Of a stretch of DNA of 64,000 nucleotides, positions 1 through 64,000 are shown in pieces. Position 1 is the stretch's first letter. Every line of letters starts with the position of its first letter. A program made the position numbers and the translations under genes. The DNA is from Sporolactobacillus sp. THM19-2 (GTDB taxonomy: Bacteria; Bacillota; Bacilli; Bacillales; Sporolactobacillaceae): NCBI RefSeq assembly GCF_004153195.1, contig NZ_SEMC01000008.1, positions 1 through 64,000 of the forward strand, given 5' to 3'. The notes beneath the pieces were generated by a model. That model made no database searches and was not told where the DNA came from. It was given only the letters and a program-made list of their open reading frames with translations.

Positions 1-1
1 C

Positions 2-280
2 ACTGCAGTCCTTTCACTTCCGGAGCCGTATCGTCGCCGCCTGCGAACGACAAACGGTATGGAGCGCCTCAATGAAGAATTTCGCCGTCGGGAGCAGGTC
101 ATTCGTATTTTTCCTAACCGCGAGTCAGTCATCCGCCTCATGGGTTCTGTTCTCATGGAGCAGGACGAAAAGTGGTCGAACGGCCGGCGCTACCTGAGAA
201 TGGATGACTATTTTGACTGGAAAGCGAAACAACCCAAAGTGGCTAATTCCAGTAAAGTGACAGCCATTTATCCAGGATAA
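2..280 (+). CDS. IS256-family (Mutator-type) transposase, C-terminal fragment cut by the window edge
   Basis: The reading frame is open from base 2, so the gene enters from the left and only about 92 C-terminal residues are visible. They include the IS256-type tail with segments LPEPYRRRLRTTN, ERLNEEFRRRE, IRIFPN and, at the end, GRRYLRMDDYFDWK. This part follows the catalytic DDE core, whose residues lie outside the window, so activity cannot be judged. About 25 bases after the stop is a sequence typical of an IS256 right end. The gene is convergent with menC, whose stop codon lies 55 bases away. A full copy should be about 390-400 residues. Confidence 0.88.
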   Translation, partial: TAVLSLPEPYRRRLRTTNGMERLNEEFRRREQVIRIFPNRESVIRLMGSVLMEQDEKWSNGRRYLRMDDYFDWKAKQPKVANSSKVTAIYPG

Positions 281-302
281 TCAACCCTATCCTGGCTGAG
301 GT

Positions 303-331
303 AATTTACACATAAAAAAAGACTTGACCTA
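303..331. repeat. Probable right terminal inverted repeat of the IS256-type element
   Basis: The stretch reads AATTTACACATAAA followed by an A run and GACTTGACCT. It matches the usual right-end pattern of IS256-family elements, TTTACACA then an A-rich spacer then GACTT. It lies just after the transposase stop and ends a few bases before the menC stop codon, so the element abuts the 3' end of the men operon. The left end is outside the window, so neither the inverted repeat nor a target duplication can be confirmed. Confidence 0.45.
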
Positions 332-334
332 CGT

Positions 335-1450
335 TCAGATTGCATCCTTCTTTATGATCAACTGTTTCAGCGTCAGTTTACGCAGCACTTCATCGTTCAT
401 ATCTACCCCTGTCCCTGGTTTGTCTGAAACAGATATATAACCGTTTTTCACCTGTATTTCTGGTTCAATGATATCCTGTTTCCAGTATCGTGATGAGGAA
501 AAAAGATCCCCCGGCAGCGTAAAACCTGGAAGCGAAGCGAGCGCCACGCTGTGAGCCCTTCCTATTCCAAATTCAATCATCCCGCCGCACCAGACCGGAA
601 CGCCATGCTGCCTGCACAGGTCATGAATCTTTACGGCTTCCGACCAGCCGCCGACACGGGCCATTTTAATATTGACGACCCGGCAACTGTTCAGGGCAAG
701 AGCCGCCCTGCAGGCAGCTAAACTGTCAATACTTTCATCCAGACAAATCGGGGTTATTATTTCTTGCTGCAGCCTGGCATGATCTACCAGATCGCGCCAG
801 GCGAAAGGCTGCTCAATCATTTGCAGATGGAATTCATCCATTTTTTTCAGATGATCAAGATCTTTCAGGGAATAGGCAGAGTTAGCGTCTGCCATCAGTT
901 CAGCCTTTGGAAAATGGTGTCGCAGAGCAACAAGCATCTGCAGATCATTTTCACGAGAGATTTTTATTTTGTAGCGTTTATAACCCGCTGCGGAAAGGCG
1001 CTCAATCTGTCGGGCGGCTCTAGATGGATCTGCCTCAGCGATTACCGCTCCGGCTTCTACCCTTTTTCGCGTCGCACCAAACAAGTGACTGATCGAAACC
1101 TCTTTTTCCCTGGCATAAAGATCCCACAGTGCCTGGCTCAGTCCGGACCTTGCCATCTGATTACCACGGACTCGCTTTGAGAGTCTTTCCGCCTCTATTG
1201 GCGTTGTTAGTCTATGCTTTAGAATAAGCGGAATCAGAAAATCCTTCAGCGCGTGCCAGCACGTGGTTATTGTTTCTTCTGTATACCAGGGACTGGTAAA
1301 CGGATCAGCTTCACCCCATCCGACTGCCCCGTCAGAATCACGGATTTCAATGATAATGGCCTGTCGTTTGCCAACCTTCTCGAGATGGGTGATAAACGGC
1401 GTGTTCAATGGCGACTCGATTAAATGCAATGTCACGCTTGACAGATTCAT
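335..1450 (-). CDS. menC: o-Succinylbenzoate synthase MenC
   Basis: Enolase-superfamily enzyme that dehydrates SHCHC to o-succinylbenzoate in menaquinone synthesis; cytoplasmic. At 371 residues it has normal family length. Visible catalytic features are the KIK lysine pair at residues 161-163, metal ligands D188 (ADAN), E213 (IEQPF) and D238 (LDES), and the second catalytic lysine K262 (NIKMAR). It is the last gene of the leftward menF-menD-menH-menC run and its start overlaps the menH stop by 4 bases, so translation is probably coupled. Related N-acylamino acid racemases share this fold, but the men context favours MenC. A second superfamily member in the window (20837-21919) is clearly the dipeptide epimerase instead. 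Confidence 0.9.
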   Translation of the reverse strand: MNLSSVTLHLIESPLNTPFITHLEKVGKRQAIIIEIRDSDGAVGWGEADPFTSPWYTEETITTCWHALKDFLIPLILKHRLTTPIEAERLSKRVRGNQMARSGLSQALWDLYAREKEVSISHLFGATRKRVEAGAVIAEADPSRAARQIERLSAAGYKRYKIKISRENDLQMLVALRHHFPKAELMADANSAYSLKDLDHLKKMDEFHLQMIEQPFAWRDLVDHARLQQEIITPICLDESIDSLAACRAALALNSCRVVNIKMARVGGWSEAVKIHDLCRQHGVPVWCGGMIEFGIGRAHSVALASLPGFTLPGDLFSSSRYWKQDIIEPEIQVKNGYISVSDKPGTGVDMNDEVLRKLTLKQLIIKKDAI

Positions 1451-2280
1451 TTTTTCCTCTCACTGCCCTCTTCTGTCCAAATCAGAAAATGCCGGACGAT
1501 ATCGATGTAGGCACAACGCTTTTCCAGATGCACATTATGCCCGGCTCCTGTCACAGGAATCCATTCAGAGTGGGGCAGGAGCTGGTCCATTTTGCGGGCT
1601 ATCCTGCAGAATTTTTCATCCAGACGTCCCGTGATCAGAAGTACAGGCATCTCTGCATGGGGCAGGTCGTCCCACCAGGATGGCTGTTGGCCGGTTCCCA
1701 TCCCTCTCAGGCTGTTCGCCAGTCCTTTTTTCCGGTTAGCCAGACGTCCGCGCCTGACTTTTTTCCTGACCTCATCAGGCAAATTTTCCTGGCTCCTGAA
1801 AAGCGGGATGATCTCCCATTGATCAACAAACCGGCGAATCCCTTGTTGCTCCAGTGCAGCTGCCAGCCGGTTATCATGTGCCCTCCTGCTCACCCTTTCC
1901 TGCTCCGTACGCAGCCCGGGAGACGCACTTTCAAGAATCAGTGCATGAACGCGTTCCGGATGACGTGCCGCAAAACTGAGGGCAAGCCTTCCACCCATGG
2001 AGTATCCCAGCACAACAGCCTGGCTGATCTTCAGGTGATTCATGATTGCATCAAGATCTTCTGAGACCTCATCCATGGCATACCTGGCAGGCTGATCCGG
2101 CGCTTCTGTCGTACCATGTCCGATAATATCAACCCGTATCAAGCGAAAGTGGTCTGATAAGCGGGGGATAAGAAAGTCCCAGGCATGAAGACTTCCCGTA
2201 AAACCATGGAGGAGAACAACAGGTGAACCCTTCCCGGTATCTTCAATATGATAAACAACATCTCGAATGATCCATTTCAC
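1447..2280 (-). CDS. menH: SHCHC synthase MenH (alpha/beta hydrolase)
   Basis: Removes pyruvate from SEPHCHC to give SHCHC in menaquinone synthesis. The 277-residue alpha/beta hydrolase shows the oxyanion segment LHGFTGS near residues 24-30, the nucleophile elbow GYSMGG with S94, the acid D221 (GRLDE) and the catalytic H248 (GAGHN). It lies 4 bases downstream of menD and overlaps menC by 4 bases. In Bacillus subtilis menB and menE separate menH from menC; here those genes are absent. Position between menD and menC makes MenH much likelier than a generic esterase. Confidence 0.9.
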   Translation of the reverse strand: MKWIIRDVVYHIEDTGKGSPVVLLHGFTGSLHAWDFLIPRLSDHFRLIRVDIIGHGTTEAPDQPARYAMDEVSEDLDAIMNHLKISQAVVLGYSMGGRLALSFAARHPERVHALILESASPGLRTEQERVSRRAHDNRLAAALEQQGIRRFVDQWEIIPLFRSQENLPDEVRKKVRRGRLANRKKGLANSLRGMGTGQQPSWWDDLPHAEMPVLLITGRLDEKFCRIARKMDQLLPHSEWIPVTGAGHNVHLEKRCAYIDIVRHFLIWTEEGSERKK

Positions 2281-2284
2281 AGAT

Positions 2285-4003
2285 TTAATCCCACCTTAAT
2301 TGAGCAAGACGATCATGTACACGTGCATGCATCCGCTGATGATCACGGACGTTTTCAGAGCGGTCTGCCGGTACCTCGATAATCGTTACACCCTTACGTG
2401 TCATCGAATCAGCAAAAGCCTTTTCAAAAGTCGGCATATCCGAGGCTTTTTTATAATGCGCACCATAAAGATGGGCGGCATGGGCAAAGTCCATTCCATG
2501 CGGCGTACCGAACAGGCGTTCAAAGTACTCCGGACGTGTCGCCTGCGGAAGAAATGAAAAGATTCCGCCTCCATCATTATTGATCAGAATAATCGTCAGG
2601 TCGGCTTTGTTCTGTTTCGCTGCAAGAAGACCGTTCATATCATGAAAAAAGCTCAAATCACCGATCAAAAGTACGGTGCGCTTCAAGACCAGGCTGACAC
2701 CGACAGCTGTAGACACAACGCCGTCAATCCCGTTTGCCCCGCGGTTGGCAAATAACCGGACATCGCGATCACTCGTAAACAGGAATGTATCGAGCTCACG
2801 AATGGGCATACTGTTTCCGGAAAAAAGAGAGGCCCCCGATGGAACCAGCCTGTTAAGTAGTCTGGCAAATACATTCATCTCAGTCAGTGAATCATCCTGC
2901 ATATATTCCGAGTTAACGAATTTCGCAGTCTCATTTATCGCTTCCCAGTGCTTCAGCCAGTTTTGATCTGCTCTTCTGTCAAGGCAATTACTGAGTGCAC
3001 TGCAGAACCATGTTTCATCGCAATAAATCATATGAGTAGCAAGCTGATCAGGATCACGCCAGCGCTGCCCGCTGTCGATCACCAGACAGGCTGCCTCCTG
3101 TCGTTTCAGCCAAAGTTTCAGCCCCTTTGAAACAGGTACGGCTCCGAACCGAATGATCAGATCCGGACAGAGGGCAGATGCTGCCTTTTCATCACGTAAA
3201 AAAGTATCATAGCAGTCCACAACATGCCGCACAGGAGGCACTCCGCAGCGCAGTTGAGAAAGCGGATCCGCGAGAATCGGAAAACCCAGTCTTTCGGAGA
3301 ACGAAGAAATGGCCTTTCTGAACCCCGTCGACTCCACCTCGCCGCAGATGATAACCCCACGTTTCGCACGCCCGATCAGCTGCACGTAATTGTTAAGCTC
3401 ATGCTCCGGCAGTACGGGTTCTCCGGGACTCACGTGTACGGTTCTGTCTTCCGCCTGAAAATCCTTCAGTGATCCCCTGGCGGGAAGCAGCGGCTGACGC
3501 AGCGGTACATTCAAATGTACCGGACCGCGCGGACGCCTCATGGCTGTTGCTATGGCACGGGTACAGAGTCTTCGCGTATGATCCAGCAGACTCAGATCCT
3601 GTTCAGGGATTTCAATCTCATCAAATCGCTTGACATGGCTGCCATACATGTTCACCTGGTCAATGGTCTGAGGGGCTCCGGCGTCCTGCAGTTCATGTGG
3701 TCTGTCGGCCGTCAGGACAACGAGCGGAACCCTTGCATAATAAGCTTCAATGATGGCCGGATAATAATTTGCCGTGGCCGTTCCCGATGTACACAACAGA
3801 GCGACAGGCCTTCGCCTGGCTTTTGCCATACCAAGGGCAAGAAAAGCCGCAGAACGTTCGTCTATATCAAGGTACATGTGGATCTCCCGGTATTCAGCAA
3901 ATAGCAGAGCAAGCGGTGTAGAGCGGGAACCCGGACTGATCACCACGTCGCTTATCCCATTTTTTATACAGGAATGAATAACCGACCGGAGATAGGCGGT
4001 CAT
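2285..4003 (-). CDS. menD: SEPHCHC synthase MenD (ThDP enzyme)
   Basis: Thiamine-diphosphate enzyme that joins 2-oxoglutarate to isochorismate. Conserved segments are SPGSRSTPLA and IDERSAAF near the N terminus, CTSGTATANY, and the C-terminal ThDP/metal region with GDLSFFHDMNG and NNDGGGIFSFLP. I start at the ATG at 4003 (572 residues), because this aligns with the MenD N terminus and starts 4 bases after the menF stop. A GTG 39 bases upstream (4042) is also in frame but would add 13 residues unlike the family and overlap menF. Second gene of the men operon. Confidence 0.93.
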   Translation of the reverse strand: MTAYLRSVIHSCIKNGISDVVISPGSRSTPLALLFAEYREIHMYLDIDERSAAFLALGMAKARRRPVALLCTSGTATANYYPAIIEAYYARVPLVVLTADRPHELQDAGAPQTIDQVNMYGSHVKRFDEIEIPEQDLSLLDHTRRLCTRAIATAMRRPRGPVHLNVPLRQPLLPARGSLKDFQAEDRTVHVSPGEPVLPEHELNNYVQLIGRAKRGVIICGEVESTGFRKAISSFSERLGFPILADPLSQLRCGVPPVRHVVDCYDTFLRDEKAASALCPDLIIRFGAVPVSKGLKLWLKRQEAACLVIDSGQRWRDPDQLATHMIYCDETWFCSALSNCLDRRADQNWLKHWEAINETAKFVNSEYMQDDSLTEMNVFARLLNRLVPSGASLFSGNSMPIRELDTFLFTSDRDVRLFANRGANGIDGVVSTAVGVSLVLKRTVLLIGDLSFFHDMNGLLAAKQNKADLTIILINNDGGGIFSFLPQATRPEYFERLFGTPHGMDFAHAAHLYGAHYKKASDMPTFEKAFADSMTRKGVTIIEVPADRSENVRDHQRMHARVHDRLAQLRWD

Positions 4004-4007
4004 GATT

Positions 4008-5411
4008 TTAGCATGTTCCAAAAGAAGACACCCCCAGTCCACTCATCATAGGTCTGAATTTCATCTGTGTCTCCCGGTATTCCGTTTCAGGTACCGAGTC
4101 TTTCACGATCCCGCATCCGGCATAAAGGATCGCCTTCTTCGGTTTGACCAGCCCGGAGCGGATACCTACAGCAAACTCCCCGTTACCTTCTGCGTCACAC
4201 CAGCCTATTGGCGATCCGTACAGCCCTCTCCTCTCCGTTTCATTTTCCCGGATCCACTGAACAGCTGCCGTTCTCGGTAAACCGCCCAATGCCGGGGTAG
4301 GATGAAGACGGGAGACAAGGTCAAAGAGGGAGACGTCTCTTCTGCATCTCCCACATGCCGGGGTGTACAGATGCTGAACATCCCGGTTCTTCAGCAAAAT
4401 CGGTTTTTCCGGAATAGCAACGCTGCTGCACAGATTCTGAAATACCTCTCTGATCATCGAGACGACATACTGATGCTCCTTCCTGTTTTTCTGATCATGG
4501 AGAAGTTTTCTCCCAAGTTCCCTGTCTTCTTCCGCATTTTTCCCGCGTGCAGCAGAACCGGCCAGACATGTAGAATACAGCTTATCCCCCTCCTTCCGTA
4601 TCAGGCGTTCAGGCGTTGCTCCGATAAAATAATCCTGGCCGGATTCCTGACAGAAAATATAGTTCCCGCACTGCTCTTTTCTAAGCCTGTTCAACACCCG
4701 TTCTGATTTCGGCTTTTGATCATAATGCAGTTGAACGGTTCTTGCCAGAACAACTTTATCAATAGAGCCGGTCATTATATTCTGCAGCGCCTTATTGACC
4801 ATGAATGACCAGGCGGCCATATCCTGTTTCTCGATGTGATCCGGATAGAACGGCCCGGAAGAAGGTGAATGGCTCGCCTTTTTCCTGAGAAGATCAGCCA
4901 CCAGACGTTCCTTTTCTGTAAGCACAGCGTCCGGAGAACCAGATTTCGGGCAACAGACGTTTAGTGTAAGATATGAACATCCCTCAACGACAGTAAGTAA
5001 AAATTCGGGCAAATAGAAGCAACCGTTTCCAAACGCCTGCCATAAATTCATCCCGTTGTCTTCGCTTTCAAAAGAAAATCCGCCAAACAGAACCGGCCCG
5101 GTCGCTTCAATTCCTGTCACTCCGATCCTGTTCACCCCTGAGACAATATCGGACCAGTTATCTCTTATCCTCTGAAATCTCTGCGCTTCACCGGTTATAT
5201 GTATGTTTTCCACAAATCCTAATCCTGCCATGATCAGTTGTCCGGAAGGATTCTCCCAGTAAAAGCGCTTCCCCTGGAACATCCCTTCACCCGACTGGTA
5301 AAAGGCGATCGGATCTGCCGATTGTATTTTTCTCGTCAGACTGACAAGCCGGCTGTCGTCATTTCCTGGCTGCCGGATCACCTGTGCGTGGTCTACCACT
5401 TGCGAAACCAA
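4008..5411 (-). CDS. menF: Isochorismate synthase MenF
   Basis: Isomerises chorismate to isochorismate, the committed step to menaquinone. The chorismate-binding fold is recognised by ARTVQLHY, GATPERLI, STCLAGSAARG and HPTPALGG in the C-terminal half; a full-length protein is 467 residues. The start is assigned to a TTG with AGGTGG about 4 bases upstream; internal GTG codons are alternatives. It is first in the men operon, with a predicted sigma-A promoter 47-76 bases upstream. EntC and DhbC share this fold, but the following menD fixes the role. Confidence 0.9.
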   Translation of the reverse strand: MVSQVVDHAQVIRQPGNDDSRLVSLTRKIQSADPIAFYQSGEGMFQGKRFYWENPSGQLIMAGLGFVENIHITGEAQRFQRIRDNWSDIVSGVNRIGVTGIEATGPVLFGGFSFESEDNGMNLWQAFGNGCFYLPEFLLTVVEGCSYLTLNVCCPKSGSPDAVLTEKERLVADLLRKKASHSPSSGPFYPDHIEKQDMAAWSFMVNKALQNIMTGSIDKVVLARTVQLHYDQKPKSERVLNRLRKEQCGNYIFCQESGQDYFIGATPERLIRKEGDKLYSTCLAGSAARGKNAEEDRELGRKLLHDQKNRKEHQYVVSMIREVFQNLCSSVAIPEKPILLKNRDVQHLYTPACGRCRRDVSLFDLVSRLHPTPALGGLPRTAAVQWIRENETERRGLYGSPIGWCDAEGNGEFAVGIRSGLVKPKKAILYAGCGIVKDSVPETEYRETQMKFRPMMSGLGVSSFGTC

Positions 5412-5457
5412 AAAACCACCTGCTATCTGTAAAATATGAACACTTCATGTCTTTTTA

Positions 5458-5487
5458 ACGATAACGCTGTAACAAGAGACTTGTCAA
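5458..5487 (-). promoter_or_regulatory. Predicted sigma-A promoter of the men operon
   Basis: On the minus strand a perfect -35 TTGACA (5482-5487) is separated by 18 bases from TATCGT (5458-5463). Transcription would start about 40 bases before the menF TTG. No regulator site was recognised. Confidence 0.4.
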
Positions 5488-5790
5488 AATTTTTATTTGC
5501 CCTGATCACTTCTGATTCAGAGTCCTTCAATGCACTCATCCTGCATGTGATATTTGTATTTTCCCGCAGAAACCCGGGCGCCGTCTCAATGAGAATTTCC
5601 GAGTTAAAACTACTGCAGAATAACAGGCAGATAACCTTCTGACATAAAGAACCCTTAATTTATCAGCGTTTTAATTGGATGATTGCATGTTTGCAGAGTA
5701 TTTCCTTCTCAAGAATCGCGTGCCTCTGTTTTTTGTGGCATCATTTACGGACTTCTGGCGGGATATCTGCTTTTTCAGGGATTACCTCTT
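5488..5790. other. Gene-free stretch between menF and the acyltransferase gene
   Basis: Together with the promoter segment this is a 379-base gap (5412-5790). I see no convincing coding frame, terminator or RNA fold. A 68-codon plus-strand frame (5436-5642) has no Shine-Dalgarno site or family features. One short plus-strand frame near 5739-5820 encodes a hydrophobic segment followed by a stop; it may be coincidence or a remnant. Confidence 0.4.
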
Positions 5791-7791
5791 TTAACGCTGA
5801 CTGGATTTAACCGTCCGTAACAGCATATTGGCATACGCCGCTGATCCAGTTTCGTTCAGATGAATGGTATCCGGTGCGAAATACTCAGGATGACCGGCAC
5901 TTTCTTTGTACCAGTCGGCCAGCCGGACGTTATCAAAAACCCCGGCACTCTTACGCATGGTCTGGTTGACCTCACCCTCCCACGGTCTGGGTACACGGGT
6001 GGTTGTCAGAATAACCCGGGTTTTGGGGTCAATGGTTTCCATTAAATCATGCATTTGATTCATGGTGACCGGACCATTCGTTCCCAATTCTATAATCACG
6101 ACCTGACCCGTTTTTTTCTGACTATTTAATGATTGGACAATCGATTTTGCTTCTGTGAACTGCCGCCCGACTTTTGCCTGTATCTCAATCTTTTTGAAGC
6201 GTTCTTCCAGATAAGGCTTAATGTCAAGCATCAGCGAATCCCCTATGGCTGTTACCCTTTGGCCTGATTCTTCCTCCAATTTGCGACCAGAAGCATGACC
6301 TGAATCACTGGAACGGGGCGTTTCACCGCGGGCGACTTGTGATTGACCCTTTGATTCTGATGAATCTCCCTTTTTATAAGGCTGCTCACTTTTCTCCTGA
6401 TGTTCCTCTGCCGGTACATGCTTCTGCACAGAAATCGCCGACTCCCCGCTTCCGGCAGGCACGTTCCCGGAAGCCGCAGTTATACGCGTCTGTGACCAGG
6501 CAATTATACAGGATAAAGACAGAAACAGGAGAGACAGAGTCAGAGCTGTCGTACGCAGGCGTACACGACGTGGCTTTTTTAAAAAGTGGCTCTGAAACCA
6601 TCTGCCGACCAAACCGGATCGAAAAGGATTCTCAATTAATTGCAGCGATAAAGTTGATACAATAATCACCAGGGCCGTTTCAACAAAGAAACGCGCAAAG
6701 CGTGGCATACCTGAATCAAAGTTATTCATTGATAGCATGATAATCGGAAACTGCCAGAGATACATCCCATAGGATCGAATGCCGATCCAGCGCAGGGGTT
6801 TCATCCCAAGAAATTTTCCCAGCCACGTAGACGGATGGGCACATGCGGCAATAACAGCAGCAGACGCCAGAGAGAGAAGGAACATACCGCCCTGATAGAT
6901 AAAACGATCATATTCATTAGAAGTCATCATCAGGATAAGGATCAGTATGAAAGCCAGAACGCCTGCCAGATCAAGAAAGCGGATCGGCCATTTACGACCG
7001 GAATCGGTTAATTTTCTGCCTGACCACACCATAGCCAGTGCCGAACCGATAAGTATAGAGAAAGCCCGCGTGTCCGTACCATAATAAATTCGGCTTGGAT
7101 CCGTACCCGGCTGATAGAGAAACGCCATCAAAACAGCAGAAAACAGGGCCATGAAGACGGTAATCACAAAAAGGTGACGCCTGATCTTTTTAAATTTCAA
7201 AACAATAATCAAAAATAATGGCCAGATCAGATAAAATTGTTCTTCAACGGCCAGTGACCAGAAATGAGTCAGCAATGACGGGTTACTAAAGCTGTCAAAA
7301 TAAGATACATTATAAAATATATACCACCAGTTGCTGACATAGAAGATGGCTGCGACGGCATCCTTCCGGAAGTGAGCGATCAGATCCGGACGAAAAAGAA
7401 TCAGCCAGATAAATAAAACAAACAGTATAAAAAATAGCGCAGGAAGCAGTCTTCTGGCCCGTCTTAGCCAGAACGTTTTTAAACTGATCCGTCCGTTTTT
7501 CTCCCATTCATTCAAAAGTATATCTGTGATCAGATATCCCGATAACACGAAAAAAATACTGACACCGAGCAATCCGCCACTTGCCCACGGAAAACCAAAA
7601 TGATAAAAGATCACAGCAAATACAGCAATCGCCCGCAAACCATCAAGTCCGGGCATGTATCTTCTTTTATGTTTCGTCACGTTTTTCGAATTTGAAACAT
7701 TATGTATGGCGTCCTGCATAACCTTTTTTTTCGGCTGGCCAGTCCGTTTATTCCATTGCCTCATCTGTTTATCAAGCCTCTCTGATGTCAT
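5791..7791 (-). CDS. OatA-like acyltransferase with C-terminal SGNH domain
   Basis: Two-domain membrane protein of 666 residues. Residues about 45-400 form an acyltransferase-3 domain (PGLDGLRAIAV, YHF, many hydrophobic helices), which carries acetyl groups across the membrane. After a linker rich in Ser, Gly, Glu and Lys comes an SGNH esterase-type domain from about residue 505 with GDSLMLD, LGTNG and the Asp-His pair of DTIHLNETG. This matches peptidoglycan O-acetyltransferases such as OatA; polysaccharide O-acetylation is an alternative. The start is uncertain: the ATG at 7791 has a poor ribosome site, while the ATG at 7767 has GAGAGG 12 bases upstream. It follows hisC but behind a terminator. 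Confidence 0.82.
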   Translation of the reverse strand: MTSERLDKQMRQWNKRTGQPKKKVMQDAIHNVSNSKNVTKHKRRYMPGLDGLRAIAVFAVIFYHFGFPWASGGLLGVSIFFVLSGYLITDILLNEWEKNGRISLKTFWLRRARRLLPALFFILFVLFIWLILFRPDLIAHFRKDAVAAIFYVSNWWYIFYNVSYFDSFSNPSLLTHFWSLAVEEQFYLIWPLFLIIVLKFKKIRRHLFVITVFMALFSAVLMAFLYQPGTDPSRIYYGTDTRAFSILIGSALAMVWSGRKLTDSGRKWPIRFLDLAGVLAFILILILMMTSNEYDRFIYQGGMFLLSLASAAVIAACAHPSTWLGKFLGMKPLRWIGIRSYGMYLWQFPIIMLSMNNFDSGMPRFARFFVETALVIIVSTLSLQLIENPFRSGLVGRWFQSHFLKKPRRVRLRTTALTLSLLFLSLSCIIAWSQTRITAASGNVPAGSGESAISVQKHVPAEEHQEKSEQPYKKGDSSESKGQSQVARGETPRSSDSGHASGRKLEEESGQRVTAIGDSLMLDIKPYLEERFKKIEIQAKVGRQFTEAKSIVQSLNSQKKTGQVVIIELGTNGPVTMNQMHDLMETIDPKTRVILTTTRVPRPWEGEVNQTMRKSAGVFDNVRLADWYKESAGHPEYFAPDTIHLNETGSAAYANMLLRTVKSSQR

Positions 7792-7888
7792 TTACATCAT
7801 CTAATTGGACTTTGCCGGGTTTCCAGGTGGAACATCAGATCCGTATAGTTCAATCACCGATTGATCCATCAGGATGAAAACACAATTC

Positions 7889-7922
7889 GGCTGTTCCTCT
7901 ATCTGACCGGAACGGAACAGCC
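7889..7922. repeat. Perfect 9-bp inverted repeat upstream of the acyltransferase gene
   Basis: GGCTGTTCC (7889-7897) and GGAACAGCC (7914-7922) are exact reverse complements 16 bases apart. The pair lies between the hisC terminator and the acyltransferase start. It could be an operator or a leader hairpin; there is no T run, so a terminator is unlikely. Confidence 0.4.
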
Positions 7923-7950
7923 CGTCCTGATCTATTTATACTTCTGTAAC

Positions 7951-7985
7951 AAAAATAAGACACTGACGTTCTATCCGTCAATGTC
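7951..7985 (-). terminator. Rho-independent terminator after hisC
   Basis: Ten-base stem with one wobble pair (7959-7968 with 7976-7985), 7-base loop, followed on the minus strand by TTATTTTT. It separates hisC from the acyltransferase gene. Confidence 0.75.
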
Positions 7986-8051
7986 ACTAATTCCCAAATC
8001 ATACACGATCCTCTTGTTGTTATGAAAAAGTTATAAAAATGAAAGAAACAG

Positions 8052-9113
8052 TTAATGATTCAGAAGCTTCTTCATTGCAGCAATCAATTGATTCATTTCA
8101 TTATCGGTACCGATTGTGACACGCAGATAATTCGAAATGCGTGGCTGGTGGAAGTATCGAACAAGTATCCCCTTCTGCTTTAATTGATTAAACAATTGCT
8201 CTGCTTCATAATCCGGATGCGTGATAAAAATAAAATTCGACTCAGACGGAATGATCTGAAAGCCAAGTTCCCGCAAACTTCTTTCCGCTTGCTCCCGGGT
8301 AGTGATGACGCGTTCAGCCATATGACGGGAATATGACAGGTCTTCTACAGCCGCCCGGGCACCGGTGAGCGCCAGCCTGTCTATCGTATAAGAGTTAATC
8401 GAATTTTTCAGCCGATTGAGTCCGTCAATCAATTCAGGGGATCCAAAGGCAAAACCGACACGGATTCCGGCAAGTGCGCAGAACTTGGAAAGGGTTTGAA
8501 CAACAAGCAGATTCGGGTACTCTTTAACTAAAGGCACAACGGAAGTACCACCAAAATTAACATAAGCCTCATCGATAATCACGACACGGTCAGGATCAGC
8601 CTCAAGGATTTTCCGAATCGATTCCGTCGTGATCCCGCGCCCGGTCGGTGCATTCGGATTCGGAATGACAACCCCGCCGCCTGGCCGGCAAAAGTCCTGA
8701 ACCGGAATCCGGAACGCCTCATCAAGAGGAATAATCTCAGGACGCAAGGCGCAAAGATCGGCATATACTTTATAGAAACTGTAAGTAATATCTGCAAACA
8801 TCACCGGTTTTTCAGGAGAAAAAAAGCTCATAAAACTGAAAGCCAGAACTTCGTCCGATCCATTTCCGATAAACACATGGGCAGGAGATAAATGATAATG
8901 ATCAGCAAGTGCTGCCCGCAGCTGTTCCGCTTCAGGATCAGGATAAAGGCGCAGACGGTCGTCGGCCGCTTCTTTAATGGCACGAATCACTTTTGGCGAC
9001 GGTGGATAGGGATTTTCATTGGTATTCAGTTTTACATATTTTTTATCTTTTGGCTGTTCCCCCGGAACGTAAGGTTCCAGACGCTGTACACGTTCATTCC
9101 AGTACTTGCTCAT
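8052..9113 (-). CDS. hisC: Histidinol-phosphate aminotransferase HisC
   Basis: PLP-dependent class II aminotransferase, 353 residues. It makes histidinol phosphate from imidazole-acetol phosphate and in many Bacillales also transaminates aromatic acids. Visible are the HisC N terminus (KLNTNENPYPPSP), the PLP-binding segment PNPNAPTG near 151-158, VIIDEAYVNF with D181 and Y184, and the Schiff-base lysine K210 in TLSKFCALAG. Start ATG has GAGGTG 6 bases upstream. It stands alone, with no his or aro genes beside it, and ends in its own terminator. Other acid aminotransferases of this subfamily are possible, but the motif set fits HisC best. Confidence 0.88.
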   Translation of the reverse strand: MSKYWNERVQRLEPYVPGEQPKDKKYVKLNTNENPYPPSPKVIRAIKEAADDRLRLYPDPEAEQLRAALADHYHLSPAHVFIGNGSDEVLAFSFMSFFSPEKPVMFADITYSFYKVYADLCALRPEIIPLDEAFRIPVQDFCRPGGGVVIPNPNAPTGRGITTESIRKILEADPDRVVIIDEAYVNFGGTSVVPLVKEYPNLLVVQTLSKFCALAGIRVGFAFGSPELIDGLNRLKNSINSYTIDRLALTGARAAVEDLSYSRHMAERVITTREQAERSLRELGFQIIPSESNFIFITHPDYEAEQLFNQLKQKGILVRYFHQPRISNYLRVTIGTDNEMNQLIAAMKKLLNH

Positions 9114-9173
9114 AATACACCTCGTTGTTTAACCGGCAAAACCTGAAAAAATTTTTTCACAAAACTGATTATA

Positions 9174-10439
9174 TCATATTCCCCGTGACGATGTGACGCT
9201 TTTCTTTTCAGTCTGGATGGTAATCAGTCGTTTGTATCCCGCTGTCAGGCACATGCCGAATGAAACGACTCCCATCAGAAGGCCGGCAAAAATAGTCACG
9301 GGTATCACGCCAAGCGGTACGGACAGAGCACCTCCTGCCAGTATCCCGATCACACAGCCCAGGAAGGAAAACATCTGCAGGATTCCGGCAGCACGCCCTC
9401 TGAAAGCAGGAGGCGTCACCAGGAGGAAAAGAGAACTGACGGGAATGTTCAGACACGAGTTGAGCAGGCCCAGGCCGATAACCCAAACAGATAAGGCATA
9501 AAGACCGGTCACCGGATAAATCAGTGAAACAACATAGATCAAAGCCATCCACAATCCAAGAACGACTCCTGAACTGACAATAAATTGTCCCGGACGGATC
9601 CGTTTAATCAGAAGGGGACCGACAAGAGATCCGGTTATTGCTCCGAAGCCGGTTAAAGCCTCGAGCAGACCATATTCAAAACCATTGACGCCAAAAACCT
9701 GAAGTTCAATCGCTATAGACGTGGCATTAAACACACCCGCAGCAAGCATCAGCACAAAAACAATGATAATGAGAAACTGTAATTCCGGTAATGTTGCGAC
9801 CTCCTTCAGGCCGCAGGTAATCGATTGAAGGAGACGTTCCTTCTGTCTGCCTCCATTTGAGATACCATTAATTTGGGCAAATCGTGATGATACAAAAATC
9901 AGAAACGCTGAAATGAAAAAGGTGACAGCATCGATTATAAGAATATCTCCGCCCGGTATCAGAAGCAGCAATGCACCAGCTAATGGAGGTCCGATCAGAT
10001 CTGTTGCCTGGCCAACTCCCTGAGACAGCCCGATGGCATCTGGTATTTTATCCTTAGCAACAATTTCAGAGATAAAAGCTGTTTTTGCCGGACTGAAAAA
10101 TGCAGCACCTGTCCCCTGAAGAAAAATCAGGAGGAGAAGCACCTGCGGCTGATCCAGAAACAGGGTCATCGCGATAACCGTCAGTAACTGAAAATATTCA
10201 CTCCCCATCATGACAGCAAATTTCGGCAGCCGGTCGGCAATTGTTCCGGCAAACAGACCAATAAGTATCATCGGGGTCATCTGAGCAAGCAGAACAAGAC
10301 TGATCATCAGCGGGCTTTTTGCACTTGACCCAATCATAAACATGAGAACCGTCAGCGTCAGCGCGTTTCCGAAACGCGTGGTCAGTGTCGATAACCAGAG
10401 CATCAGATAAGCCCTATTATGAAGAAGCAAATCCATCAT
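9174..10439 (-). CDS. MFS exporter (12-helix, EntS/macrolide-efflux-like)
   Basis: Integral membrane transporter of 421 residues with about 12 hydrophobic helices and the MFS inter-helix motif GLFAGTIADRLPK near residue 60-72. It resembles the EntS and macrolide-efflux branch of the major facilitator superfamily; substrate unknown. AAGGGATG lies just upstream of the ATG pair at the start. It is directly downstream of the ArsR-like regulator gene, and a 26-bp palindrome 28 bases before its start matches the operator in front of that regulator. Together this suggests a self-contained, ligand-controlled efflux unit. Confidence 0.85.
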   Translation of the reverse strand: MMDLLLHNRAYLMLWLSTLTTRFGNALTLTVLMFMIGSSAKSPLMISLVLLAQMTPMILIGLFAGTIADRLPKFAVMMGSEYFQLLTVIAMTLFLDQPQVLLLLIFLQGTGAAFFSPAKTAFISEIVAKDKIPDAIGLSQGVGQATDLIGPPLAGALLLLIPGGDILIIDAVTFFISAFLIFVSSRFAQINGISNGGRQKERLLQSITCGLKEVATLPELQFLIIIVFVLMLAAGVFNATSIAIELQVFGVNGFEYGLLEALTGFGAITGSLVGPLLIKRIRPGQFIVSSGVVLGLWMALIYVVSLIYPVTGLYALSVWVIGLGLLNSCLNIPVSSLFLLVTPPAFRGRAAGILQMFSFLGCVIGILAGGALSVPLGVIPVTIFAGLLMGVVSFGMCLTAGYKRLITIQTEKKSVTSSRGI

Positions 10440-10467
10440 ATTTTCATCCCTTCACATTAAAATATAT

Positions 10468-10493
10468 GTACGTACAAATAAATTTGTACGTAC
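10468..10493. promoter_or_regulatory. Palindromic operator upstream of the MFS exporter gene
   Basis: Two exact 12-base arms, GTACGTACAAAT and its reverse complement, flank a central AA. The core CGTACAAA...TTTGTACG also occurs at 11097-11120 before the neighbouring ArsR-like regulator gene. This is the expected pattern for the operator of that regulator. Confidence 0.7.
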
Positions 10494-10521
10494 GGCAAAA
10501 AATTATTCTGTACCTTCCCAT

Positions 10522-11085
10522 CTATTCCATAGGAAACATGGTCAGATTCAGATAGCATTCTTCAACAGGTTCATCTGTTCTTCGTTTACTGGCCCGTTTA
10601 AGTAACTGGTAGATATCCATCAGTTTATCCGCCACGGCTCTCTTCTCCTCTTTTGTCAGCCTGACTGTATACGGAATCTGAATCATTTCATGCTTTCTGA
10701 GCTTCGCTTCAGTCAGTTTCTGACGCAGTTCCTCAAGTGATAGAAATGCACTCTCTTTTATTGCATCATCCAGTTGAGATACATCCTCTCCATTGAGCAA
10801 AGAAGCCATTTTCTCAAGGGAAAATGTTTCGGCGACAGGGAGATAAAACTTTTGCTGTATTCCGTTTTTCAGCTCGGTCCGTACGACTTCGACTAATCCG
10901 ACCCGTTCAAGTTCGGTCAGGTGATAGCGAATCTTGGATGGGGCCATCTGAAATTCGTCTGCCAGCATCTTCCCCGTTTTTTCCTTTCCATTGAAAGACC
11001 AGAGGATCTTTACTCTGAGCGGATCACTCAATACTCTAAGCTGCTCCAGATCCTGAATATAATAAATGTTCTCCATATCAGCCAT
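10522..11085 (-). CDS. ArsR-like winged-helix transcriptional regulator
   Basis: Regulator of 187 residues. The first 90 residues carry an ArsR/SmtB-type winged helix: LRVLSDPLRVKILW, then MLADEFQMAPSKIRYHLTELERVGLV as helix-turn-helix and recognition helix, then a wing ending in QQKFYLP. The remaining about 95 residues are mostly charged helix and may bind ligand or dimerise. No metal-binding CXC motif is seen, so a small-molecule sensor is more likely than a metal sensor. Promoter and palindromic operator lie immediately upstream, which implies autoregulation, and the MFS gene follows. Confidence 0.8.
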   Translation of the reverse strand: MADMENIYYIQDLEQLRVLSDPLRVKILWSFNGKEKTGKMLADEFQMAPSKIRYHLTELERVGLVEVVRTELKNGIQQKFYLPVAETFSLEKMASLLNGEDVSQLDDAIKESAFLSLEELRQKLTEAKLRKHEMIQIPYTVRLTKEEKRAVADKLMDIYQLLKRASKRRTDEPVEECYLNLTMFPME

Positions 11086-11096
11086 CCCGACTTATT

Positions 11097-11120
11097 AACG
11101 TACAATTAATTTTGTACGTT
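11097..11120. promoter_or_regulatory. Palindromic operator in front of the ArsR-like regulator gene
   Basis: Nine-base arms AACGTACAA and TTGTACGTT are exact reverse complements around TTAATT. It lies just downstream of the -10 element of the regulator's promoter, so a bound protein would block initiation. It shares CGTACAA/TTGTACG with the site at 10468-10493. Confidence 0.7.
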
Positions 11121-11130
11121 TGATAAAATA

Positions 11131-11159
11131 AATATACCTTTTCGCAAGTGTCGTGTCAA
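11131..11159 (-). promoter_or_regulatory. Strong sigma-A promoter of the regulator-exporter unit
   Basis: Minus strand TTGACA (11154-11159), 17-base spacer, TATATT (11131-11136). The palindromic operator starts 10 bases downstream of the -10 box, covering the start site. Confidence 0.7.
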
Positions 11160-11179
11160 GGAGGCGTAAATCAACAAGC

Positions 11180-11962
11180 TCACTTACCCGGCCGATCTTT
11201 AATAAACCGGTCAACCAGCCGATTGAACACATCATACTGACGCATCGGTAACTGATGAAAGGCATGGTCAATATAGACGATTTCAGCACAACTGAGGGAT
11301 GCAAAATATTTTTTATGCTTGCTGACGAAGCGGTCGCGTGTTCCATAAAGCACCAGAAGCGGTAACGATTGAAGACTCGGAAGCTGATCGACCGCATTAA
11401 AACATCTGCCCGCTCGATATAAATCCAGTACGGCCTGATACTCTGCCTTCATTGCATAGTGAAACAAATACTCCCGATCACTTTTCTTCACCTGGTGACT
11501 GAAGGCGAGCAGCAGACTTAATAGACGTTTTTGCTTCAGAATCATCAATAGCACTCCGGCCTGATATTCCCCGGAAAGAAGCAGCGAATCGACAGTTGGG
11601 TACCCGCCGGACAGAATCAGAGCACGTACGTCATCTCTGTAGTTACAGGCATACGCCAGAGCAATCAGTCCTCCATTAGAGTATCCGACAATGACCGGAT
11701 CGGAAATATGCAGCGCCGTAATCAGTAATCGTAAATCACGGACATTTTCCGAAATAACGGTGTCATACCCTCTTGAAAAGCGATAACTGCTGCGTCCATG
11801 TCCGCGAAGGTCGTATAAGATGATCTGATAGTCACAGGCGAGTACTTTCTGGTAATGAAAAACAACATGCCCCATAAGCGGGGGATGCACGAAAACAATC
11901 GGCTGTCCCTCACCATACTTTTCATAATAAATGCGAATTCCATCAGCCTGTACGAATGGCAT
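11180..11962 (-). CDS. Alpha/beta-hydrolase, substrate unknown
   Basis: Hydrolase of 260 residues. It shows VFVHPPLMGH near the oxyanion site, DLRGHGRSSY, the nucleophile elbow GYSNGG, and late D and H candidates in LYGTRDRF and HAFHQLP. The start is set at the ATG at 11962, which has a perfect GGAGGA 4 bases upstream. A longer frame reaching 12070 would add 36 unrelated residues. It is divergent from the HpaB-type gene and lies downstream of nothing recognisable. Esterase, C-C hydrolase or haloperoxidase-like functions are all possible; motifs alone do not decide. Confidence 0.75.
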   Translation of the reverse strand: MPFVQADGIRIYYEKYGEGQPIVFVHPPLMGHVVFHYQKVLACDYQIILYDLRGHGRSSYRFSRGYDTVISENVRDLRLLITALHISDPVIVGYSNGGLIALAYACNYRDDVRALILSGGYPTVDSLLLSGEYQAGVLLMILKQKRLLSLLLAFSHQVKKSDREYLFHYAMKAEYQAVLDLYRAGRCFNAVDQLPSLQSLPLLVLYGTRDRFVSKHKKYFASLSCAEIVYIDHAFHQLPMRQYDVFNRLVDRFIKDRPGK

Positions 11963-12185
11963 AAAATCCTCCGGCAAATAAAGTGAGACTCTCTTATAAG
12001 TATACCCATTCCCCATTGATGAACACTTCCGGTCTGGAAATTTCTGTGCTGAGACAAAACACAAATTCATAATCTCTGTTATGGGGAGAAAAGCCCGGTG
12101 GATCCTCGCCTCTGGTCTGGGATCGAGTCAGAGTGGGACTCACACGATAAGCCATAAAGTGAAAAAAGACAGGTGGGAGCAAAAA

Positions 12186-13625
12186 GTGACTTGCATCAAC
12201 GGGAAAACATATATCAGGCGCATTGATGCGCTTCACAATCAGGTCTGGATCAACGGGGAAAAAGTCCTGGGCAATCTTTCCGAACACCCGGCATTTTCAG
12301 GGGTCATGAAAAGCCAGGCCAGACTGTATGATATGCAGTTTGAAAAAGCCTGTAAAAATATCTTGACTTTTTGTCCTGAAGGAAGCAGTAACCGGGCGGG
12401 CACCTCTTATCTGGAACCAAAGACAAAAAAAGATTTGGCAAAACGCAGGAAGTCTTTCCAGATCTGGGCGAAGGAAAGCGCAGGAATGATGGGGCGTTCA
12501 CCGGATTATATGAATACGGTCGTCATGACCTTCGCCGCGTGCGCCGAATTATTCGGTGAAAAGAAATACAGTGATAATATGCGTCGTTTCTATAACTATT
12601 GTATGGAACAGGATATTTCACTGACGCACACCTTTATTCAGCCCCAGGTTAACCGGTCATCCGTTTACTTTGAAAGCAGTGAGGAACCGATTGCTGCACG
12701 GGTGATTGGCTCAGACAGCGAAGGAATCATCATTCATGGCGCAAGGCTGCTCGCAACGCAGGGCGGCATGACGGATGAACTGCTTGTCTTTCCGACAGGC
12801 GCATTCCACTTTGATGAAGCCTGTGCCTACGCGTTCTCAATCCCTTCAAACGCGCCCGGTCTGAAGTTCATCTGTCGCACGCCATTTTCAGGCGGGAACA
12901 GTCCGTACGATCATCCGCTCAGTTCTCGTTTTGATGAGCCTGACGCCCTCGTGATTTTTGATCATGTGACCGTCCCCTGGGATAGAGTTTTTCTGAATGG
13001 AAATGTCGAGATTGCAAGCCGGCTCTATACGGACAGCGGTTTTCTGCCGCAGCAGGTTCATCAGGTTACTTCGCGGAATATTGTGAAGACAGAATTCATT
13101 CTCGGCGTTGTTCAATCACTCGTCGATGCCATTCATATTGCAGAATACCACCATGTTCAGGAAAAAGTGACGGAAGTGATCGCCGCCCTTGAGATCCTGA
13201 AGGCCCTGTTAAGCGCTTCTGAAATTCATGCCGCTCCTGATCAATGGGGGACAATGACTCCGGACCGGGCCCCGCTGATGACGGCCATGCTTTACTTTCC
13301 GCGCATTTATCCCCGTCTGACAGAGATCGTGCAGCTGATCGGAGCAAGCGGACTCGTCTCCATTCCGGCCGAACGGGATTTCTCATCCTCAAACAAAGAG
13401 GATCTGAACCGATATCTTCAGGCATCAGATCGTAACGGATTTGATAAAGTCCGTTTGTTTCGCCTGGCCTGGGATCTGTCGATGAGCAGTTTTGCGGGAA
13501 GACAGATGCTGTATGAGCGCTACTTTTTCGGTGATCCGGTCAGACTTGCTTCCGGTATGTACCGGGATTACGATCGAAAAAAATACGTTTCCTGGATTGA
13601 ATCATTTCTGAAACCGGAAAATTAG
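12186..13625 (+). CDS. 4-Hydroxyphenylacetate 3-monooxygenase-type oxygenase (HpaB/YoaI family)
   Basis: FADH2-using aromatic hydroxylase of the HpaB family, 479 residues, the usual Bacillales YoaI length. Recognised by INGKTYIRRIDAL at the N terminus, AGTSYLEPKTKKDLAKRR, GRSPDYMN, the HTFIQPQVNRS segment, ARLLATQGGMTDELLV, and the C-terminal half with NRYLQASD. The start is the GTG at 12186, with AGGTGGGAG 6 bases upstream; earlier in-frame residues do not match the family. HpaB enzymes need a separate flavin reductase (HpaC), which is not in the window. The gene is convergent with the PucR-type regulator, so that protein is not an obvious partner. The true phenolic substrate is unknown. Confidence 0.85.
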   Translation: MTCINGKTYIRRIDALHNQVWINGEKVLGNLSEHPAFSGVMKSQARLYDMQFEKACKNILTFCPEGSSNRAGTSYLEPKTKKDLAKRRKSFQIWAKESAGMMGRSPDYMNTVVMTFAACAELFGEKKYSDNMRRFYNYCMEQDISLTHTFIQPQVNRSSVYFESSEEPIAARVIGSDSEGIIIHGARLLATQGGMTDELLVFPTGAFHFDEACAYAFSIPSNAPGLKFICRTPFSGGNSPYDHPLSSRFDEPDALVIFDHVTVPWDRVFLNGNVEIASRLYTDSGFLPQQVHQVTSRNIVKTEFILGVVQSLVDAIHIAEYHHVQEKVTEVIAALEILKALLSASEIHAAPDQWGTMTPDRAPLMTAMLYFPRIYPRLTEIVQLIGASGLVSIPAERDFSSSNKEDLNRYLQASDRNGFDKVRLFRLAWDLSMSSFAGRQMLYERYFFGDPVRLASGMYRDYDRKKYVSWIESFLKPEN

Positions 13626-13630
13626 AACGG

Positions 13631-13656
13631 TCAGGCTGATCCTGAAGCCAGCCTGA
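13631..13656. terminator. Hairpin between convergent hpaB-like and adeR-like genes
   Basis: Perfect 8-bp stem, TCAGGCTG (13631-13638) with CAGCCTGA (13649-13656), 10-base loop. It lies between two convergent stops and may terminate both transcripts, although the T tracts are weak. Confidence 0.45.
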
Positions 13657-13675
13657 TTCCGGTGAACTTTTCTCT

Positions 13676-15349
13676 TTATCTGTCTGTTTGATCGGTTTTC
13701 TCATTACCCAGCATTTCATAACTCAAAAGAGCCATCTCCAGACAGTAACGCTTATCCGAATCAAAAAAATTCTCGCCAAGAATCGCTTTAATCTTATCAA
13801 GACGGTTATACAATGTCTGTCTGTGAATATACAGTTGACTGGCCGTCTCCCCCTTGGATCCCCTGTACCTGAAATAAACAGACAGAGTATGGACCAAGTC
13901 CAGATGGTGGGTCTGGTCATACGCAATCAGTTTACCAAGATGATCGGATAGAAAGGCCCTTAAGAACGATTCAGGCACCGCCTTCAACAATTGATAAATA
14001 CCCATATCCTCATAAAAACAGCAGGATTTCATACTGTCTGTTGACTGAGACACCTCAATCACCTGACAGGCTTCCTTAAAACATTGGCCTGCCTCAGTCA
14101 GCCGCCTGCGTATTTTACCGAAACCGGCATGAAAAACCAGTCCCCCAAGTGCCTGATCAGCGAAATGCCTGAGCCCGTCAATTAATCTTTGAATGCCGTT
14201 TCTGAGAGAAGCCGGTGATTGCTCATTTACTTTCTCCCTGGCACATAAAATATAAATCTGGTTATTTTGCATCATCATCAGATGATGCATCCGGTAGCGT
14301 TTCAGTAACGAACGGGTCAGCACGGAAATGTCCTGATTAATCGTTTCCATCCGCTCCGGTCCTGCTTCGAGCACATTATGTTTAAATTCTATGATGCCCC
14401 CGATAAATAAATAATTCCCTTCGGCCATGGACAGGAGACCCATCCGCATACGTGCCTGATCTTCATTATCAATCCGCCGGCTGATGAGGTCCTGTATCAG
14501 TTCATTTTGATTTCTCAGGATCTTTTCTTCAAGAAACTGCGTTCTGAGGAGGACTGTTGCCACCGCTTTAACCGTATAATCCAGGAGAAGGGTCATATAT
14601 TCTGAAGGGCTGGGCTGATAAAAGATGATACCGACGAATGAAAAAACCTGGCCAAAACAAATCACCGGCTGAATCAGAATGAAGTGACTGTCATCCATCT
14701 GCCAGACTTTCGTTTCCTGCAATTGTCCGGAATAAGAGATTTTATCATGAAAGAAGGCATTAATCTGCTCCGCCTCCCTTTTACCCACTGCCGGAAAATA
14801 CTTATTGGTATTGATCGATGAAAGATAAATAATCTGTCTTCCTGAATAACTCTGCAGCAGACGGAGGATAGCCGGAATATCGGAACTCTGTAAAATCAGA
14901 TGCTGCTGCTGCTGAGAGAACTTTTCAAGATTTTTCATCAGCCCAAAATGCCGGTTGATCAGATAAGAGTGGATATCCTGAGTAATTTCTTCGAATCTGA
15001 CAGGCTGCCTGAACAAGATTAACGGGAAATGACAGGCATCGCAAAGGTCAATCACTTCATCAGGTATTTCATCAATAGTTGTCCCGAATTCGATGCACAG
15101 CCCGGCTGTCTCATGTTCAATAAGCTGACGCATATACTCAAGCCCGGATTGGACCGATCGCTTCAGCCATAATCCTGTGGTTAAAATCAGGTCATTTTTA
15201 CTGACATAGGGCGCAGCATGGGTAATCTCCAGGATATGAACCCAACGGACTTCGCGGTAAATACCGTCTTTCCCGGCAATTAGTTTTGACCGGCCGAATA
15301 AAGGACGTTCCAGAACATCTTTAACGCTGAAAGACATCTCTTCAACCAT
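13676..15349 (-). CDS. adeR: PucR-family transcriptional regulator, AdeR-like
   Basis: Regulator of 557 residues. The N-terminal about 120 residues form a PucR purine-catabolism-type domain (FSVKDVLERPLFGRSKLIAG). A variable middle follows. The C-terminal about 60 residues hold the PucR helix-turn-helix (HTLSVYFRYRGSKGETASQL, then YIHRQTLYNRLDKI). It is divergent from ald with 238 bases between. In Bacillus subtilis the PucR-family protein AdeR, next to ald, activates ald; the same arrangement here supports AdeR. The symbol rests on this context. The start ATG has GGCGGG 7 bases upstream. Confidence 0.75.
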   Translation of the reverse strand: MVEEMSFSVKDVLERPLFGRSKLIAGKDGIYREVRWVHILEITHAAPYVSKNDLILTTGLWLKRSVQSGLEYMRQLIEHETAGLCIEFGTTIDEIPDEVIDLCDACHFPLILFRQPVRFEEITQDIHSYLINRHFGLMKNLEKFSQQQQHLILQSSDIPAILRLLQSYSGRQIIYLSSINTNKYFPAVGKREAEQINAFFHDKISYSGQLQETKVWQMDDSHFILIQPVICFGQVFSFVGIIFYQPSPSEYMTLLLDYTVKAVATVLLRTQFLEEKILRNQNELIQDLISRRIDNEDQARMRMGLLSMAEGNYLFIGGIIEFKHNVLEAGPERMETINQDISVLTRSLLKRYRMHHLMMMQNNQIYILCAREKVNEQSPASLRNGIQRLIDGLRHFADQALGGLVFHAGFGKIRRRLTEAGQCFKEACQVIEVSQSTDSMKSCCFYEDMGIYQLLKAVPESFLRAFLSDHLGKLIAYDQTHHLDLVHTLSVYFRYRGSKGETASQLYIHRQTLYNRLDKIKAILGENFFDSDKRYCLEMALLSYEMLGNEKTDQTDR

Positions 15350-15406
15350 TTATGATCCCGCCCTTTATGTCATATTTTATATCATAAATTGTTATTTTAC
15401 ATACCA

Positions 15407-15435
15407 TTTATCAAAAATGTCAATTTCATTGTCAA
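15407..15435 (-). promoter_or_regulatory. Possible promoter of the adeR-like gene
   Basis: Minus strand TTGACA (15430-15435), 17-base spacer, GATAAA (15407-15412). A second TTGACA starts 11 bases downstream (15419-15424). The 238-base divergent region also has to carry the ald promoter and any AdeR sites, which I could not assign. Confidence 0.35.
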
Positions 15436-15587
15436 ATAAGTAGACACAATGTATGATGCATTCCATCCAAATTCTTTGTACTATTCTAACTATAGGATAA
15501 CATACACCGATCAGTTGATCTCACACAAGGCGATCAGGCTGTAATGACCGGTGGATCCAGTCCGAATATCAGAAGGGGGAATGGAAA

Positions 15588-16727
15588 GTGATTATCGGAA
15601 TACCTAAGGAACTGAAGAACAATGAACGTCGTGTGGCTATTACACCGGCAGGTACGTTCCATCTGGTTCAGGAAGGCCATACGGTTTATGTGGAAACAAA
15701 CGCAGGCGCAGGTGCAGGTTTTTCTGACGAAGAATATAAATCTGCAGGGGCTGAAATCACATCGGCGGAAAAAGCATGGTCTTCAGAAATGGTCATTAAA
15801 GTCAAAGAACCGGAACCTGAAGAATACCATTTCTTCCATGAAGGGTTAATTCTGTTCACCTATCTGCACCTTGCTCCTGCCGCCGGAGAAGCTCTGACAA
15901 AAGCACTTGTTGCCAGCAAAGTCGTTTCTATTGCTTATGAAACGGTCCAGCGTGCGGACAAAGTTCTTCCTCTCCTTCAGCCCATGAGCGAAGTAGCCGG
16001 AAGAATGGCGGTCCAGATCGGCGCTCAGTATCTGGAAAAATTCAGTGACGGGGCCGGCAAAGGCATTCTCCTCGGCGGCGTCCCCGGGGTTTCACGCGGC
16101 AAAGTCACGATTGTCGGTGGCGGCATCGTTGGGACAAATGCAGCAAAAATTGCGGTTGGACTTGGTGCAGATGTCACCATCCTTGATATCAGTGCCGACC
16201 GTCTCCGCGACCTGGATGATATTTTCGGTACCTCTGTGAACACGGTGATGTCCAATCCCTATAACATTGCCGAAGCCGTGAAAGACGCTGACCTTGTTGT
16301 CGGCTGTGTTCTGATTCCCGGTGCAAAGGCTCCAAAACTCGTTACAGAAAAAATGGTGGCTGCCATGCCAAAGAACTCTGTTATTGTGGATGTTGCCATT
16401 GACCAGGGAGGTATTGTTGAAACATCGGATCACAGTACCACACATGATCACCCGACTTATATCAAGCATGATGTGATCCATTACGCAGTAGCCAATATGC
16501 CGGGTGCTGTGCCAAGAACGTCGACTCTGGCACTGACAAATGTAACCATCCCTTATGCAGCAAAAATTGCGGCGAAAGGTTACGTTAAGGCATGCCTCGA
16601 AGATGAAGCCCTGCTGAAGGGTCTGAATACGCTGGACGGTTATGTGACCTTTAAAGCAGTGGCTGACGCACACGGTTATGAATATAAAAATCCGCATGAT
16701 CTTCTGGCCACAGCCAGCCATGCCTGA
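15588..16727 (+). CDS. ald: Alanine dehydrogenase Ald
   Basis: NAD-dependent oxidative deamination of L-alanine to pyruvate and ammonia, used for alanine catabolism and in sporulating bacilli. The 379 residues cover the whole family: [20 protein letters not shown] at the N terminus, [11 protein letters not shown] with the substrate-binding lysine, the pyridine-nucleotide fold at [19 protein letters not shown], and DVAIDQGG. The start is GTG with AGAAGGGGG 8 bases upstream. Divergent from the adeR-like gene. It is followed by a strong terminator. Confidence 0.96.
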
Positions 16728-16758
16728 CAGAACGTCCATTTTACGAAAACCTGACCAT

Positions 16759-16796
16759 GCAAAAGATCCTCCTGCGAAAACAGGAGGATCTTTTGC
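16759..16796. terminator. Strong bidirectional terminator between ald and nadE
   Basis: Perfect 16-bp stem (16759-16774 with 16781-16796) with loop CGAAAA and a TTTTGC end in both orientations. It lies 31 bases after ald and 137 bases beyond the nadE stop, so it can serve both. Confidence 0.85.
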
Positions 16797-16932
16797 ACAT
16801 GAAATGTTAAGAAAAAAAGTCTGGTGCCAGCCATGGCCTGCCAATTGACAGGTACCCTGTCGTGAAAAACAGGTTCCGAAGTCACATAATATGTCATATA
16901 TCCGCTATTTTCCAGGAGTTCTGTTGCCGAAT

Positions 16933-18855
16933 TCACAGTTGAGCAAGCCATGTCTGAAAGGATGCATCAGAAGGCATACGCCAGTCGCCTCTTGGTGACA
17001 GGCTGACCGTGCCGACTTTTGGCCCGTCCGGAATAGCAGAACGTTTAAATTGCTGTGTAAAGAACCGTTTCAGAAAGACCTTCAGCCATTTACGTATGGT
17101 TTTTTCATCGTACACACCGGAAAATGCTGCTTTCGCCAGAAATAAAATACGTTCCGGTGTAAAAGAACAACGGATAAAGTAATAGAGAAAGAAATCGTGT
17201 AGTTCATAGGGACCAACAATATCTTCAGTTCTCTGAATGAGTTTCCCCTCAGCACTCTTTGGAAGCAGTTCAGGCGTGACCGGCGTTTCAAGTATATCGA
17301 GAAGAATGGATGCCGTTTCCTTCGGAGTCTCCCTGTCTGCGGCGTATCTGACCAGATATCTGACCAGGGTCTTAGGAACCGAGCAGTTCACTGCATACAT
17401 GGACATTTGATCCCCATTGTAGGTACTCCAGCCAAGGGCCATTTCTGAAAGATCCCCTGTTCCGATCACCAGTCCCCCCTCCTTATTAGCCATGTCCATA
17501 AGAATTTGTGTGCGTTCACGTGCCTGGACATTCTCATACGTCACATCATGCACCTCAGGGTCATGTCCGATATCCTTAAAATGCTGCAGACAGGCAGCAA
17601 CAATATTGATTTCACGGAAATCAGAACCGATCTGTTTACAAAGGTCAACAGCATTTCTGTAGGTTCGGTCGGTTGTTCCAAAACCCGGAAGCGTCACTGT
17701 GATGATATTTTTGGGGGGAAGTCCGATCAGATCGAATGTTTTCGCGATAACAAGCAGGGCAAGAGTGGAATCCAGCCCACCGGAAATGCCGATAACCGCT
17801 TTTTTTAATCCGGTATGTTCCATACGTTTAGCCAGTGCTGCCGTCTGAATACTGAAAATTTCTTTGCAGCGTGCTTCCCGCTTCCCTTCGTCTGCAGGAA
17901 CGAAGGGATGCTGCGGCACTTTTCGGTCAAACGTTCCGAATGACAGCTGATCAAACTCGAAGTGAATATCTACCGGCTTCCACGGGACCACCGACCTTGC
18001 TTCCCGGAAACTGATATTTTTTATCCGCTGGAGATTCAGCCTTTCCACGTCAATCAGCGATGTTAGGACCTGATTTTCTCTTTGAAAGCGTTGATTGGCA
18101 TTCAGTATTTTTCCATTCTCGGAAATGAGCATTTCGCCGTCGAATACGACATCCGTTGTCGATTCGCCAGTTCCGGTACCTGAATAAATATAGGCGGACA
18201 CGCAGGAAGCGCTCTGGGAAGAAACAAGCTGTTTCCGGTAATCGGACTTACTGACCACTTCGTTTGAAGCAGAAAGATTACCGATAATATTCGCTCCGGC
18301 AAGGCTGAGGTGACTGCTTGGCGGCACAACGCTCCATAAATCTTCGCAGATTTCAAAAGCAAATTGAAAAACACCGGCATGGAACAGCAGATTCACTCCG
18401 AAAGGTACGTTTTTCTGGAAGGGAAGATCGACTGTTTCGCTGATAATGTCGCGACCATGTGTAAACCAGCGCATTTCATAAAATTCTTCATAATTCGGGA
18501 TGTAACTCTTCGGGACAATACCCAGAATACGCCCATGGAACAAAATATAAGCGCAGTTATAAACGGACGTATGGACATTCAGAGGGGCGCCTGCAGCGAT
18601 CACGATATCTTTATTCTTTGAAAAAGCGCATAAATCTTTAATCCCTTGCTCCGCCTGATCCAGAAGTGTTTCCTGCAGAAACAGATCTGCGCAAGTATAC
18701 GATGTCAGGCACAGTTCCGGGAACACGACAAGCTTTGCCTCCTTCTCAAGCGCCATACTGATGCACGTCTTAATGTTTTCTACATTGGCAGCCACATCGG
18801 CAACACGGGTTACCGGGCATGCGGACGCAACCCGGATGAAATTCATAGACGTCAT
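16933..18855 (-). CDS. nadE: Glutamine-dependent NAD+ synthetase NadE
   Basis: Amidates nicotinic acid adenine dinucleotide to NAD using glutamine. The 640-residue protein has two domains: a nitrilase-type glutaminase with E47 (FPELCLTSYT), K116 (VPKSYIPNYEEFYE) and C170 (FEICEDLW), and an ATP pyrophosphatase synthetase domain with SGGLDS at 358-363 plus GTGDLSEMALGWSTYNGDQ. This is the long glutamine-using form, not the short ammonia-using NadE. GGAGG lies 7 bases before the ATG. A second ATG three codons in is an alternative. Confidence 0.95.
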   Translation of the reverse strand: MTSMNFIRVASACPVTRVADVAANVENIKTCISMALEKEAKLVVFPELCLTSYTCADLFLQETLLDQAEQGIKDLCAFSKNKDIVIAAGAPLNVHTSVYNCAYILFHGRILGIVPKSYIPNYEEFYEMRWFTHGRDIISETVDLPFQKNVPFGVNLLFHAGVFQFAFEICEDLWSVVPPSSHLSLAGANIIGNLSASNEVVSKSDYRKQLVSSQSASCVSAYIYSGTGTGESTTDVVFDGEMLISENGKILNANQRFQRENQVLTSLIDVERLNLQRIKNISFREARSVVPWKPVDIHFEFDQLSFGTFDRKVPQHPFVPADEGKREARCKEIFSIQTAALAKRMEHTGLKKAVIGISGGLDSTLALLVIAKTFDLIGLPPKNIITVTLPGFGTTDRTYRNAVDLCKQIGSDFREINIVAACLQHFKDIGHDPEVHDVTYENVQARERTQILMDMANKEGGLVIGTGDLSEMALGWSTYNGDQMSMYAVNCSVPKTLVRYLVRYAADRETPKETASILLDILETPVTPELLPKSAEGKLIQRTEDIVGPYELHDFFLYYFIRCSFTPERILFLAKAAFSGVYDEKTIRKWLKVFLKRFFTQQFKRSAIPDGPKVGTVSLSPRGDWRMPSDASFQTWLAQL

Positions 18856-18902
18856 TTAAGAACCTCCGATATCGGATATTTGTCTGTTTCAATTTGACTT
18901 TC

Positions 18903-18935
18903 TTAAAAAAATGGCCTCCCTTGAATTCGAGAGGC
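18903..18935 (-). terminator. Terminator after the ykf-cluster penicillin-binding-fold gene
   Basis: Stem GCCTC/GAGGC (18914-18918 with 18931-18935), followed on the minus strand by seven T. It lies between the 19035-19832 gene and nadE, so nadE has its own transcription unit. Confidence 0.6.
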
Positions 18936-19034
18936 TTTTTCTATTTGTGTCCGATTATCCATACAATTCAGGTTCATTTTAGAACCCCTTACAAGGATTG
19001 TCAAACAGTCCATGCGTGAACAGGATCGCAGCCA

Positions 19035-19832
19035 TCAATGCTGCATGGCTGTTTTCAGGATATAATCCCGTGCACGGAGTCCGATCCTCTGAATTGTATT
19101 CAGAACGGCCTGCCTGTCTTTTACTCCTTCAGAAAGGACAGCCAGATACAGATCATGCCCCTGATAAGTGAAAAGCGCCGCGTCATGATCGACTTCATTC
19201 ATTTCACCGGTCTTATTATAGACTTTTACAGGATCAGGAAGTTCGTCAAATAATGCGGGGAGCTTATGACGAAATTGCTGATGCAGAAACCAGTTCCCGA
19301 TTTCTTCGGATACAGGTTGTCCTCCGGGAAAAATAAGTTCTATAGCGCGACATGCATCGTGAGCGCTGATCATATTTTTCTTCCCCGCTTTTTCAGCAGC
19401 TGTATCCATCATTTTCCTTTCCATCCGTAAGTCTGTAAACCCATGCTGCCTGGCCCAGGTCTGAACAGGGCCTATGCCTAATAGATCCAGCATGAGATTA
19501 GTTGCCGTATTATCCGACACATTGATCATCAGAGCAAGCAGATCTCGGACCGACCAGTCCCGCCCGCTTAAGATCTGCAGGACACCCGAACCGCCAACTC
19601 TGTTTTCATCAGGAAGTCTCACTTTTCGGTCAAAAAAGTCCGAATCCGACAACGACCTGTGAACCGCATACAACAGAATTGGCAATTTAATCAGGCTGGC
19701 CGACAACATCGGAACATCAGCATGATGAGCATAGTGGAAACCTGTTGAACCGACTGCTTCGACCGCTATATGATGACCAAAAGGTTTTACAAGCGCTGAT
19801 AAATCATGTGTAAATGCTTCATCCGGATTCAT
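19035..19832 (-). CDS. Class A beta-lactamase-fold serine hydrolase
   Basis: Protein of 265 residues with the active-site triad of motifs of the serine beta-lactamase/penicillin-binding fold: S46-L-I-K49 (SxxK), S106-D-N (SDN) and K207-T-G (KTG). No signal peptide or lipobox is visible: it starts MNPDEAFTHDLSAL. It may be cytoplasmic, or the start may be wrong. Last gene of the leftward ykfA-ykfB-ykfC cluster (38 bases after ykfC). A role in wall peptide processing is more likely than antibiotic resistance, but this is inferred from context. Confidence 0.75.
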   Translation of the reverse strand: MNPDEAFTHDLSALVKPFGHHIAVEAVGSTGFHYAHHADVPMLSASLIKLPILLYAVHRSLSDSDFFDRKVRLPDENRVGGSGVLQILSGRDWSVRDLLALMINVSDNTATNLMLDLLGIGPVQTWARQHGFTDLRMERKMMDTAAEKAGKKNMISAHDACRAIELIFPGGQPVSEEIGNWFLHQQFRHKLPALFDELPDPVKVYNKTGEMNEVDHDAALFTYQGHDLYLAVLSEGVKDRQAVLNTIQRIGLRARDYILKTAMQH

Positions 19833-19870
19833 GTGTCTGCCCTTCCTTCACTGACGCGTCGATGATACCA

Positions 19871-20770
19871 TTATTCCTTCCAGTAGCGTCTGACAGCACA
19901 CAGTTCTTTCTCCAAGAGGGTGCCGGAAAGTGTCGTCAGACTGACAATTTTACCAGGGGTCGGGGAATGGATCATTTTTCCGTCGCCTGCATAGATACCC
20001 ACGTGATGAACGTACCCTTTTCCTTCCTCATAGGCGAAAAACAGCAAGTCTCCCGGAAGCATGTCATCTTCTGGAATCGGCAGGCCATACCTGGACTGAT
20101 CATCAGCATCGCGGGGAATCAGGTATCCGGCAGCTCTCAGCATCGAATAACTGAATCCGGAACAATCATATCCATAGGCACTCATTCCCGACCACAGGTA
20201 GGGCAGATCCATGAATCTAAACGCATTTTTAACGATTTCATGTCCGGTAAGCGGTGCCCTTCTGGCTGGAAAAGCAACGGCATTGCGATGAATATAGCCC
20301 TCGCCAGCCGGGCTGAGTACCTTAACGACCCTGTCGTCCTCGCTGACCAGCGGAAGACAGGTTCCAAAGCTGAGTTCAAACACCGGTTCACCACGTTTCC
20401 GGTACAACCGGGCGAATTTACTCTGAACCATCACCCTTTCCATTCCTGCAGGATCATACCGGGTATCTGCAATATGTGCCCGTCGCATCCAGCCGGGATA
20501 ACCGCGCTTATCTTTCGCTGAACTCTGGGAAGGAACCACAACTTTTACCCAGTCTCCGTGCGTTTCATCAATAATGACCTCATCTCCAAACAGAACCTGA
20601 GACTGAAGACGCTTTTCCCGGCATAATGCAATCTTCTCTTCGTTTGTCATTTGTCTGAGCCATGCGGATAAATCCGGTATATCACTGAAAGCATGTTGAT
20701 CAACAGGTCTTACAGACCCCGGATTCGTCCATACAGTCGCTACAGGTACGGAAACCCATTTTCTTCCCAT
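19871..20770 (-). CDS. ykfC: NlpC/P60 gamma-D-glutamyl-L-diamino acid endopeptidase (YkfC-like)
   Basis: Cleaves the gamma-D-Glu to diaminopimelate bond of murein peptides. The 299 residues contain SH3-like N-terminal segments and a C-terminal NlpC/P60 domain with the catalytic Cys in YGYDCSGFSY, the His in GYVHHVGIYAG and a third polar residue in MIHSPTPGK. Start: the ATG at 20770 has GGAGG 8 bases upstream; a GTG 9 bases earlier overlaps that site. No signal peptide is seen, which agrees with intracellular peptide recycling by B. subtilis YkfC. Located between ykfB and the beta-lactamase-fold gene. Confidence 0.88.
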   Translation of the reverse strand: MGRKWVSVPVATVWTNPGSVRPVDQHAFSDIPDLSAWLRQMTNEEKIALCREKRLQSQVLFGDEVIIDETHGDWVKVVVPSQSSAKDKRGYPGWMRRAHIADTRYDPAGMERVMVQSKFARLYRKRGEPVFELSFGTCLPLVSEDDRVVKVLSPAGEGYIHRNAVAFPARRAPLTGHEIVKNAFRFMDLPYLWSGMSAYGYDCSGFSYSMLRAAGYLIPRDADDQSRYGLPIPEDDMLPGDLLFFAYEEGKGYVHHVGIYAGDGKMIHSPTPGKIVSLTTLSGTLLEKELCAVRRYWKE

Positions 20771-20836
20771 TGCCGGCACCTCCTCTCTTATTCTTTTACA
20801 TTAGCCGCGCAATCAGCAACCCGATTACCTTCATCT

Positions 20837-21919
20837 TTAGAAAACCACTTTATGGATGCCGAGCCCTGGTGCATCCGGCAGGAAGATTTCGTTCTTTCGG
20901 ACACGGATGCCGCCGTTGACCGGATCTGAGGCAAACATCATCGGAGCGTCCACATCACAGCGAGTCACATTCTTTTTAGCAGCTGCAAAATGACAGGCTG
21001 CTGAAACCGCCACTTTGGATTCTATCATACATCCGATCATGCATTTTATACCGTATGCCTCTGCCAGATTGTTGATTTTCTCCGCTCCTGTTATCCCGCC
21101 GGCCTTCATTAATTTAATATTTATGATATCGCATCCGCGCATCGCCAGAAGCCGCGCAGCATCTCCTGGACTAAAAACACTTTCATCAGCCATGATTGGC
21201 GTTTCTACGCTGTCAGTGACCTGTTTCATACCTTCAAAGTCCCAGGCAGGAAGCGGCTGTTCGACAAGTTCAATATTGAGATCCATCCGTTCCATTTTTC
21301 GGATCGCCGAAATGGCTTGTTTGACAGTCCAGCCCTGATTGGCGTCGAGGCGTAATTTCACATGGCTGCCGACCGCTTTCCTGATACCTGTAACCCGCTC
21401 TATATCCTCCGCCGCTGTGGCTGCGTTGCCCACCTTAATTTTCAGCGTATTGAACCCTTTATCGACCAGATTCCGAGCATCCTGTATCATCTCATCTTTC
21501 GGATTCACGCTGACCGTATAATCTGTTTCAATCCGATTCGTATAACCCCCGAGCAGCTGATAAAGCGGCATGCCGGCAAGTTTACCGAGACAGTCGAAAA
21601 CCGCAATGTCAAGAGCCGCTTTTGCGCTTGTATTATGTACCATCGCTTTTTCCAGAATGTCGCTGATCCGTTCCCGATGTTCAATGGAAAGGCCGATGAG
21701 TTGTGGGCGGATAACCTGCATAATGGCATAATCTATGCTTTCAAGGCTGTCTCCTGTGATCACATGCGTGGGAGGTGCCTCACCAAAACCGACGGTGCCG
21801 TCATCACAGGTAACAAATACAATGATACTTTCTGCTGTCGAGACGGTTCTCAGTGCCGTTTTAAAGGGCTTGATCAGTGGAACGGTTAATTTTCTGGTAT
21901 GAATATCAACGATTTTCAT
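20837..21919 (-). CDS. ykfB: L-Ala-D/L-Glu dipeptide epimerase (YkfB-like)
   Basis: Enolase-superfamily racemase that epimerises L-Ala-D-Glu, released from murein peptides, to L-Ala-L-Glu. The 360 residues show the TLKIKVGN lysine pair, metal ligands in LRLDANQGW, ELVEQPL and MADESVF, and the second catalytic lysine in NIKLMKAGG. The start is the ATG at 21919 with GAGGG 5 bases upstream; a longer GTG frame would overlap ykfA. It lies 17 bases after ykfA and before ykfC, the same order as in B. subtilis. Confidence 0.92.
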   Translation of the reverse strand: MKIVDIHTRKLTVPLIKPFKTALRTVSTAESIIVFVTCDDGTVGFGEAPPTHVITGDSLESIDYAIMQVIRPQLIGLSIEHRERISDILEKAMVHNTSAKAALDIAVFDCLGKLAGMPLYQLLGGYTNRIETDYTVSVNPKDEMIQDARNLVDKGFNTLKIKVGNAATAAEDIERVTGIRKAVGSHVKLRLDANQGWTVKQAISAIRKMERMDLNIELVEQPLPAWDFEGMKQVTDSVETPIMADESVFSPGDAARLLAMRGCDIINIKLMKAGGITGAEKINNLAEAYGIKCMIGCMIESKVAVSAACHFAAAKKNVTRCDVDAPMMFASDPVNGGIRVRKNEIFLPDAPGLGIHKVVF

Positions 21920-21936
21920 GTTATCCCTCTGTTCAC

Positions 21937-22860
21937 TTATTTCACACCCGGTTGAATCCACAGCTGCTTTCTGTCTGCGTCAAGTAAGGCTCCTGTACCC
22001 AGTGGCACAGCAAAGTGGGGCTGGCAGTGGCCAATCAGGAAACCACCTAAAGCCGGTTTGTCAAGAGGTAAAAGATAGCTGCTGATCACCTCTTCAATGG
22101 AGACAGATTCCTGTTCATCAGATGTCTCGATCCGGAAATTTCCAACAATAAAGCCGGCAGCCTGTGCCAGTTTACCCGAAAGACGCAGCTGATTAAGCAT
22201 ACCATCAACACGATAAGGGGCTTCCCCCGTATCTTCTATCAAAAGAATTTTATTTCTCGTGTCAATTTCAAAAGGTGTCCCCAGCGAACTCACCAACAGA
22301 GACAGATTACCACCGACCAGCTCCCCTTCCGTGCTTCCGCAGCAAAGGGTTTGAAGAGGCGATACAGATTCATCATATCTTAGCGTAGCCGGTTCGAACA
22401 GCTGTGAGAACAACTGTCTGGAAAGTAAGGGTACATTTTCCAGTCCCAGATCCGATGCAAGCATGGGACCGTGAAAAGTCACCAGCCCGGTATTCTGCCT
22501 GATCGCTGTATGAAGAAAGGTAATATCACTGTAACCCCAGAAAATTTTCGGATGAGAACGAATCAGCTGATAATCAATCCGGTCAGCAAAGCGGGCTGTT
22601 CCATAACCGCCGCGTGAACAGATAATCGCTTTACAGCGGTCATTGGCAAACATTTCATGCAGATCACTTAACCGATGCTCGTCAGGACCCGCCAGATAGC
22701 CCAGTGATTCACCTGCATGTTTCCCGAGAAGTATCTTGAATCCGAGCTCACGCAGCCAGCTGAGCGCTCTTTCCAGATTCACAGGGTCAGGAGGACCTGC
22801 CGGACTGATGATACCGATTGTGTCTCCTTCGTCCAGGTGAGTCGGTAAGATCATAACCAT
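21937..22860 (-). CDS. ykfA: Murein peptide LD-carboxypeptidase (S66, YkfA-like)
   Basis: Removes the terminal D-Ala from murein tetrapeptides in the cytoplasm. The 307-residue S66 peptidase has IGIISPAGPPD at the N terminus, CSRGGYGTAR, the nucleophile region GYSDITFLH, the acid region LLIEDTGE and the late His in GHCQPH. First gene of the ykfA-ykfB-ykfC operon, with a candidate promoter 54-82 bases upstream. Microcin C self-immunity proteins (MccF) are in the same family, but the epimerase and NlpC neighbours settle the role. Confidence 0.9.
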   Translation of the reverse strand: MVMILPTHLDEGDTIGIISPAGPPDPVNLERALSWLRELGFKILLGKHAGESLGYLAGPDEHRLSDLHEMFANDRCKAIICSRGGYGTARFADRIDYQLIRSHPKIFWGYSDITFLHTAIRQNTGLVTFHGPMLASDLGLENVPLLSRQLFSQLFEPATLRYDESVSPLQTLCCGSTEGELVGGNLSLLVSSLGTPFEIDTRNKILLIEDTGEAPYRVDGMLNQLRLSGKLAQAAGFIVGNFRIETSDEQESVSIEEVISSYLLPLDKPALGGFLIGHCQPHFAVPLGTGALLDADRKQLWIQPGVK

Positions 22861-22913
22861 CGTCCCCTATTCATCAATCAGACATAAAGCCGTTTCCACA
22901 GGACGGGAACGAC

Positions 22914-22942
22914 TTTATGATCCGGGTTTATATCACTGACAA
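22914..22942 (-). promoter_or_regulatory. Candidate promoter of the ykf operon
   Basis: Minus strand TTGTCA (22937-22942), 17-base spacer, CATAAA (22914-22919). The rest of the 319-base gap up to 23179 is AT-rich and shows no other feature I can support. Confidence 0.35.
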
Positions 22943-23179
22943 ATCGATCGAAATAGTTCTATGAAATTAATATTAACGTGTTTTTACATAGATAACAAGA
23001 TATTTCTGAATAGAAGATTAATATCCGGATAGTGCCTGAGGATGTAATTGAGCTCTTCGCTCTGACCCGCCTGAGATCACTTTTCTCTGTCTGTGAATAT
23101 TAATTTTATTCCTGCAGAACAATAACATGACTCCAGAAATATGAATCCGGTGTATGTATTGATGTTGAAAGGAAAATGG

Positions 23180-23947
23180 ATGACTCGACGTAATAAGGCT
23201 TATCTGAGCTGTTTCGGAACCGTACAGATCTATAAACGCAATCCCATTGTGATCGCCTGGTGGTCGGCAGCCTTCCCGGGTTTTGGACATATGCTTCTGA
23301 ACATGCATTTAAAGGGCAATATTCTGTTTCTGTGCGAAATTCTCATCAATGTCTTTTCCAGATTAAACCTGTCTATGATGTATACATTCACAGGAGCATT
23401 TGAAGAGGCCGGACTCGTGCTTGACCCCAGATGGTCGCTTATCTACCTGCCTTTTTACTCCTTTTGCATCTGGGACAGCTACCGCTCAGCAGTTGACATG
23501 AATAAACTGACCTGTCTGGTTGATCCGGAGCCTGTCCGGATGAAAGTATTTGATATGAATGACTTTGAGATCTGTTATCTGGACAAGCGGATCCCCTGGA
23601 TTTCAGCGGCGTGGTCTCTCCTGTTTCCCGGTCTGGGCCAGCTATATGCCCGTCGTACATTGACGGCTTTCTCTCTCCTGCTCTGGACATTAGTTATTAC
23701 TTATTTTTCGCACGACCTGCAGGGACTGGTACTCCTGATGAACGGCTGCGTGACTGAATCTACGCAGGTCATTGATATGGAATGGATTCTGTTTTTTCCC
23801 TCACTCATTTTCGGATCCGCCTTTGATGCCTATACCTCCACGATTGCCTCCAACCGGCTCTTTGATAAGGAACTGGATGATTATCTGAAGGACAACTGGT
23901 CGCCGGACTGGCGTTTCCTGTATAAGAAGGGCAGGATGTATCCTTGA
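23180..23947 (+). CDS. Multi-pass membrane protein with an internal duplication, function unknown
   Basis: Protein of 255 residues. I do not recognise a named family. Two related segments, PIVIAWWSAAFPGFGHMLL in the first third and PWISAAWSLLFPGLGQLYA in the second half, suggest an internal duplication of a TM2-like hairpin with a P-G-x-G turn. Several other hydrophobic stretches follow. The start is the ATG at 23180 with AAAGGA 6 bases upstream; an ATG 39 bases earlier lacks a ribosome site. It overlaps the next gene by 4 bases, so the two are probably translated together. Confidence 0.7.
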   Translation: MTRRNKAYLSCFGTVQIYKRNPIVIAWWSAAFPGFGHMLLNMHLKGNILFLCEILINVFSRLNLSMMYTFTGAFEEAGLVLDPRWSLIYLPFYSFCIWDSYRSAVDMNKLTCLVDPEPVRMKVFDMNDFEICYLDKRIPWISAAWSLLFPGLGQLYARRTLTAFSLLLWTLVITYFSHDLQGLVLLMNGCVTESTQVIDMEWILFFPSLIFGSAFDAYTSTIASNRLFDKELDDYLKDNWSPDWRFLYKKGRMYP

Positions 23948-24381
23948 AAATCATACTGGCCATGTTTGAACATTCTATCTTCGTTGAGATCGCTTTGACT
24001 TCCCTGAAAAACATGGAACACGGGCTAAAAAATATAGGTGCTGTTCCTCTGAAACATCCGCCCGGTCATTCCAAACCGTATGATGGGAAAAGTTTTGTGG
24101 ATTTAGGGTTTGTTTCAGGTACAGTGGCTGGCGTAATCGGGGCATGTATCGGTTACAGATTGTACCCTGGTCCGATTCTCTGGGGAATCAGCGCAAGTCT
24201 GATTGGTTTTGTCGTTGGTCTCTTCGTTGATTATATCTATACAAAATTCAAGCGGCACAAAGAACCGGTTTCAAAAATACTTCTGCTCATCTCCTGCGAA
24301 GACAGGCTGCAGGATGCTGTTGAAGAATTGATGTGGAAAAATCAGGCATCAGGTGTTGCCGTTATCGATATTCGGCTCTAA
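23944..24381 (+). CDS. Small membrane protein of unknown function
   Basis: Protein of 145 residues, not recognised. A soluble about 55-residue N terminus (ILAMFEHSIFVEIALTSLKN) is followed by a Gly-rich pair of hydrophobic helices (GTVAGVIGACIGY and ISASLIGFVVGLFVDYIY) and a charged C-terminal region. The plan, a small alpha/beta-like domain plus a glycine-zipper helix pair, recalls general-stress/DUF1269-type proteins, but I cannot assign it. The TTG start overlaps the previous stop and has AGGA 7 bases upstream. The 3' end overlaps the convergent zur gene by 4 bases. Confidence 0.65.
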   Translation: MKIILAMFEHSIFVEIALTSLKNMEHGLKNIGAVPLKHPPGHSKPYDGKSFVDLGFVSGTVAGVIGACIGYRLYPGPILWGISASLIGFVVGLFVDYIYTKFKRHKEPVSKILLLISCEDRLQDAVEELMWKNQASGVAVIDIRL

Positions 24382-24830
24382 ACCTGCTCCTCCGGCTCCT
24401 TCTGATTCGAACGTTTCATTTCTGCCTGACAGCTTTTACAGTACCCGTAAATTTCAAATTTATGACCGGTCACTTTGAATTCAGGATCAAGTGTCGAAAG
24501 GTCCCGCATCGGGCAGACCTCGATGGTTTTCGTTTTACCGCAGCGAAGACAGATCAGATGATGGTGATGATGCTCCGAACAATGGAACTGAAAAACTTTT
24601 TCGCCGTCAAGTTCTGTTTCCTCCAGAATCAGCAGATCTCTGAACAATGAAAGATTACGATAAATGGTATCAAAGCTCAATCCTGGATAATTATCTTTCA
24701 GGGCGTTCTGAATATCTTTAGCGGATAGATAGCCCGTTTTACTTTCAAACAGATCCAGGATATCTTCACGTTTATCTGTATGTTTAAAACCCTTTGTTTT
24801 TAACAGGTTAAGTGCTTCATTCTTATTCAT
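24378..24830 (-). CDS. zur: Zinc uptake regulator Zur (Fur family)
   Basis: Fur-family repressor of zinc uptake genes, 150 residues. The N-terminal winged helix reads FKHTDKREDILDLF and LSFDTIYRNLSLF. Then come the SEHHHHHLIC metal site, a CLRCGKTK pair and a C-terminal CKSCQAE pair that hold structural zinc. These features and the sequence pattern match B. subtilis Zur more than Fur or PerR. The ATG at 24830 has GAGGGTGG 5 bases upstream; a GTG 9 bases earlier overlaps that site. I found no clear Zur box in front of any gene in the window. Confidence 0.9.
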   Translation of the reverse strand: MNKNEALNLLKTKGFKHTDKREDILDLFESKTGYLSAKDIQNALKDNYPGLSFDTIYRNLSLFRDLLILEETELDGEKVFQFHCSEHHHHHLICLRCGKTKTIEVCPMRDLSTLDPEFKVTGHKFEIYGYCKSCQAEMKRSNQKEPEEQV

Positions 24831-24946
24831 TTTTGCCACCCTCTGATTTTCACCTGTATCCCATTCAATAATAAATTTCTTAATACCAGCATAACAACTT
24901 TTTCATCGAAAAAACAGAGATCAACACCGATTTCCCTTTGAATACG

Positions 24947-24979
24947 AAAAAGAGGCCTTCCCATTAAAGGCCTCTTTTT
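24947..24979. terminator. Bidirectional terminator between the Sm-like gene and zur
   Basis: Perfect 13-bp stem (24947-24959 with 24967-24979), loop CCCATTA, with A and T tails giving T runs in both directions. It ends the leftward 24996-25241 transcript. Confidence 0.8.
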
Positions 24980-24995
24980 ATACCTGCAGGATGAA

Positions 24996-25241
24996 TTACC
25001 ACAGGAAACCAAGTGCAAATATCGCAGCGATCGAAGCCAGAGCAACAGGAACACCCCAGCCCCAGCCCCATAAAAACAAACCGGGTCCGTCATGACCGAT
25101 ATCCTCTTCAGGTGTCAAATAAGCAAATTGCCCGTCAACATGATTCAGCGTCCCGCGATGAACCGAACCATCATGACAGCGAATCTCGACACACTGATTG
25201 AGTAAACCTCTGCATCTCTCATGCAGATCGTCATAAGCCAA
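24996..25241 (-). CDS. Small protein: Sm-like fold plus C-terminal membrane helix
   Basis: 81 residues. The first about 45 read like an Sm/LSM-type beta barrel: CVEIRCHDGSVHRGTLNHVD then FAYLTPEED. A Gly/Trp-rich turn and one hydrophobic helix (PVALASIAAIFALGFLW) end the protein. The start is TTG with GAGGGGG 7 bases upstream. A longer relative with the same plan is at 27832-28179, sharing VEI..DGS...G....VD....Y..P. RNA or protein binding at the membrane is a guess. Confidence 0.65.
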   Translation of the reverse strand: MAYDDLHERCRGLLNQCVEIRCHDGSVHRGTLNHVDGQFAYLTPEEDIGHDGPGLFLWGWGWGVPVALASIAAIFALGFLW

Positions 25242-25335
25242 TGGATTACCCCCTCACGCATTGTACTTCTCCCCTATATTATGAACAAACACATTTCGGA
25301 GGCGCGGCACCTGTCCATTCATCAGGCGGATATTC

Positions 25336-26901
25336 TTATCCCCGTACATGATCCGCCCTGCTCTGTGATGACCAATTTTCAATATTCCAGACTTTTGTTA
25401 CCCATCGTTTGAAAAAGCTGCTTTCATGGCTGACGACAAGAACAGTCCCGGTATATTTCTCCAATGCTTCACTTAATGCTTCCTTCGCATCGACATCCAG
25501 ATGATTCGTCGGCTCGTCAAAAATAAGGACATTGCTTTTCAGGAGCATCAGTTGCCCAATTCTCACTTTGGTCTCCTCGCCCCCGCTTAACGTGTTCATC
25601 GGCTGGCGCATATGTTCGGCATAAACCCCGCACTGCGCCAGATGCTGACGAATCACTTTTTCTTCCAGACGGGGAAATTGCTCTTTCATCCATTCAAGTG
25701 GCGTCAGATCCGGAGGTGCAGAAATCTGTGCAAAATAACCAGGCATCACCCGATCCCCTGTAACCACTCTGCCGGACAATGGCGGGATCAAACCAAGCAG
25801 TGTTTTTAAAAAAGTGGTTTTACCAATCCCGTTATGGCCAACCAGTGCGATCTTTTCCCCGCGAATGATTTCCGCATCTACAGGAGGAAGGAGCGGATGA
25901 TCATATCCTGCCGTTAGTCTTTTAGCGGCGAAGATCGTCCGCACAGGCTGTCTGTCGACTTTGAAATGGAAGGAAGGCTTTCGAACGGTCGCAGGGGGAT
26001 CCATGCGCTCTATTTTATCCAGCTGTTTTTCACGACTTTTTGCCTGCCGGGCGGTAGCAGTCCGCACCTTATTTTTCTGGATATACGTTTCGAGTTTCTT
26101 TATATTTCGCTGCTGCTGTCGATAGGCGATCTCCAGCTGTTCCTGGCGCAGTTCATGCTGTTTCATAAAAGAGTTGTAATTACCGACGTAGCGTATCAGT
26201 TCATGATTTTCAAGATGATAAACGACATTTGCGATACGGTTCAAGAAAGCTGTATCATGCGAAACAACGATAAACGCATGCGGATAATCTCTCAGATAGT
26301 CTGTCAGCCAGTTAATATGTGCCACATCAAGATAATTAGTCGGTTCATCAAGCAATAACATCTCAGGCGCTTCAAGCAATAGCCTGGCCAGGCACAGTTT
26401 TGTCAGCTGACCGCCACTCATCCGATTGACAGGGGTATCCATACCCAGGGCCGACAGTCCAAGACCCTCAGCCATTTCACTGATTCTGGCGTCAATGGTG
26501 TAAAAGTCATGAGCCAGCAGCTTATCCTGAAGTCTGCCGTATTCATCAATCCACGCCGGATCAACATCCGGCTGCTGCATTTTCATAGTCAGTTCATTCA
26601 TCCGTGATTCGGCATTCAGAAGATCCTGAAAGGCACTTTTCATAAAGGTATAAATCGTATGATGCTTTCGAAAATGAAGATGTTGTTCAATCAGCCCAAT
26701 ATGCAGATTGCGCCTTTTTTCAATGCTGCCGCCGTCAGCAAGCAGCTGCCCTGTCAGTAATTTCAGGAAAGTTGACTTACCCGCCCCGTTTCTGCCGACG
26801 AGCGCAATATGTTCGCCCTCGAGCAGCCTGAAATTCATTTTTCTGTAAATCAGTTTGTCACCATATGAAAAAGATACATTTTTTGCTTCAACCAATAACA
26901 T
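25336..26901 (-). CDS. ABC-F family ATPase (YfmM-like)
   Basis: Soluble tandem ATP-binding-cassette protein of 521 residues with no membrane domain. Walker A motifs are GRNGAGKST (about 36-44) and GHNGIGKTT in the second half. Signatures are MSGGQ and LSGGEE. Both Walker B motifs read DEPTN. The linker between cassettes is charged (QQQRNIKKLETYIQKNKVRTATARQAKSREKQ), as in ribosome-associated ABC-F proteins. The C-terminal end WNIENWSS and overall pattern recall B. subtilis YfmM. ABC-F proteins act on the ribosome to rescue stalling or protect from antibiotics; which role applies here is unknown. A terminator-like hairpin 61-97 bases upstream suggests attenuation. Confidence 0.85.
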   Translation of the reverse strand: MLLVEAKNVSFSYGDKLIYRKMNFRLLEGEHIALVGRNGAGKSTFLKLLTGQLLADGGSIEKRRNLHIGLIEQHLHFRKHHTIYTFMKSAFQDLLNAESRMNELTMKMQQPDVDPAWIDEYGRLQDKLLAHDFYTIDARISEMAEGLGLSALGMDTPVNRMSGGQLTKLCLARLLLEAPEMLLLDEPTNYLDVAHINWLTDYLRDYPHAFIVVSHDTAFLNRIANVVYHLENHELIRYVGNYNSFMKQHELRQEQLEIAYRQQQRNIKKLETYIQKNKVRTATARQAKSREKQLDKIERMDPPATVRKPSFHFKVDRQPVRTIFAAKRLTAGYDHPLLPPVDAEIIRGEKIALVGHNGIGKTTFLKTLLGLIPPLSGRVVTGDRVMPGYFAQISAPPDLTPLEWMKEQFPRLEEKVIRQHLAQCGVYAEHMRQPMNTLSGGEETKVRIGQLMLLKSNVLIFDEPTNHLDVDAKEALSEALEKYTGTVLVVSHESSFFKRWVTKVWNIENWSSQSRADHVRG

Positions 26902-27181
26902 ATTTCTTCCCCTTTCATGGCCATCGGTACGTCAGAGCCAGAAGGGCACGACGGTATCAAAAAAGGGACGGAGCCAGACGGCCCCGTCCCTTTCGCAGAA
27001 TAATCACGATTAAGCAGAAGCTGTCCCTTATCCGAATTCCGTACTCGATTGGCCGTTGTTAATAAATAGGCAGACTTCACCCATCTCAGGCCAATTTGAG
27101 TGTAAGAACATCGGATAAGAACATCAGGCTTCCACTTCCCTTCAAAAGATATATTCATTTTACTGCAATTTGCGTGCCAGA
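26902..27181 (-). promoter_or_regulatory. Leader of the ABC-F gene
   Basis: 280 bases separate the GNAT gene from the ABC-F start. A 112-codon frame (26850-27185) runs through it and into the ABC-F gene but has no family features, though its ATG at 27158 could open a leader peptide. The hairpin at 26959-26993 sits near its 3' end. The arrangement matches leaders of antibiotic-inducible ABC-F genes, but no antiterminator has been proved. Confidence 0.45.
26959..26993 (-). terminator. Terminator-like hairpin in the ABC-F leader (or terminator of the GNAT gene)
   Basis: Ten-bp stem AAAGGGACGG (26962-26971) with CCGTCCCTTT (26984-26993), extended by GCC/GGC around loop AGAC, followed on the minus strand by six T. 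It is 189 bases after the GNAT stop and 58 bases before the ABC-F start, so it may be a simple terminator or an attenuator. Confidence 0.75.
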
Positions 27182-27682
27182 TCAAACTGAATCCGGCAGG
27201 AAATAATCCAGTTCCAGTTCATGTTCGATGGGTACACCATTTTTTGAGCGTAACGGTATCGACGGTTTTCGTTTTCTTGCCTCGTTTACTGCTCCTCTTC
27301 GAAAAGCAGTTAGAGTAAACCCTCGTTTCTGATAAAATTCGAGGGCACGAAAATTATCATTGGTGCACGTCAGAAAAAGACGATGAACACAATTTCTGGC
27401 ACAGTAATGTATGACAGCATCGAGTAAGGCGGAACCGATACCTCTGTTTTCTGTAAAACTGTCCAGAGACAGAATCTCAACAGCCTCGTGTCCCATCTGT
27501 CTGTACGTCAGAAAGCCGATGATTTTTCCATTTTCTTCAGCCAGAAAGCCGGGAAAACAGGAAAGGTCAAATATTTCATTGTGGACAACCATGATTTGAT
27601 CGCCCCAGAGCTCCTTTGCGAGCTGTCCGATGGCTTCATGCTCATCATCTGCAATTTCCCGAACGTCATACATTCTGTTCAT
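27182..27682 (-). CDS. GNAT-family N-acetyltransferase
   Basis: Acetyl-CoA-dependent acetyltransferase of 166 residues. The GNAT core is visible: KIIGFLTYRQM (strand 4), EILSLDSFTENRGIGSALLDAVIHYC containing the acetyl-CoA motif RGIGSALL, and ALEFYQKRGFTLTAFRRGAV near the C terminus. Substrate unknown. It is upstream of the ABC-F gene and divergent from the 27832 gene. Confidence 0.85.
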   Translation of the reverse strand: MNRMYDVREIADDEHEAIGQLAKELWGDQIMVVHNEIFDLSCFPGFLAEENGKIIGFLTYRQMGHEAVEILSLDSFTENRGIGSALLDAVIHYCARNCVHRLFLTCTNDNFRALEFYQKRGFTLTAFRRGAVNEARKRKPSIPLRSKNGVPIEHELELDYFLPDSV

Positions 27683-27831
27683 CCCTTTCTACTTACATCA
27701 GCCGTGCGCCCGGCAGACAGGAACAGGCAGAAAATACCGATCTGGGCGACCGCCTGCCCGCTTTCCGGCCTGATGCATACACTAAGTATAGGCATCTGAG
27801 GATTTGTATTTGCCCGGAGGAGGAATTGAAC

Positions 27832-28179
27832 GTGTCTGGATCAGATTATTATCAGTCATTTATTCATCTGCCTGTTGAAATACAGATTGATGACGGATCC
27901 ATACTTACAGGTATCATTGAATCCGTAGATCAGGATCATGTCTATATTTTACCATTCGACGCAATAAACGAGCGAAGAGATGGGCGAAATCCGGGATTTT
28001 TTGGACCAGGTTTCGGTCAGCAGGCTTTCTGGGGCGGCTTTGCCGGGAGTTTGCTTGGAATCGGATTGAGTACCATCATCGGAATCCGTCCTTATCCCTT
28101 TGGCCCCCCTGCCCCTGCTTATCCACCCTATATTCAGCCGCCTTACGGACCATCTTACGGACCGGGACCATTTTATTGA
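27832..28179 (+). CDS. Sm-like membrane protein with Pro/Tyr/Gly-rich tail
   Basis: 115 residues. The N-terminal about 50 residues resemble an Sm-type beta barrel (LPVEIQIDDGSILTGIIESVDQ, then VYILPFDA). A Gly/Phe-rich hydrophobic helix follows (FWGGFAGSLLGIGLSTIIGI), then a tail of P-Y-G repeats ending PSYGPGPFY. The start is GTG with GGAGGAGG 8 bases upstream; the longer frame from 27616 has no ribosome site. It shares fold plan and residues with the 24996-25241 protein. The tail resembles that of some spore-coat or surface proteins, but no function is assigned. Confidence 0.65.
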   Translation: MSGSDYYQSFIHLPVEIQIDDGSILTGIIESVDQDHVYILPFDAINERRDGRNPGFFGPGFGQQAFWGGFAGSLLGIGLSTIIGIRPYPFGPPAPAYPPYIQPPYGPSYGPGPFY

Positions 28180-28248
28180 TTCAGGGGGTATCTTTACCCC
28201 ACCTTGCTGATGGACAGGCAAGGTCTGCCTTCTGCATTGAAATAATAC

Positions 28249-28274
28249 AAAAAAAGAGGCTATAATCGCCTCTT
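28249..28274 (-). terminator. Terminator after gapN
   Basis: Seven-bp stem AAGAGGC (28254-28260) with GCCTCTT (28268-28274), 7-base loop, seven T on the minus strand, 14 bases after the gapN stop. Confidence 0.8.
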
Positions 28275-28287
28275 CAGATAAAATATT

Positions 28288-29739
28288 TTATTTCAGGTTC
28301 ATAACCGTTACTCTCTGGCGTGACATGGAAACCAGACTGTTGTGGATACCCTGGACACCCATGCCCGATGCTTTGACACCAAGGAACGGGAAGTGGTCCG
28401 GCCCGCGCTCCGTACGTCCGTTGATCTGAACCGTACCTGCTTCGACCTCTTTTGCTACTTCCAGGGCGCGGTCAATATCCTGAGAGAAAACGCTGGCCTG
28501 CAGACCGTATTCCGACTTGTTAGCCATTTCGACAGCCTGCTCATCTGATGAAACACGGATGATCGGCAGTACAGGTCCAAATGGTTCAATCCAGGCAACA
28601 TCCATATCTTCTGTTACATGATCAAGAAGTGTCGGATAGATCAGATTCCGTTCACGTTTATTTCCTGTAACGAGTGTCGCTTTTTTAGTCAGAGCATCGT
28701 CAATCAGACTCTGGACAAAATCAGCAGATTTATCACTAATCAAAGGTACAATCGTACTGTCGTCTTCCGGAGATCCGATAGTCAGTTTTTCAACTTCTGC
28801 TTTCAGCCGGTTCACAAGCTCATCGGCAACCTTTTCGTTGACCAGGACACGCTTGATCGCCGTGCAGCGCTGACCGGAATATGAAAAGGCACCGTTCATG
28901 ATGCTTTTTACGGCAACATCCATATCGGCATCGTCACAGACAATGGCAGGATCCTTTCCTCCAAGTTCCAGTACAAGCGGAATCATCACAGACTGTTTAG
29001 ACAGATGACGTCCGGTCTTTGAGCCGCCGGTAAAACTGATCATGTCGATTCCCTTATGTTCGACAAGGTAATCACCAATGACAGAACCACGGCCGGTAGT
29101 CAGACTCAGCAGCCCCTTTGGCAGTCCTGCACGGTCAAGCGCTTCGATCATCTTTATGCCGCTGATTGAACCCTGTGTGGCCGGTTTGAAAATCACGCCA
29201 TTACCGGCCATGAGCGCAGGTGCAATCTTTGATGCAGCCAGGTTAATCGGGTAGTTAAATGGTGAAATGGCAAGAACGACACCCAGCGGAACACGCTCAA
29301 CGATACCCAGTTTCTTCTGTGGTCCGCCCGGGAATCCGTCACCTCTCAGGCTTTCTCCATGCATATGCAGAGCTTCCTGAACAGTATAACGGATCAGATC
29401 GGCAGTCCGGACGACTTCTTTTCTGGAATCTTTGAATCCCTTCCCTACTTCCTTCATAACGGATCTGGCGATATCCTGTTCATTTTTGACCAGTTCATCG
29501 GCCCATCGATTCAGAAAGGCTCCGCGTTCGCTGAGCGAAAGCGATGCCCACTCTTTCTGCGCTTTGTGGGCAGCCTTGATTGCCTGATCCACTTCATCCT
29601 GTGTCACAGCCTGAACGCGTCCGATCGTATCATGAAGATACGGGGACTGTATGGCAATCGTCTCACCAGAAGAGCTCTTTTTCCACTCACCGGCTAAATA
29701 CGCATCATAAGTGGTCAGTTCTGAAACATTTGAAGCCAT
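28288..29739 (-). CDS. gapN: Non-phosphorylating NADP-dependent glyceraldehyde-3-phosphate dehydrogenase GapN
   Basis: Aldehyde-dehydrogenase-superfamily enzyme that oxidises glyceraldehyde-3-phosphate to 3-phosphoglycerate with NADP, bypassing one ATP step and making NADPH. The 483 residues show ISPFNYPINLAASKIAPAL, FTGGSKTGR, the general-base region LELGGKDPAIV and the catalytic Cys in SYSGQRCTAIKR. The C-terminal NGRTERGPDHFPFLGVKASG is a GapN-type signature. I start at the ATG at 29739, with AAAGGAGT 9 bases upstream; the longer frame to 29829 adds 30 unrelated residues. With zwf and gnd it fits NADPH supply. Other ALDH types are less likely. Confidence 0.88.
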   Translation of the reverse strand: MASNVSELTTYDAYLAGEWKKSSSGETIAIQSPYLHDTIGRVQAVTQDEVDQAIKAAHKAQKEWASLSLSERGAFLNRWADELVKNEQDIARSVMKEVGKGFKDSRKEVVRTADLIRYTVQEALHMHGESLRGDGFPGGPQKKLGIVERVPLGVVLAISPFNYPINLAASKIAPALMAGNGVIFKPATQGSISGIKMIEALDRAGLPKGLLSLTTGRGSVIGDYLVEHKGIDMISFTGGSKTGRHLSKQSVMIPLVLELGGKDPAIVCDDADMDVAVKSIMNGAFSYSGQRCTAIKRVLVNEKVADELVNRLKAEVEKLTIGSPEDDSTIVPLISDKSADFVQSLIDDALTKKATLVTGNKRERNLIYPTLLDHVTEDMDVAWIEPFGPVLPIIRVSSDEQAVEMANKSEYGLQASVFSQDIDRALEVAKEVEAGTVQINGRTERGPDHFPFLGVKASGMGVQGIHNSLVSMSRQRVTVMNLK

Positions 29740-30104
29740 ATGTTCATTACTCCTTTTATTTGCCAATTGATCAGAAACCATTGACAATTTTTTTCTTTCC
29801 CATGCGCTATGTGAAGCAATAGATTTCACTATCCATGAGATCTCTATAGAAACATCATTGCATGAAGTCTTCTCATTTTCCAGTATTTTGCTCAGGGTCA
29901 GAGGATTTACGGGTCAAATAACACATACACAGTACTATTATCTTACCCAATTATTTGGTCGATTTAAAGCCATTTCAAATTTTTTTCAAGAAAATTAATT
30001 TATTGTTTAAAGACACCTGGCATAAATTTGTTTTCATACGATGCGTCAGCTTGTCCGTTTTTACCTGCCTGAAGTTAAATGAAGTCGCGAATTCAGGTAC
30101 AGAG
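29740..30104. other. Gene-free region upstream of gapN
   Basis: AT-rich, about 365 bases, presumably holding the gapN promoter. I could not pick a convincing -35/-10 pair, operator or fold, and saw no coding frame with a ribosome site. Confidence 0.4.
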
Positions 30105-30134
30105 AAAACGACTCCATCCGTTCGGAGTCGTTTT
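30105..30134. terminator. Bidirectional terminator at the end of the thyA-dfrA unit
   Basis: Perfect 11-bp stem (30105-30115 with 30124-30134), loop ATCCGTTC. It overlaps the stop codon of the small membrane protein gene and gives T runs in both directions. Confidence 0.75.
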
Positions 30135-30354
30135 ATTTTACTTCCCCACGTTTTTCTGAATAAAATGTGTTGAAAATCGGTGCAACGAGCAGGGCAGCAA
30201 TAGCAACAGGAAGCCAGGTCATCGTCAATATAATAAGGAGTGCCAGATGTTTTTTCCGCCATGCGTACCAAAACGGCAGAAAGCCAAGCGTCCAGCCCAT
30301 CAGCAGGCCGACCAGGACATAACAGGATAGAAGCTGCAGATGATATATGCCCAT
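30133..30354 (-). CDS. Small membrane protein of 73 residues, function unknown
   Basis: Two predicted hydrophobic helices: LQLLSCYVLVGLLMGWTLGFLPFWYAW and LALLIILTMTWLPVAIAALLVAPIF read in outline as two spans joined by RKKH. No family recognised. The start at 30354 has GGAG about 9 bases upstream; the longer 97-codon frame (30426) has no ribosome site. It follows dfrA by about 80 bases on the same strand and is last before the terminator, so it may be cotranscribed with thyA-dfrA. Confidence 0.55.
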   Translation of the reverse strand: MGIYHLQLLSCYVLVGLLMGWTLGFLPFWYAWRKKHLALLIILTMTWLPVAIAALLVAPIFNTFYSEKRGEVK

Positions 30355-30432
30355 AGTTTTCAACTCCGTAACCCTTTTTAACAGGATATTCACATATTCA
30401 TTAAAGGGTGACGGAACACCGTCCACTCCATT

Positions 30433-30918
30433 TTATGCACGTTCATAGATCTGGAAGGTGTAGGGAAATACATTATATTGATCCATTTTCCCCTCTTTTT
30501 CTGAAACAAGCTTCCACTCTTTCTCATGGAAAGCGGTAAAATAAGTATCGCCCTCAAATGCAGCATGGAGCCGGGTCAGATACAGCCGATCGGCATACGG
30601 AGCAAAGGTCTGGAAAATCTGATTTCCGCCAATGATAAAACATTCCCGGCCAAAAGGGATGCCACTTTTCAGAAACGCATCAGAAGAATGGAATACAGTC
30701 ACACCTTCATGGCTAAAATCGGTATGACGAGTGAAAACAATATTTTTTCTCCCGGGTAAAGGTCTTCCTATCGATTCAAATGTTTTTCTTCCCATGATGA
30801 TGGGATGTCCCATGGTGACTTTTTTAAAATATTTCAGATCTGCGGGAAGATGCCAGGGTAATTTATTCTTGCGACCAATCAGTCCATTGATGTCCATAGC
30901 GACAAGAAAGGAGATCAT
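30433..30918 (-). CDS. dfrA: Dihydrofolate reductase
   Basis: Reduces dihydrofolate to tetrahydrofolate with NADPH; target of trimethoprim. The 161 residues show the N-terminal [27 protein letters not shown] with the catalytic acid (D in PADL), [24 protein letters not shown] and [11 protein letters not shown]. It overlaps the thyA stop by 4 bases, the usual thyA-dfrA coupling, which recycles the dihydrofolate produced by ThyA. Confidence 0.95.
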
Positions 30919-31709
30919 ACGGACACCTCGCCTTTAATGTGCGGATAGGGATGATACCCTTCTATTTTAAAGTCTTCATATCGGAAATCAAACACTGAGG
31001 ATACATCCCTCATAATCTTCAGCTGTGGCAGAGGCCGTGGTGTACGTTCAAGCTGCTTTTTGACCTGATTGACATGATTCAGATAAATATGCGCATCGCC
31101 CAGCGTATGAATGAACACTCCCGGTTGAAGGCCGGTCACATGAGCAATCATATGCGTCAGAAGCGCATATGAAGCAATATTAAAGGGCACACCGAGAAAA
31201 ATATCGGCACTGCGCTGGTACAGCTGACAGCTCAGTTTGCCTTCATTTACATAAAACTGAAAAAGGCAATGGCACGGTGGAAGAGCCATTTCGGGAACGT
31301 CTGCCGGATTCCAGGCTGTAACAATTAATCGTCTCGAATCCGGATGTTTTCTGATCTGATCCACAACCCATTTGATCTGATCGATGGTTTGTCCGTTCTT
31401 TCCTGGCCAGGAACGCCACTGATGACCGTAAATCGGCCCCAGCTCTCCATGTTCGTCCGCCCATTCATTCCATATCCTCACCCCATGTTCCTGCAGATAC
31501 CTGACATTGGTATCCCCCTTCAGGAACCAGAGCAGCTCATATATAATCGATTTCACATGCAGCTTTTTTGTTGTTAAAAGTGGAAATCCATCCTGCAGAT
31601 TGAAACTCATCTGGTGGCCAAACACACTGATTGTTCCTGTTCCCGTCCTGTCGGATTTCCGGTGCCCTTCTTCAAGGACCCTCCGGCAGAGATCAAGGTA
31701 CTGCTTCAT
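30915..31709 (-). CDS. thyA: Thymidylate synthase ThyA
   Basis: Methylates dUMP to dTMP using methylene-tetrahydrofolate. At 264 residues it is the canonical ThyA (ThyB-type in B. subtilis) length. Visible are [19 protein letters not shown], the Arg-rich phosphate site [10 protein letters not shown], the nucleophile Cys in [11 protein letters not shown] and the [17 protein letters not shown] segment. The ATG at 31709 has AGGGATGA 7-8 bases upstream; a GTG two codons earlier is in frame. First gene of the thyA-dfrA unit. Confidence 0.96.
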
Positions 31710-31881
31710 AAACACATCATCCCTGTCTGTTTATTTCTTTTTTCTGCTCTTTAAAGAAAGTATAAAGTGAAACTTTAATTCATGGAGGGCTTCATCCCTC
31801 CCCCGCGGGTTTTCTTAATAAGTGTAACATATCTTATCTGTCACGATTGATATCCGTATCCTGGGACGGATCCGTTAATCC

Positions 31882-31910
31882 GCATAAACATTTCTGAACG
31901 CTCATATAGG
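31882..31910 (+). promoter_or_regulatory. Possible sigma-E-type sporulation promoter upstream of the tgl pair
   Basis: GCATAAA (31882-31888), 14-base spacer, CATATAGG (31903-31910), placed 37 bases before the start at 31948. The spacing and CATA elements resemble sigma-E promoters of sporulating bacilli. The match is partial, so this is only suggestive. Confidence 0.3.
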
Positions 31911-31947
31911 TAATATTACAGTGTTGACACCCCCTGGAGGTGCTGAT

Positions 31948-32931
31948 ATGTCCGGAGATCATGGATCCGTTAATGATCTGAACACACTCCGCCGGAACCG
32001 GCCGGAAATGCTGCCGATGAAATGGGCGGAAAATCTGCGTATGGGCAGGGATTATGCAGCCTCACTGATTAATGATCCGCAGCTGGAATTTCCGGTACTG
32101 TTTCTTCTTCGGGACCAGCTGGACATGCGGGGATCCGAAATTGATGACCGTCCGAAAATTGCTCTTGCGCATATACAGAATGTGCTTCATGGTGCAGATC
32201 TGGGTATCCAGGCAGATGCCCCGTTTCCCGAGCAGCATGATCTGGTCGTGGACTCCCTGCTGTGGATTCTCAGATCAGGCTGGAAAAATATCATCTCCAC
32301 CGATTACACCCAGGTTATTGATCAGACGGCCATCCATATCCTCCATACTTTTCATCAGGACTGGATTCGCGAAATGGTTAATCTGATATTCTATCGTTAT
32401 AAAAATAAAAGCCAGAGGCATTATCTGATCAGTGCCATGCTTGAGACAGCAAATCCGGTGATGCTCGTTCACATAAGTAATTATCTGCTTTCTGATCAGA
32501 ATGTAGAAAGTCATTATGCCCGCCGGCTTCTCGGTTTTATTCCCGAGGTACGTCATGCCGCCGACAATAAAACGGCTTTTCTTGCGTTTGAAACATGGTA
32601 TGAGGAAAACGGCAATTATCTCGTTTATACAGGCGAGACGAATGATGCCCTGCCGGACGGGCGACCGTTCCGGATTCATTACAGCGCCAAATATCTTGGA
32701 AAAACAGTAAATCCCGGAAGCGGTGAACCGATCCAGAACCTGTTGCCGGATGAACAGAAGACTTATTCAGATTTTGTAAAACTTCCCGGCAAGACGCAGG
32801 TCTTCTTAGCCGCTTATTCGGCCGGCCTGAGAAAACAGCAGCCCGGCCAATGGAGAAGATGGATCAGTCTGCCACTTCAGAAACAGCTGAAATCGCTGAA
32901 TGTCCTGACAATCAGAGGTGAAGGCACATGA
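31948..32931 (+). CDS. Uncharacterised protein translationally coupled to transglutaminase
   Basis: 327 residues, not recognised. It is soluble in appearance and mostly helical in its first two thirds (segments such as VVDSLLWILRSGWKNI and VNLIFYRYKNKSQRHYLIS), then has a Tyr/Gly-rich stretch (WYEENGNYLVYTGETND). The C terminus is basic and Gln-rich (GLRKQQPGQWRRW, PLQKQLKSL), which could offer amine or glutamine sites. The start is the ATG at 31948 with GGAGGTG 5 bases upstream. Its last codons overlap the tgl start by 4 bases, so the two are made together. A substrate, adaptor or coat partner of Tgl is an inference from this coupling. Confidence 0.7.
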   Translation: MSGDHGSVNDLNTLRRNRPEMLPMKWAENLRMGRDYAASLINDPQLEFPVLFLLRDQLDMRGSEIDDRPKIALAHIQNVLHGADLGIQADAPFPEQHDLVVDSLLWILRSGWKNIISTDYTQVIDQTAIHILHTFHQDWIREMVNLIFYRYKNKSQRHYLISAMLETANPVMLVHISNYLLSDQNVESHYARRLLGFIPEVRHAADNKTAFLAFETWYEENGNYLVYTGETNDALPDGRPFRIHYSAKYLGKTVNPGSGEPIQNLLPDEQKTYSDFVKLPGKTQVFLAAYSAGLRKQQPGQWRRWISLPLQKQLKSLNVLTIRGEGT

Positions 32932-33728
32932 TCATTGCAGCAAATCAGGTTCTGAATGCAGATATGTACGGGCAATATACAGATTACGGACGTTATTCGG
33001 TTGAAATATTCCGATCAATGGCCGAATCCGGAGAATGGTTCGCTTATCCATCGCAAAGAGAGCTGGTCTTTGAAATAAAAATGAGAAATGAAACAATCGA
33101 AGCCTCACATGCCCTTCTCGAAAGCGGATCTGCTTTCGCAACCTTTTATTACTCCACCTGTAATGAAAATTTCTGGCTGCTTACAGGAGACGGAGGTTTT
33201 GAACTCAGACCGGAACGGCGACCGGCAGACGCCATAAGGGATATTTATACAAATGGCAGGGCCTACGCCTTTGAATGCGCTACGGCAATGATGATTGTCT
33301 TTTACAAAGCATTGATTGAAACGATTTCAGATCACAGATTTAATGAAATTTTTCAGCACCTGTATCTTTGGGACTGGCAGAACCACCCGCTCTTTCCTCT
33401 GAGAAACGCCGGACGCGTTGGGGGAGGGATCCCCGGAGATGTTCGTTATTTTAAAAATCCGGAAGTCAATCCTCAGACACCACAGTGGCAGGGTGAAAAC
33501 GCCGTAGATCTTTCCGGCGGGCTATACTATGGCCACGGGATTGGCATCCATCGAGCCAATGAGATCATCGCGGAATTAAATAAATACAGGCGCAGAGGCG
33601 CACGTGTTTCCGCCTTCCTGATGACAGGAGCCACCCGTCCGGATTATCTCGCCCTTTCATCGCTGGCAGACGGATCACGAATGGACAGTATCCGGGTCGC
33701 AGCCGGGACCTCATTTTATACCTTATGA
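32928..33728 (+). CDS. tgl: Protein-glutamine gamma-glutamyltransferase Tgl
   Basis: Transglutaminase of 266 residues that cross-links proteins through glutamine and lysine side chains; in B. subtilis it acts on spore coat proteins such as GerQ. The catalytic Cys is C117 in YAFECATAM, with E116 before it, E190 in WQGENAV and H203 in YYGHGIGIH, in the same spacing as B. subtilis Tgl. Also seen: KAIRDI-like AIRDIYTNG and VRYFKNPEVNPQTPQW. It is about 20 residues longer than B. subtilis Tgl, with insertions at PLRNAGRVGGG and the C terminus. Its 3' end overlaps the convergent MFS gene by 13 bases. Confidence 0.92.
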   Translation: MIIAANQVLNADMYGQYTDYGRYSVEIFRSMAESGEWFAYPSQRELVFEIKMRNETIEASHALLESGSAFATFYYSTCNENFWLLTGDGGFELRPERRPADAIRDIYTNGRAYAFECATAMMIVFYKALIETISDHRFNEIFQHLYLWDWQNHPLFPLRNAGRVGGGIPGDVRYFKNPEVNPQTPQWQGENAVDLSGGLYYGHGIGIHRANEIIAELNKYRRRGARVSAFLMTGATRPDYLALSSLADGSRMDSIRVAAGTSFYTL

Positions 33729-35200
33729 TCTTTCTCATCAGGTAACTGACCCGGCAGAAAGAAAGCGATGATTACGGCAGCAATCGCAAGAATGGTCATC
33801 ACGACAAACACGTGGTGAATACTGAAAAAAAGGACGTCCTGAAAAATCTGACCATAAGATGGATGATCACGCCCGCCCCCGGAGTGAAGCATCGCATTAA
33901 GCCCGTTCAACACCCGTTCCGGATCCTGGCCGTGACAGAGTGCTCTTTCCGCTGCACTTGTATTAAAGTAAGCCCCGAAAACTGCAGCTCCTATGGCCTG
34001 GCCGACACTTCGAAAAAACTGGTTTGAAGCCGTTGCCGCACCACGCATCTGATGTCCTGCTGCAGACTGAACGCATAACGTGGTTAATGTCAGAGCAAGA
34101 CCGAAGCCAAGTCCAAGAAGCGACGTGATCAGATAGTACAGTAGCGGGTTTACCCCCGGGTCCAGCAATTCCAGCCAGAACGTTCCCGCCAGAAGCAGCC
34201 CGGTGCCGATGAATCCACTGATTCGGACACCACTATGGGCCAGAAGCCATCCGCAGAGAAAAGATCCAACCATCCAGGTGATGGACATCGGCGTCAGTAC
34301 AAAGCCGGATGCCGTTGCGCTGTACCCGAGCAGGCCCTGCAGCCACATTGGCATATACATGTCGTTGCCCATCAGAATGGCACTTGCCACAAGTGCCAGG
34401 CCATTTGTAATGGCAACGATTGGCTGCCAAAGGACGGAGACAGGAATCATTGGATCTTCTGCCCTTGTTTCAATATACAGAAATAGAGCGAGTACAGTAA
34501 TAAAAAGGGTAAACAGGATCAGATTCTGAGCATCAAGCCATCTTCCGCTTTCCCCTGCTCTCTGAAGTCCATATAAAAGGGCAGCCATACTAATTGTAAA
34601 CGACGCTGCACCCGCCACATCAATTTTCTGCTTTTTTCTACGCCTGTTTTCTTTAAAACCTGTTGTAATCAGGAAAACTGAGGTCAGGCCAAAAGGTATA
34701 TTAATAAAAAAGATCCAGTGCCAGGAAAGAGCGTCGACAAAAAAACCGCCAACAAGTGGTCCGAAGATTCCCGCGACACCCCAGATCATCCCGATCATTC
34801 CAAACATCTTCGCCCGGGTTTTTATCGGAAAAATATCGCCGATAATCGTTGTGCTGATCGTCATCACACCGCCTGCGCCAATCCCCTGAATCCCTCTGGC
34901 CGTGATAAAAGATTCCATGGACCAGGAAAGGCCACAAAGAGCAGAACCGAACAGAAAGAACCCCGTTCCAATGGTAAACAGACGTTTCCTGCCAAACACA
35001 TCAGACAGTTTACCAAAGAGAGGGACAGTCACAGCAGACGTCAGCATAAATATGGAAAACGCCCAGTCCATGATCCGGATTCCGTGTAAATCACTGACAA
35101 TGCTTGGGATGGCCGTACTGATTACCGTTCCTTCAATCGCTGTCAGAAATGTTCCGATCATGAGACCGGTCATGACAATGCTTCTATTGGTCTGCTTCAC
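33716..35200 (-). CDS. MFS drug:H+ antiporter (DHA2, EmrB/QacA-type)
   Basis: Transporter of 494 residues with about 14 predicted hydrophobic helices, the DHA2 architecture. The N terminus reads MIGTFLTAIEGTVISTAIPSI, with PLFGKLSDVFGRKRLF as the first cytoplasmic loop motif A and GIQGIGAGGVMTISTTIIGD as motif C. Substrate unknown. The region upstream has no recognised regulator gene. Its end overlaps the tgl tail by 13 bases. Confidence 0.85.
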   Translation of the reverse strand: MKQTNRSIVMTGLMIGTFLTAIEGTVISTAIPSIVSDLHGIRIMDWAFSIFMLTSAVTVPLFGKLSDVFGRKRLFTIGTGFFLFGSALCGLSWSMESFITARGIQGIGAGGVMTISTTIIGDIFPIKTRAKMFGMIGMIWGVAGIFGPLVGGFFVDALSWHWIFFINIPFGLTSVFLITTGFKENRRRKKQKIDVAGAASFTISMAALLYGLQRAGESGRWLDAQNLILFTLFITVLALFLYIETRAEDPMIPVSVLWQPIVAITNGLALVASAILMGNDMYMPMWLQGLLGYSATASGFVLTPMSITWMVGSFLCGWLLAHSGVRISGFIGTGLLLAGTFWLELLDPGVNPLLYYLITSLLGLGFGLALTLTTLCVQSAAGHQMRGAATASNQFFRSVGQAIGAAVFGAYFNTSAAERALCHGQDPERVLNGLNAMLHSGGGRDHPSYGQIFQDVLFFSIHHVFVVMTILAIAAVIIAFFLPGQLPDEKDHKV

Positions 35201-35360
35201 CGCCGGTCCTCTTTTCTGTAACCATACGATACCAGTATAAATGATGCACTCATTTTAATCGACATCGGGCCATCGGTCAACAGTCGAAAATGCAATCATT
35301 CATTCCCTCCATATTGATAAAAGAACCTATGTTCGCATATAATAGTTTCGGGTGATTTAA

Positions 35361-35708
35361 ATGAATGGCAGTGAATTAACGATAACCGAAAAACGGATGA
35401 TCCGGCGGTACATCTTTCTTCCACTGATCCGTATGGCACTGGAGCGGGACAGACGGATTATTGCTTTGACCCGGACGAAATTTAAAACAGCCTATCTGAA
35501 TGTCATAGATATAGCCATCAACCGGGTCACAGCAGACATGAGAATCAATAAAGATGAAATCTTTGAGCATCATATTCACATGACCCGGAAAAACTGGCTG
35601 AATTATGAAGTTTATACACGCGGAAGGGTCTTCCAGGTCAGTTATCATAAAAGCACAGCCGGTGACTGGATTTACGAACGCATTGGTCAATATCTGGGTT
35701 CAGGTTGA
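35361..35708 (+). CDS. Small conserved-looking protein, possibly YhjD-like
   Basis: 115 residues, charged and mostly helical: KRMIRRYIFLPLIRMALERD at the start, then a Tyr-rich C-terminal part (NWLNYEVYTRGRVFQVSYHK). The pattern recalls a short Bacillales family that includes B. subtilis YhjD, but I am not certain. No membrane segment, signal or metal motif. The upstream region has GGGTGATTTAA 2 bases from the ATG, a weak ribosome site. Confidence 0.5.
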   Translation: MNGSELTITEKRMIRRYIFLPLIRMALERDRRIIALTRTKFKTAYLNVIDIAINRVTADMRINKDEIFEHHIHMTRKNWLNYEVYTRGRVFQVSYHKSTAGDWIYERIGQYLGSG

Positions 35709-35766
35709 AGAAGGCGTGAACGTCCTGAAATCAATCAGAAACCGGATGAAAAAAGAATCCTGGAAA

Positions 35767-36711
35767 TTACTTTAGATCAACTGTTTTCCGTTCATCTGTC
35801 TTTGCGTGTTGAAGATTGTATCGATTTCTCGGATGCTGACGGCAGGCGTCGCAGCAGGAGCGGTGATATTTTTCTTCACAGGCCTCACAGCAGATATACT
35901 GTTTATTGCACTCCGGGTTCGCGCAATTCACAATCCGGTCGCATGGTTTGCCACAATGGTGGCAGTGACCCACGATCACATCTTCGTTTGTGTGATTAAC
36001 GGGTACGGATATTCGCTGATCAAAGACATAGCACTTCCCATCATACAGCTTTCCTCTGACTTCAGGATCCTTACCGTATTCGACAATACCACCATCCAGC
36101 TGGCTGACGTCCTTAAAACCCGCTCTGAGGAGATAACCACTGAATTTTTCACAGCGGATTCCCCCTGTACAGTAGGTCAATACTTTCCTGTCCTTATATT
36201 CAGACAGATGCTGCTCAATCCATTTTGGAAGTTCCCGGAAGGTTTCGACTTTCGGAAGAATCGCATTGCGGAAATGACCAATCTGCGTTTCATAGTTGTT
36301 CCTGGCATCAATCACAATCGTATTTTTATCCTGAAGTGCCTGATAAAACGCTGCTGGTTTCAGATGCTTACCGGTCAGCTTATGGGGATCGATATCATGT
36401 TTCAGCTTAAAGGCCACGATCTCCTTACGCGGACGGACATGCATTTTCTTAAAAGCATGTCCGTCTGCCTGGTCTGTCTTGAACACCATATCACTGAAAC
36501 GTGGATCATGATGAAGGGTATCCATATAGATCTGTGTCTCTTCCCGCGTTCCGGAAAGTGTGCCATTCAGCCCTTCTTTTGCGACAAGAATCCGCCCCTT
36601 CAGATTCAGCTGTTTACAGAATGCCAGGTGCTCCTTCGCGAAGGCTTCTGGATCATCAATCGTCACATATTTATAATACAGTAAAACCCGGTATTTTTTT
36701 TGACTGTCCAT
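35767..36711 (-). CDS. trhO: tRNA uridine(34) hydroxylase TrhO (rhodanese family)
   Basis: Oxygen-dependent hydroxylation of U34 in tRNAs toward 5-methoxyuridine-type bases. The 314 residues have an N-terminal acylphosphatase-like domain ([34 protein letters not shown]). A rhodanese domain follows with the active-site loop [17 protein letters not shown]. The C-terminal tail is Cys-rich ([29 protein letters not shown]) and likely holds zinc. The start is the second of two adjacent ATGs (36711), 6 bases after GAGGTG. Matches B. subtilis YbfQ/E. coli YceA. Confidence 0.9.
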
Positions 36712-36966
36712 CATCTTCACCTCTGAAAATATTGCCTGAAAACAGTGACAGAAACGTAAAACGTACACAAGATTCACACCATATCCTATCAGATTTTTTC
36801 AAATGTGACAAATATCACTTTAGAGGGTCGGACTTTATCCCACAGGAGCTTGACAGGTTCAACGAACAATCAGTGGGGATGATGAACCCACTGATTGAAG
36901 TTTTACTTTATTTTTTCTTCCTGATTGGTTATGCTGAAAGAACAATGAACGGGCTGGTGAAAAACA

Positions 36967-38244
36967 GTGGTCGAACACTTTGATGTACTGGTTGCAGGCG
37001 GTGGACCTGCCGGATTAATGGCATCCATCGCTGCAGCAGAAAATGGTTCGAAAGTCTGTCTGCTGGATAAGGGAGACAGACTGGGACGTAAGCTGGGTAT
37101 CTCAGGCGGTGGACGCTGCAATGTCACGAATGCCATGTCGATTGATGAGCTGATCAGGCATGTACCGGGAAACGGCCGGTTCTTATACAGCGCCCTTGCC
37201 TCCTTTAGTAATCGGGACATCATACGCTTTTTTGAAGATCTGGGCATTCGTCTAAAAGAAGAGGATCATGGGAGGGTATTTCCTGTGTCCGACAGTGCAC
37301 AGTCTGTTGTTCAGGCGCTGGTCAGAAAAGTACGCAGCCTTTCTGTCACAATAAAAACCTGCGAACCTGTTCAGGCTGTCCTGTTTGGTAAAAAAGTCCG
37401 GGGTGTGAAAACCGTATCCGGCAGAAAAATTTCTGCATCCTGCGTGGTTGTTGCGGTTGGAGGCAAATCAGTGTCCCGGACGGGTTCGACAGGTGACGGA
37501 TATGCCTGGGCAAAAGCTGCCGGCCACACAATTACTGACCTTTATCCGACAGAAGTCCCTCTTACTTCAACTGAGTCCTTTATTCAATCCCGGCGACTTC
37601 AGGGGCTGTCCCTGCGTGACTGTGCCGTTACCCTTCTGTCCCCGAAAGGAAAGCCGATACAGACGCACCGGTGGGACATGCTCTTCACCCACTTCGGTTT
37701 GTCCGGTCCTGCCATTCTTCGGCTCAGCCAGTTTGTCGTGAAGGCTTTGAAAAAATACAGAGTACCGGAAATCATGGTAACGATCGATACCTTTCCTGAT
37801 GTTCAAGAAAATGAACTCTTTCATAAACTGATCCGATTATCCCGCGATACCCCCGGCCGGGCGTTAAAGAAGGTCTGGAAAGGCCTGGTTCCGGAACGTT
37901 ATTTATTCTACTTATGTGAGCGCTCCGGACTTTCGGAGGAGATGACGGGTCACAACCTGAAATCAGAAAGCGTTCGGATACTGGTGAAATATCTGAAGGC
38001 ATTCCCTGTTCATGTTAATGGCACCCTGCCACTCGAGAAAGCATTCATCACAGGTGGCGGAGTATCTCTGAAAGAGATCAATCCGAAAACCATGGAATCA
38101 AAAATCATGCCTGGACTCTATTTCTGCGGTGAAATTATGGATATCCACGGATATACCGGCGGGTACAATATCACAGCGGCATTTGCTACCGGTCACGCTG
38201 CAGGAAAATCAGCTGCATTGAATGCAGAAACCGTCAGATCCTGA
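36967..38244 (+). CDS. HI0933-type FAD-dependent oxidoreductase (YtfP-like)
   Basis: Flavoprotein of 425 residues. The dinucleotide-binding motif VAGGGPAGLMASIAAAENG lies near residues 9-27, followed by LGRKLGISGGGRCNVTNA, the family signature, and at the C terminus ITGGGVSLKEINPKTMESK and GEIMDIHGYTGGYNITAAFATG. These are the hallmarks of the HI0933/BaiN family, to which B. subtilis YtfP belongs; the substrate is unknown. The start is a GTG with a weak GGTG site. Divergent from trhO. Confidence 0.88.
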   Translation: MVEHFDVLVAGGGPAGLMASIAAAENGSKVCLLDKGDRLGRKLGISGGGRCNVTNAMSIDELIRHVPGNGRFLYSALASFSNRDIIRFFEDLGIRLKEEDHGRVFPVSDSAQSVVQALVRKVRSLSVTIKTCEPVQAVLFGKKVRGVKTVSGRKISASCVVVAVGGKSVSRTGSTGDGYAWAKAAGHTITDLYPTEVPLTSTESFIQSRRLQGLSLRDCAVTLLSPKGKPIQTHRWDMLFTHFGLSGPAILRLSQFVVKALKKYRVPEIMVTIDTFPDVQENELFHKLIRLSRDTPGRALKKVWKGLVPERYLFYLCERSGLSEEMTGHNLKSESVRILVKYLKAFPVHVNGTLPLEKAFITGGGVSLKEINPKTMESKIMPGLYFCGEIMDIHGYTGGYNITAAFATGHAAGKSAALNAETVRS

Positions 38245-38265
38245 CCTGACGGTTCCGAACAGTAC

Positions 38266-39129
38266 TCACGCGGCGATGCCGAAATACGTTTTAACAATAA
38301 ATCCGATGAAAAAGGTCAGCACGGCAACGCCAAGGCTGACAATAACCATTTCCCAGAAGCGCTGACTGAAGCGGATCTCTTTGGCTACTGACATATAGAA
38401 GCTGAAAATAAAGATGACCGCTACCGCGATGATCACCGTCAGTATCAGAGCGGGTATATAGCTTTGGGCAGGCAGAATAAAGAACGGCAAAACCAGTAAT
38501 ACCACAGTCAGAAAATATGACCCACCGGTATATATCGCTGCCCTGGCCGCCTTTTTCATATTTCCCTCTGAACGTTCAGCCATAAATTCACTGGCTGCCA
38601 TAGACAAAGAGGCGGCAACGCCGGTGATCAGTCCTGCAACGGCGATGATTTTGGTATTGGACATCGATAGAGTGAAACCGGCCACACTGCCCGTAATCTC
38701 AACCAGTGCATCATTCATTCCCAGAATAATCGCACCGACAAAATCAAGCCGGCGTTCCCTCAACTGAGCAATTAAATCCTTTTCCTGCTTAAAGACGGTT
38801 CTGGCAAGTTGAATGTACTTTACTGGAACGATGGAGGATTCTGAAAGTTTTTTAATACGCTTCTTTTTCGCTTTCATCATCAGTTGTGTCACAAAGGTAA
38901 AGCCGAGCAATTTGCTTAATGCTACAAAAAAGCGGAAGTGATTAACGTTTTCCATGTTCGGGTGATCCGGGCAAATGGCTGAGGCGAGGCGTTCTTCCTC
39001 AACAGCAATTTTCCCATAAGTCTTTCGATTATGCTCGATAATCAGATGCTTTTCCCAGTAACGGAAAAGTGATAAATGTAATAACACTTGCCTTTGATAA
39101 TACAGAAGTCGTTTGCTCTTCACTGTCAT
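38266..39129 (-). CDS. VIT1/CCC1-family Fe/Mn transporter with N-terminal helical domain
   Basis: Membrane protein of 287 residues. The N-terminal about 125 residues are helical and acidic, with EKHLIIEHNRKTYGKIAVEEERLA recalling the ferritin-like domain often fused to this family, here reduced. The C-terminal half has about five hydrophobic helices with VGAIILGMNDALVEITGSVAG and the AASEFMAERSE loop typical of VIT1/CCC1 iron or manganese exporters. A Fur-type box and a long hairpin lie upstream, so iron control is likely. Confidence 0.85.
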   Translation of the reverse strand: MTVKSKRLLYYQRQVLLHLSLFRYWEKHLIIEHNRKTYGKIAVEEERLASAICPDHPNMENVNHFRFFVALSKLLGFTFVTQLMMKAKKKRIKKLSESSIVPVKYIQLARTVFKQEKDLIAQLRERRLDFVGAIILGMNDALVEITGSVAGFTLSMSNTKIIAVAGLITGVAASLSMAASEFMAERSEGNMKKAARAAIYTGGSYFLTVVLLVLPFFILPAQSYIPALILTVIIAVAVIFIFSFYMSVAKEIRFSQRFWEMVIVSLGVAVLTFFIGFIVKTYFGIAA

Positions 39130-39164
39130 CTTTTACACACCTGTCTTTTACTCTCTTCATGATA

Positions 39165-39246
39165 GGCGGGAAACAGAGTAAATGGCTGCTTCCAACAGCA
39201 ACCATCTGACTCATCGAGATATAGTTAAAAATCATAAGTACCCGCC
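39165..39246 (-). other. Long folded element in the VIT1 gene leader
   Basis: An 11-bp stem (39180-39190 with 39197-39207, one wobble pair, loop TCCAAC) is extended by GAGT/ACTC after a 1-base bulge. Outside it GGCGGG (39165-39170) pairs with CCCGCC (39241-39246). It lies 36 bases before the VIT1 start in the sense direction. Could be an RNA switch; it does not match any metal riboswitch consensus I know. Confidence 0.4.
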
Positions 39247-39325
39247 TCAGACATTCAAATCATAACATGCTCATCATCAGCTTTCAAATATAATTATTAT
39301 CTGTTTATAACAATAATAAAAGAGG

Positions 39326-39361
39326 GATAAAGACTGCTATGAAAGGTGTTATCAGTCTTTA
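39326..39361 (-). terminator. Possible terminator after the DUF2164 gene
   Basis: AAAGACTG and CAGTCTTT arms about 14 bases apart form a perfect 8-bp stem just downstream of the DUF2164 stop in the sense direction. T tract is short. Confidence 0.35.
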
Positions 39362-39376
39362 ACCTTCAGATGATTT

Positions 39377-39397
39377 TAATTATCATTATCATTATTC
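39377..39397. promoter_or_regulatory. Fur-type iron box
   Basis: Minus strand reads ATAATGATAATGATAAT: three direct GATAAT-type hexamers, the classic Fur box pattern. It lies at the 3' end of the DUF2164 gene, about 250 bases before the VIT1 start. A role in repressing the VIT1 gene is inferred. Confidence 0.45.
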
Positions 39398-39632
39398 ATA
39401 GTTTTTTCTCAAGAACATCAATTTCTTCTTCAAGGGATACAAACTGCCGGGATGTTACTTTCTTAACATCCTTCAAAGCCTGATTATAAATATATGGAGC
39501 ACACGCCTCCATAAAACAGGAATACAGATTCTCAGCACCTATGATGCCAAGCTCCTCATGATACGTATCAAAATAACAGGATTTCAGCTTCTCGATCATT
39601 TCATCTTTCTGTCTCTTGGGCAGCTCCATCAT
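39396..39632 (-). CDS. DUF2164 family protein
   Basis: 78 residues. Matches the DUF2164 pattern: MELPKRQKDEMIEKLKSCYF, then EELGIIGAENLYSCF, then PYIYNQALKDVKK and an acidic C terminus. Small helical cytoplasmic protein, function unknown. GGAGG lies 7 bases before the second of two adjacent ATGs (39629). Confidence 0.75.
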   Translation of the reverse strand: MMELPKRQKDEMIEKLKSCYFDTYHEELGIIGAENLYSCFMEACAPYIYNQALKDVKKVTSRQFVSLEEEIDVLEKKL

Positions 39633-39888
39633 TCAACCTCCATAGCTGTCAATTAAGCACATCTGTTCGGTTCAGAAAGAAGTGCACAGGTGTTTTAAAG
39701 TCGTGAAGTGTTGCGCCGTAACCTGAATCGACGTGTTGATCCTGCCCGTCATGAGTGACGCCTAGCTCAGAATGGATAGCGCCACCGCACGAACCAGACG
39801 ATTGACAGGATGTAAATATAATCGTTTGCTTAATAAGCAGAGATTTTCCACTTAAATGCAGAATAAAACTGGTTTCAATGTATCATAA

Positions 39889-40019
39889 GCGGAAGTTTTC
39901 CGATTAGGCAATGAAAGATCCCCCCCTTTTCATGTTTTTGAGTTAATAGGCGGAATCCCTCCGTCTATTGAAGCTCCTTATTATCCTTAATTACTTGCTA
40001 AGCGGAATTTCTCCGTCTA
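39889..40019. repeat. Three short imperfect repeats of the GCGGAA-N-TCCG type
   Basis: GCGGAAGTTTTCCGATTA (from 39889), GCGGAATCCCTCCGTCTA (from 39950) and GCGGAATTTCTCCGTCTA (from 40002) are spaced 61 and 52 bases apart. Each is a small inverted repeat around CGGA/TCCG. The last two share GCGGAA and CTCCGTCTA exactly. Confidence 0.6.
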
Positions 40020-40023
40020 ATAT

Positions 40024-40086
40024 ATAGAGACACCTGACAGCGATGCCGGGCCTGCAATTTCGGTTGGCCAGGCAAGTTGTCTCTAT
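40024..40086. repeat. 63-base inverted-repeat element
   Basis: Perfect 9-bp outer arms ATAGAGACA (40024-40032) and TGTCTCTAT (40078-40086). Inside, GCCTG-CAA (40050-40057) pairs with TTG and CAGGC (40064-40066, 40069-40073). Consistent with a small hairpin RNA or a miniature mobile remnant. Confidence 0.5.
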
Positions 40087-40104
40087 CTACACACTACATA
40101 AATT

Positions 40105-40165
40105 GTGGTTTGGAACCGTCAGGCTTTACGGCTTACAGGCCGCGTCCTTCAGGCGTGGTGGTTGA
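40105..40165 (+). repeat. Hairpin resembling an IS200/IS605-type right end
   Basis: CCGCG-T-CCT (about 40140-40148) pairs with AGG-CGTGG (40151-40158), followed by TGGTTGAC. IS200/IS605 ends and their guide-RNA scaffolds often finish with such a stem and GGTTGAC-like sequence. No tnpA or tnpB is present, so this could be an orphan end or coincidence. Confidence 0.25.
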
Positions 40166-40168
40166 CAT

Positions 40169-40199
40169 AAAAAAGCGCCTCTTACTGTGAAATGAGGCG
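40169..40199 (-). terminator. Terminator after fhs
   Basis: CGCCTC (40176-40181) with GAGGCG (40194-40199), 12-base loop, then C and six T on the minus strand; 17 bases after the fhs stop. Confidence 0.7.
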
Positions 40200-40215
40200 T
40201 TGATCATTTTTTCAA

Positions 40216-41907
40216 TTAAAACAGGCCAACAATCTTGCCATCCCGATCGATATCCATATTCAGAGCAGCAGGCTTTTTCGGCAAACCCGGCATAGTCAGA
40301 ACCTTGCCGGTCATCACAACAATAAAACCGGCGCCCAGAGAAGGTTTCAGCTCACGCACATGGATAGTAAAATTTTTCGGCCTGCCAATCAGCTTCGGGT
40401 TATCGGACAGCGAATATTGTGTCTTGGCGATGCAGACAGGTAATTTATCCCATCCATTTTCCTTGATTTTCTTTAATTGTCTGCGTGCTTTGGGTGAAAA
40501 AGCAACGTCTTTGCCACCGTAAACTTTTGTGACAACGGCATGGATTTTTTCTTCTATTGAATCATCCAGATCATAAATAGGACTGAAATGATTCTCAGAT
40601 TTTTCAATTGTATGAACGACAAGCCGGGCGAGGTCTTCCCCGCCCTTTCCACCATCTTCCCAGACCCGGGCAAGTGCAACCGGATGACCGTTCGTCCGGC
40701 ACCATTCTTTCACAAATGCGACTTCCCGGTCCGTATCATAAATAAAATGATTAATGGCCACAACATATGGGAGACCAAACGTTTTAATGGTGTCGATATG
40801 TCTGGACAGGTTCTCCATACCCTTTGATAAGGCATCCAGATTTTCATGTTTCAATTCATCTTTTGCTGCGCCACCATGCATTTTCAACGCACGGATTGTC
40901 GCCACGATAACAACAACACTGGGTTTAATGTGGCCGGCACGGGTTGTAATATCAAGGAATTTTTCCGCCCCGAGATCCGCACCGAAACCGGCTTCAGTGA
41001 TAAGATAGTCCCCCAGTCTGGCCCCTATTTTCGTTGCCAGAACGCTGTTGCATCCGTGGGCAATATTAGCGAACGGTCCCCCGTGAACAAAAGCCGGAGT
41101 GTTCTCAAGGGTCTGTACAAGATTCGGATGAATCGCATCTTTCAGCAGAACAGTCAGGGCACCCTCCACGGCTAAATCTTTAACATATACAGGACGCCGG
41201 TCATATGTATAAGCGATCAGCATCTGACTGAGTCTGTTTTTCAGATCTGTCAGATTTTCTGACAGGCAGAGAATGGCCATTATTTCAGAAGCAACAGTGA
41301 TGTCAAATCCATCTTCTCTCGGCACGCCGTTCGCCCGGCCGCCAAGACCGATCACGATATGCCGCAGTGCGCGGTCATTTAAATCCACGACTCTCTTCCA
41401 GATGATTCTTCCCGGATCAATATTCAGTGCGTTTCCCTGATGGATATGATTGTCCAGAAACGCAGCCAACGCATTATGTGCCGCAGTGATAGCATGGAAG
41501 TCCCCTGTAAAATGCAGATTGATATCTTCCATTGGCACAACTTGTGCGTAACCTCCGCCGGCAGCTCCGCCTTTCAGGCCCATTGTTGGCCCGAGGGAAG
41601 GTTCGCGCAGGGCAATCACTGCCTTCTTGCCAATCTTATTTAATGCCTGTCCAAGTCCGACCGTAACGGTTGATTTTCCCTCACCTGCAGGTGTTGGATT
41701 AATCGATGTCACAAGAATGACCTTTCCTTCAGGCCTGCTCTGTAACTTCTTCTGGACATGTACAGATACTTTAGCCTTATAACGACCATAGGGTTCCCAG
41801 TCTTCCTCATCAAGCCCAAGTTCTGAAGCAATGCGTTCAATCGGCTCAAGTGTCGCTTCCTGAGCAATTTCGATATCAGACTTCACCTTTTTTTCTGCTT
41901 CAACCAT
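40216..41907 (-). CDS. fhs: Formate-tetrahydrofolate ligase Fhs
   Basis: ATP-dependent synthesis of 10-formyl-tetrahydrofolate from formate. The 563 residues are normal length. Seen are the P-loop-like [41 protein letters not shown], the FTGDFHAI segment, and the late [19 protein letters not shown]. Starts IARE-like [15 protein letters not shown]. It is a single-gene unit divergent from the RNase H-like gene and terminates in the hairpin at 40169-40199. Provides one-carbon units alongside ThyA and DfrA. Confidence 0.96.
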
Positions 41908-41994
41908 TTTTCGCTGATCACCTATCCGCTAAAATTTTTTTACTTCATTTTCTATCCAGTTTAATCATAACACATTGAACCATCAGTCCATATC

Positions 41995-42023
41995 TTCATT
42001 AAAAAACTGCTAAATGCTATAAT
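41995..42023 (+). promoter_or_regulatory. Predicted promoter of the RNase H-DMT pair
   Basis: TTCATT (41995-42000), 17-base spacer, perfect TATAAT (42018-42023), 53 bases before the TTG start. Confidence 0.5.
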
Positions 42024-42075
42024 TTGTTGTATGCTGTAAAAAACAGGTTGAATATATTGGAAGAGGTGCGGTTGT

Positions 42076-42498
42076 TTGATTGAGGTATTTGTCGATGGAG
42101 CAGCAGGCGGAAATCCCGGAATTGCCGGTGGCGGAATATATATTAACCTTGGTGATGGAAGGGAAATCCGCAGGACTGTTCACCTGGGCGTCCTTTCCAG
42201 TAACCACGAAGCTGAATTTGCAACCATGGTTGCCGCACTGAAGTTCTGCCACGAACACGGATATCTGTCGGCCTTTTTTCGTACCGATTCACAGCTGGTT
42301 GATCACGCTATTGAGATCAGACACGTAAAAAATAGCATTTTTGCGGGCTATCTGGAACAGGCAATGGATCTGATTCAACATTTCGATCTGTTCTTCTGTA
42401 AGTGGATCCCTGACGAGAAAAACCGCAATGCCGATCAACTGGCACGTCAGGCAATCAGAGAACAGCGGATACAATTAAGTGAGGGGGATCAGATATGA
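42076..42498 (+). CDS. Ribonuclease HI-family protein
   Basis: 140 residues. The four RNase HI acidic residues are in place: D7 (FVDGAAGGNPG), E45 (NHEAEF), D71 (RTDSQ) and D120 (RNADQLA). It resembles the Bacillus YpdQ/reverse-transcriptase-like RNase H group, which may remove RNA from RNA-DNA hybrids; classical RnhA is slightly longer and has a basic protrusion that is missing here. The TTG start has AAGAGGTG 7 bases upstream. It overlaps the DMT gene by 4 bases. Confidence 0.85.
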   Translation: MIEVFVDGAAGGNPGIAGGGIYINLGDGREIRRTVHLGVLSSNHEAEFATMVAALKFCHEHGYLSAFFRTDSQLVDHAIEIRHVKNSIFAGYLEQAMDLIQHFDLFFCKWIPDEKNRNADQLARQAIREQRIQLSEGDQI

Positions 42499-43403
42499 AT
42501 CTGAAACGTTCTCTTGCAGCTGACGCCGGACTGCTGGCTGTTACATTTGTATGGGGTACTACATTTATTATCGTTCAAAATGTGCTGGACAAGCTCACGC
42601 CCCTGCAATTCAACGCCTGGCGTTTTCTGACGGCAGCCATCATACTGACCTGCTGGAAGATGTGTTTCAGAGGATGGAGGCCGGTCTCCGCCCGCAAAAG
42701 CGTACGGCTGATCGGTTCAGGATTGCTGCTTGGTACTTTTCTGTTTATCGGATATATCTGTCAGACTGTCGGCCTGTTATACACGTCAGCTTCGAACGCC
42801 GCATTTATCACAGGGTTGAGTGTGGTCCTTGTACCGCTTTTTTCTATATTCATACTAAAAAGAACACCAGGTAAAGCTGCTCTCGCTGGAATTCTGCTGG
42901 CTGCCGCAGGTCTGTTCTTTCTGACTACAAAAGGGCAGTTCGTCATCAATCGCGGAGACCTGATTGTGCTTGTCTGCGCCGCCGCCTTCGCCCTGCATAT
43001 CATCTTTACAGCCAGGGTAACGGAAAAATATAACAGTCTTTCCCTGACAATCATTCAGCTGACAGCGGTCGCTCTTTACAGTTTTGCCTTTGGTCTTCCA
43101 ACTGACGGGCTGAGGATTTTAGATATATCCGCCCTTCTGGAGCCTGATATTGTTGCAGTTATCCTTTTTATGGGCGTGTTCGCCACCGCATTTGCTTATC
43201 TTTTTCAGACAGATTTGCAAAAAGTCACACCGGCTACTCATGTCGGTCTGATTTTTATCATGGAACCCGTTTTTGCCGCCTGGACATCCGTGATTATTCA
43301 GCATGTCATACTTGGAAAAACGGAACTGATTGGTTGCACGCTTATTTTAATCGGTATGCTGTTTGCCGAATGGCCATCAGGAAAAAAGCGGACAGAACAG
43401 TAA
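42495..43403 (+). CDS. DMT-superfamily transporter (EamA family)
   Basis: 302 residues with about ten hydrophobic helices forming two EamA repeats: LLAVTFVWGTTFIIVQNVLD at the start and a second copy from about residue 150 (RGDLIVLVCAAAFALHIIF). Internal motifs TSASNAAFITGLSVVLVPLF and PATHVGLIFIMEPVFAAW are typical. Likely a drug/metabolite exporter; substrate unknown. Coupled to the RNase H-like gene by a 4-base overlap. Confidence 0.88.
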   Translation: MNLKRSLAADAGLLAVTFVWGTTFIIVQNVLDKLTPLQFNAWRFLTAAIILTCWKMCFRGWRPVSARKSVRLIGSGLLLGTFLFIGYICQTVGLLYTSASNAAFITGLSVVLVPLFSIFILKRTPGKAALAGILLAAAGLFFLTTKGQFVINRGDLIVLVCAAAFALHIIFTARVTEKYNSLSLTIIQLTAVALYSFAFGLPTDGLRILDISALLEPDIVAVILFMGVFATAFAYLFQTDLQKVTPATHVGLIFIMEPVFAAWTSVIIQHVILGKTELIGCTLILIGMLFAEWPSGKKRTEQ

Positions 43404-43432
43404 CAGTAGGCCATACAGACTGATGAAGAAAG

Positions 43433-43450
43433 ACTTGCCAGTTGGCAAGT
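43433..43450 (+). terminator. Short perfect hairpin after the DMT gene
   Basis: ACTTGCCA/TGGCAAGT around GT, then TTTTGC; 29 bases after the stop. It may act with the stronger hairpin at 43493-43520. Confidence 0.4.
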
Positions 43451-43492
43451 TTTGCTGAACCTTCCGCAAAAAAAGTGATTCTTAGAGTACGA

Positions 43493-43520
43493 AAAAAGGA
43501 TCCCTTTAAGGATCCTTTTT
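43493..43520 (+). terminator. Terminator downstream of the RNase H-DMT pair
   Basis: Perfect 11-bp stem AAAAAGGATCC/GGATCCTTTTT with loop CTTTAA (43493-43503 with 43510-43520). Symmetric A/T tails could also serve the convergent IDEAL gene. Confidence 0.8.
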
Positions 43521-43581
43521 CCCTTGACGTGCCCTGACTCCTGCAGCCAATTAAAAATCGGTATCTATAGAAAGTAAAGTG

Positions 43582-43809
43582 TCAGCGTAACAGTTCCCTG
43601 TATTCATCTGTCAATTTCATAAACAGTGCTTTGTCCCCGGAATCCAGGCTTGCATCTATCTTCGCCTTCAATAGCTTCACTCTCTGATTAAATTCCATTT
43701 CATCCAGGACCATTTGGGCATACATTTCGATAACCGAGACCTTCGCCTTTTGTTCTTTATAGAGAACAAGAGCCTTTGTATTTTGCTGTAACGAGTGATC
43801 ATTGTTCAT
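43582..43809 (-). CDS. IDEAL-domain protein
   Basis: 75 residues. The C-terminal about 40 residues match the IDEAL domain: YAQMVLDEMEFNQRVKLLKAKIDASLDSGDK, read as the helix plus IDASLDSGDK motif, then FMKLTDEYREL. In Bacillales this domain occurs in small regulators, including ComK-related and YpiB-like proteins, and mediates protein contacts. The start is the ATG at 43809 with GGGGGG 9 bases upstream. Confidence 0.75.
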   Translation of the reverse strand: MNNDHSLQQNTKALVLYKEQKAKVSVIEMYAQMVLDEMEFNQRVKLLKAKIDASLDSGDKALFMKLTDEYRELLR

Positions 43810-44003
43810 CTTTAATTGCCCCCCCTTTGCACTTTTTAACATTCTACAATACTTTTCTGAAAGTTACAACCATTTTTATTTATTTTCTTTCAACTTTTCC
43901 AATAATTATGATTTGCAAAATTATACCAGATGACTGGAATGTTAAGAAAATCCGGCGATTGATAAACCGCAGGTGTGGGCTCTTCTGAACCTTTCTTTAA
44001 GTA

Positions 44004-44045
44004 CAAAAAACTCCTTCAGCAGGATTAACTTCCAGCTAAGGAGTT
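44004..44045 (-). terminator. Terminator after cshA
   Basis: AACTCCTT (44009-44016) with AAGGAGTT (44038-44045), extended by AGC/GCT with a bulge; six T on the minus strand. Confidence 0.8.
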
Positions 44046-44080
44046 CTGTGTCTCTATTTGTTTACGGCAGAAGCCGGAAA

Positions 44081-45532
44081 TCAATAGTGCTGTGATTTCT
44101 GCCTTCCTCTGCCTCTGTAACTGCCGTAATGCCTTTTATCACGTGATTTTGAATAATAATTTTTTTCGCGTCCTGAACTTCTGTGATGCGATGATCTCCT
44201 GCCACCCCGCTTAACCATCAGGGGTGACTCGCGTGTCAGGCGGACCGGCGTTTGATCGGGCTCCTTAGTCAGAACTTTAAGAGCGGCCGCTACAACATTG
44301 GCAGCGTCATTGTCGGAAAGAAGCTGTTCTGCCTTATTCTTATATCCATGATAATTTTCTTTTTCCAGAGATTCCTTTAATGTATCCACGGCCACCTGCT
44401 GCTGTCCGGCCAGTGCCTCTTCATAGGTGGGAGCTTTCACCTGTTTCATTGGCTGTTTTGTCAGGCGCTCGATGGCACGAAGATGCGACATTTCACTCGG
44501 TGTCACAAAAGTAACCGCCATTCCTGATTTTCCTGCACGGCCGGTACGCCCGATACGGTGTACATAGCTTTCCGGGTCCTGAGGTAAATCAAAGTTATAA
44601 ACATGTGTGACATTGCTGATGTCCAGCCCACGGGCTGCGACATCAGTAGCAACCAGCAATTTGACTTCATTCTGTTTAAAACGGCGAAGTACCATGTCAC
44701 GTCTGGACTGAGTAAGATCCCCATGAATACCCTCAGCCTCATATCCTCTGCGCTGCAATGCTCTCATTAACTCATCTACACGCCTTTTCGTTCTGCCGAA
44801 CACAATAGCGCGTTCTGGTGTCTGAATATCAAGAAAACGTGTTAAAGCATCAAACTTTTCTGATTCTCTGATTCTGACGTATATTTGATCAATCAGGGAA
44901 ACGGTCAGCGTTTTTGCCTTGATTCGGATCATGTGGGGATTTTTCATGAATTTTTCTGCAAGATGCTGAATGGGTCCAGGCATGGTTGCTGAAAAGAGAA
45001 GTGTTTGACGTTCCTGCGGGGTATTTTCCAGAATTTCATGAATATCGTCAATAAATCCCATGTTCAGCATTTCATCGGCTTCATCGAGAACAATCGTTTT
45101 GATCGCATTGAGTCGGATGGTGCGCCGCTTAATATGATCGAGAAGACGTCCGGGAGTTGCAGAAATAATACTGGGATGCCTCTTCAAATCACGGATCTGC
45201 CGCTGGATATCCTGTCCTCCGTAAACGGCTACCGTTCGGACTTTTTTGTAAAACCCGAGTGCATTTAGTTCTTGTGCATTCTGTATCGCCAGTTCCCTTG
45301 TCGGCGTAATAACAACGCCCTGTATCTCGCGATCGGCCGGATCTGCTGCCTCGATCAGCGGAATACCGAAAGCAGTAGTCTTGCCGGTTCCTGTCTGAGC
45401 CTGGCCAATTAAATCAGCTCCTGTTTTCGCTACGGGAATTGCCTGTTCCTGAATCGGAGTCAGATCGGTAAACCCCATTCTGGCGGTTGCTCTCTTTATT
45501 TCTTCACTTACATCAAGTTCTGAGAATTTCAT
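44081..45532 (-). CDS. cshA: DEAD-box RNA helicase CshA
   Basis: ATP-dependent RNA helicase of 483 residues; in B. subtilis CshA works with the RNA degradosome and ribosome assembly. Motifs in order: Q motif ([13 protein letters not shown]), [65 protein letters not shown]. The C terminus is basic, with [10 protein letters not shown] and [11 protein letters not shown], as in CshA. A long divergent leader (45533-45881) is shared with zwf. Confidence 0.9.
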
Positions 45533-45881
45533 TAAATAGTACAGTCTCCTTTTTTACGTTCGGTTTTTATTCAAATGATCAGGCATTCCCCGCACCGGAC
45601 GGAAAATGCCTGCGAAACATCGAGTAGAAATCACCTTTGTTTTCAAGTGTTGACCTCTTCCATCCTTATGATTGCCTAAGCACATAAATTCACAATAACA
45701 TTTACCCAAATGAAATGCAACGGATTCATCCTATCTCTGCTGAAATATTTTCCATGCTTTTATTTTTGTCATGAAACAAAAGATTTAACTATCTATTCAT
45801 AAATGGTATATTTAAGTGTGGCACATTAATGAATAAATGTGATAACATTTGGATAGACAGAAAGAGGAACGAGGGACACAG
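45533..45881. other. Divergent regulatory region between cshA and zwf
   Basis: About 349 bases. For cshA a possible promoter (TTGTGA-18-TCATAA, 45666-45695 minus) precedes a leader of about 130 bases. That leader holds a perfect 8-bp hairpin, CAGGCATT (45580-45587) with AATGCCTG (45605-45612), as is common in cold-shock helicase leaders. For zwf a possible promoter TTAACT-16-TATATT (45785-45812 plus) lies about 70 bases before its start. No operator recognised. Confidence 0.4.
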
Positions 45882-47351
45882 ATGATGGTTGAGGCAACAC
45901 GGGGGCCCGTCCTTATTTTTATGTTCGGAGCCACAGGAGATCTGGCAAGGAGAAAACTTTATCCGGCTCTGTATGAATTATTCAGGAAAGACTATAAATT
46001 TGCCGTGATCGGGATGGCAAGACGACAACATACACATGAATCTTATCGCAGCATGATTGATCGTACACTGAACCCGTCAGCTGATCAACGGAGACGCTTT
46101 CTTAAACGCTTTTATTATCAGCCACTGGATATTGGTAACCCAAATCATTTTGTATTACTGAAAAATATCAGCGATCAGATTGATTCACAATATCACCTGA
46201 AGGGCAACCGTATCTTTTATTTATCGCTTGCCCCGCGTTTTTTCGGAACGGCAACGATTCATTTAAAAAAATCCGGTCTGACTGAAACAGACGGATGGAA
46301 ACGACTTGTGATCGAGAAACCTTTTGGAAATAATCTGGCTTCCGCACGTCAGCTGAACAGTGAATTACTGAAGGTTTTTGATGAATCGGAAATTTATCGA
46401 ATTGATCATTATCTCGGGAAAGAAATGGTTCAGAATATCGAAGCCCTCCGCTTTGCTAATCCGGTTTTTGAATCCGTATGGAATCACCGCAGTATCGCAA
46501 ACGTACAGATCACACTCAGTGAAACTCTCGGCGTCGGCGATCGCGCGAATTACTACGACCAGACGGGTGCCCTTCTTGATATGGTTCAAAATCATATTAT
46601 GCAGCTTCTGACGCTGACAGCGATGGAACCGCCGAGCCAGTTTGATCCGGAAGATATACGTCAGGAGAAGGTTAAAGTACTGAAGTCCATACGTCCGATG
46701 TCACGCGACAATATCGCTGATAAGATTGTTCGTGCCCAGTATAAAGCCGGAGTCATGCCTGACGGAACACGTATAAGCGGTTATCATGAAGAAAATAACA
46801 TCAATGAAACATCTGATACCGAGACCTTCGTGGCTGCACGCTTTTTTATTGATAATTATCGGTGGACAGGTGTCCCCTTCTATATCCGGACGGGAAAGCG
46901 CATGGCAACGAAATGCACGGAAGTCGTGATCGAATTCAAGGATATACCAAACAACCCTTACTTTCATAAGTTTACCCATATCGGTCCCAATCTTCTTGTC
47001 ATTCATATTCAACCGGATGCCGGGCTCTCATTGAAGCTCAATGTCAAGCAGTTCAGTGATGACGGAGAAACTTCTCCTGTATCGATGAATTTCAGCCGCA
47101 CAGGAAAAAGTAAGAACGTCGTGCCTGATGCTTATGAACGTCTTCTTTCTGATTGTCTTAAAGGCGATTCGACCAATTTTACACGCTGGGATGAAGTGGC
47201 CTACTCCTGGGCACTGACAGACTCCATCGTCGCTACCTGGAACAGCGTCCCTCTGGACTACTATGAAGCAGGGACGATGGGGCCGAAATCATCCGACAAG
47301 CTTTTAGCAAAAGATGGATTTCGATGGTGGCCTTTGACACGTATGGAATAA
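45882..47351 (+). CDS. zwf: Glucose-6-phosphate dehydrogenase Zwf
   Basis: First enzyme of the oxidative pentose-phosphate pathway, making NADPH. 489 residues. The coenzyme motif FGATGDLARRKLYPALYEL is at the N terminus, VIEKPFGNNLASA follows, and the active-site RIDHYLGKEMVQNI is near residue 168-180. Start is the ATG at 45882 (or 45885) 6 bases after GAGGG; the TTG frame at 45849 adds 11 residues. The window ends with a gnd gene and also has gapN, so several NADPH sources are encoded here. Confidence 0.96.
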   Translation: MMVEATRGPVLIFMFGATGDLARRKLYPALYELFRKDYKFAVIGMARRQHTHESYRSMIDRTLNPSADQRRRFLKRFYYQPLDIGNPNHFVLLKNISDQIDSQYHLKGNRIFYLSLAPRFFGTATIHLKKSGLTETDGWKRLVIEKPFGNNLASARQLNSELLKVFDESEIYRIDHYLGKEMVQNIEALRFANPVFESVWNHRSIANVQITLSETLGVGDRANYYDQTGALLDMVQNHIMQLLTLTAMEPPSQFDPEDIRQEKVKVLKSIRPMSRDNIADKIVRAQYKAGVMPDGTRISGYHEENNINETSDTETFVAARFFIDNYRWTGVPFYIRTGKRMATKCTEVVIEFKDIPNNPYFHKFTHIGPNLLVIHIQPDAGLSLKLNVKQFSDDGETSPVSMNFSRTGKSKNVVPDAYERLLSDCLKGDSTNFTRWDEVAYSWALTDSIVATWNSVPLDYYEAGTMGPKSSDKLLAKDGFRWWPLTRME

Positions 47352-47368
47352 GTTCATTTCTAAAAAAT

Positions 47369-47412
47369 AAAACAGGTCCGGTGAGTAAATAATGAATCAC
47401 CGGACCTGTTTT
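47369..47412. terminator. Bidirectional terminator between zwf and dat
   Basis: Perfect 16-bp stem (47369-47384 with 47397-47412), loop of 12, with A and T tails. Serves both convergent genes. Confidence 0.9.
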
Positions 47413-47428
47413 GTATTCTCCTTCTTCA

Positions 47429-48283
47429 TCAGGATAATGTTGCCCCTTTCACACGGTTCACCGCACGATCAAAAGCCTCTGCCAGCTTTAATGTGATCTC
47501 TCCAGCTTTTCCGTCCGACACCGGGTGATCATCAATTTGAGTAACCGGTTTGACTTCGTTCCCTGTACTGGTGATAAAGGCCTCATCAGCAGCAAACAGT
47601 TCCTCAAGAGTAAACGTACGTTCAACAACAGGAATATTGAGTTTTGAGGCAAGATCAAGAACGAAAAGTCTGGTGATGCCATTCAATATATAATGATCTG
47701 CAGGATGAGTGATCAGCTTCCCGCCCCGGACGATAAAAACGTTACTTGATGCCCCTTCAGTTACTATATCTCCACGGTGCTGAATTGCTTCTTCCGCCCC
47801 ATTTTCATGCGCCTTTTGTTTAGCCAGAACGTTGCCCAGCAGATTCAGGGTTTTTATATCACAACGCAGCCAGCGAATGTCTTCCGCCAGAACAACTTTT
47901 ATTCCTTCCTCTCTGTGTTTATCACGGGGAAAGAGGGTTGCTGACCCTGTCAGTACTGGGGAAACGCCATCCGGAAAATAATGTTTGCGCGGAGCAGCTC
48001 CCCTCGTTATCTGAAAATAGACCATTCCATCGCCAATTGCATTACGCTTAATCAGCTGCTTCAGGTTATCAGTTAAATTTTCTATACTGCAGGGTAATTT
48101 AATCCTGAGTTCCCGTGCACTGCGTACCAGCCTCTTCATATGTCCTTCTAAAAGGAACATTTGTCCGGAGTACACTCTTATTGCCTCATAAATGCCGTCC
48201 CCAAATTGATAGCCCCTGTCCTCCATGTCCACTTTACCCTTTTCTCTTGGCAACAATTGATTCTGATATAAAATGAATGACAA
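47429..48283 (-). CDS. dat: D-amino acid aminotransferase Dat
   Basis: Class IV PLP aminotransferase that exchanges D-alanine and D-glutamate nitrogen for cell-wall precursors. 284 residues, family length. RGYQFGDGIYEAIRVY, the catalytic lysine in TLNLLGNVLAKQKA, TEGASSNVF and LNGITR are visible. The arginine at DIRWLRCDIKTLN fits the D-amino acid group better than the branched-chain IlvE group. The TTG start has GGAGG 8 bases upstream. Convergent with zwf. Confidence 0.88.
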   Translation of the reverse strand: MSFILYQNQLLPREKGKVDMEDRGYQFGDGIYEAIRVYSGQMFLLEGHMKRLVRSARELRIKLPCSIENLTDNLKQLIKRNAIGDGMVYFQITRGAAPRKHYFPDGVSPVLTGSATLFPRDKHREEGIKVVLAEDIRWLRCDIKTLNLLGNVLAKQKAHENGAEEAIQHRGDIVTEGASSNVFIVRGGKLITHPADHYILNGITRLFVLDLASKLNIPVVERTFTLEELFAADEAFITSTGNEVKPVTQIDDHPVSDGKAGEITLKLAEAFDRAVNRVKGATLS

Positions 48284-48410
48284 ATTATATTCCTCCCTGT
48301 CAGACGAAAATCAAGCGTTTCATACAGATCATTTTAGCATATTCTTTATTTTCCAGACAGACAAATCTGATTTGAAAACCGTCATCCTGCGGCCGGCAAC
48401 GTGTACATGC

Positions 48411-49163
48411 TTATCTTCTTTTGTCTATGGCATACAAAAGCCTCCGGGACATTTTCTGATAACCTGAGTTATTGGGATGAAAATGATCTTCATAAAGTAA
48501 TGAATCTCCGGATCCCCGAAAAATATCCGAAGTGGGTATGAAGGTAATATTCCGATATTTCTCCGCGATGGATTTGCTTCCCTCATTCCATTTGTTCAGA
48601 AGGGGAACAAAATCCCGGTTTGCATCGCCCAAATATTCTTCAAATGGATTATAAAGGCCCAAAAAATAAATATGTGCTTCAGGATTAATTTTCCGAAGTT
48701 CTGAAAAAATGATATTTAAATTTTTACCAAAAATCTTCTGCTGTTTTTCGAAGTCTGCGGTTGACAGATCCATAAAATGTTCTCTCAGGACCCGAACGAT
48801 ATCATTACCGCCGATCGTCAGGAATATGGTATTTGATTGTTTAATAGATTCTCTGACTTCCGGTTTATTCAGTACGATAATGAGATCTCTCGACGTATCT
48901 CCGCGATGACCGAAATCTTTAAAAGAGACCTGACGTACCTGTTTTTGCTTTTTTAAAGACTGTACCGTCCTCCCGACATAGCCCTTATTTTTTTCATCAC
49001 CAACACCTTCTGTCAGTGAGTCTCCAAGAGCAGTGATCTGATAAGAATAAGTCACCGGTTTTTCTTCTCTGTCCCTTGACAACAGGTGATAAAGACCAAA
49101 AACGGCAGCAACGAGTACCAGAAGAATAAATAAAATGATTATCGTTCTTTTCATTCTTTTCAT
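48411..49163 (-). CDS. Membrane-anchored GDSL/SGNH lipase-like protein (YpmR-like)
   Basis: 250 residues. One N-terminal membrane anchor (KRTIIILFILLVLVAAVFGL) leaves the catalytic part outside. SGNH blocks are visible: ITALGDSLTEG (Ser), KDFGHRGDTS (Gly), TIGGNDIVRV (Asn) and EDHFHPNNSGYQ (Asp-His). It matches B. subtilis YpmR in length and motifs. Substrate unknown. It precedes, in the same orientation, the GrpB gene. Confidence 0.85.
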   Translation of the reverse strand: MKRMKRTIIILFILLVLVAAVFGLYHLLSRDREEKPVTYSYQITALGDSLTEGVGDEKNKGYVGRTVQSLKKQKQVRQVSFKDFGHRGDTSRDLIIVLNKPEVRESIKQSNTIFLTIGGNDIVRVLREHFMDLSTADFEKQQKIFGKNLNIIFSELRKINPEAHIYFLGLYNPFEEYLGDANRDFVPLLNKWNEGSKSIAEKYRNITFIPTSDIFRGSGDSLLYEDHFHPNNSGYQKMSRRLLYAIDKRR

Positions 49164-49190
49164 CCGGTACCCTCTCCATCTACACTTGAT

Positions 49191-49712
49191 TTATGCATAC
49201 CACCAGTCCAGTGCACGCTCTTCAATTTTCTTAACTGCCGCACTTTTCCCGTACTGATAACTTTCAGCATCATAAGGAAAGGCTTCAGCCAACTGTAATT
49301 TTAACCCGCTGTAAAAATCGGCATCCTCACTGTGCGTCCTGAGATAATCACGAAAAGCGAGATGTCTGATTACTTCTTCGGAATCTTTTTCAAAAATATG
49401 AAGATGAACTAAGTGGTTTCCCTCCGCATCCTCCTTACAGAAATAACGTCTGCCCTTAATACCGTTCTCACCCAGTGGTTGATAGCCCAGCTTTTCAAAT
49501 GTCTGATTCCATGAATCAACCTCCTGAATGGACAAGGTTTCCGCCAATATATCTATCGTCGGTTTAGCAGCCATCCCGGGTATCGATGTGCTCCCGACAT
49601 GATAAACCGATTGCAGGAGGGTATTGACATGATGTAACAGTCTGGAAGACTCATGTCTGTACGCTTGTTCCCAGGTTTCCTGATAGGGAGTTACGACAAC
49701 ATGTCTCACCAT
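49191..49712 (-). CDS. GrpB/UPF0157 family nucleotidyltransferase-like protein
   Basis: 173 residues. Carries the GrpB signature YQETWEQAYRHE, then VYHVGSTSIPGMAAKPTIDIL with a GS motif and Asp residues of the nucleotidyltransferase fold, and HLVHLHIFE. GrpB proteins are usually regarded as minimal nucleotidyltransferases. No role is assigned. Confidence 0.85.
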   Translation of the reverse strand: MVRHVVVTPYQETWEQAYRHESSRLLHHVNTLLQSVYHVGSTSIPGMAAKPTIDILAETLSIQEVDSWNQTFEKLGYQPLGENGIKGRRYFCKEDAEGNHLVHLHIFEKDSEEVIRHLAFRDYLRTHSEDADFYSGLKLQLAEAFPYDAESYQYGKSAAVKKIEERALDWWYA

Positions 49713-49806
49713 ATTTCACCGCCTCCGACTTTTATCAACAAATTTATCACAGAATTCGCATTGTTACCAGTTTATCACAGGGTATCGGGCAGAGAAATAA
49801 GTCAGT

Positions 49807-49832
49807 AAAAAAGCAGCGGGATATTCCGCTGC
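49807..49832 (-). terminator. Terminator after the FbpB-like gene
   Basis: GCAGCGG (49813-49819) with CCGCTGC (49826-49832), 6-base loop, then six T on the minus strand. Confidence 0.8.
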
Positions 49833-49845
49833 CTGAACAAGTCTT

Positions 49846-49965
49846 TTATTTCACTGTACGCCTTTGAACTATTTTATCCTCAATTTTTTCGAGGGCTTTT
49901 TCATTTTGAAGAATTTCTGATTTGTTCTTCAAAACCAGTTCCTTGTAGGTATATTTTTTCCTCAT
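49846..49965 (-). CDS. FbpB-like small basic protein
   Basis: A 39-residue ORF: MRKKYTYKELVLKNKSEI at the start, then LQNEKALEKIEDKIVQRR near the end. It closely follows the pattern of B. subtilis FbpB, a Fur-regulated 48-residue-class basic protein that helps the FsrA small RNA repress iron-rich proteins, including aconitase. GGCGGTG lies 5-7 bases before the ATG and a terminator follows the stop. It is the next gene downstream of acnA in the same orientation. No clear Fur box was found in front of it, so iron control is unproved. Confidence 0.75.
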   Translation of the reverse strand: MRKKYTYKELVLKNKSEILQNEKALEKIEDKIVQRRTVK

Positions 49966-50143
49966 GAAATCACCGCCTTCCTGGCTCTACACATATTGTA
50001 AGCTATTACACGTCATCATCTGATATTGTGTGAATTTTTCATTATATTATGTTATTCCCGAAAAATTCAGTTCTTAAACCCATGATGAAAATCGGGCAGG
50101 AGACATTCTTCAATTTCGAATCTGCACACGAAGGCTCACAGCA

Positions 50144-50170
50144 AAAGGGCTGCCCGCCGGACAGCCCTTT
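50144..50170 (-). terminator. Hairpin downstream of acnA and of the folded element
   Basis: AAAGGGCTG (50144-50152) with CAGCCCTTT (50162-50170), followed on the minus strand by TTTTGC. The T run is short, so it is a weak terminator. Confidence 0.5.
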
Positions 50171-50187
50171 AGTTGAAGAAGATAAAA

Positions 50188-50287
50188 ATGTTTATCCATG
50201 AATCAGATACGACCCCTATCCGTATCCGGCGCTTTCGGGATGCATCGACTAAGTTCGTCTTAGCGATGGAATCCCCGCCATAAACAT
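50188..50287 (-). ncRNA. Candidate three-way-junction structured RNA
   Basis: Outer stem ATGTTTAT (50188-50195) with ATAAACAT (50280-50287). One arm: GATACG (50206-50211) with CGTATC (50221-50226), loop ACCCCTATC. Second, long arm: GGCG, GGGAT, CATCG and CTAAG on the 5' side (50228-50253) pair in order with CTTAG, CGATG, ATCCC and CGCC (50259-50279) around loop TTCGT, with small bulges. About 100 bases fold almost completely. Strand is inferred from acnA reading into it; a DNA-level inverted repeat is the alternative. Confidence 0.5.
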
Positions 50288-50358
50288 GTCAAAACCATTT
50301 CTTTCTTCTCCGGAAATTAGTCTTTCCTTTATGTTAAAAATCATTCAGGAGATTCAAA

Positions 50359-53100
50359 TCATTCATTCTTATTTAATTTCCGGCGTAAGACCATCTGGAG
50401 AATGCCTCCGTTGCGGTAATATTCGATCTCCACTTCGCTGTCGAATCTTACCGTGAGTTCAAACTTCGTTTCTTTACCCTCTTCCGATACAGCTTTCGCC
50501 TGAAGTGTTTGTCCGGGGGTGACTTTTTCGTCAAGATGGATTGTTATTTTTTCCTTTCCATTCAGGCCCAGTGAATCTGCGCTCTCGCCTTTCTTAAACT
50601 GAAGCGGCAGGACGCCCATCATAACCAGATTACTTCTGTGAATGCGTTCAAAGCTTCGGGCGATAACTGCTTTGATGCCAAGCAAATTGGTTCCCTTGGC
50701 TGCCCAGTCACGCGAACTGCCCATGCCATAATCATCTCCGGCAAGAACGACCAGACCGGTGTTGCTTTCTTTATACTTCATTGCTGCATCATAGATGGGC
50801 ATCACTTCATTTGTCGGCCAGTAGGTGGTATAGCCACCTTCTGTTCCAGGGGCGATTTGATTACGGATTCGTACATTAGCAAAGGTCCCACGCATCATCA
50901 CTTCATGGTTGCCACGTCTTGATCCATAAGAATTGAAATCAAACCATTTTACACCCTTACTCAGCAGATATTGCCCGGCGGGACTTTTTTTGGCTATACT
51001 CCCGGCAGGTGATATGTGGTCAGTCGTTACGGAATCACCAAACTTGCCAATAACACGCAGATCTTCAAGCGGTTTGATTTCATTAAGGTCTGCAGACAAG
51101 TGTTTGAAAAACGGTGGATTTTGAATGTAGGTCGAATCCGGATCCCAGTCGTACAACTCTCCCTCACTAGTCTGAATGTTGTTCCAGCGCTGATTTTCCG
51201 TGAAGACGCGGGAATATTCCTTTTTAAACATCTCAGGACTGACCGACCGGTTCATGACTGCATCGATTTCTGCTCTCGAGGGCCAGATATCCTTGAAATA
51301 GACCTCATTGCCATCTTTATCTTTACCAAATGAATCATGCTGCATATCGAAGTAGACCGAGCCGGCAAGCGCAAACGCAACCACAAGCGGGGGTGAGGCC
51401 AGATAGTTCGCGCGTACCAGCGGATGAATACGACCTTCGAAGTTTCTGTTTCCTGATAATACCGCAGCCACCGTAAGATCGCCATCTACGACAGATTTTT
51501 CGACCTCTTCAGGAAGTGGTCCTGAATTACCGATACAGGTGGTGCATCCATATCCGACGAGATTGAATCCGAGTTTTTCCAGATAAGGAGTCAGTCCTGC
51601 CTGTGCCAGATAGTCAGTAACCACCTTTGAACCAGGTGCAAGGCTGGTTTTTACATATGAAGGCACCGACAGGCCCTTCTCGACAGCTTTCTTTGCAACC
51701 AGCCCGGCACCAATCATCACGCTGGGATTACTGGTATTAGTGCAGCTCGTAATCGCCGCGATGACAACCGCACCGGTTTTCAATGTGACCTGACTTCCAT
51801 CCGGATGTGTCACAACAGCCTCTTTATTGATCTCCTCATCACCGAATCCAAACCCGTGATTTCCTGATGGTCTTGTGAGAGAAGCAGCAAACTCTTTTTT
51901 CATCCCGGTCAAAGGAATCCGATCCTGCGGACGCTTAGGCCCGGAAACAGATGGCTGTATCTCTGATAAATTCAGATCAACGACTTTTGTAAATCTTGGA
52001 TCTGCAGCATCTGGTGTATAATACAGATGATTTTCTTTGCAATAATCTTCAACAAGCTGTACCTGTTCCTCAGAACGACCGGTCAGTCGTAAATAATCCA
52101 GAGTCACGCGATCAACGGGAAAGAAAGTTGCTGTTGCACCGTTTTCAGGTGACATGTTTGAAATGGTGGCCCGGTCAGCCAGTGACATGTGAGAAAGACT
52201 CGGGCCGAAAAACTCAACAAACTTGCCGACAACACTCTCTTCACGAAGCATCTGAGTGACACTGAGCGCAAGATCGGTCGCCGTGGTCCCTTCAGGAAGG
52301 CTCCCGGTAATTCGGACACCAACGACATCAGGAACCGGGAAATACGAAGGCTGCCCCAGCATACCCGCTTCTGCTTCGATGCCACCGACACCCCAGCCGA
52401 GAACGCCGAGTCCATTGATCATCGTCGTGTGTGAATCGGTACCGATCAGAGTATCCGGAAAGGCAAGTAAACTGCCGTCTTCTTCTTTTTTATGAAGGAC
52501 AACAGAAGCCAGATACTCCAGATTAACCTGGTGAACAATGCCGGTAGCCGGAGGAACCGCATGAAAATTTTCAAACGACTTCTGTGCCCATTTTAAAAAT
52601 TTATAGCGCTCGCCGTTTCTTTCAAATTCTTTTTCCATGTTGACTTTCAGTGCGTCCGTCGTACCAAAGCGGTCGACCTGCACAGAATGATCCACGACCA
52701 GGTCTACCGTTTTTTCAGGATTGATTTTCTCCGGATCTCCACCAAGATCAGCCATTGCTTTTCTTAAAGAAGCCAGATCAACAACTGCCGGTACACCGGT
52801 AAAATCCTGTAAAATAATGCGTGCGGGATTGAAGGGGACATCAATCCCCTTATTCAGATCATCCGTACCCCATCTTGCCAGATTTTCAACATGTTCTCTT
52901 TTAATAACAACGCCATCACACTGGCGTAAAAGCGCTTCCAGTAATACCTTGATTGAATAGGGCAGGCGCTCAATATCCCCGAACGCTTTCAATGCATCAA
53001 GCTGATAATAGCAATATGTTTTTCCGGCACTCTTAAATGTCTGGCGTGCATGAAACATATCTGTTACGCCTGAAGTCTTTGTTTCCGCTGATGTCGCCAT
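50359..53100 (-). CDS. acnA: Aconitate hydratase AcnA/CitB
   Basis: Interconverts citrate and isocitrate in the TCA cycle with a [4Fe-4S] cluster; the apo form of B. subtilis CitB also binds RNA. 913 residues, cytoplasmic form. Seen are [21 protein letters not shown], cluster cysteines in [13 protein letters not shown] and [25 protein letters not shown], and the C-terminal [16 protein letters not shown] domain with the mobile Arg-Ser site. The ATG at 53100 has AGGAAGGTG 6 bases upstream; a GTG 9 bases earlier overlaps that site. A CcpC-type dyad lies about 100 bases upstream. Confidence 0.97.
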
Positions 53101-53201
53101 GTCATTCACCTTCCTTTAATTATTCAATCTATAAAAGGTTCCTAACTTAATATTAAGGGAATGACTCAAATAAGTAAAATTAAATAATGCGATCCACATT
53201 G

Positions 53202-53216
53202 ATAAGTTTTTCTTAT
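53202..53216. promoter_or_regulatory. CcpC-type dyad upstream of acnA
   Basis: The sequence reads ATAA-GTTTTTC-TTAT, an exact ATAA-N7-TTAT dyad as bound by CcpC, the citrate-responsive repressor of citB in Bacillus. It is flanked by GATAAG/CTTATC symmetry. Its distance from the ATG (about 100 bases) fits a promoter position. No CcpC gene is in the window. Confidence 0.5.
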
Positions 53217-53280
53217 CAGTGACCGCATCAATTACATTCATTTAATTATAGATGGAATATCCTGCGATTTGAACAGGCCA

Positions 53281-54012
53281 TCAGGTCGATTTAGTGAGCT
53301 GAACGATAAATTTATAACGATCTGCGCGATATAATGACCTGGTGAATTCAAAAGCTGTCCCATTTTTCAAAAACGAAATACGTTCGATGACAAGAATGGG
53401 TGACCCCTCTGGTACGTCAAGTAAATGAGCTTCTTCAGCGGTGACCAGAGCCGCTTCAAGTGACTGCTCGGCATGATCAATTTTGAGTCCGCGTGATTTT
53501 TCAACATAGTCATACAGTGATGTATCCGCTTCTGAAGATGTCAGTCCTGGAACAATCTTCTCCGGGATATATGTTGTTTCAATCGCCATAGGGCGCTGAT
53601 CTGCGTATCTGGTCCTCCTGATCTGATAGACCTGTTCACTTTCACTAAGCTGAAGCTTGCGACCAATTTCTATTCCGACCGAAATCAGATCAAAACCCAG
53701 GAGTTTACTGCCGGGGTTCAGTCCACGGTTCAGCATATCCTCAGTGAATCCATTAAGTTGGTTCAGAGCTTTTTCGATCTTTCTCTGATCGGAGACAAAA
53801 GTCCCCTTCCCTTTTTTTCGAATCAGAACCCCGGAATTAACTAATTCCATAACAGCCTGGCGGATAGTCATCCGTGACACGTGAAATTTTTCAGTAAACT
53901 CCCTTTCAGACGGAATTTTATCGCCTGATTTCAGGTTCTTATTCCTGATCAGCCCTTCGATATACTGCTTTATCTGATAATATACCGGAACGGGCGATTG
54001 CCGATCAATCAT
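53281..54012 (-). CDS. nagR: GntR-family regulator of amino sugar use (NagR/YvoA-like)
   Basis: HutC-subfamily GntR regulator of 243 residues. The winged helix reads LKSGDKIPSEREFTEKFHVSRMTIRQAVMEL with GKGTFV closing the wing. The effector domain has ALNQLNGFTEDMLNRG and late YIPEKIVPGL. Immediately follows nagB with zero gap in the leftward nagA-nagB-nagR operon, the same order as in B. subtilis (YvoA = NagR). Its operator-type palindrome lies before nagA. It responds to glucosamine-6-phosphate or N-acetylglucosamine-6-phosphate in relatives. Confidence 0.92.
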   Translation of the reverse strand: MIDRQSPVPVYYQIKQYIEGLIRNKNLKSGDKIPSEREFTEKFHVSRMTIRQAVMELVNSGVLIRKKGKGTFVSDQRKIEKALNQLNGFTEDMLNRGLNPGSKLLGFDLISVGIEIGRKLQLSESEQVYQIRRTRYADQRPMAIETTYIPEKIVPGLTSSEADTSLYDYVEKSRGLKIDHAEQSLEAALVTAEEAHLLDVPEGSPILVIERISFLKNGTAFEFTRSLYRADRYKFIVQLTKST

Positions 54013-54762
54013 TCAGGGTCTCACCACTTTGCCCGGTACAAGTGACAGCGCCGCTTCATCAGCTATTATGGTCACATTGGGATGCTGAATGAGTGCTGAA
54101 GCAGGGAATTTTTCGTCAGATTTTGTGGATGACAGCAGTTCTTTCATGGCTTCAGCTTTTGCCTTTCCTGATGCAATCAGGAGGATGGCTTTGCTCTTTA
54201 AAATTGTTCCGATACCCATGGTGATCGCCTTTTCCGGAACCTCACTCAAACTGCTGAAATAGCGTGCATTCGCTGCACGGGTTGATGGTGTCAGTGTGAC
54301 GACATGCGTCCCGATATCGTGAGGGGTCCCCGGTTCGTTGAAGCCGATATGCCCGTTCTGACCAATCCCGAGAAGCTGGAGATCAATTCCACCCAGGTGC
54401 TCAATTAACCGATCATACTTCAGACAGGCTTCTTTCAGGGATGCTGCGTTCCCGTCCGGTAAAAAACAATGATCTGCTCTAAGATCAACATGGTTGAATA
54501 GTTTTTCTTTCATATAATGATGATAACTGTTAGGATCATCCTGAATTAATCCGACATACTCATCCAGATTAACGGTTGTCACCTGTTTATAACTGGTGTG
54601 ATTTTTGTTGTAATCTTCGACAAGTTCTTTATATGTTCCTTCAGGCGTGCCTCCAGTTGCCAGGCCAAGTACTGCCTGAGGCTTTTCATGAATAAAGTCA
54701 CTGATCGCCTTAGCCGCCCTCTGGCTTAATGCTTTCTGATTCGCTACCGTTATTAATTTCAA
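54013..54762 (-). CDS. nagB: Glucosamine-6-phosphate deaminase NagB
   Basis: Converts glucosamine-6-phosphate to fructose-6-phosphate and ammonia. 249 residues, the short monomeric form. LGLATGGTPEGTYKEL, NLDEYVGL, GIGQNGHIGFNEPGTP and the general VTLTPSTRAANAR are visible. It overlaps nagA by 4 bases and directly precedes nagR. With NagA it feeds amino sugars from wall turnover into glycolysis. Confidence 0.95.
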   Translation of the reverse strand: MKLITVANQKALSQRAAKAISDFIHEKPQAVLGLATGGTPEGTYKELVEDYNKNHTSYKQVTTVNLDEYVGLIQDDPNSYHHYMKEKLFNHVDLRADHCFLPDGNAASLKEACLKYDRLIEHLGGIDLQLLGIGQNGHIGFNEPGTPHDIGTHVVTLTPSTRAANARYFSSLSEVPEKAITMGIGTILKSKAILLIASGKAKAEAMKELLSSTKSDEKFPASALIQHPNVTIIADEAALSLVPGKVVRP

Positions 54763-55940
54763 TTGAATCCCACCCCTGCTCTCTCATAGGCTACTTTTCC
54801 ACGACAAACTGTCATAACAAGATCGTTGTTCTCATCGAGAATAACAAAATCTGCATCCTTTCCAATCTCCAGTGATCCTTTTCTGTCGAATACATTGCAC
54901 TGCAGTGCCGGATTGATCGCTCCCATTTGAATGACGTCGTCCAGGGTTGCGTCAGTAAAAGCAAGTATATTTTTTATTGCCTGGTTCATTTTCAGGACAC
55001 TGCCGGCAATTGTTCCTGAGGCGAGTGTTGCCAGTCCGTCCTTAACGCGAACATTCTGACCACCAAGGTCGTAGACTCCATCTTTCAGACATTTAGCCCG
55101 CAAAGCATCGGTGATCAGAATAATCCGATCACTTCCCTTGAGCTTATATGCAAGATTGACCATTCCCTGGCAGACATGTTTTCCATCGCAAATCAGTTCC
55201 GTATATAAGTTATGGTGCAGCAAAGCGCCGCCGAGAACACCAGGTTCACGATGATGCATACCACGCATTCCATTATATAGATGTGTCACCTGAGTGGCAC
55301 CGGCGCCAATCGCCTTAATCACATCCTCATCCACACCATTACTGTGTCCAATTGAGGCGACAACATGTTCCTTAGCAAGATGATGGATCAGTTCCAGCCC
55401 ACCTTCTATTTCCGGAGCAAGCGTGACTTCCTTTATATTATGATTTGATTGTTCCTGCCAGCGATCAAATTTTTCTATATCAGCAGGTACAATATATTTT
55501 TCTGGCTGTGCACCGGCTTTTTCACTGCTTATAAAAGGTCCTTCAAGATGAAGCCCGATAATTTCTGCTTCCCCGGCTTTCTGATGGCCGATCACTTCAG
55601 CGGCATTGATAAGTGCCGCTTCAATAGCCTCATCTGACTGGGTAATGGTTGTAGCAAGAAATGAAGTGGTTGCTTCTTTCGGGAGAGCGGCAGCAATCGT
55701 ACTTAATGCTTCATGAGTTGCATCCATTGTATCCGATCCGTTCGCTCCGTGAATATGCATGTCAATCATACCGGGAATGCACTTATAGTCTGATGGAAAA
55801 TGCAGAACCTCGTCTCCTGACTGATCTGCCGATCTTCCGACGGCCACAATCTTCCCCTGATCAAAAGAAAGACTTCCTTCATTGATCCATTCCTGATCTG
55901 AATAAACGGAACAACCTGAAATTTTCTTAAGCATGATCAT
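54759..55940 (-). CDS. nagA: N-acetylglucosamine-6-phosphate deacetylase NagA
   Basis: Amidohydrolase of 393 residues that removes acetate from GlcNAc-6-phosphate. Metal and catalytic segments: PGMIDMHIHGANG, GLHLEGPFISSEKAGAQ, SIGHSNG, THLYNGMRGMHHREPG and ITDALRAKC. I start at the ATG at 55940, 5 bases after AGGAG; the longer frame reaching 55994 runs back into the promoter and operator. First gene of nagA-nagB-nagR. Confidence 0.93.
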   Translation of the reverse strand: MIMLKKISGCSVYSDQEWINEGSLSFDQGKIVAVGRSADQSGDEVLHFPSDYKCIPGMIDMHIHGANGSDTMDATHEALSTIAAALPKEATTSFLATTITQSDEAIEAALINAAEVIGHQKAGEAEIIGLHLEGPFISSEKAGAQPEKYIVPADIEKFDRWQEQSNHNIKEVTLAPEIEGGLELIHHLAKEHVVASIGHSNGVDEDVIKAIGAGATQVTHLYNGMRGMHHREPGVLGGALLHHNLYTELICDGKHVCQGMVNLAYKLKGSDRIILITDALRAKCLKDGVYDLGGQNVRVKDGLATLASGTIAGSVLKMNQAIKNILAFTDATLDDVIQMGAINPALQCNVFDRKGSLEIGKDADFVILDENNDLVMTVCRGKVAYERAGVGFN

Positions 55941-55959
55941 TGCATCTCCTTTTTCTTTT

Positions 55960-55989
55960 ATTTTATCACAAACAACAGCCATATGTCTA
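55960..55989 (-). promoter_or_regulatory. Predicted nag operon promoter
   Basis: Minus strand TAGACA (55984-55989), 18-base spacer, TAAAAT (55960-55965), 20 bases before the ATG. The -35 box is part of the NagR-type palindrome, so a bound repressor would block it. Confidence 0.5.
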
Positions 55990-55993
55990 GACA
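55984..55993. promoter_or_regulatory. NagR/DasR-type operator (dre-like)
   Basis: Perfect palindrome TGTCTAGACA, with the TCTAGA core typical of dre sites bound by NagR/YvoA/DasR. It overlaps the -35 element of the nag promoter. Confidence 0.65.
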
Positions 55994-56010
55994 ACTAGAC
56001 TTAAATGCAT

Positions 56011-56922
56011 TTAGATGTGTTCTGCCATTCTGACTATCTGCTCGCAAAGCCGATGCGTTTCAAGGGCGTCATCCTTAGAAATCGCTTCAGCTTTACCTTT
56101 AGCTGCTGCCTCAAGAAAAGCATCGACAATCTGTGGAAAACCACGTTTATATAAAGTAGGGGTCCAGTCATTAAAAGACCGTATGGATTTATCCATTCCA
56201 TGGACCCATTCCCCCTCCACCAGATTCTTAACCCAAAATTCTCCCTGAGGAGACATCACCTGAAGGATTTCTTCATTGGCTCCGCTCGTGCGATTCATTA
56301 ATGCACAAGCCTGTTCCCCATTCGTTGAAAATAAAACGGTCAATCCAGTAAATAAACCGGTTTCATTTTTCTGAGCACGGACAGTCAGAACATGAACAGG
56401 ACCCCCCAGGACGTATCGAATGGTGTCAACGACATGAATAAAATCATCAAACACAAACGTTCGCACATCCTTTGGATCGTTTACTCTGTTTTTTTGAAGA
56501 ACAACCATCGTTTTGTTTTTGACCGCTTTTGCTTCACTGTTCAGCGGAGCATAGCGGCGGTTAAAGCCTGTCATCAGCATGACATGTTTTCTTCTGGCAA
56601 GTTCAGTCAGCTCTTTTGCTTTTTCATAACTGTCAGCAATGGGCTTATCGACGTAAACAGAAATGCCGTGATTCAGTAATTCAGTGACCAATTTCGGATG
56701 AGCGAGTGTTGCAGCATGGACAAAAGCCACTTGAATGCCACTATGAATCAGCTGGTCAATTTGTGAATATACATGCTGCCACCTGTAACGCTGACCAACA
56801 CGCAGCAGAGTTTCCCTGTTTCTCGTACAGATGTGACACTCTATACCCTCTTTTTTGGACAAAACCGGCAAATAGGCTTTTGAGGCTATAGATCCGATAC
56901 CGACAATTCCGACTTTTAACAC
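56011..56922 (-). CDS. Gfo/Idh/MocA-family oxidoreductase
   Basis: NAD(P)-dependent dehydrogenase-type protein of 303 residues. Rossmann motif VGIVGIGSIASKAYLPVLSK is at the N terminus, VDKPIADSYEKA carries the family EKP-like motif with K, and GFNRRYAP follows. The C-terminal half is the substrate/dimer domain (DDFIHVVDTIRYVLGG). Substrate unknown; sugar or inositol derivatives are typical. Shares the orientation of nagA but lies upstream of its operator. Confidence 0.85.
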   Translation of the reverse strand: MLKVGIVGIGSIASKAYLPVLSKKEGIECHICTRNRETLLRVGQRYRWQHVYSQIDQLIHSGIQVAFVHAATLAHPKLVTELLNHGISVYVDKPIADSYEKAKELTELARRKHVMLMTGFNRRYAPLNSEAKAVKNKTMVVLQKNRVNDPKDVRTFVFDDFIHVVDTIRYVLGGPVHVLTVRAQKNETGLFTGLTVLFSTNGEQACALMNRTSGANEEILQVMSPQGEFWVKNLVEGEWVHGMDKSIRSFNDWTPTLYKRGFPQIVDAFLEAAAKGKAEAISKDDALETHRLCEQIVRMAEHI

Positions 56923-56953
56923 ATAATCCCTCCTGTAAATACGTTTATAAAAG

Positions 56954-56978
56954 GAAAAAGAACCCGATATGGGTTCTT
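56954..56978 (-). terminator. Terminator after yneF
   Basis: AAGAACCC (56958-56965) with GGGTTCTT (56971-56978), 5-base loop, T run TTTTT on the minus strand. Six bases after the yneF stop. Confidence 0.75.
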
Positions 56979-56983
56979 CGTCC

Positions 56984-57199
56984 TCACTTCATCTGATTGT
57001 TGATGGCTTTCATCATCTGATTGAGTTTCTTTTGCGATGGGTGCTGTCCCATTTGTGTCATCATGACGCGAAGCATCTGTTCATTAATCGGCGGATTCTT
57101 TTTTAGGTAGTTCATCATATATTTACGGGCAATCAGAAAGCCAAGAATGACCCCTGCTGCAAGACAGAGTACGCCCACTAATATGTATAACCAGAGCAT
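56984..57199 (-). CDS. yneF: YneF/UPF0154 family protein
   Basis: 71 residues: one N-terminal membrane helix ([20 protein letters not shown]) followed by [20 protein letters not shown], the UPF0154 signature, and a Met/Gln-rich helical tail. GGAGGAAA lies about 10 bases before the ATG at 57199. Function unknown; conserved through Bacillales. In B. subtilis it lies close to yneA and lexA, as it does here, but yneB, ynzC and tkt are missing between them. Confidence 0.85.
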
Positions 57200-57289
57200 G
57201 TGCCTGTTTCCTCCTTGTGCCAACTATTCTACCTCAGTTTACACTAACACAGGAAAAGCGGTCAACCTTGCATCAGTGAAATTCCGCGT

Positions 57290-57337
57290 AAAAAAAGAGA
57301 AGGCCCGATCCTGTATTATATCAGGACCTTACCTTCT
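57290..57337 (-). terminator. Terminator-like hairpin overlapping a promoter-like sequence
   Basis: AGAAGG/CCTTCT (57298-57303, 57332-57337) plus TCCTG/CAGGA (57309-57313, 57322-57326), seven T on the minus strand. The same bases contain a possible promoter TTCAGA-17-TATAAT (57315-57343) reading toward yneF. Confidence 0.55.
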
Positions 57338-57508
57338 TCTGAAGGAGGATGAAAAATAACCGGTCGGTGAAAGGCAAGGTAGTTCACCGAGAGGAAATTC
57401 ACATATTTTAATCGGCATCGCATAATTGCGATACACGCGATTAAACGAGTTTGATGTTGTATCACTACAATGGATTTTTATGACCCTTTGTTATATAACA
57501 GTATACCA

Positions 57509-57535
57509 CAAAAAAACTGCCATGCAAACAGGCAG
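57509..57535 (-). terminator. Terminator in the yneA-yneF gap
   Basis: CTGCC (57517-57521) with GGCAG (57531-57535), 9-base loop, then seven T on the minus strand. It ends a transcript that either runs on from yneA or starts within the gap. Confidence 0.65.
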
Positions 57536-57805
57536 AGAAAAAAATTATTACTATTTAAAACAGTGGAGAGACCACGGCATCAATCGATCCAATGCCTTCT
57601 TTATAATTTTGAAGCATCAGTCAAGTCATCCAGCGTAAAGGGTATGACACCCTGATGGTTCACGAGTGACCCTTTAAAAGGTTCACCCGATTAATCACAC
57701 TTGTCTGTGAATTGGGGATTGTGAAAAAACGGGTTTTGCTGTTTACATGGTGGCATTTATCCCAGGCCTGAATCTTAAAGCACAGGTATCCTGCCATAAA
57801 CATTT

Positions 57806-58099
57806 TTATTTATGTACAGGAATAAACAATTCCTGGTCCGGCTCAATGTGATTTCGGGTGATCCTGTTATGATCCTCTACCCACTGAATGAAACCATTTC
57901 TGGTTAATCCAGGCGTTTCCTGCCCGTATTGTCCCGCTATGGACCATAAAGTTTCACCTTCATGGACGGTTATTGCTTTATATGAATCATTATCTGCAAC
58001 AACGTTCTTCGCCATTAAAAGAAAAAGGGTTATCGAAAGGATAATAAAAACAATGATATATGAAGTACCTGATTTTTTGTGTTGCTCTCTTGTATTCAT
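57806..58099 (-). CDS. yneA: Cell division suppressor YneA
   Basis: SOS-induced inhibitor of septum formation. 97 residues: an N-terminal membrane helix ([20 protein letters not shown]) and a LysM domain from about residue 42 ([17 protein letters not shown] ... ELFIPVHK). Divergent from lexA over a region with LexA boxes, as in B. subtilis. The usual partner yneB is not downstream. Confidence 0.9.
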
Positions 58100-58165
58100 T
58101 TCACATTCCTCCGTGTATATACGAATTTACGTTCCCGGGAATATTTGTTCTTCTTTATTGTAATC

Positions 58166-58179
58166 AGCACATTTGTTCG
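58166..58179. promoter_or_regulatory. LexA box (distal)
   Basis: Reverse strand reads CGAACAAATGTGCT, 12 of the positions of the Bacillus LexA box CGAAC-N4-GTTCG type are kept on one side and partly on the other. It lies between yneA and lexA. Confidence 0.55.
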
Positions 58180-58190
58180 TGTCAATCATT

Positions 58191-58204
58191 CGAACGAATG
58201 TTTG
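58191..58204. promoter_or_regulatory. LexA box (proximal)
   Basis: CGAACGAATGTTTG, a near match to CGAAC-N4-GTTCG with one substitution, about 64 bases before the lexA start. A third weaker site (AGAACAAATATTC on the reverse strand) lies near 58139-58152. Confidence 0.7.
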
Positions 58205-58267
58205 CATATAAATTTTTTGGATGTTATAATAAATGGTAGAAAAAAGGGAAAAGGGGCAGTATGCAGT

Positions 58268-58882
58268 ATGATAAAACTCTCTAATCGGCAGCAAGCTATT
58301 CTGGACTTCATTAAACATGAAGTCGCAACAAAGGGTTACCCACCGTCCGTACGTGAAATATGCGATGCTGTAGGACTTGCTTCAAGTTCAACCGTTCACG
58401 GGCATCTCGCACGACTTGAAAAAAAAGGACTGATCCGGCGGGATCCGACAAAACCCCGTGCCATTGAAATTCTGGATCAGGATGACGATACATATAAAGA
58501 AAAAGCTGTACCTGTACCCGTAATAGGAAAAGTGACTGCAGGTATGCCGATCACCGCTGTTGAAAACATTGAAGAATATTTCCCGGTACCGCGTTCTATG
58601 GTAGAGGATGATGAAGTTTTTATACTGAATGTCACCGGGGAGAGTATGATTCAGGCAGGTATTCTTGATGGAGACAAAGTCATTGTCCGCAAACAGAGAG
58701 CAGCTGAAAATGGAGAAATTGTTGTTGCGATGACTGAGGATAATGAGGCAACCGTTAAGCGTTTCTTTAAAGAAAAAGACCACATCCGTCTGCAACCGGA
58801 AAATCCTGCGATGGATCCCATTATTTTAAATAATTGTGTCATTTTAGGTAAAGTGATCGGTGTTTTCCGTGATATACATTAA
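58268..58882 (+). CDS. lexA: SOS repressor LexA
   Basis: 204 residues, normal length. N-terminal winged helix with [14 protein letters not shown] and [24 protein letters not shown]. The self-cleavage bond is A91-G92 (VTAGMP), with the catalytic dyad S126 (TGESMI) and K164 (ATVKRF). The start is the ATG at 58268, 11 bases after AAGGGG; the long frame beginning at 58079 runs back through the operators and is not credible. Autoregulated by the boxes upstream. Confidence 0.96.
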
Positions 58883-58898
58883 CAGCGGAATCTAAGAT

Positions 58899-58933
58899 GC
58901 CCGGAAGAAACAGACATCAGGTTTCTTTCGGGC
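58899..58933 (+). terminator. Terminator after lexA
   Basis: GCCCG-GAAGAAAC (58899-58911) with GTTTCTTT-CGGGC (58921-58933), one wobble pair, then ACTTTATAT. The T tract is modest. Confidence 0.55.
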
Positions 58934-59029
58934 ACTTTATATGTATTTGTCAAATCCTGCATCATGACAGCGTGTACATACTTTTCAAAGTTGGGTACAA
59001 TAGAGATATAAAGAATGGAGGGATAGAAA

Positions 59030-59371
59030 ATGAATGAACAATTAAAAAAGATTTTTCTCACGGGTCTCGGCGCGACCCTGGCCAGTAAAGAGAAAGCGGA
59101 TCAGCTGTTTGGCAATCTGTCTCACAATGGCAGTGCAGCAGCAGATGAAGCGAAAGCTTATTTATCAAAATTGAGTGATAAAGGTCAAACTAAGACGGAT
59201 CAGTGGCAAAACGACATGAAGAAGGATATTCGTGAATCGATTGCTGATCTTGGGTTTGTTACTTCAGAGAAGTATCAGAAGCTGGCTGAACGTGTACAGA
59301 TTCTGGAACAAAAACTTGCTGAATCTGAAAAAAAAGGCTCGATAAATGATACGGAATCGCCCAAACAATAA
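59030..59371 (+). CDS. Phasin-like coiled-coil protein
   Basis: 113 residues, amphipathic helical throughout: LTGLGATLASKEKADQLFGNL then AAADEAKAYLSKLSDKG and a C-terminal heptad-like LAERVQILEQKLAESEKK. Resembles the phasin/PhaF-like family, whose members coat granules or act as helical scaffolds. GGAGGG lies 7 bases upstream. It is 20 bases upstream of the ABC1 kinase gene and likely cotranscribed. Confidence 0.7.
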   Translation: MNEQLKKIFLTGLGATLASKEKADQLFGNLSHNGSAAADEAKAYLSKLSDKGQTKTDQWQNDMKKDIRESIADLGFVTSEKYQKLAERVQILEQKLAESEKKGSINDTESPKQ

Positions 59372-59391
59372 ACTTCAGCAAGGTGAGGATC

Positions 59392-61071
59392 ATGATTGGA
59401 AAACGCATACGCCACATGAAAAGATATCGGGAGATTGTTACGGTCCTGGTTAAGTATGGGTTTGGCTACATGGTCCGGGATGTGGGTCTGCTCCATCTCC
59501 TGTCGCTTCCAAAACAGATGGTATCAGATTTTTCAGGGAACGGCAGTAATCGTAAGCCGGTCGGGCGAAGAATTCGACTGATGTTTGAGGAACTCGGACC
59601 AACATTCATCAAGCTCGGCCAACTGCTTAGTCTGCGTTCGGATATTATACCTGAAAATATAGCTAATGAACTGCGAAAATTACAGGATCGGGTGACTCCA
59701 ATCGATCCTGCTTCGATTAGACATGTGATTCATGATGAATTTGGTTTACCTCCGGAGAAGATTTTTGCCTCTTTTGATGACAACTGTCTGGCTGCTGCTT
59801 CAATAGCACAGGTTCATCGGGCGACATTGAAATCCGGTGAAGAAATCGTCGTAAAGATCAGACGGCCAAACATAGAAAACATCATTGTAAATGACATCGA
59901 TATCCTGCGTGATCTTACTGCTCTTCTGGAAAGGCACTATCAATGGGCAAAAGACTTTCAAATCAGCGCATTGGTGGAAGAATTTTCAACTGCTATCCGC
60001 AGTGAGATGGATTATTTCAGAGAAGGTCGAAACACGGAGAAACTGAACCGTTACTTTTCAGATAATGAAAATATCATCATTCCCAAAGTATTTTGGAAGT
60101 ACTCGAGCAGCAAGGTCCTGTCACTCGAGTACATTCATGGTGTTCGATTCAATGAACTGCTTCACCTTCATAACGATAAGTTTAGCAGCAGAGAAATTGC
60201 TGAAAGACTGGTTCGGTCATTTCTGGATCAGGCACTGGTTGTTGGTACGTTTCATGGTGATCCGCATCCTGGTAACCTTTTTTTCTTTCCCGGTAATAAA
60301 ATCGCCTATATTGATTTCGGTCAGGTTGGCATTTTAAATGATGAGATGAAACAGAATTTTGCTAACCTGATTATCGGACTGATGAACGGCGATACAAATC
60401 TTCTTTACCGTACCATTTTCCATATGTCGGTCATGCCTGCCGATCTGGATGAGCGGCAGTTTAAGGAAGATCTGGAAATGCTCAGAGATAAATACTATGA
60501 CCTTCCCTTTAAGGACATTCATATAGGAAAGGTCATACAGGAGATTTTTGAAACAACCAAAAGGTATCATATCTCGATCCCTAAAAACTATTCTCTTCTC
60601 GGTAAAGCCCTGATTACTCTGGAAGGGCTCATCACCAGACTGGATAATCAGTTCAGTATTCTGGAATTTGCTGAACCATATGGTCGAAAACTCATGCTTA
60701 ACCGTTTGAATCCGGAGCGAGTCGGCAAACTGCTTTGGAACAGAATTTTCGAAGCTGCAGAAAACAGTTCCCGTCTGCCCGCGCTCCTGAAAAAAGCACT
60801 GACTCACCTGAACAGAGGCCAGACACATGTGGAAATGGAACTCCCACAGCTCGAACAGCTTCTTTCAAAACTTGACCGGGTAGCCAATCGTATCTCTTTC
60901 AGTATTATACTCCTCGCATTCAGCATCATCCTGACGGGACTTATGATCAGTGAAACGTTTGGAAAACACCCTTTTATCATAAATATACCTGTTCTCGACA
61001 TTGCTCTTGCCATAGGTTCTTTTATGTTCCTGCTCATCCTGCTGGCTATTTTTCGATCGGGGAGATTTTGA
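59392..61071 (+). CDS. ABC1/AarF/UbiB-family atypical kinase
   Basis: 559 residues. Kinase-like fold with KLGQLLSLRSDIIP (KxGQ motif), EFGLPPEKIFASFDD, AAASIAQVHRATLKSGE, VVKIRRPN (ATP lysine), the catalytic loop FHGDPHPGNLFF and YIDFGQVG (metal Asp). Two C-terminal hydrophobic helices (IILLAFSIILTGLM and ALAIGSFMFLLILLAIF) anchor it. Members support quinone synthesis or lipid homeostasis; here a menaquinone user, with men genes elsewhere in the window. The ATG at 59392 lies 6 bases after AAGGTG. Confidence 0.88.
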   Translation: MIGKRIRHMKRYREIVTVLVKYGFGYMVRDVGLLHLLSLPKQMVSDFSGNGSNRKPVGRRIRLMFEELGPTFIKLGQLLSLRSDIIPENIANELRKLQDRVTPIDPASIRHVIHDEFGLPPEKIFASFDDNCLAAASIAQVHRATLKSGEEIVVKIRRPNIENIIVNDIDILRDLTALLERHYQWAKDFQISALVEEFSTAIRSEMDYFREGRNTEKLNRYFSDNENIIIPKVFWKYSSSKVLSLEYIHGVRFNELLHLHNDKFSSREIAERLVRSFLDQALVVGTFHGDPHPGNLFFFPGNKIAYIDFGQVGILNDEMKQNFANLIIGLMNGDTNLLYRTIFHMSVMPADLDERQFKEDLEMLRDKYYDLPFKDIHIGKVIQEIFETTKRYHISIPKNYSLLGKALITLEGLITRLDNQFSILEFAEPYGRKLMLNRLNPERVGKLLWNRIFEAAENSSRLPALLKKALTHLNRGQTHVEMELPQLEQLLSKLDRVANRISFSIILLAFSIILTGLMISETFGKHPFIINIPVLDIALAIGSFMFLLILLAIFRSGRF

Positions 61072-61656
61072 TCAGACATGAAGTAAAAAAGTTCGTGCAC
61101 CAATTGTATGGTCCAAATCTCCGGCAAATTTGTTCAATGTTTTTTGTGCACTCGAGACCTGTTCTACCGAATTCTTACCTGATTTCCGGATCAGTCGTGA
61201 ACATTCAGCAGATATCTGTCTGATCTGATACTCATCCACCCCCCTTCCAGCCATGTACAGAGCGGCCAATCTCTCGCCTTCCGGATAAAGACGATGCCAG
61301 GTATCTCCCGGCTGGTTCGAAATCATCTGGCAAGTCATCTTTTGTGAGTGATCTACCACAGCAAGCAGTACATCCTGCACCTGATGGGGTATCCTTCGAA
61401 TACGAGTCGTCAGCCAGTCCCATTGATCCTGGCTGATCTTGTATGCCTCATCACGGAATAAAAAGTTTTCTCTAATTTCACGTAAGGCAGAGGCACTTCC
61501 TGTACAGCAAATAATCTGACTGTCGGAAATGCGCAGAGCACTGGGTTTACTTCCCGGTCTGACCACAATCTTCCCCTGTTTATTCATATCCACCAGGTGG
61601 TTGTCACTGACTACCGAAGCCCATTGATCTGATGCAATGATTGAAACAAAGCTCAT
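61072..61656 (-). CDS. Uncharacterised protein, possibly Ntn-hydrolase-like
   Basis: 194 residues. The opening FVSIIASDQWASVVSDNHLVD, followed by LRISDSQIICCTGSASALREI, resembles the beta-strand start of proteasome-type Ntn-hydrolases (I-x-x-x-D...A-x-D). The residue after Met is Ser, not the usual Thr nucleophile, and no clear second-lysine pattern stands out. The second half is helical (QISAECSRLIRKSGKNSVEQV). It is convergent with the ABC1 kinase gene, with no gap. I would call it hypothetical. Confidence 0.5.
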   Translation of the reverse strand: MSFVSIIASDQWASVVSDNHLVDMNKQGKIVVRPGSKPSALRISDSQIICCTGSASALREIRENFLFRDEAYKISQDQWDWLTTRIRRIPHQVQDVLLAVVDHSQKMTCQMISNQPGDTWHRLYPEGERLAALYMAGRGVDEYQIRQISAECSRLIRKSGKNSVEQVSSAQKTLNKFAGDLDHTIGARTFLLHV

Positions 61657-61749
61657 AAAACAGATTCATCCTTCCACATGAAATATCACTCTTTCCCTCC
61701 TTCTTATCATAACAAATTTAGACCGTTAAGGTTTATAGAAGCGGAAACA

Positions 61750-61777
61750 TTGCAATTTTCGGCAGAAGTCATAGAAT
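61750..61777 (+). promoter_or_regulatory. Predicted promoter of pyruvate oxidase
   Basis: TTGCAA (61750-61755), 16-base spacer, TAGAAT (61772-61777), about 100 bases before the ATG. A weak catabolite-response-like sequence (61736-61749) overlaps upstream but has three mismatches to the consensus. Confidence 0.45.
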
Positions 61778-61884
61778 AGACTTATAAGGTTCACTGGATT
61801 GTAAAATTTATATAGAGAAAAATTCTGAACCATTCATGAACCGATGTTTCAGAAGAAGTAATCTTTTGAAGGAGGATTATCCCT

Positions 61885-63612
61885 ATGGGAAAAATCAAGG
61901 CAAGTGAAGCAGTTGTTTCATTGTTGGAAAAATGGGGAATTGATCACATTTACGGTATCCCCGGCGATTCAATCGACACCATGGTTGAAGCGTTGAGAAA
62001 AAAAGAAAGTAAAATTAAATTTTACACGGTTCGCCACGAAGAAGTGGCCTCGCTTGCTGCCGCCGCCTACGCAAAGCTGACCGGTAAGATTGGCGTTTGC
62101 CTGGCAATTGGCGGCCCCGGTGCCATCCACCTGCTTAATGGTATGTATGATGCGAAAATGGATCATGTTCCGATGCTTGTACTGGTTGGACATATTCCTT
62201 CGAAGCTGACCGGGACAGATTATTTTCAGGAAGTCAATACCGTTGATCTTTATAAAGATGTTGCGGTATATAACAAAGAAGTGACAAGTGCCGAGAGTTT
62301 CCCGGTAGTGGTCAATCAGGCGATAAGGACCGCTTATCAGGAACGTGGAGTAGCTGTCCTTTCTATTCCTGATGATGTGCCGCTTGGTGAAATCTCTGAT
62401 CAGGCTGCTCAACTTTCCACAGTTTTTGAAAAGAAAATTCCCGGACTCGTTCAGGATGATTTAAGCGATGCGGTTTCTCTGATTAATAAGGCAAAAAATC
62501 CGGTCATTCTTGCCGGTGTCGGCGCAAAAAGCGCGAAGAAGCAGCTAAAAGCTTTTGCAGAACGAATTTCCGCCCCGGTATGTGTCACGCTGCCTGGTAA
62601 GGGCGCACTGCCTGATGACCATCCGAATTTTCTGGGGAATATCGGTAAAATCGGTACGAAACCATCTTATGAAGCCATGAAGAGCGCAGATCTGCTGATT
62701 ATGGTGGGTACGGATTATCCTTATGCCGCATATCTTCCGGAGGGTGCAAAATGCGTTCAGATTGACATTGATCCGGTGAAGATTGGCAAGAGATATTCTG
62801 TCACGACAGGTGTTGTCGGAGATGCCGCTGAAGCGCTCGCATATTTGAACGAACACACCACACCGGTCAAGGACCGTCCGTTCCTTAAATCCTGCCAGGA
62901 TAAGATGGCAAAATGGCTGAGTTGGATGGAAGAAGACAAATCCGTGAATAAGACGCCAATTGCTCCTCAGGCAGTGATGAAGGCTGTCCAGTCCATCGCT
63001 GAAGACAATGCGATTTTTTCCGTTGATGTCGGAACAGCCACGGTCTGGTCAACTCGTTATCTTCATGTGACGAATCAGGACTTCATCGTTTCCGCCTGGC
63101 TGGGAACGATGGGATGCGGACTCCCGGGAGCAATCGCCGCAAAACAGGCATTCCCTGATCGTCAGGCTATTGCAATCTGTGGTGATGGCGCCTTCGCTAT
63201 GGTTATGCAGGATTTTGTCACAGCAGTCGAATATAATTGGCCGATCATTGTGGTCGTCCTGAACAACAAACAGCTTGCCTTTATCAAGTACGAACAGCAA
63301 TCTGCCGGTCAGCTGAACTACGGCATTAATTTGCATGATATTGACTATGCCAAATTTGCTGAAGCGTGCGGTGGCAAGGGATTCCGGGTTGAAAAATATG
63401 AAGATCTGCAGGGTGCATTTGAAAAAGCGAAAGACTCTGATGTACCGGTTATCCTTGACGTAGCTGTAGACGAAAACGCAGCTCCGCTTCCTGGAAAGAT
63501 AGTCATGGATGAAGCGAAGGGCTATGCCAAATTCGCATCTAAGTCCGTGGTCGAAAACCATAAATTTGAAAAAATGCCACCTATGAAAGATGTCGCGAGA
63601 CGTTTCTTATAA
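61885..63612 (+). CDS. Pyruvate oxidase (ThDP/FAD enzyme)
   Basis: 575 residues. Three-domain ThDP flavoenzyme: GIPGDSIDTMVEAL and TVRHEEVASLAAAAYAK with the cofactor-activating Glu near 52-53, FAD/NAD-like middle domain (VILAGVGAKSAKK), and C-terminal ThDP domain with ICGDGAFAMVMQDF and VVLNNKQLAFIK. Matches acetyl-phosphate- or acetate-forming pyruvate oxidases (SpxB/PoxB). ThDP binding places it away from acetolactate synthase, but that related activity cannot be fully excluded by eye. GGAGGA lies 8 bases before the ATG. Ends in a strong terminator. Confidence 0.9.
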   Translation: MGKIKASEAVVSLLEKWGIDHIYGIPGDSIDTMVEALRKKESKIKFYTVRHEEVASLAAAAYAKLTGKIGVCLAIGGPGAIHLLNGMYDAKMDHVPMLVLVGHIPSKLTGTDYFQEVNTVDLYKDVAVYNKEVTSAESFPVVVNQAIRTAYQERGVAVLSIPDDVPLGEISDQAAQLSTVFEKKIPGLVQDDLSDAVSLINKAKNPVILAGVGAKSAKKQLKAFAERISAPVCVTLPGKGALPDDHPNFLGNIGKIGTKPSYEAMKSADLLIMVGTDYPYAAYLPEGAKCVQIDIDPVKIGKRYSVTTGVVGDAAEALAYLNEHTTPVKDRPFLKSCQDKMAKWLSWMEEDKSVNKTPIAPQAVMKAVQSIAEDNAIFSVDVGTATVWSTRYLHVTNQDFIVSAWLGTMGCGLPGAIAAKQAFPDRQAIAICGDGAFAMVMQDFVTAVEYNWPIIVVVLNNKQLAFIKYEQQSAGQLNYGINLHDIDYAKFAEACGGKGFRVEKYEDLQGAFEKAKDSDVPVILDVAVDENAAPLPGKIVMDEAKGYAKFASKSVVENHKFEKMPPMKDVARRFL

Positions 63613-63628
63613 GGTGATTATTTAAATT

Positions 63629-63672
63629 AAAAAAGGCGTCCGGTTAATTTTTTATAACCGGACGCCTTTTTT
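63629..63672 (+). terminator. Terminator after pyruvate oxidase
   Basis: Eighteen-base arms (63629-63646 with 63655-63672), loop of 8, T-rich end. Perfect pairing; may also serve the convergent gnd gene. Confidence 0.9.
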
Positions 63673-63802
63673 ACACTTAAGCGATGAACATGTCTCATGT
63701 AAAGATCTAAAATCCTGCGGTAATAGCAGGCCCTGCCCATTTCTGATATTAAGGAAATATAATAAACATATAGAATTTATATAGCCTTTCAGTGATCGGG
63801 AG

Positions 63803-64000
63803 TTATTTTTTTACAACAGCATGCCCTCCAAACTCGTTGCGCAGGGCAGCAACGACTTTCCCTGAAAAAGTGTCCGATTCAAGCGAACGATAGCGCATCA
63901 AGAGAGACAGGGCAATAACAGGCGTTGAAACCTGCATGTCCAGTGCAGTTTCCAATGTCCACTTTCCTTCCCCTGAAGAGGCCATAATTCCACTCAACTG
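63803..64000 (-). CDS. gnd: 6-Phosphogluconate dehydrogenase, C-terminal fragment cut by the window edge
   Basis: 66 residues before the stop, open to the right edge. It shows GEGKWTLETALDMQVSTPVIALSL, then RYRSLESDTFSGKVVAALRNEFGGHAVV in outline. The segments match the C terminus of the short decarboxylating 6-phosphogluconate dehydrogenase form (about 300 residues, YqeC/GntZ-type). It fits with zwf in the oxidative pentose-phosphate pathway. The catalytic N-terminal part lies outside the window. Confidence 0.85.
   Translation of the reverse strand, partial: QLSGIMASSGEGKWTLETALDMQVSTPVIALSLLMRYRSLESDTFSGKVVAALRNEFGGHAVVKK

Follow-up and report, generated by a model that had tools for sequence, protein, structure and literature searches.

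The locus

The window (the whole 64,000-nucleotide stretch of Sporolactobacillus sp. THM19-2 DNA analyzed here) belongs to a genome assembly of 3.0 Mb in 70 contigs, G000, which has a same-species sister, G098. On the minus strand of the window, acnA is followed by promoter-like elements, a structured RNA, an intrinsic terminator, and an FbpB-like ORF (Table 1). In the sister genome (locus L054), the aconitase frame, compared with that of the window, is interrupted close to the 3′ end, with a match to residue 174 and one internal stop.

Table 1. Features of the acnA-side RNA locus in the window
Feature	Position	Strand	Remarks
acnA (aconitase), upstream neighbor	50359..53109	-	
-35-like element GAATG	50342..50346	-	
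-10-like element AAGACTA	50318..50324	-	17 nt after the -35; GG immediately ahead; score 9/10
Structured RNA (rod, three-way junction at its apex)	50173..50313	-	Extent is that of the model match
Closing stem P1, 5′ side, GGAGAAGA	50304..50311	-	
Closing stem P1, 3′ side, TCTTCTTC	50175..50182	-	CTTCTTC common to nearly all copies
Long junction arm, GGCGGGGATTCCATCG ... CGATGCATCCC ... GCGCC	50228..50279	-	Like GAGGATTCCATTGG ... CCAATGCATC in relatives
Second, short junction arm	50205..50227	-	
Intrinsic terminator, GC-rich hairpin and T run	50143..50170	-	
FbpB-like ORF	49846..49965	-	PF13040, 44.8 bits; judged outside the element; neighbor in the window species only

A sequence-only reading of this locus had described a nearly complete three-way-junction fold at 50188-50287, closed by an 8-bp outer stem. 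The fold is real and better than shuffled sequence, but it is only the center of a larger element of about 140 nt. The 100-nt stretch folds at -34.6 kcal/mol on the minus strand (z -3.0; 1 of 200 shuffles equally good), and its plus strand gives a z of -3.3, also with 1 of 200 shuffles equally good; because both strands beat their shuffles, the strand is not given by folding alone. Taken over about 50313-50175, the minus strand forms a rod of some 140 nt with a three-way junction at its apex, and for 50311-50171 the energy is -48.6 kcal/mol (z -5.1), which none of 200 shuffles equaled. The 8-bp stem, ATGTTTAT/ATAAACAT, is indeed present at 50287-50280/50195-50188 of the minus strand, but inside the longer RNA its pair probabilities are 0.0 and its forced formation is 4.2 kcal/mol worse. 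It is predicted not to form there, its bases going into the rod closed by GGAGAAGA/TCTTCTTC, and the model of the longer RNA keeps both junction arms, the long arm and the short hairpin of the sequence-only reading. The GC-rich hairpin that had been noted at 50144-50170 is also present, as part of the terminator.

Conservation of the structure

blastn with the window RNA against 97 relatives gave, among the matches listed, only short ones (longest, 43 bases; best E, 0.0013), and synteny was therefore needed to locate homologues. A related element was found 3′ of acnA in all 15 members of the genus (G000, G098, and G001 to G013) and also in two g7 genomes and one g5 genome, so that 18 of the 26 family genomes have this arrangement (the 15 of the genus plus G017, G019, and G024). 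The post-acnA copies share a GAAG-type 5′ side, a CTTCTTC 3′ side, and a terminator directly after. Three tandem copies lie 3′ of acnA in g7 (L055, 2152-2769; L057, 827-1438), diverged in sequence and alike in fold, and each of the tandem copies of G019 and G024 comes with a promoter, stems, and a terminator.

A covariance model built from seven copies (R1) and used to search 207 kb recovered eight untrained copies, with E values of 1.2e-10 to 7.5e-5, and gave 13 further, weaker matches (E of 0.05 and above), mostly on antisense strands; it missed the window copy, L042, and most tandem copies. Model R2 extended detection to five other genera, whose copies were outside its training set (E per genome, 8.3e-12 to 7.0e-5), and at E <= 1 matched 24 of 26 family genomes, four of them weakly (G000, 0.29; G098, 0.31; G022, 0.18; G023, 0.049). 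In G008, which R2 missed at this threshold, a diverged copy sits where one is expected (22.2 bits; E, 0.013 over 165 kb), and G015, of the same family, gave no R2 match. The family total is 25 of 26 genomes, 24 by the model and G008 by position and structure.

Covariation in the family is strong. In a 15-sequence alignment, 84.5% of cells pair, compared with 75.9% in shuffled and at most 51.9% in slid controls, and double changes occur at 33 pairs (18.5 in shuffles); as with the next alignment, these figures come from sequences fitted to the structure derived from seven copies and are biased towards it. With 20 sequences, 84.8% of cells pair (73.3% shuffled; at most 52.0% slid), double changes are seen at 42 of 62 pairs where 26.4 were expected from shuffles, and covariation is 0.345 compared with 0.183, with 0 of 500 shuffles as good in each measure taken singly, although kin sequences may beat shuffles without structure. 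The structure is still supported, both by the slid controls and by the recovery of copies in untrained genera. A separate script alignment analyzed with RNAalifold returned the same core, namely, the closing stem, CGG/CCG, and GGAGA/TCTCC, from 33 of 45 copies (the 12 omitted were 9 near-identical copies and 3 others). A MAFFT alignment of 11 copies with RNAalifold had misplaced the inner stems, yielding 19 pairs, none with double changes, and was replaced by the covariance-model alignment. Base pairing is conserved in the closing stem, the rod, and the apical three-way junction, in elements of 135 to 190 nt, and the compensatory changes that the covariance-model alignments reveal in relatives bear out the earlier proposal of a structured RNA between acnA and the terminator.

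The window copy is the most diverged family member found. It scores 21.7 bits with R2 (E, 0.29 per genome; the sole match at E <= 1 in G000) and 25.7 bits with a further model, R3, when the 64-kb window is searched (E, 0.0035). Matches on the antisense strands of true copies score up to 33.9 and 34.8 bits, above the score of the window copy, and its membership is therefore not carried by score alone. That it probably belongs to the family is also suggested by its place after acnA, its promoter, a closing stem with CTTCTTCAA, an arm GGGGATTCCATCG...CGATGCATCCC corresponding to GAGGATTCCATTGG...CCAATGCATC in relatives, and its terminator.

Elsewhere in the window, a long palindrome at 47344-47429 lies between convergent G6PD-like and class IV aminotransferase genes and ends in CTTCTTCAT. 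It is probably a two-way terminator; its weak match to R3 (E, 0.63) was taken as chance.

Distribution and neighboring genes

In six genera, a copy lies away from acnA (G014; G016 and G023; G018; G020; G021; G022), and the neighbors there include clpP-, rlmH-, galE-, and arginase-like genes, named from their translations without a family search. Most family genomes carry one copy; G022 has two, and G019 and G024 have the three in tandem. The nearest named aconitase to that of the window is from Scopulibacillus darangshiensis (82% over 198 residues). G020 is this organism, with a 100% identical aconitase and the RNA at the same place in the contig, and NCBI places it in the family Sporolactobacillaceae. 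At its locus L041, the acnA terminator is followed by a tandem-repeat array with units of roughly 55 to 60 bases.

The RNA also occurs in a second family of Bacillales, f20. An even draw of 397 genomes of the order gave 16 R3 matches at E <= 0.05, 13 in the home family and 3 in f20, under stricter filters that lost G000 and 12 of the 15 f20 genomes found by a core pattern. This pattern matched 16 of the 397 genomes (G014 and all 15 sampled f20 genomes), and the reversed pattern, used as a control, matched none. In the three f20 loci read, the RNA adjoins an argH-like gene; f20 aconitases are at best 76 to 79% like those of Heyndrickxia (nine queries, 80 named loci). A class-wide draw yielded one match in 398 genomes, itself a member of the genus. 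Among 25 genomes reached via named loci, Scopulibacillus was the sole match at E <= 0.1, the other 24, including eight Fictibacillus, a Listeria, and a Staphylococcus, having none at that threshold. The exact core pattern, which also does not fit genus-type copies, was absent from the viral contigs searched, and a plasmid search with the G014 copy as sole query found nothing similar.

These data bear on what kind of element the RNA might be. It had been proposed to be either a riboswitch-like structure linked to fbpB or a processed small RNA of the acnA 3′ untranslated region (UTR), its position suggesting a connection with FbpB and FsrA. By tblastn, FbpB was adjacent in only 2 of 38 loci, both from the window species, over loci that reach about 0.8 to 1.5 kb past the RNA and beyond which a farther fbpB is possible. 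Neither the riboswitch-like link nor the FbpB/FsrA connection is supported by this count. An origin in the acnA 3′ UTR alone is also unlikely, given the RNA's own promoter-like sequence, its occurrence away from acnA in six genera of the family and in f20, and the terminator-like hairpin that acnA itself has ahead of the RNA in g5 locus L063. More generally, we consider it very improbable that the RNA is a cis element, whether of acnA mRNA (as a 3′-UTR stabilizer or processed 3′-UTR RNA) or of fbpB (as a leader or riboswitch). Such a role would fit the RNA's position after acnA in most of the family, and a separate acnA terminator was not seen ahead of it in the window, but the conserved promoter-like sequence, the copies at other loci, the rarity of an adjacent fbpB, and the terminator between RNA and fbpB all argue against it.

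Copies scattered at unrelated loci had been named as the sign of a MITE-like repeat. Loci do differ in this way across genera, but within genomes the element is mostly present once. That it is a palindromic mobile repeat is largely contradicted, and we regard this as extremely improbable: the differing neighbors and the tandem copies of G019 and G024 would be in keeping with mobility, but the promoter and terminator are conserved, one copy per genome is the rule in the family, and blastn found no second copy in G000 (next best match, 37 bases; E, 0.073).

A promoter of probable forespore type

Upstream of the RNA, the copies share the pattern GHATR, N17/18, CANNMTA. A promoter score of 9 to 10 out of 10 was obtained for 41 of 45 copies (9 for the window copy), compared with 2.6% of shuffled upstream sequences, and a score of 10 for 23 of 45, compared with 0.11% of shuffles; the copies counted are related, not independent, and the GHATR pattern was derived from them. 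In 43 of 45 copies, the -10 element precedes the start of the RNA by exactly 11 nt, and in 38 of 45, GG is found within the four bases ahead of the -10. Terminators follow all copies whose downstream sequence was read.

The comparison with σF and σG promoters used their general consensus letters. Genes for small acid-soluble spore proteins (SASPs) are classic σG targets. Among 18 SASP loci, 8 have GHATR-N17/18 together with at least six of the seven -10 positions, the start codon being set too far upstream in several others; at SASP loci of the genus, the same promoter elements were seen in 5 of 6, both figures being without a chance control. The GG and a spacing of 14 to 15 nt (the σF register) resemble σF promoters. 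For PsigG, PMC5942855, as far as its text was available, gives a spacing of 14 nt in 14 of 15 Bacilli, with 15 nt more common. We infer that the promoter of the RNA is of the forespore σF/σG type.

A possible reading frame in the junction

In 42 of 45 copies, a GGAG-like site is followed after exactly 9 nt by NTG (GGAG in 38 and a near variant in 4; TTG as start in 39, ATG in 2, and CTG in 1). The exceptions are the window copy, that of its sister G098, and G010, in which the spacing reads ten. At junction stem columns 52-131 and 53-130, the G is fixed while its partner alternates between C and U. On this basis, the RNA might be translated in the forespore into a tiny protein, or might have a dual function, with the GGAG of the junction stem as a sequestered ribosome site and TTG as the start. 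The fixed gap and the constant G with its drifting partner would fit such a role, and a forespore sigG mRNA with a non-ATG start and a ribosome-site hairpin is described in the available text of PMC5942855. Conversely, the peptides listed, of 8 to 22 residues, are dissimilar across genera, the window copy and G098 lack the signal yet keep their stems, and the fold itself may fix the spacing. Because of the dissimilar peptides and the loss of the signal in the window with its stems intact, we rank the small reading frame second and consider it unlikely, although a purely noncoding RNA would leave the GGAG-N9-TTG signal unexplained. A more speculative possibility, to which we give even less credence, is that the ribosome site is locked in the three-way junction and that translation of a throw-away TTG peptide, rather than its product, opens the rod and determines the activity or decay of the RNA in spore formation or germination; the window species would then have lost the start signal and kept a permanently folded version.

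A candidate forespore small RNA gene

The explanation that we favor, with a probability of roughly 0.7, is that the element is a free-standing small RNA gene representing a new family of forespore small RNAs. The two features sought in the sequence for such an RNA, a σF/σG-type promoter and a structure with compensatory changes, were both found. The gene would be transcribed in the forespore by σF and/or σG RNA polymerase, and the transcript would run from beside the closing stem to the terminator, a compact RNA structured over nearly its whole length. In the acnA arrangement, the RNA could also end acnA read-through transcripts. Since the neighbors change between genera, the RNA may act in trans during spore formation, perhaps, though we are less sure of this, by binding a protein or by pairing once the rod opens. 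Overall, a role in spore development appears likelier than one as a switch controlling the adjoining iron-related gene.

For CsfG, the best-known forespore small RNA, the mRNA target had still not been identified as of 2022, according to the part of PMC9147052 available. The RNA family added here, which covaries strongly and has a readable promoter, was seen in 25 of the 26 genomes of one bacterial family and in all 15 genomes sampled from a second. The results also correct the earlier view that a riboswitch occupies the acnA-fbpB gap. The RNA is present in culturable spore formers, which are open to tests of its expression, its structure, and the effect of its deletion.

Comparison with known RNAs

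None of the 4227 families of Rfam 15 matched the window at the gathering score; below it, ten matched at E <= 10, with a best E of 0.78. Across 20 loci, the sole match at the gathering score was Bacillaceae-1 in L043, outside the RNA, and a subthreshold match, to STnc40 in L063, reached 25.1 bits against a gathering score of 45 (E, 0.035). Eight loci compared with Rfam 15 at E <= 0.1 gave only 6S RNA in L144 and a tRNA in L160, both beside the RNA. The L043 match (RF01690, 67.9 bits; 1127-1194, minus strand; genome G012) lies downstream of the acnA RNA. Term searches of two surveys turned up neither Sporolactobacillus nor aconitase, acnA, or citB in one (PMC8632094) and no aconitase in the other (PMC2864571), and a literature search, with most subscription papers and the CsfG paper outside its scope, found no description of this RNA. 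Absent from Rfam 15 at the cutoff, the family appears to be a new one of a known kind.

The FsrA/FbpB iron-sparing system of Bacillus subtilis shares with this RNA the acnA and fbpB neighbors, in the window species alone. FsrA is listed at ykuI-ykuJ (PMC3574147, in part); the fbpB neighborhood is not conserved, and the promoter here appears to be of forespore type. 6S RNA is, like this one, a long rod-shaped RNA gene of similar length, but the RNA described here has an apical three-way junction, and the large central bubble is not predicted for it. The sole match to 6S RNA (RF00013) at E <= 1 in G000 is at C18 (77.9 bits), with none at this RNA.

A close parallel in kind is CsfG, whose place is the ylbH element (RF00516) and which is 136 nt long (PMC3574147, in part). 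An above-threshold match to RF00516 lies elsewhere in G000 (C61, 67.2 bits), with none at this RNA. CsfG of B. subtilis and the RNA described here are similar in size and intergenic. CsfG is CU-rich in its loops, according to the same text; in the RNA described here, the CU-rich segment, CTTCTTC, belongs to the closing stem. Forespore control by σF and σG has been reported for CsfG (PMC9147052, in part), and the promoter pattern suggests that the acnA-side RNA is under the same control.
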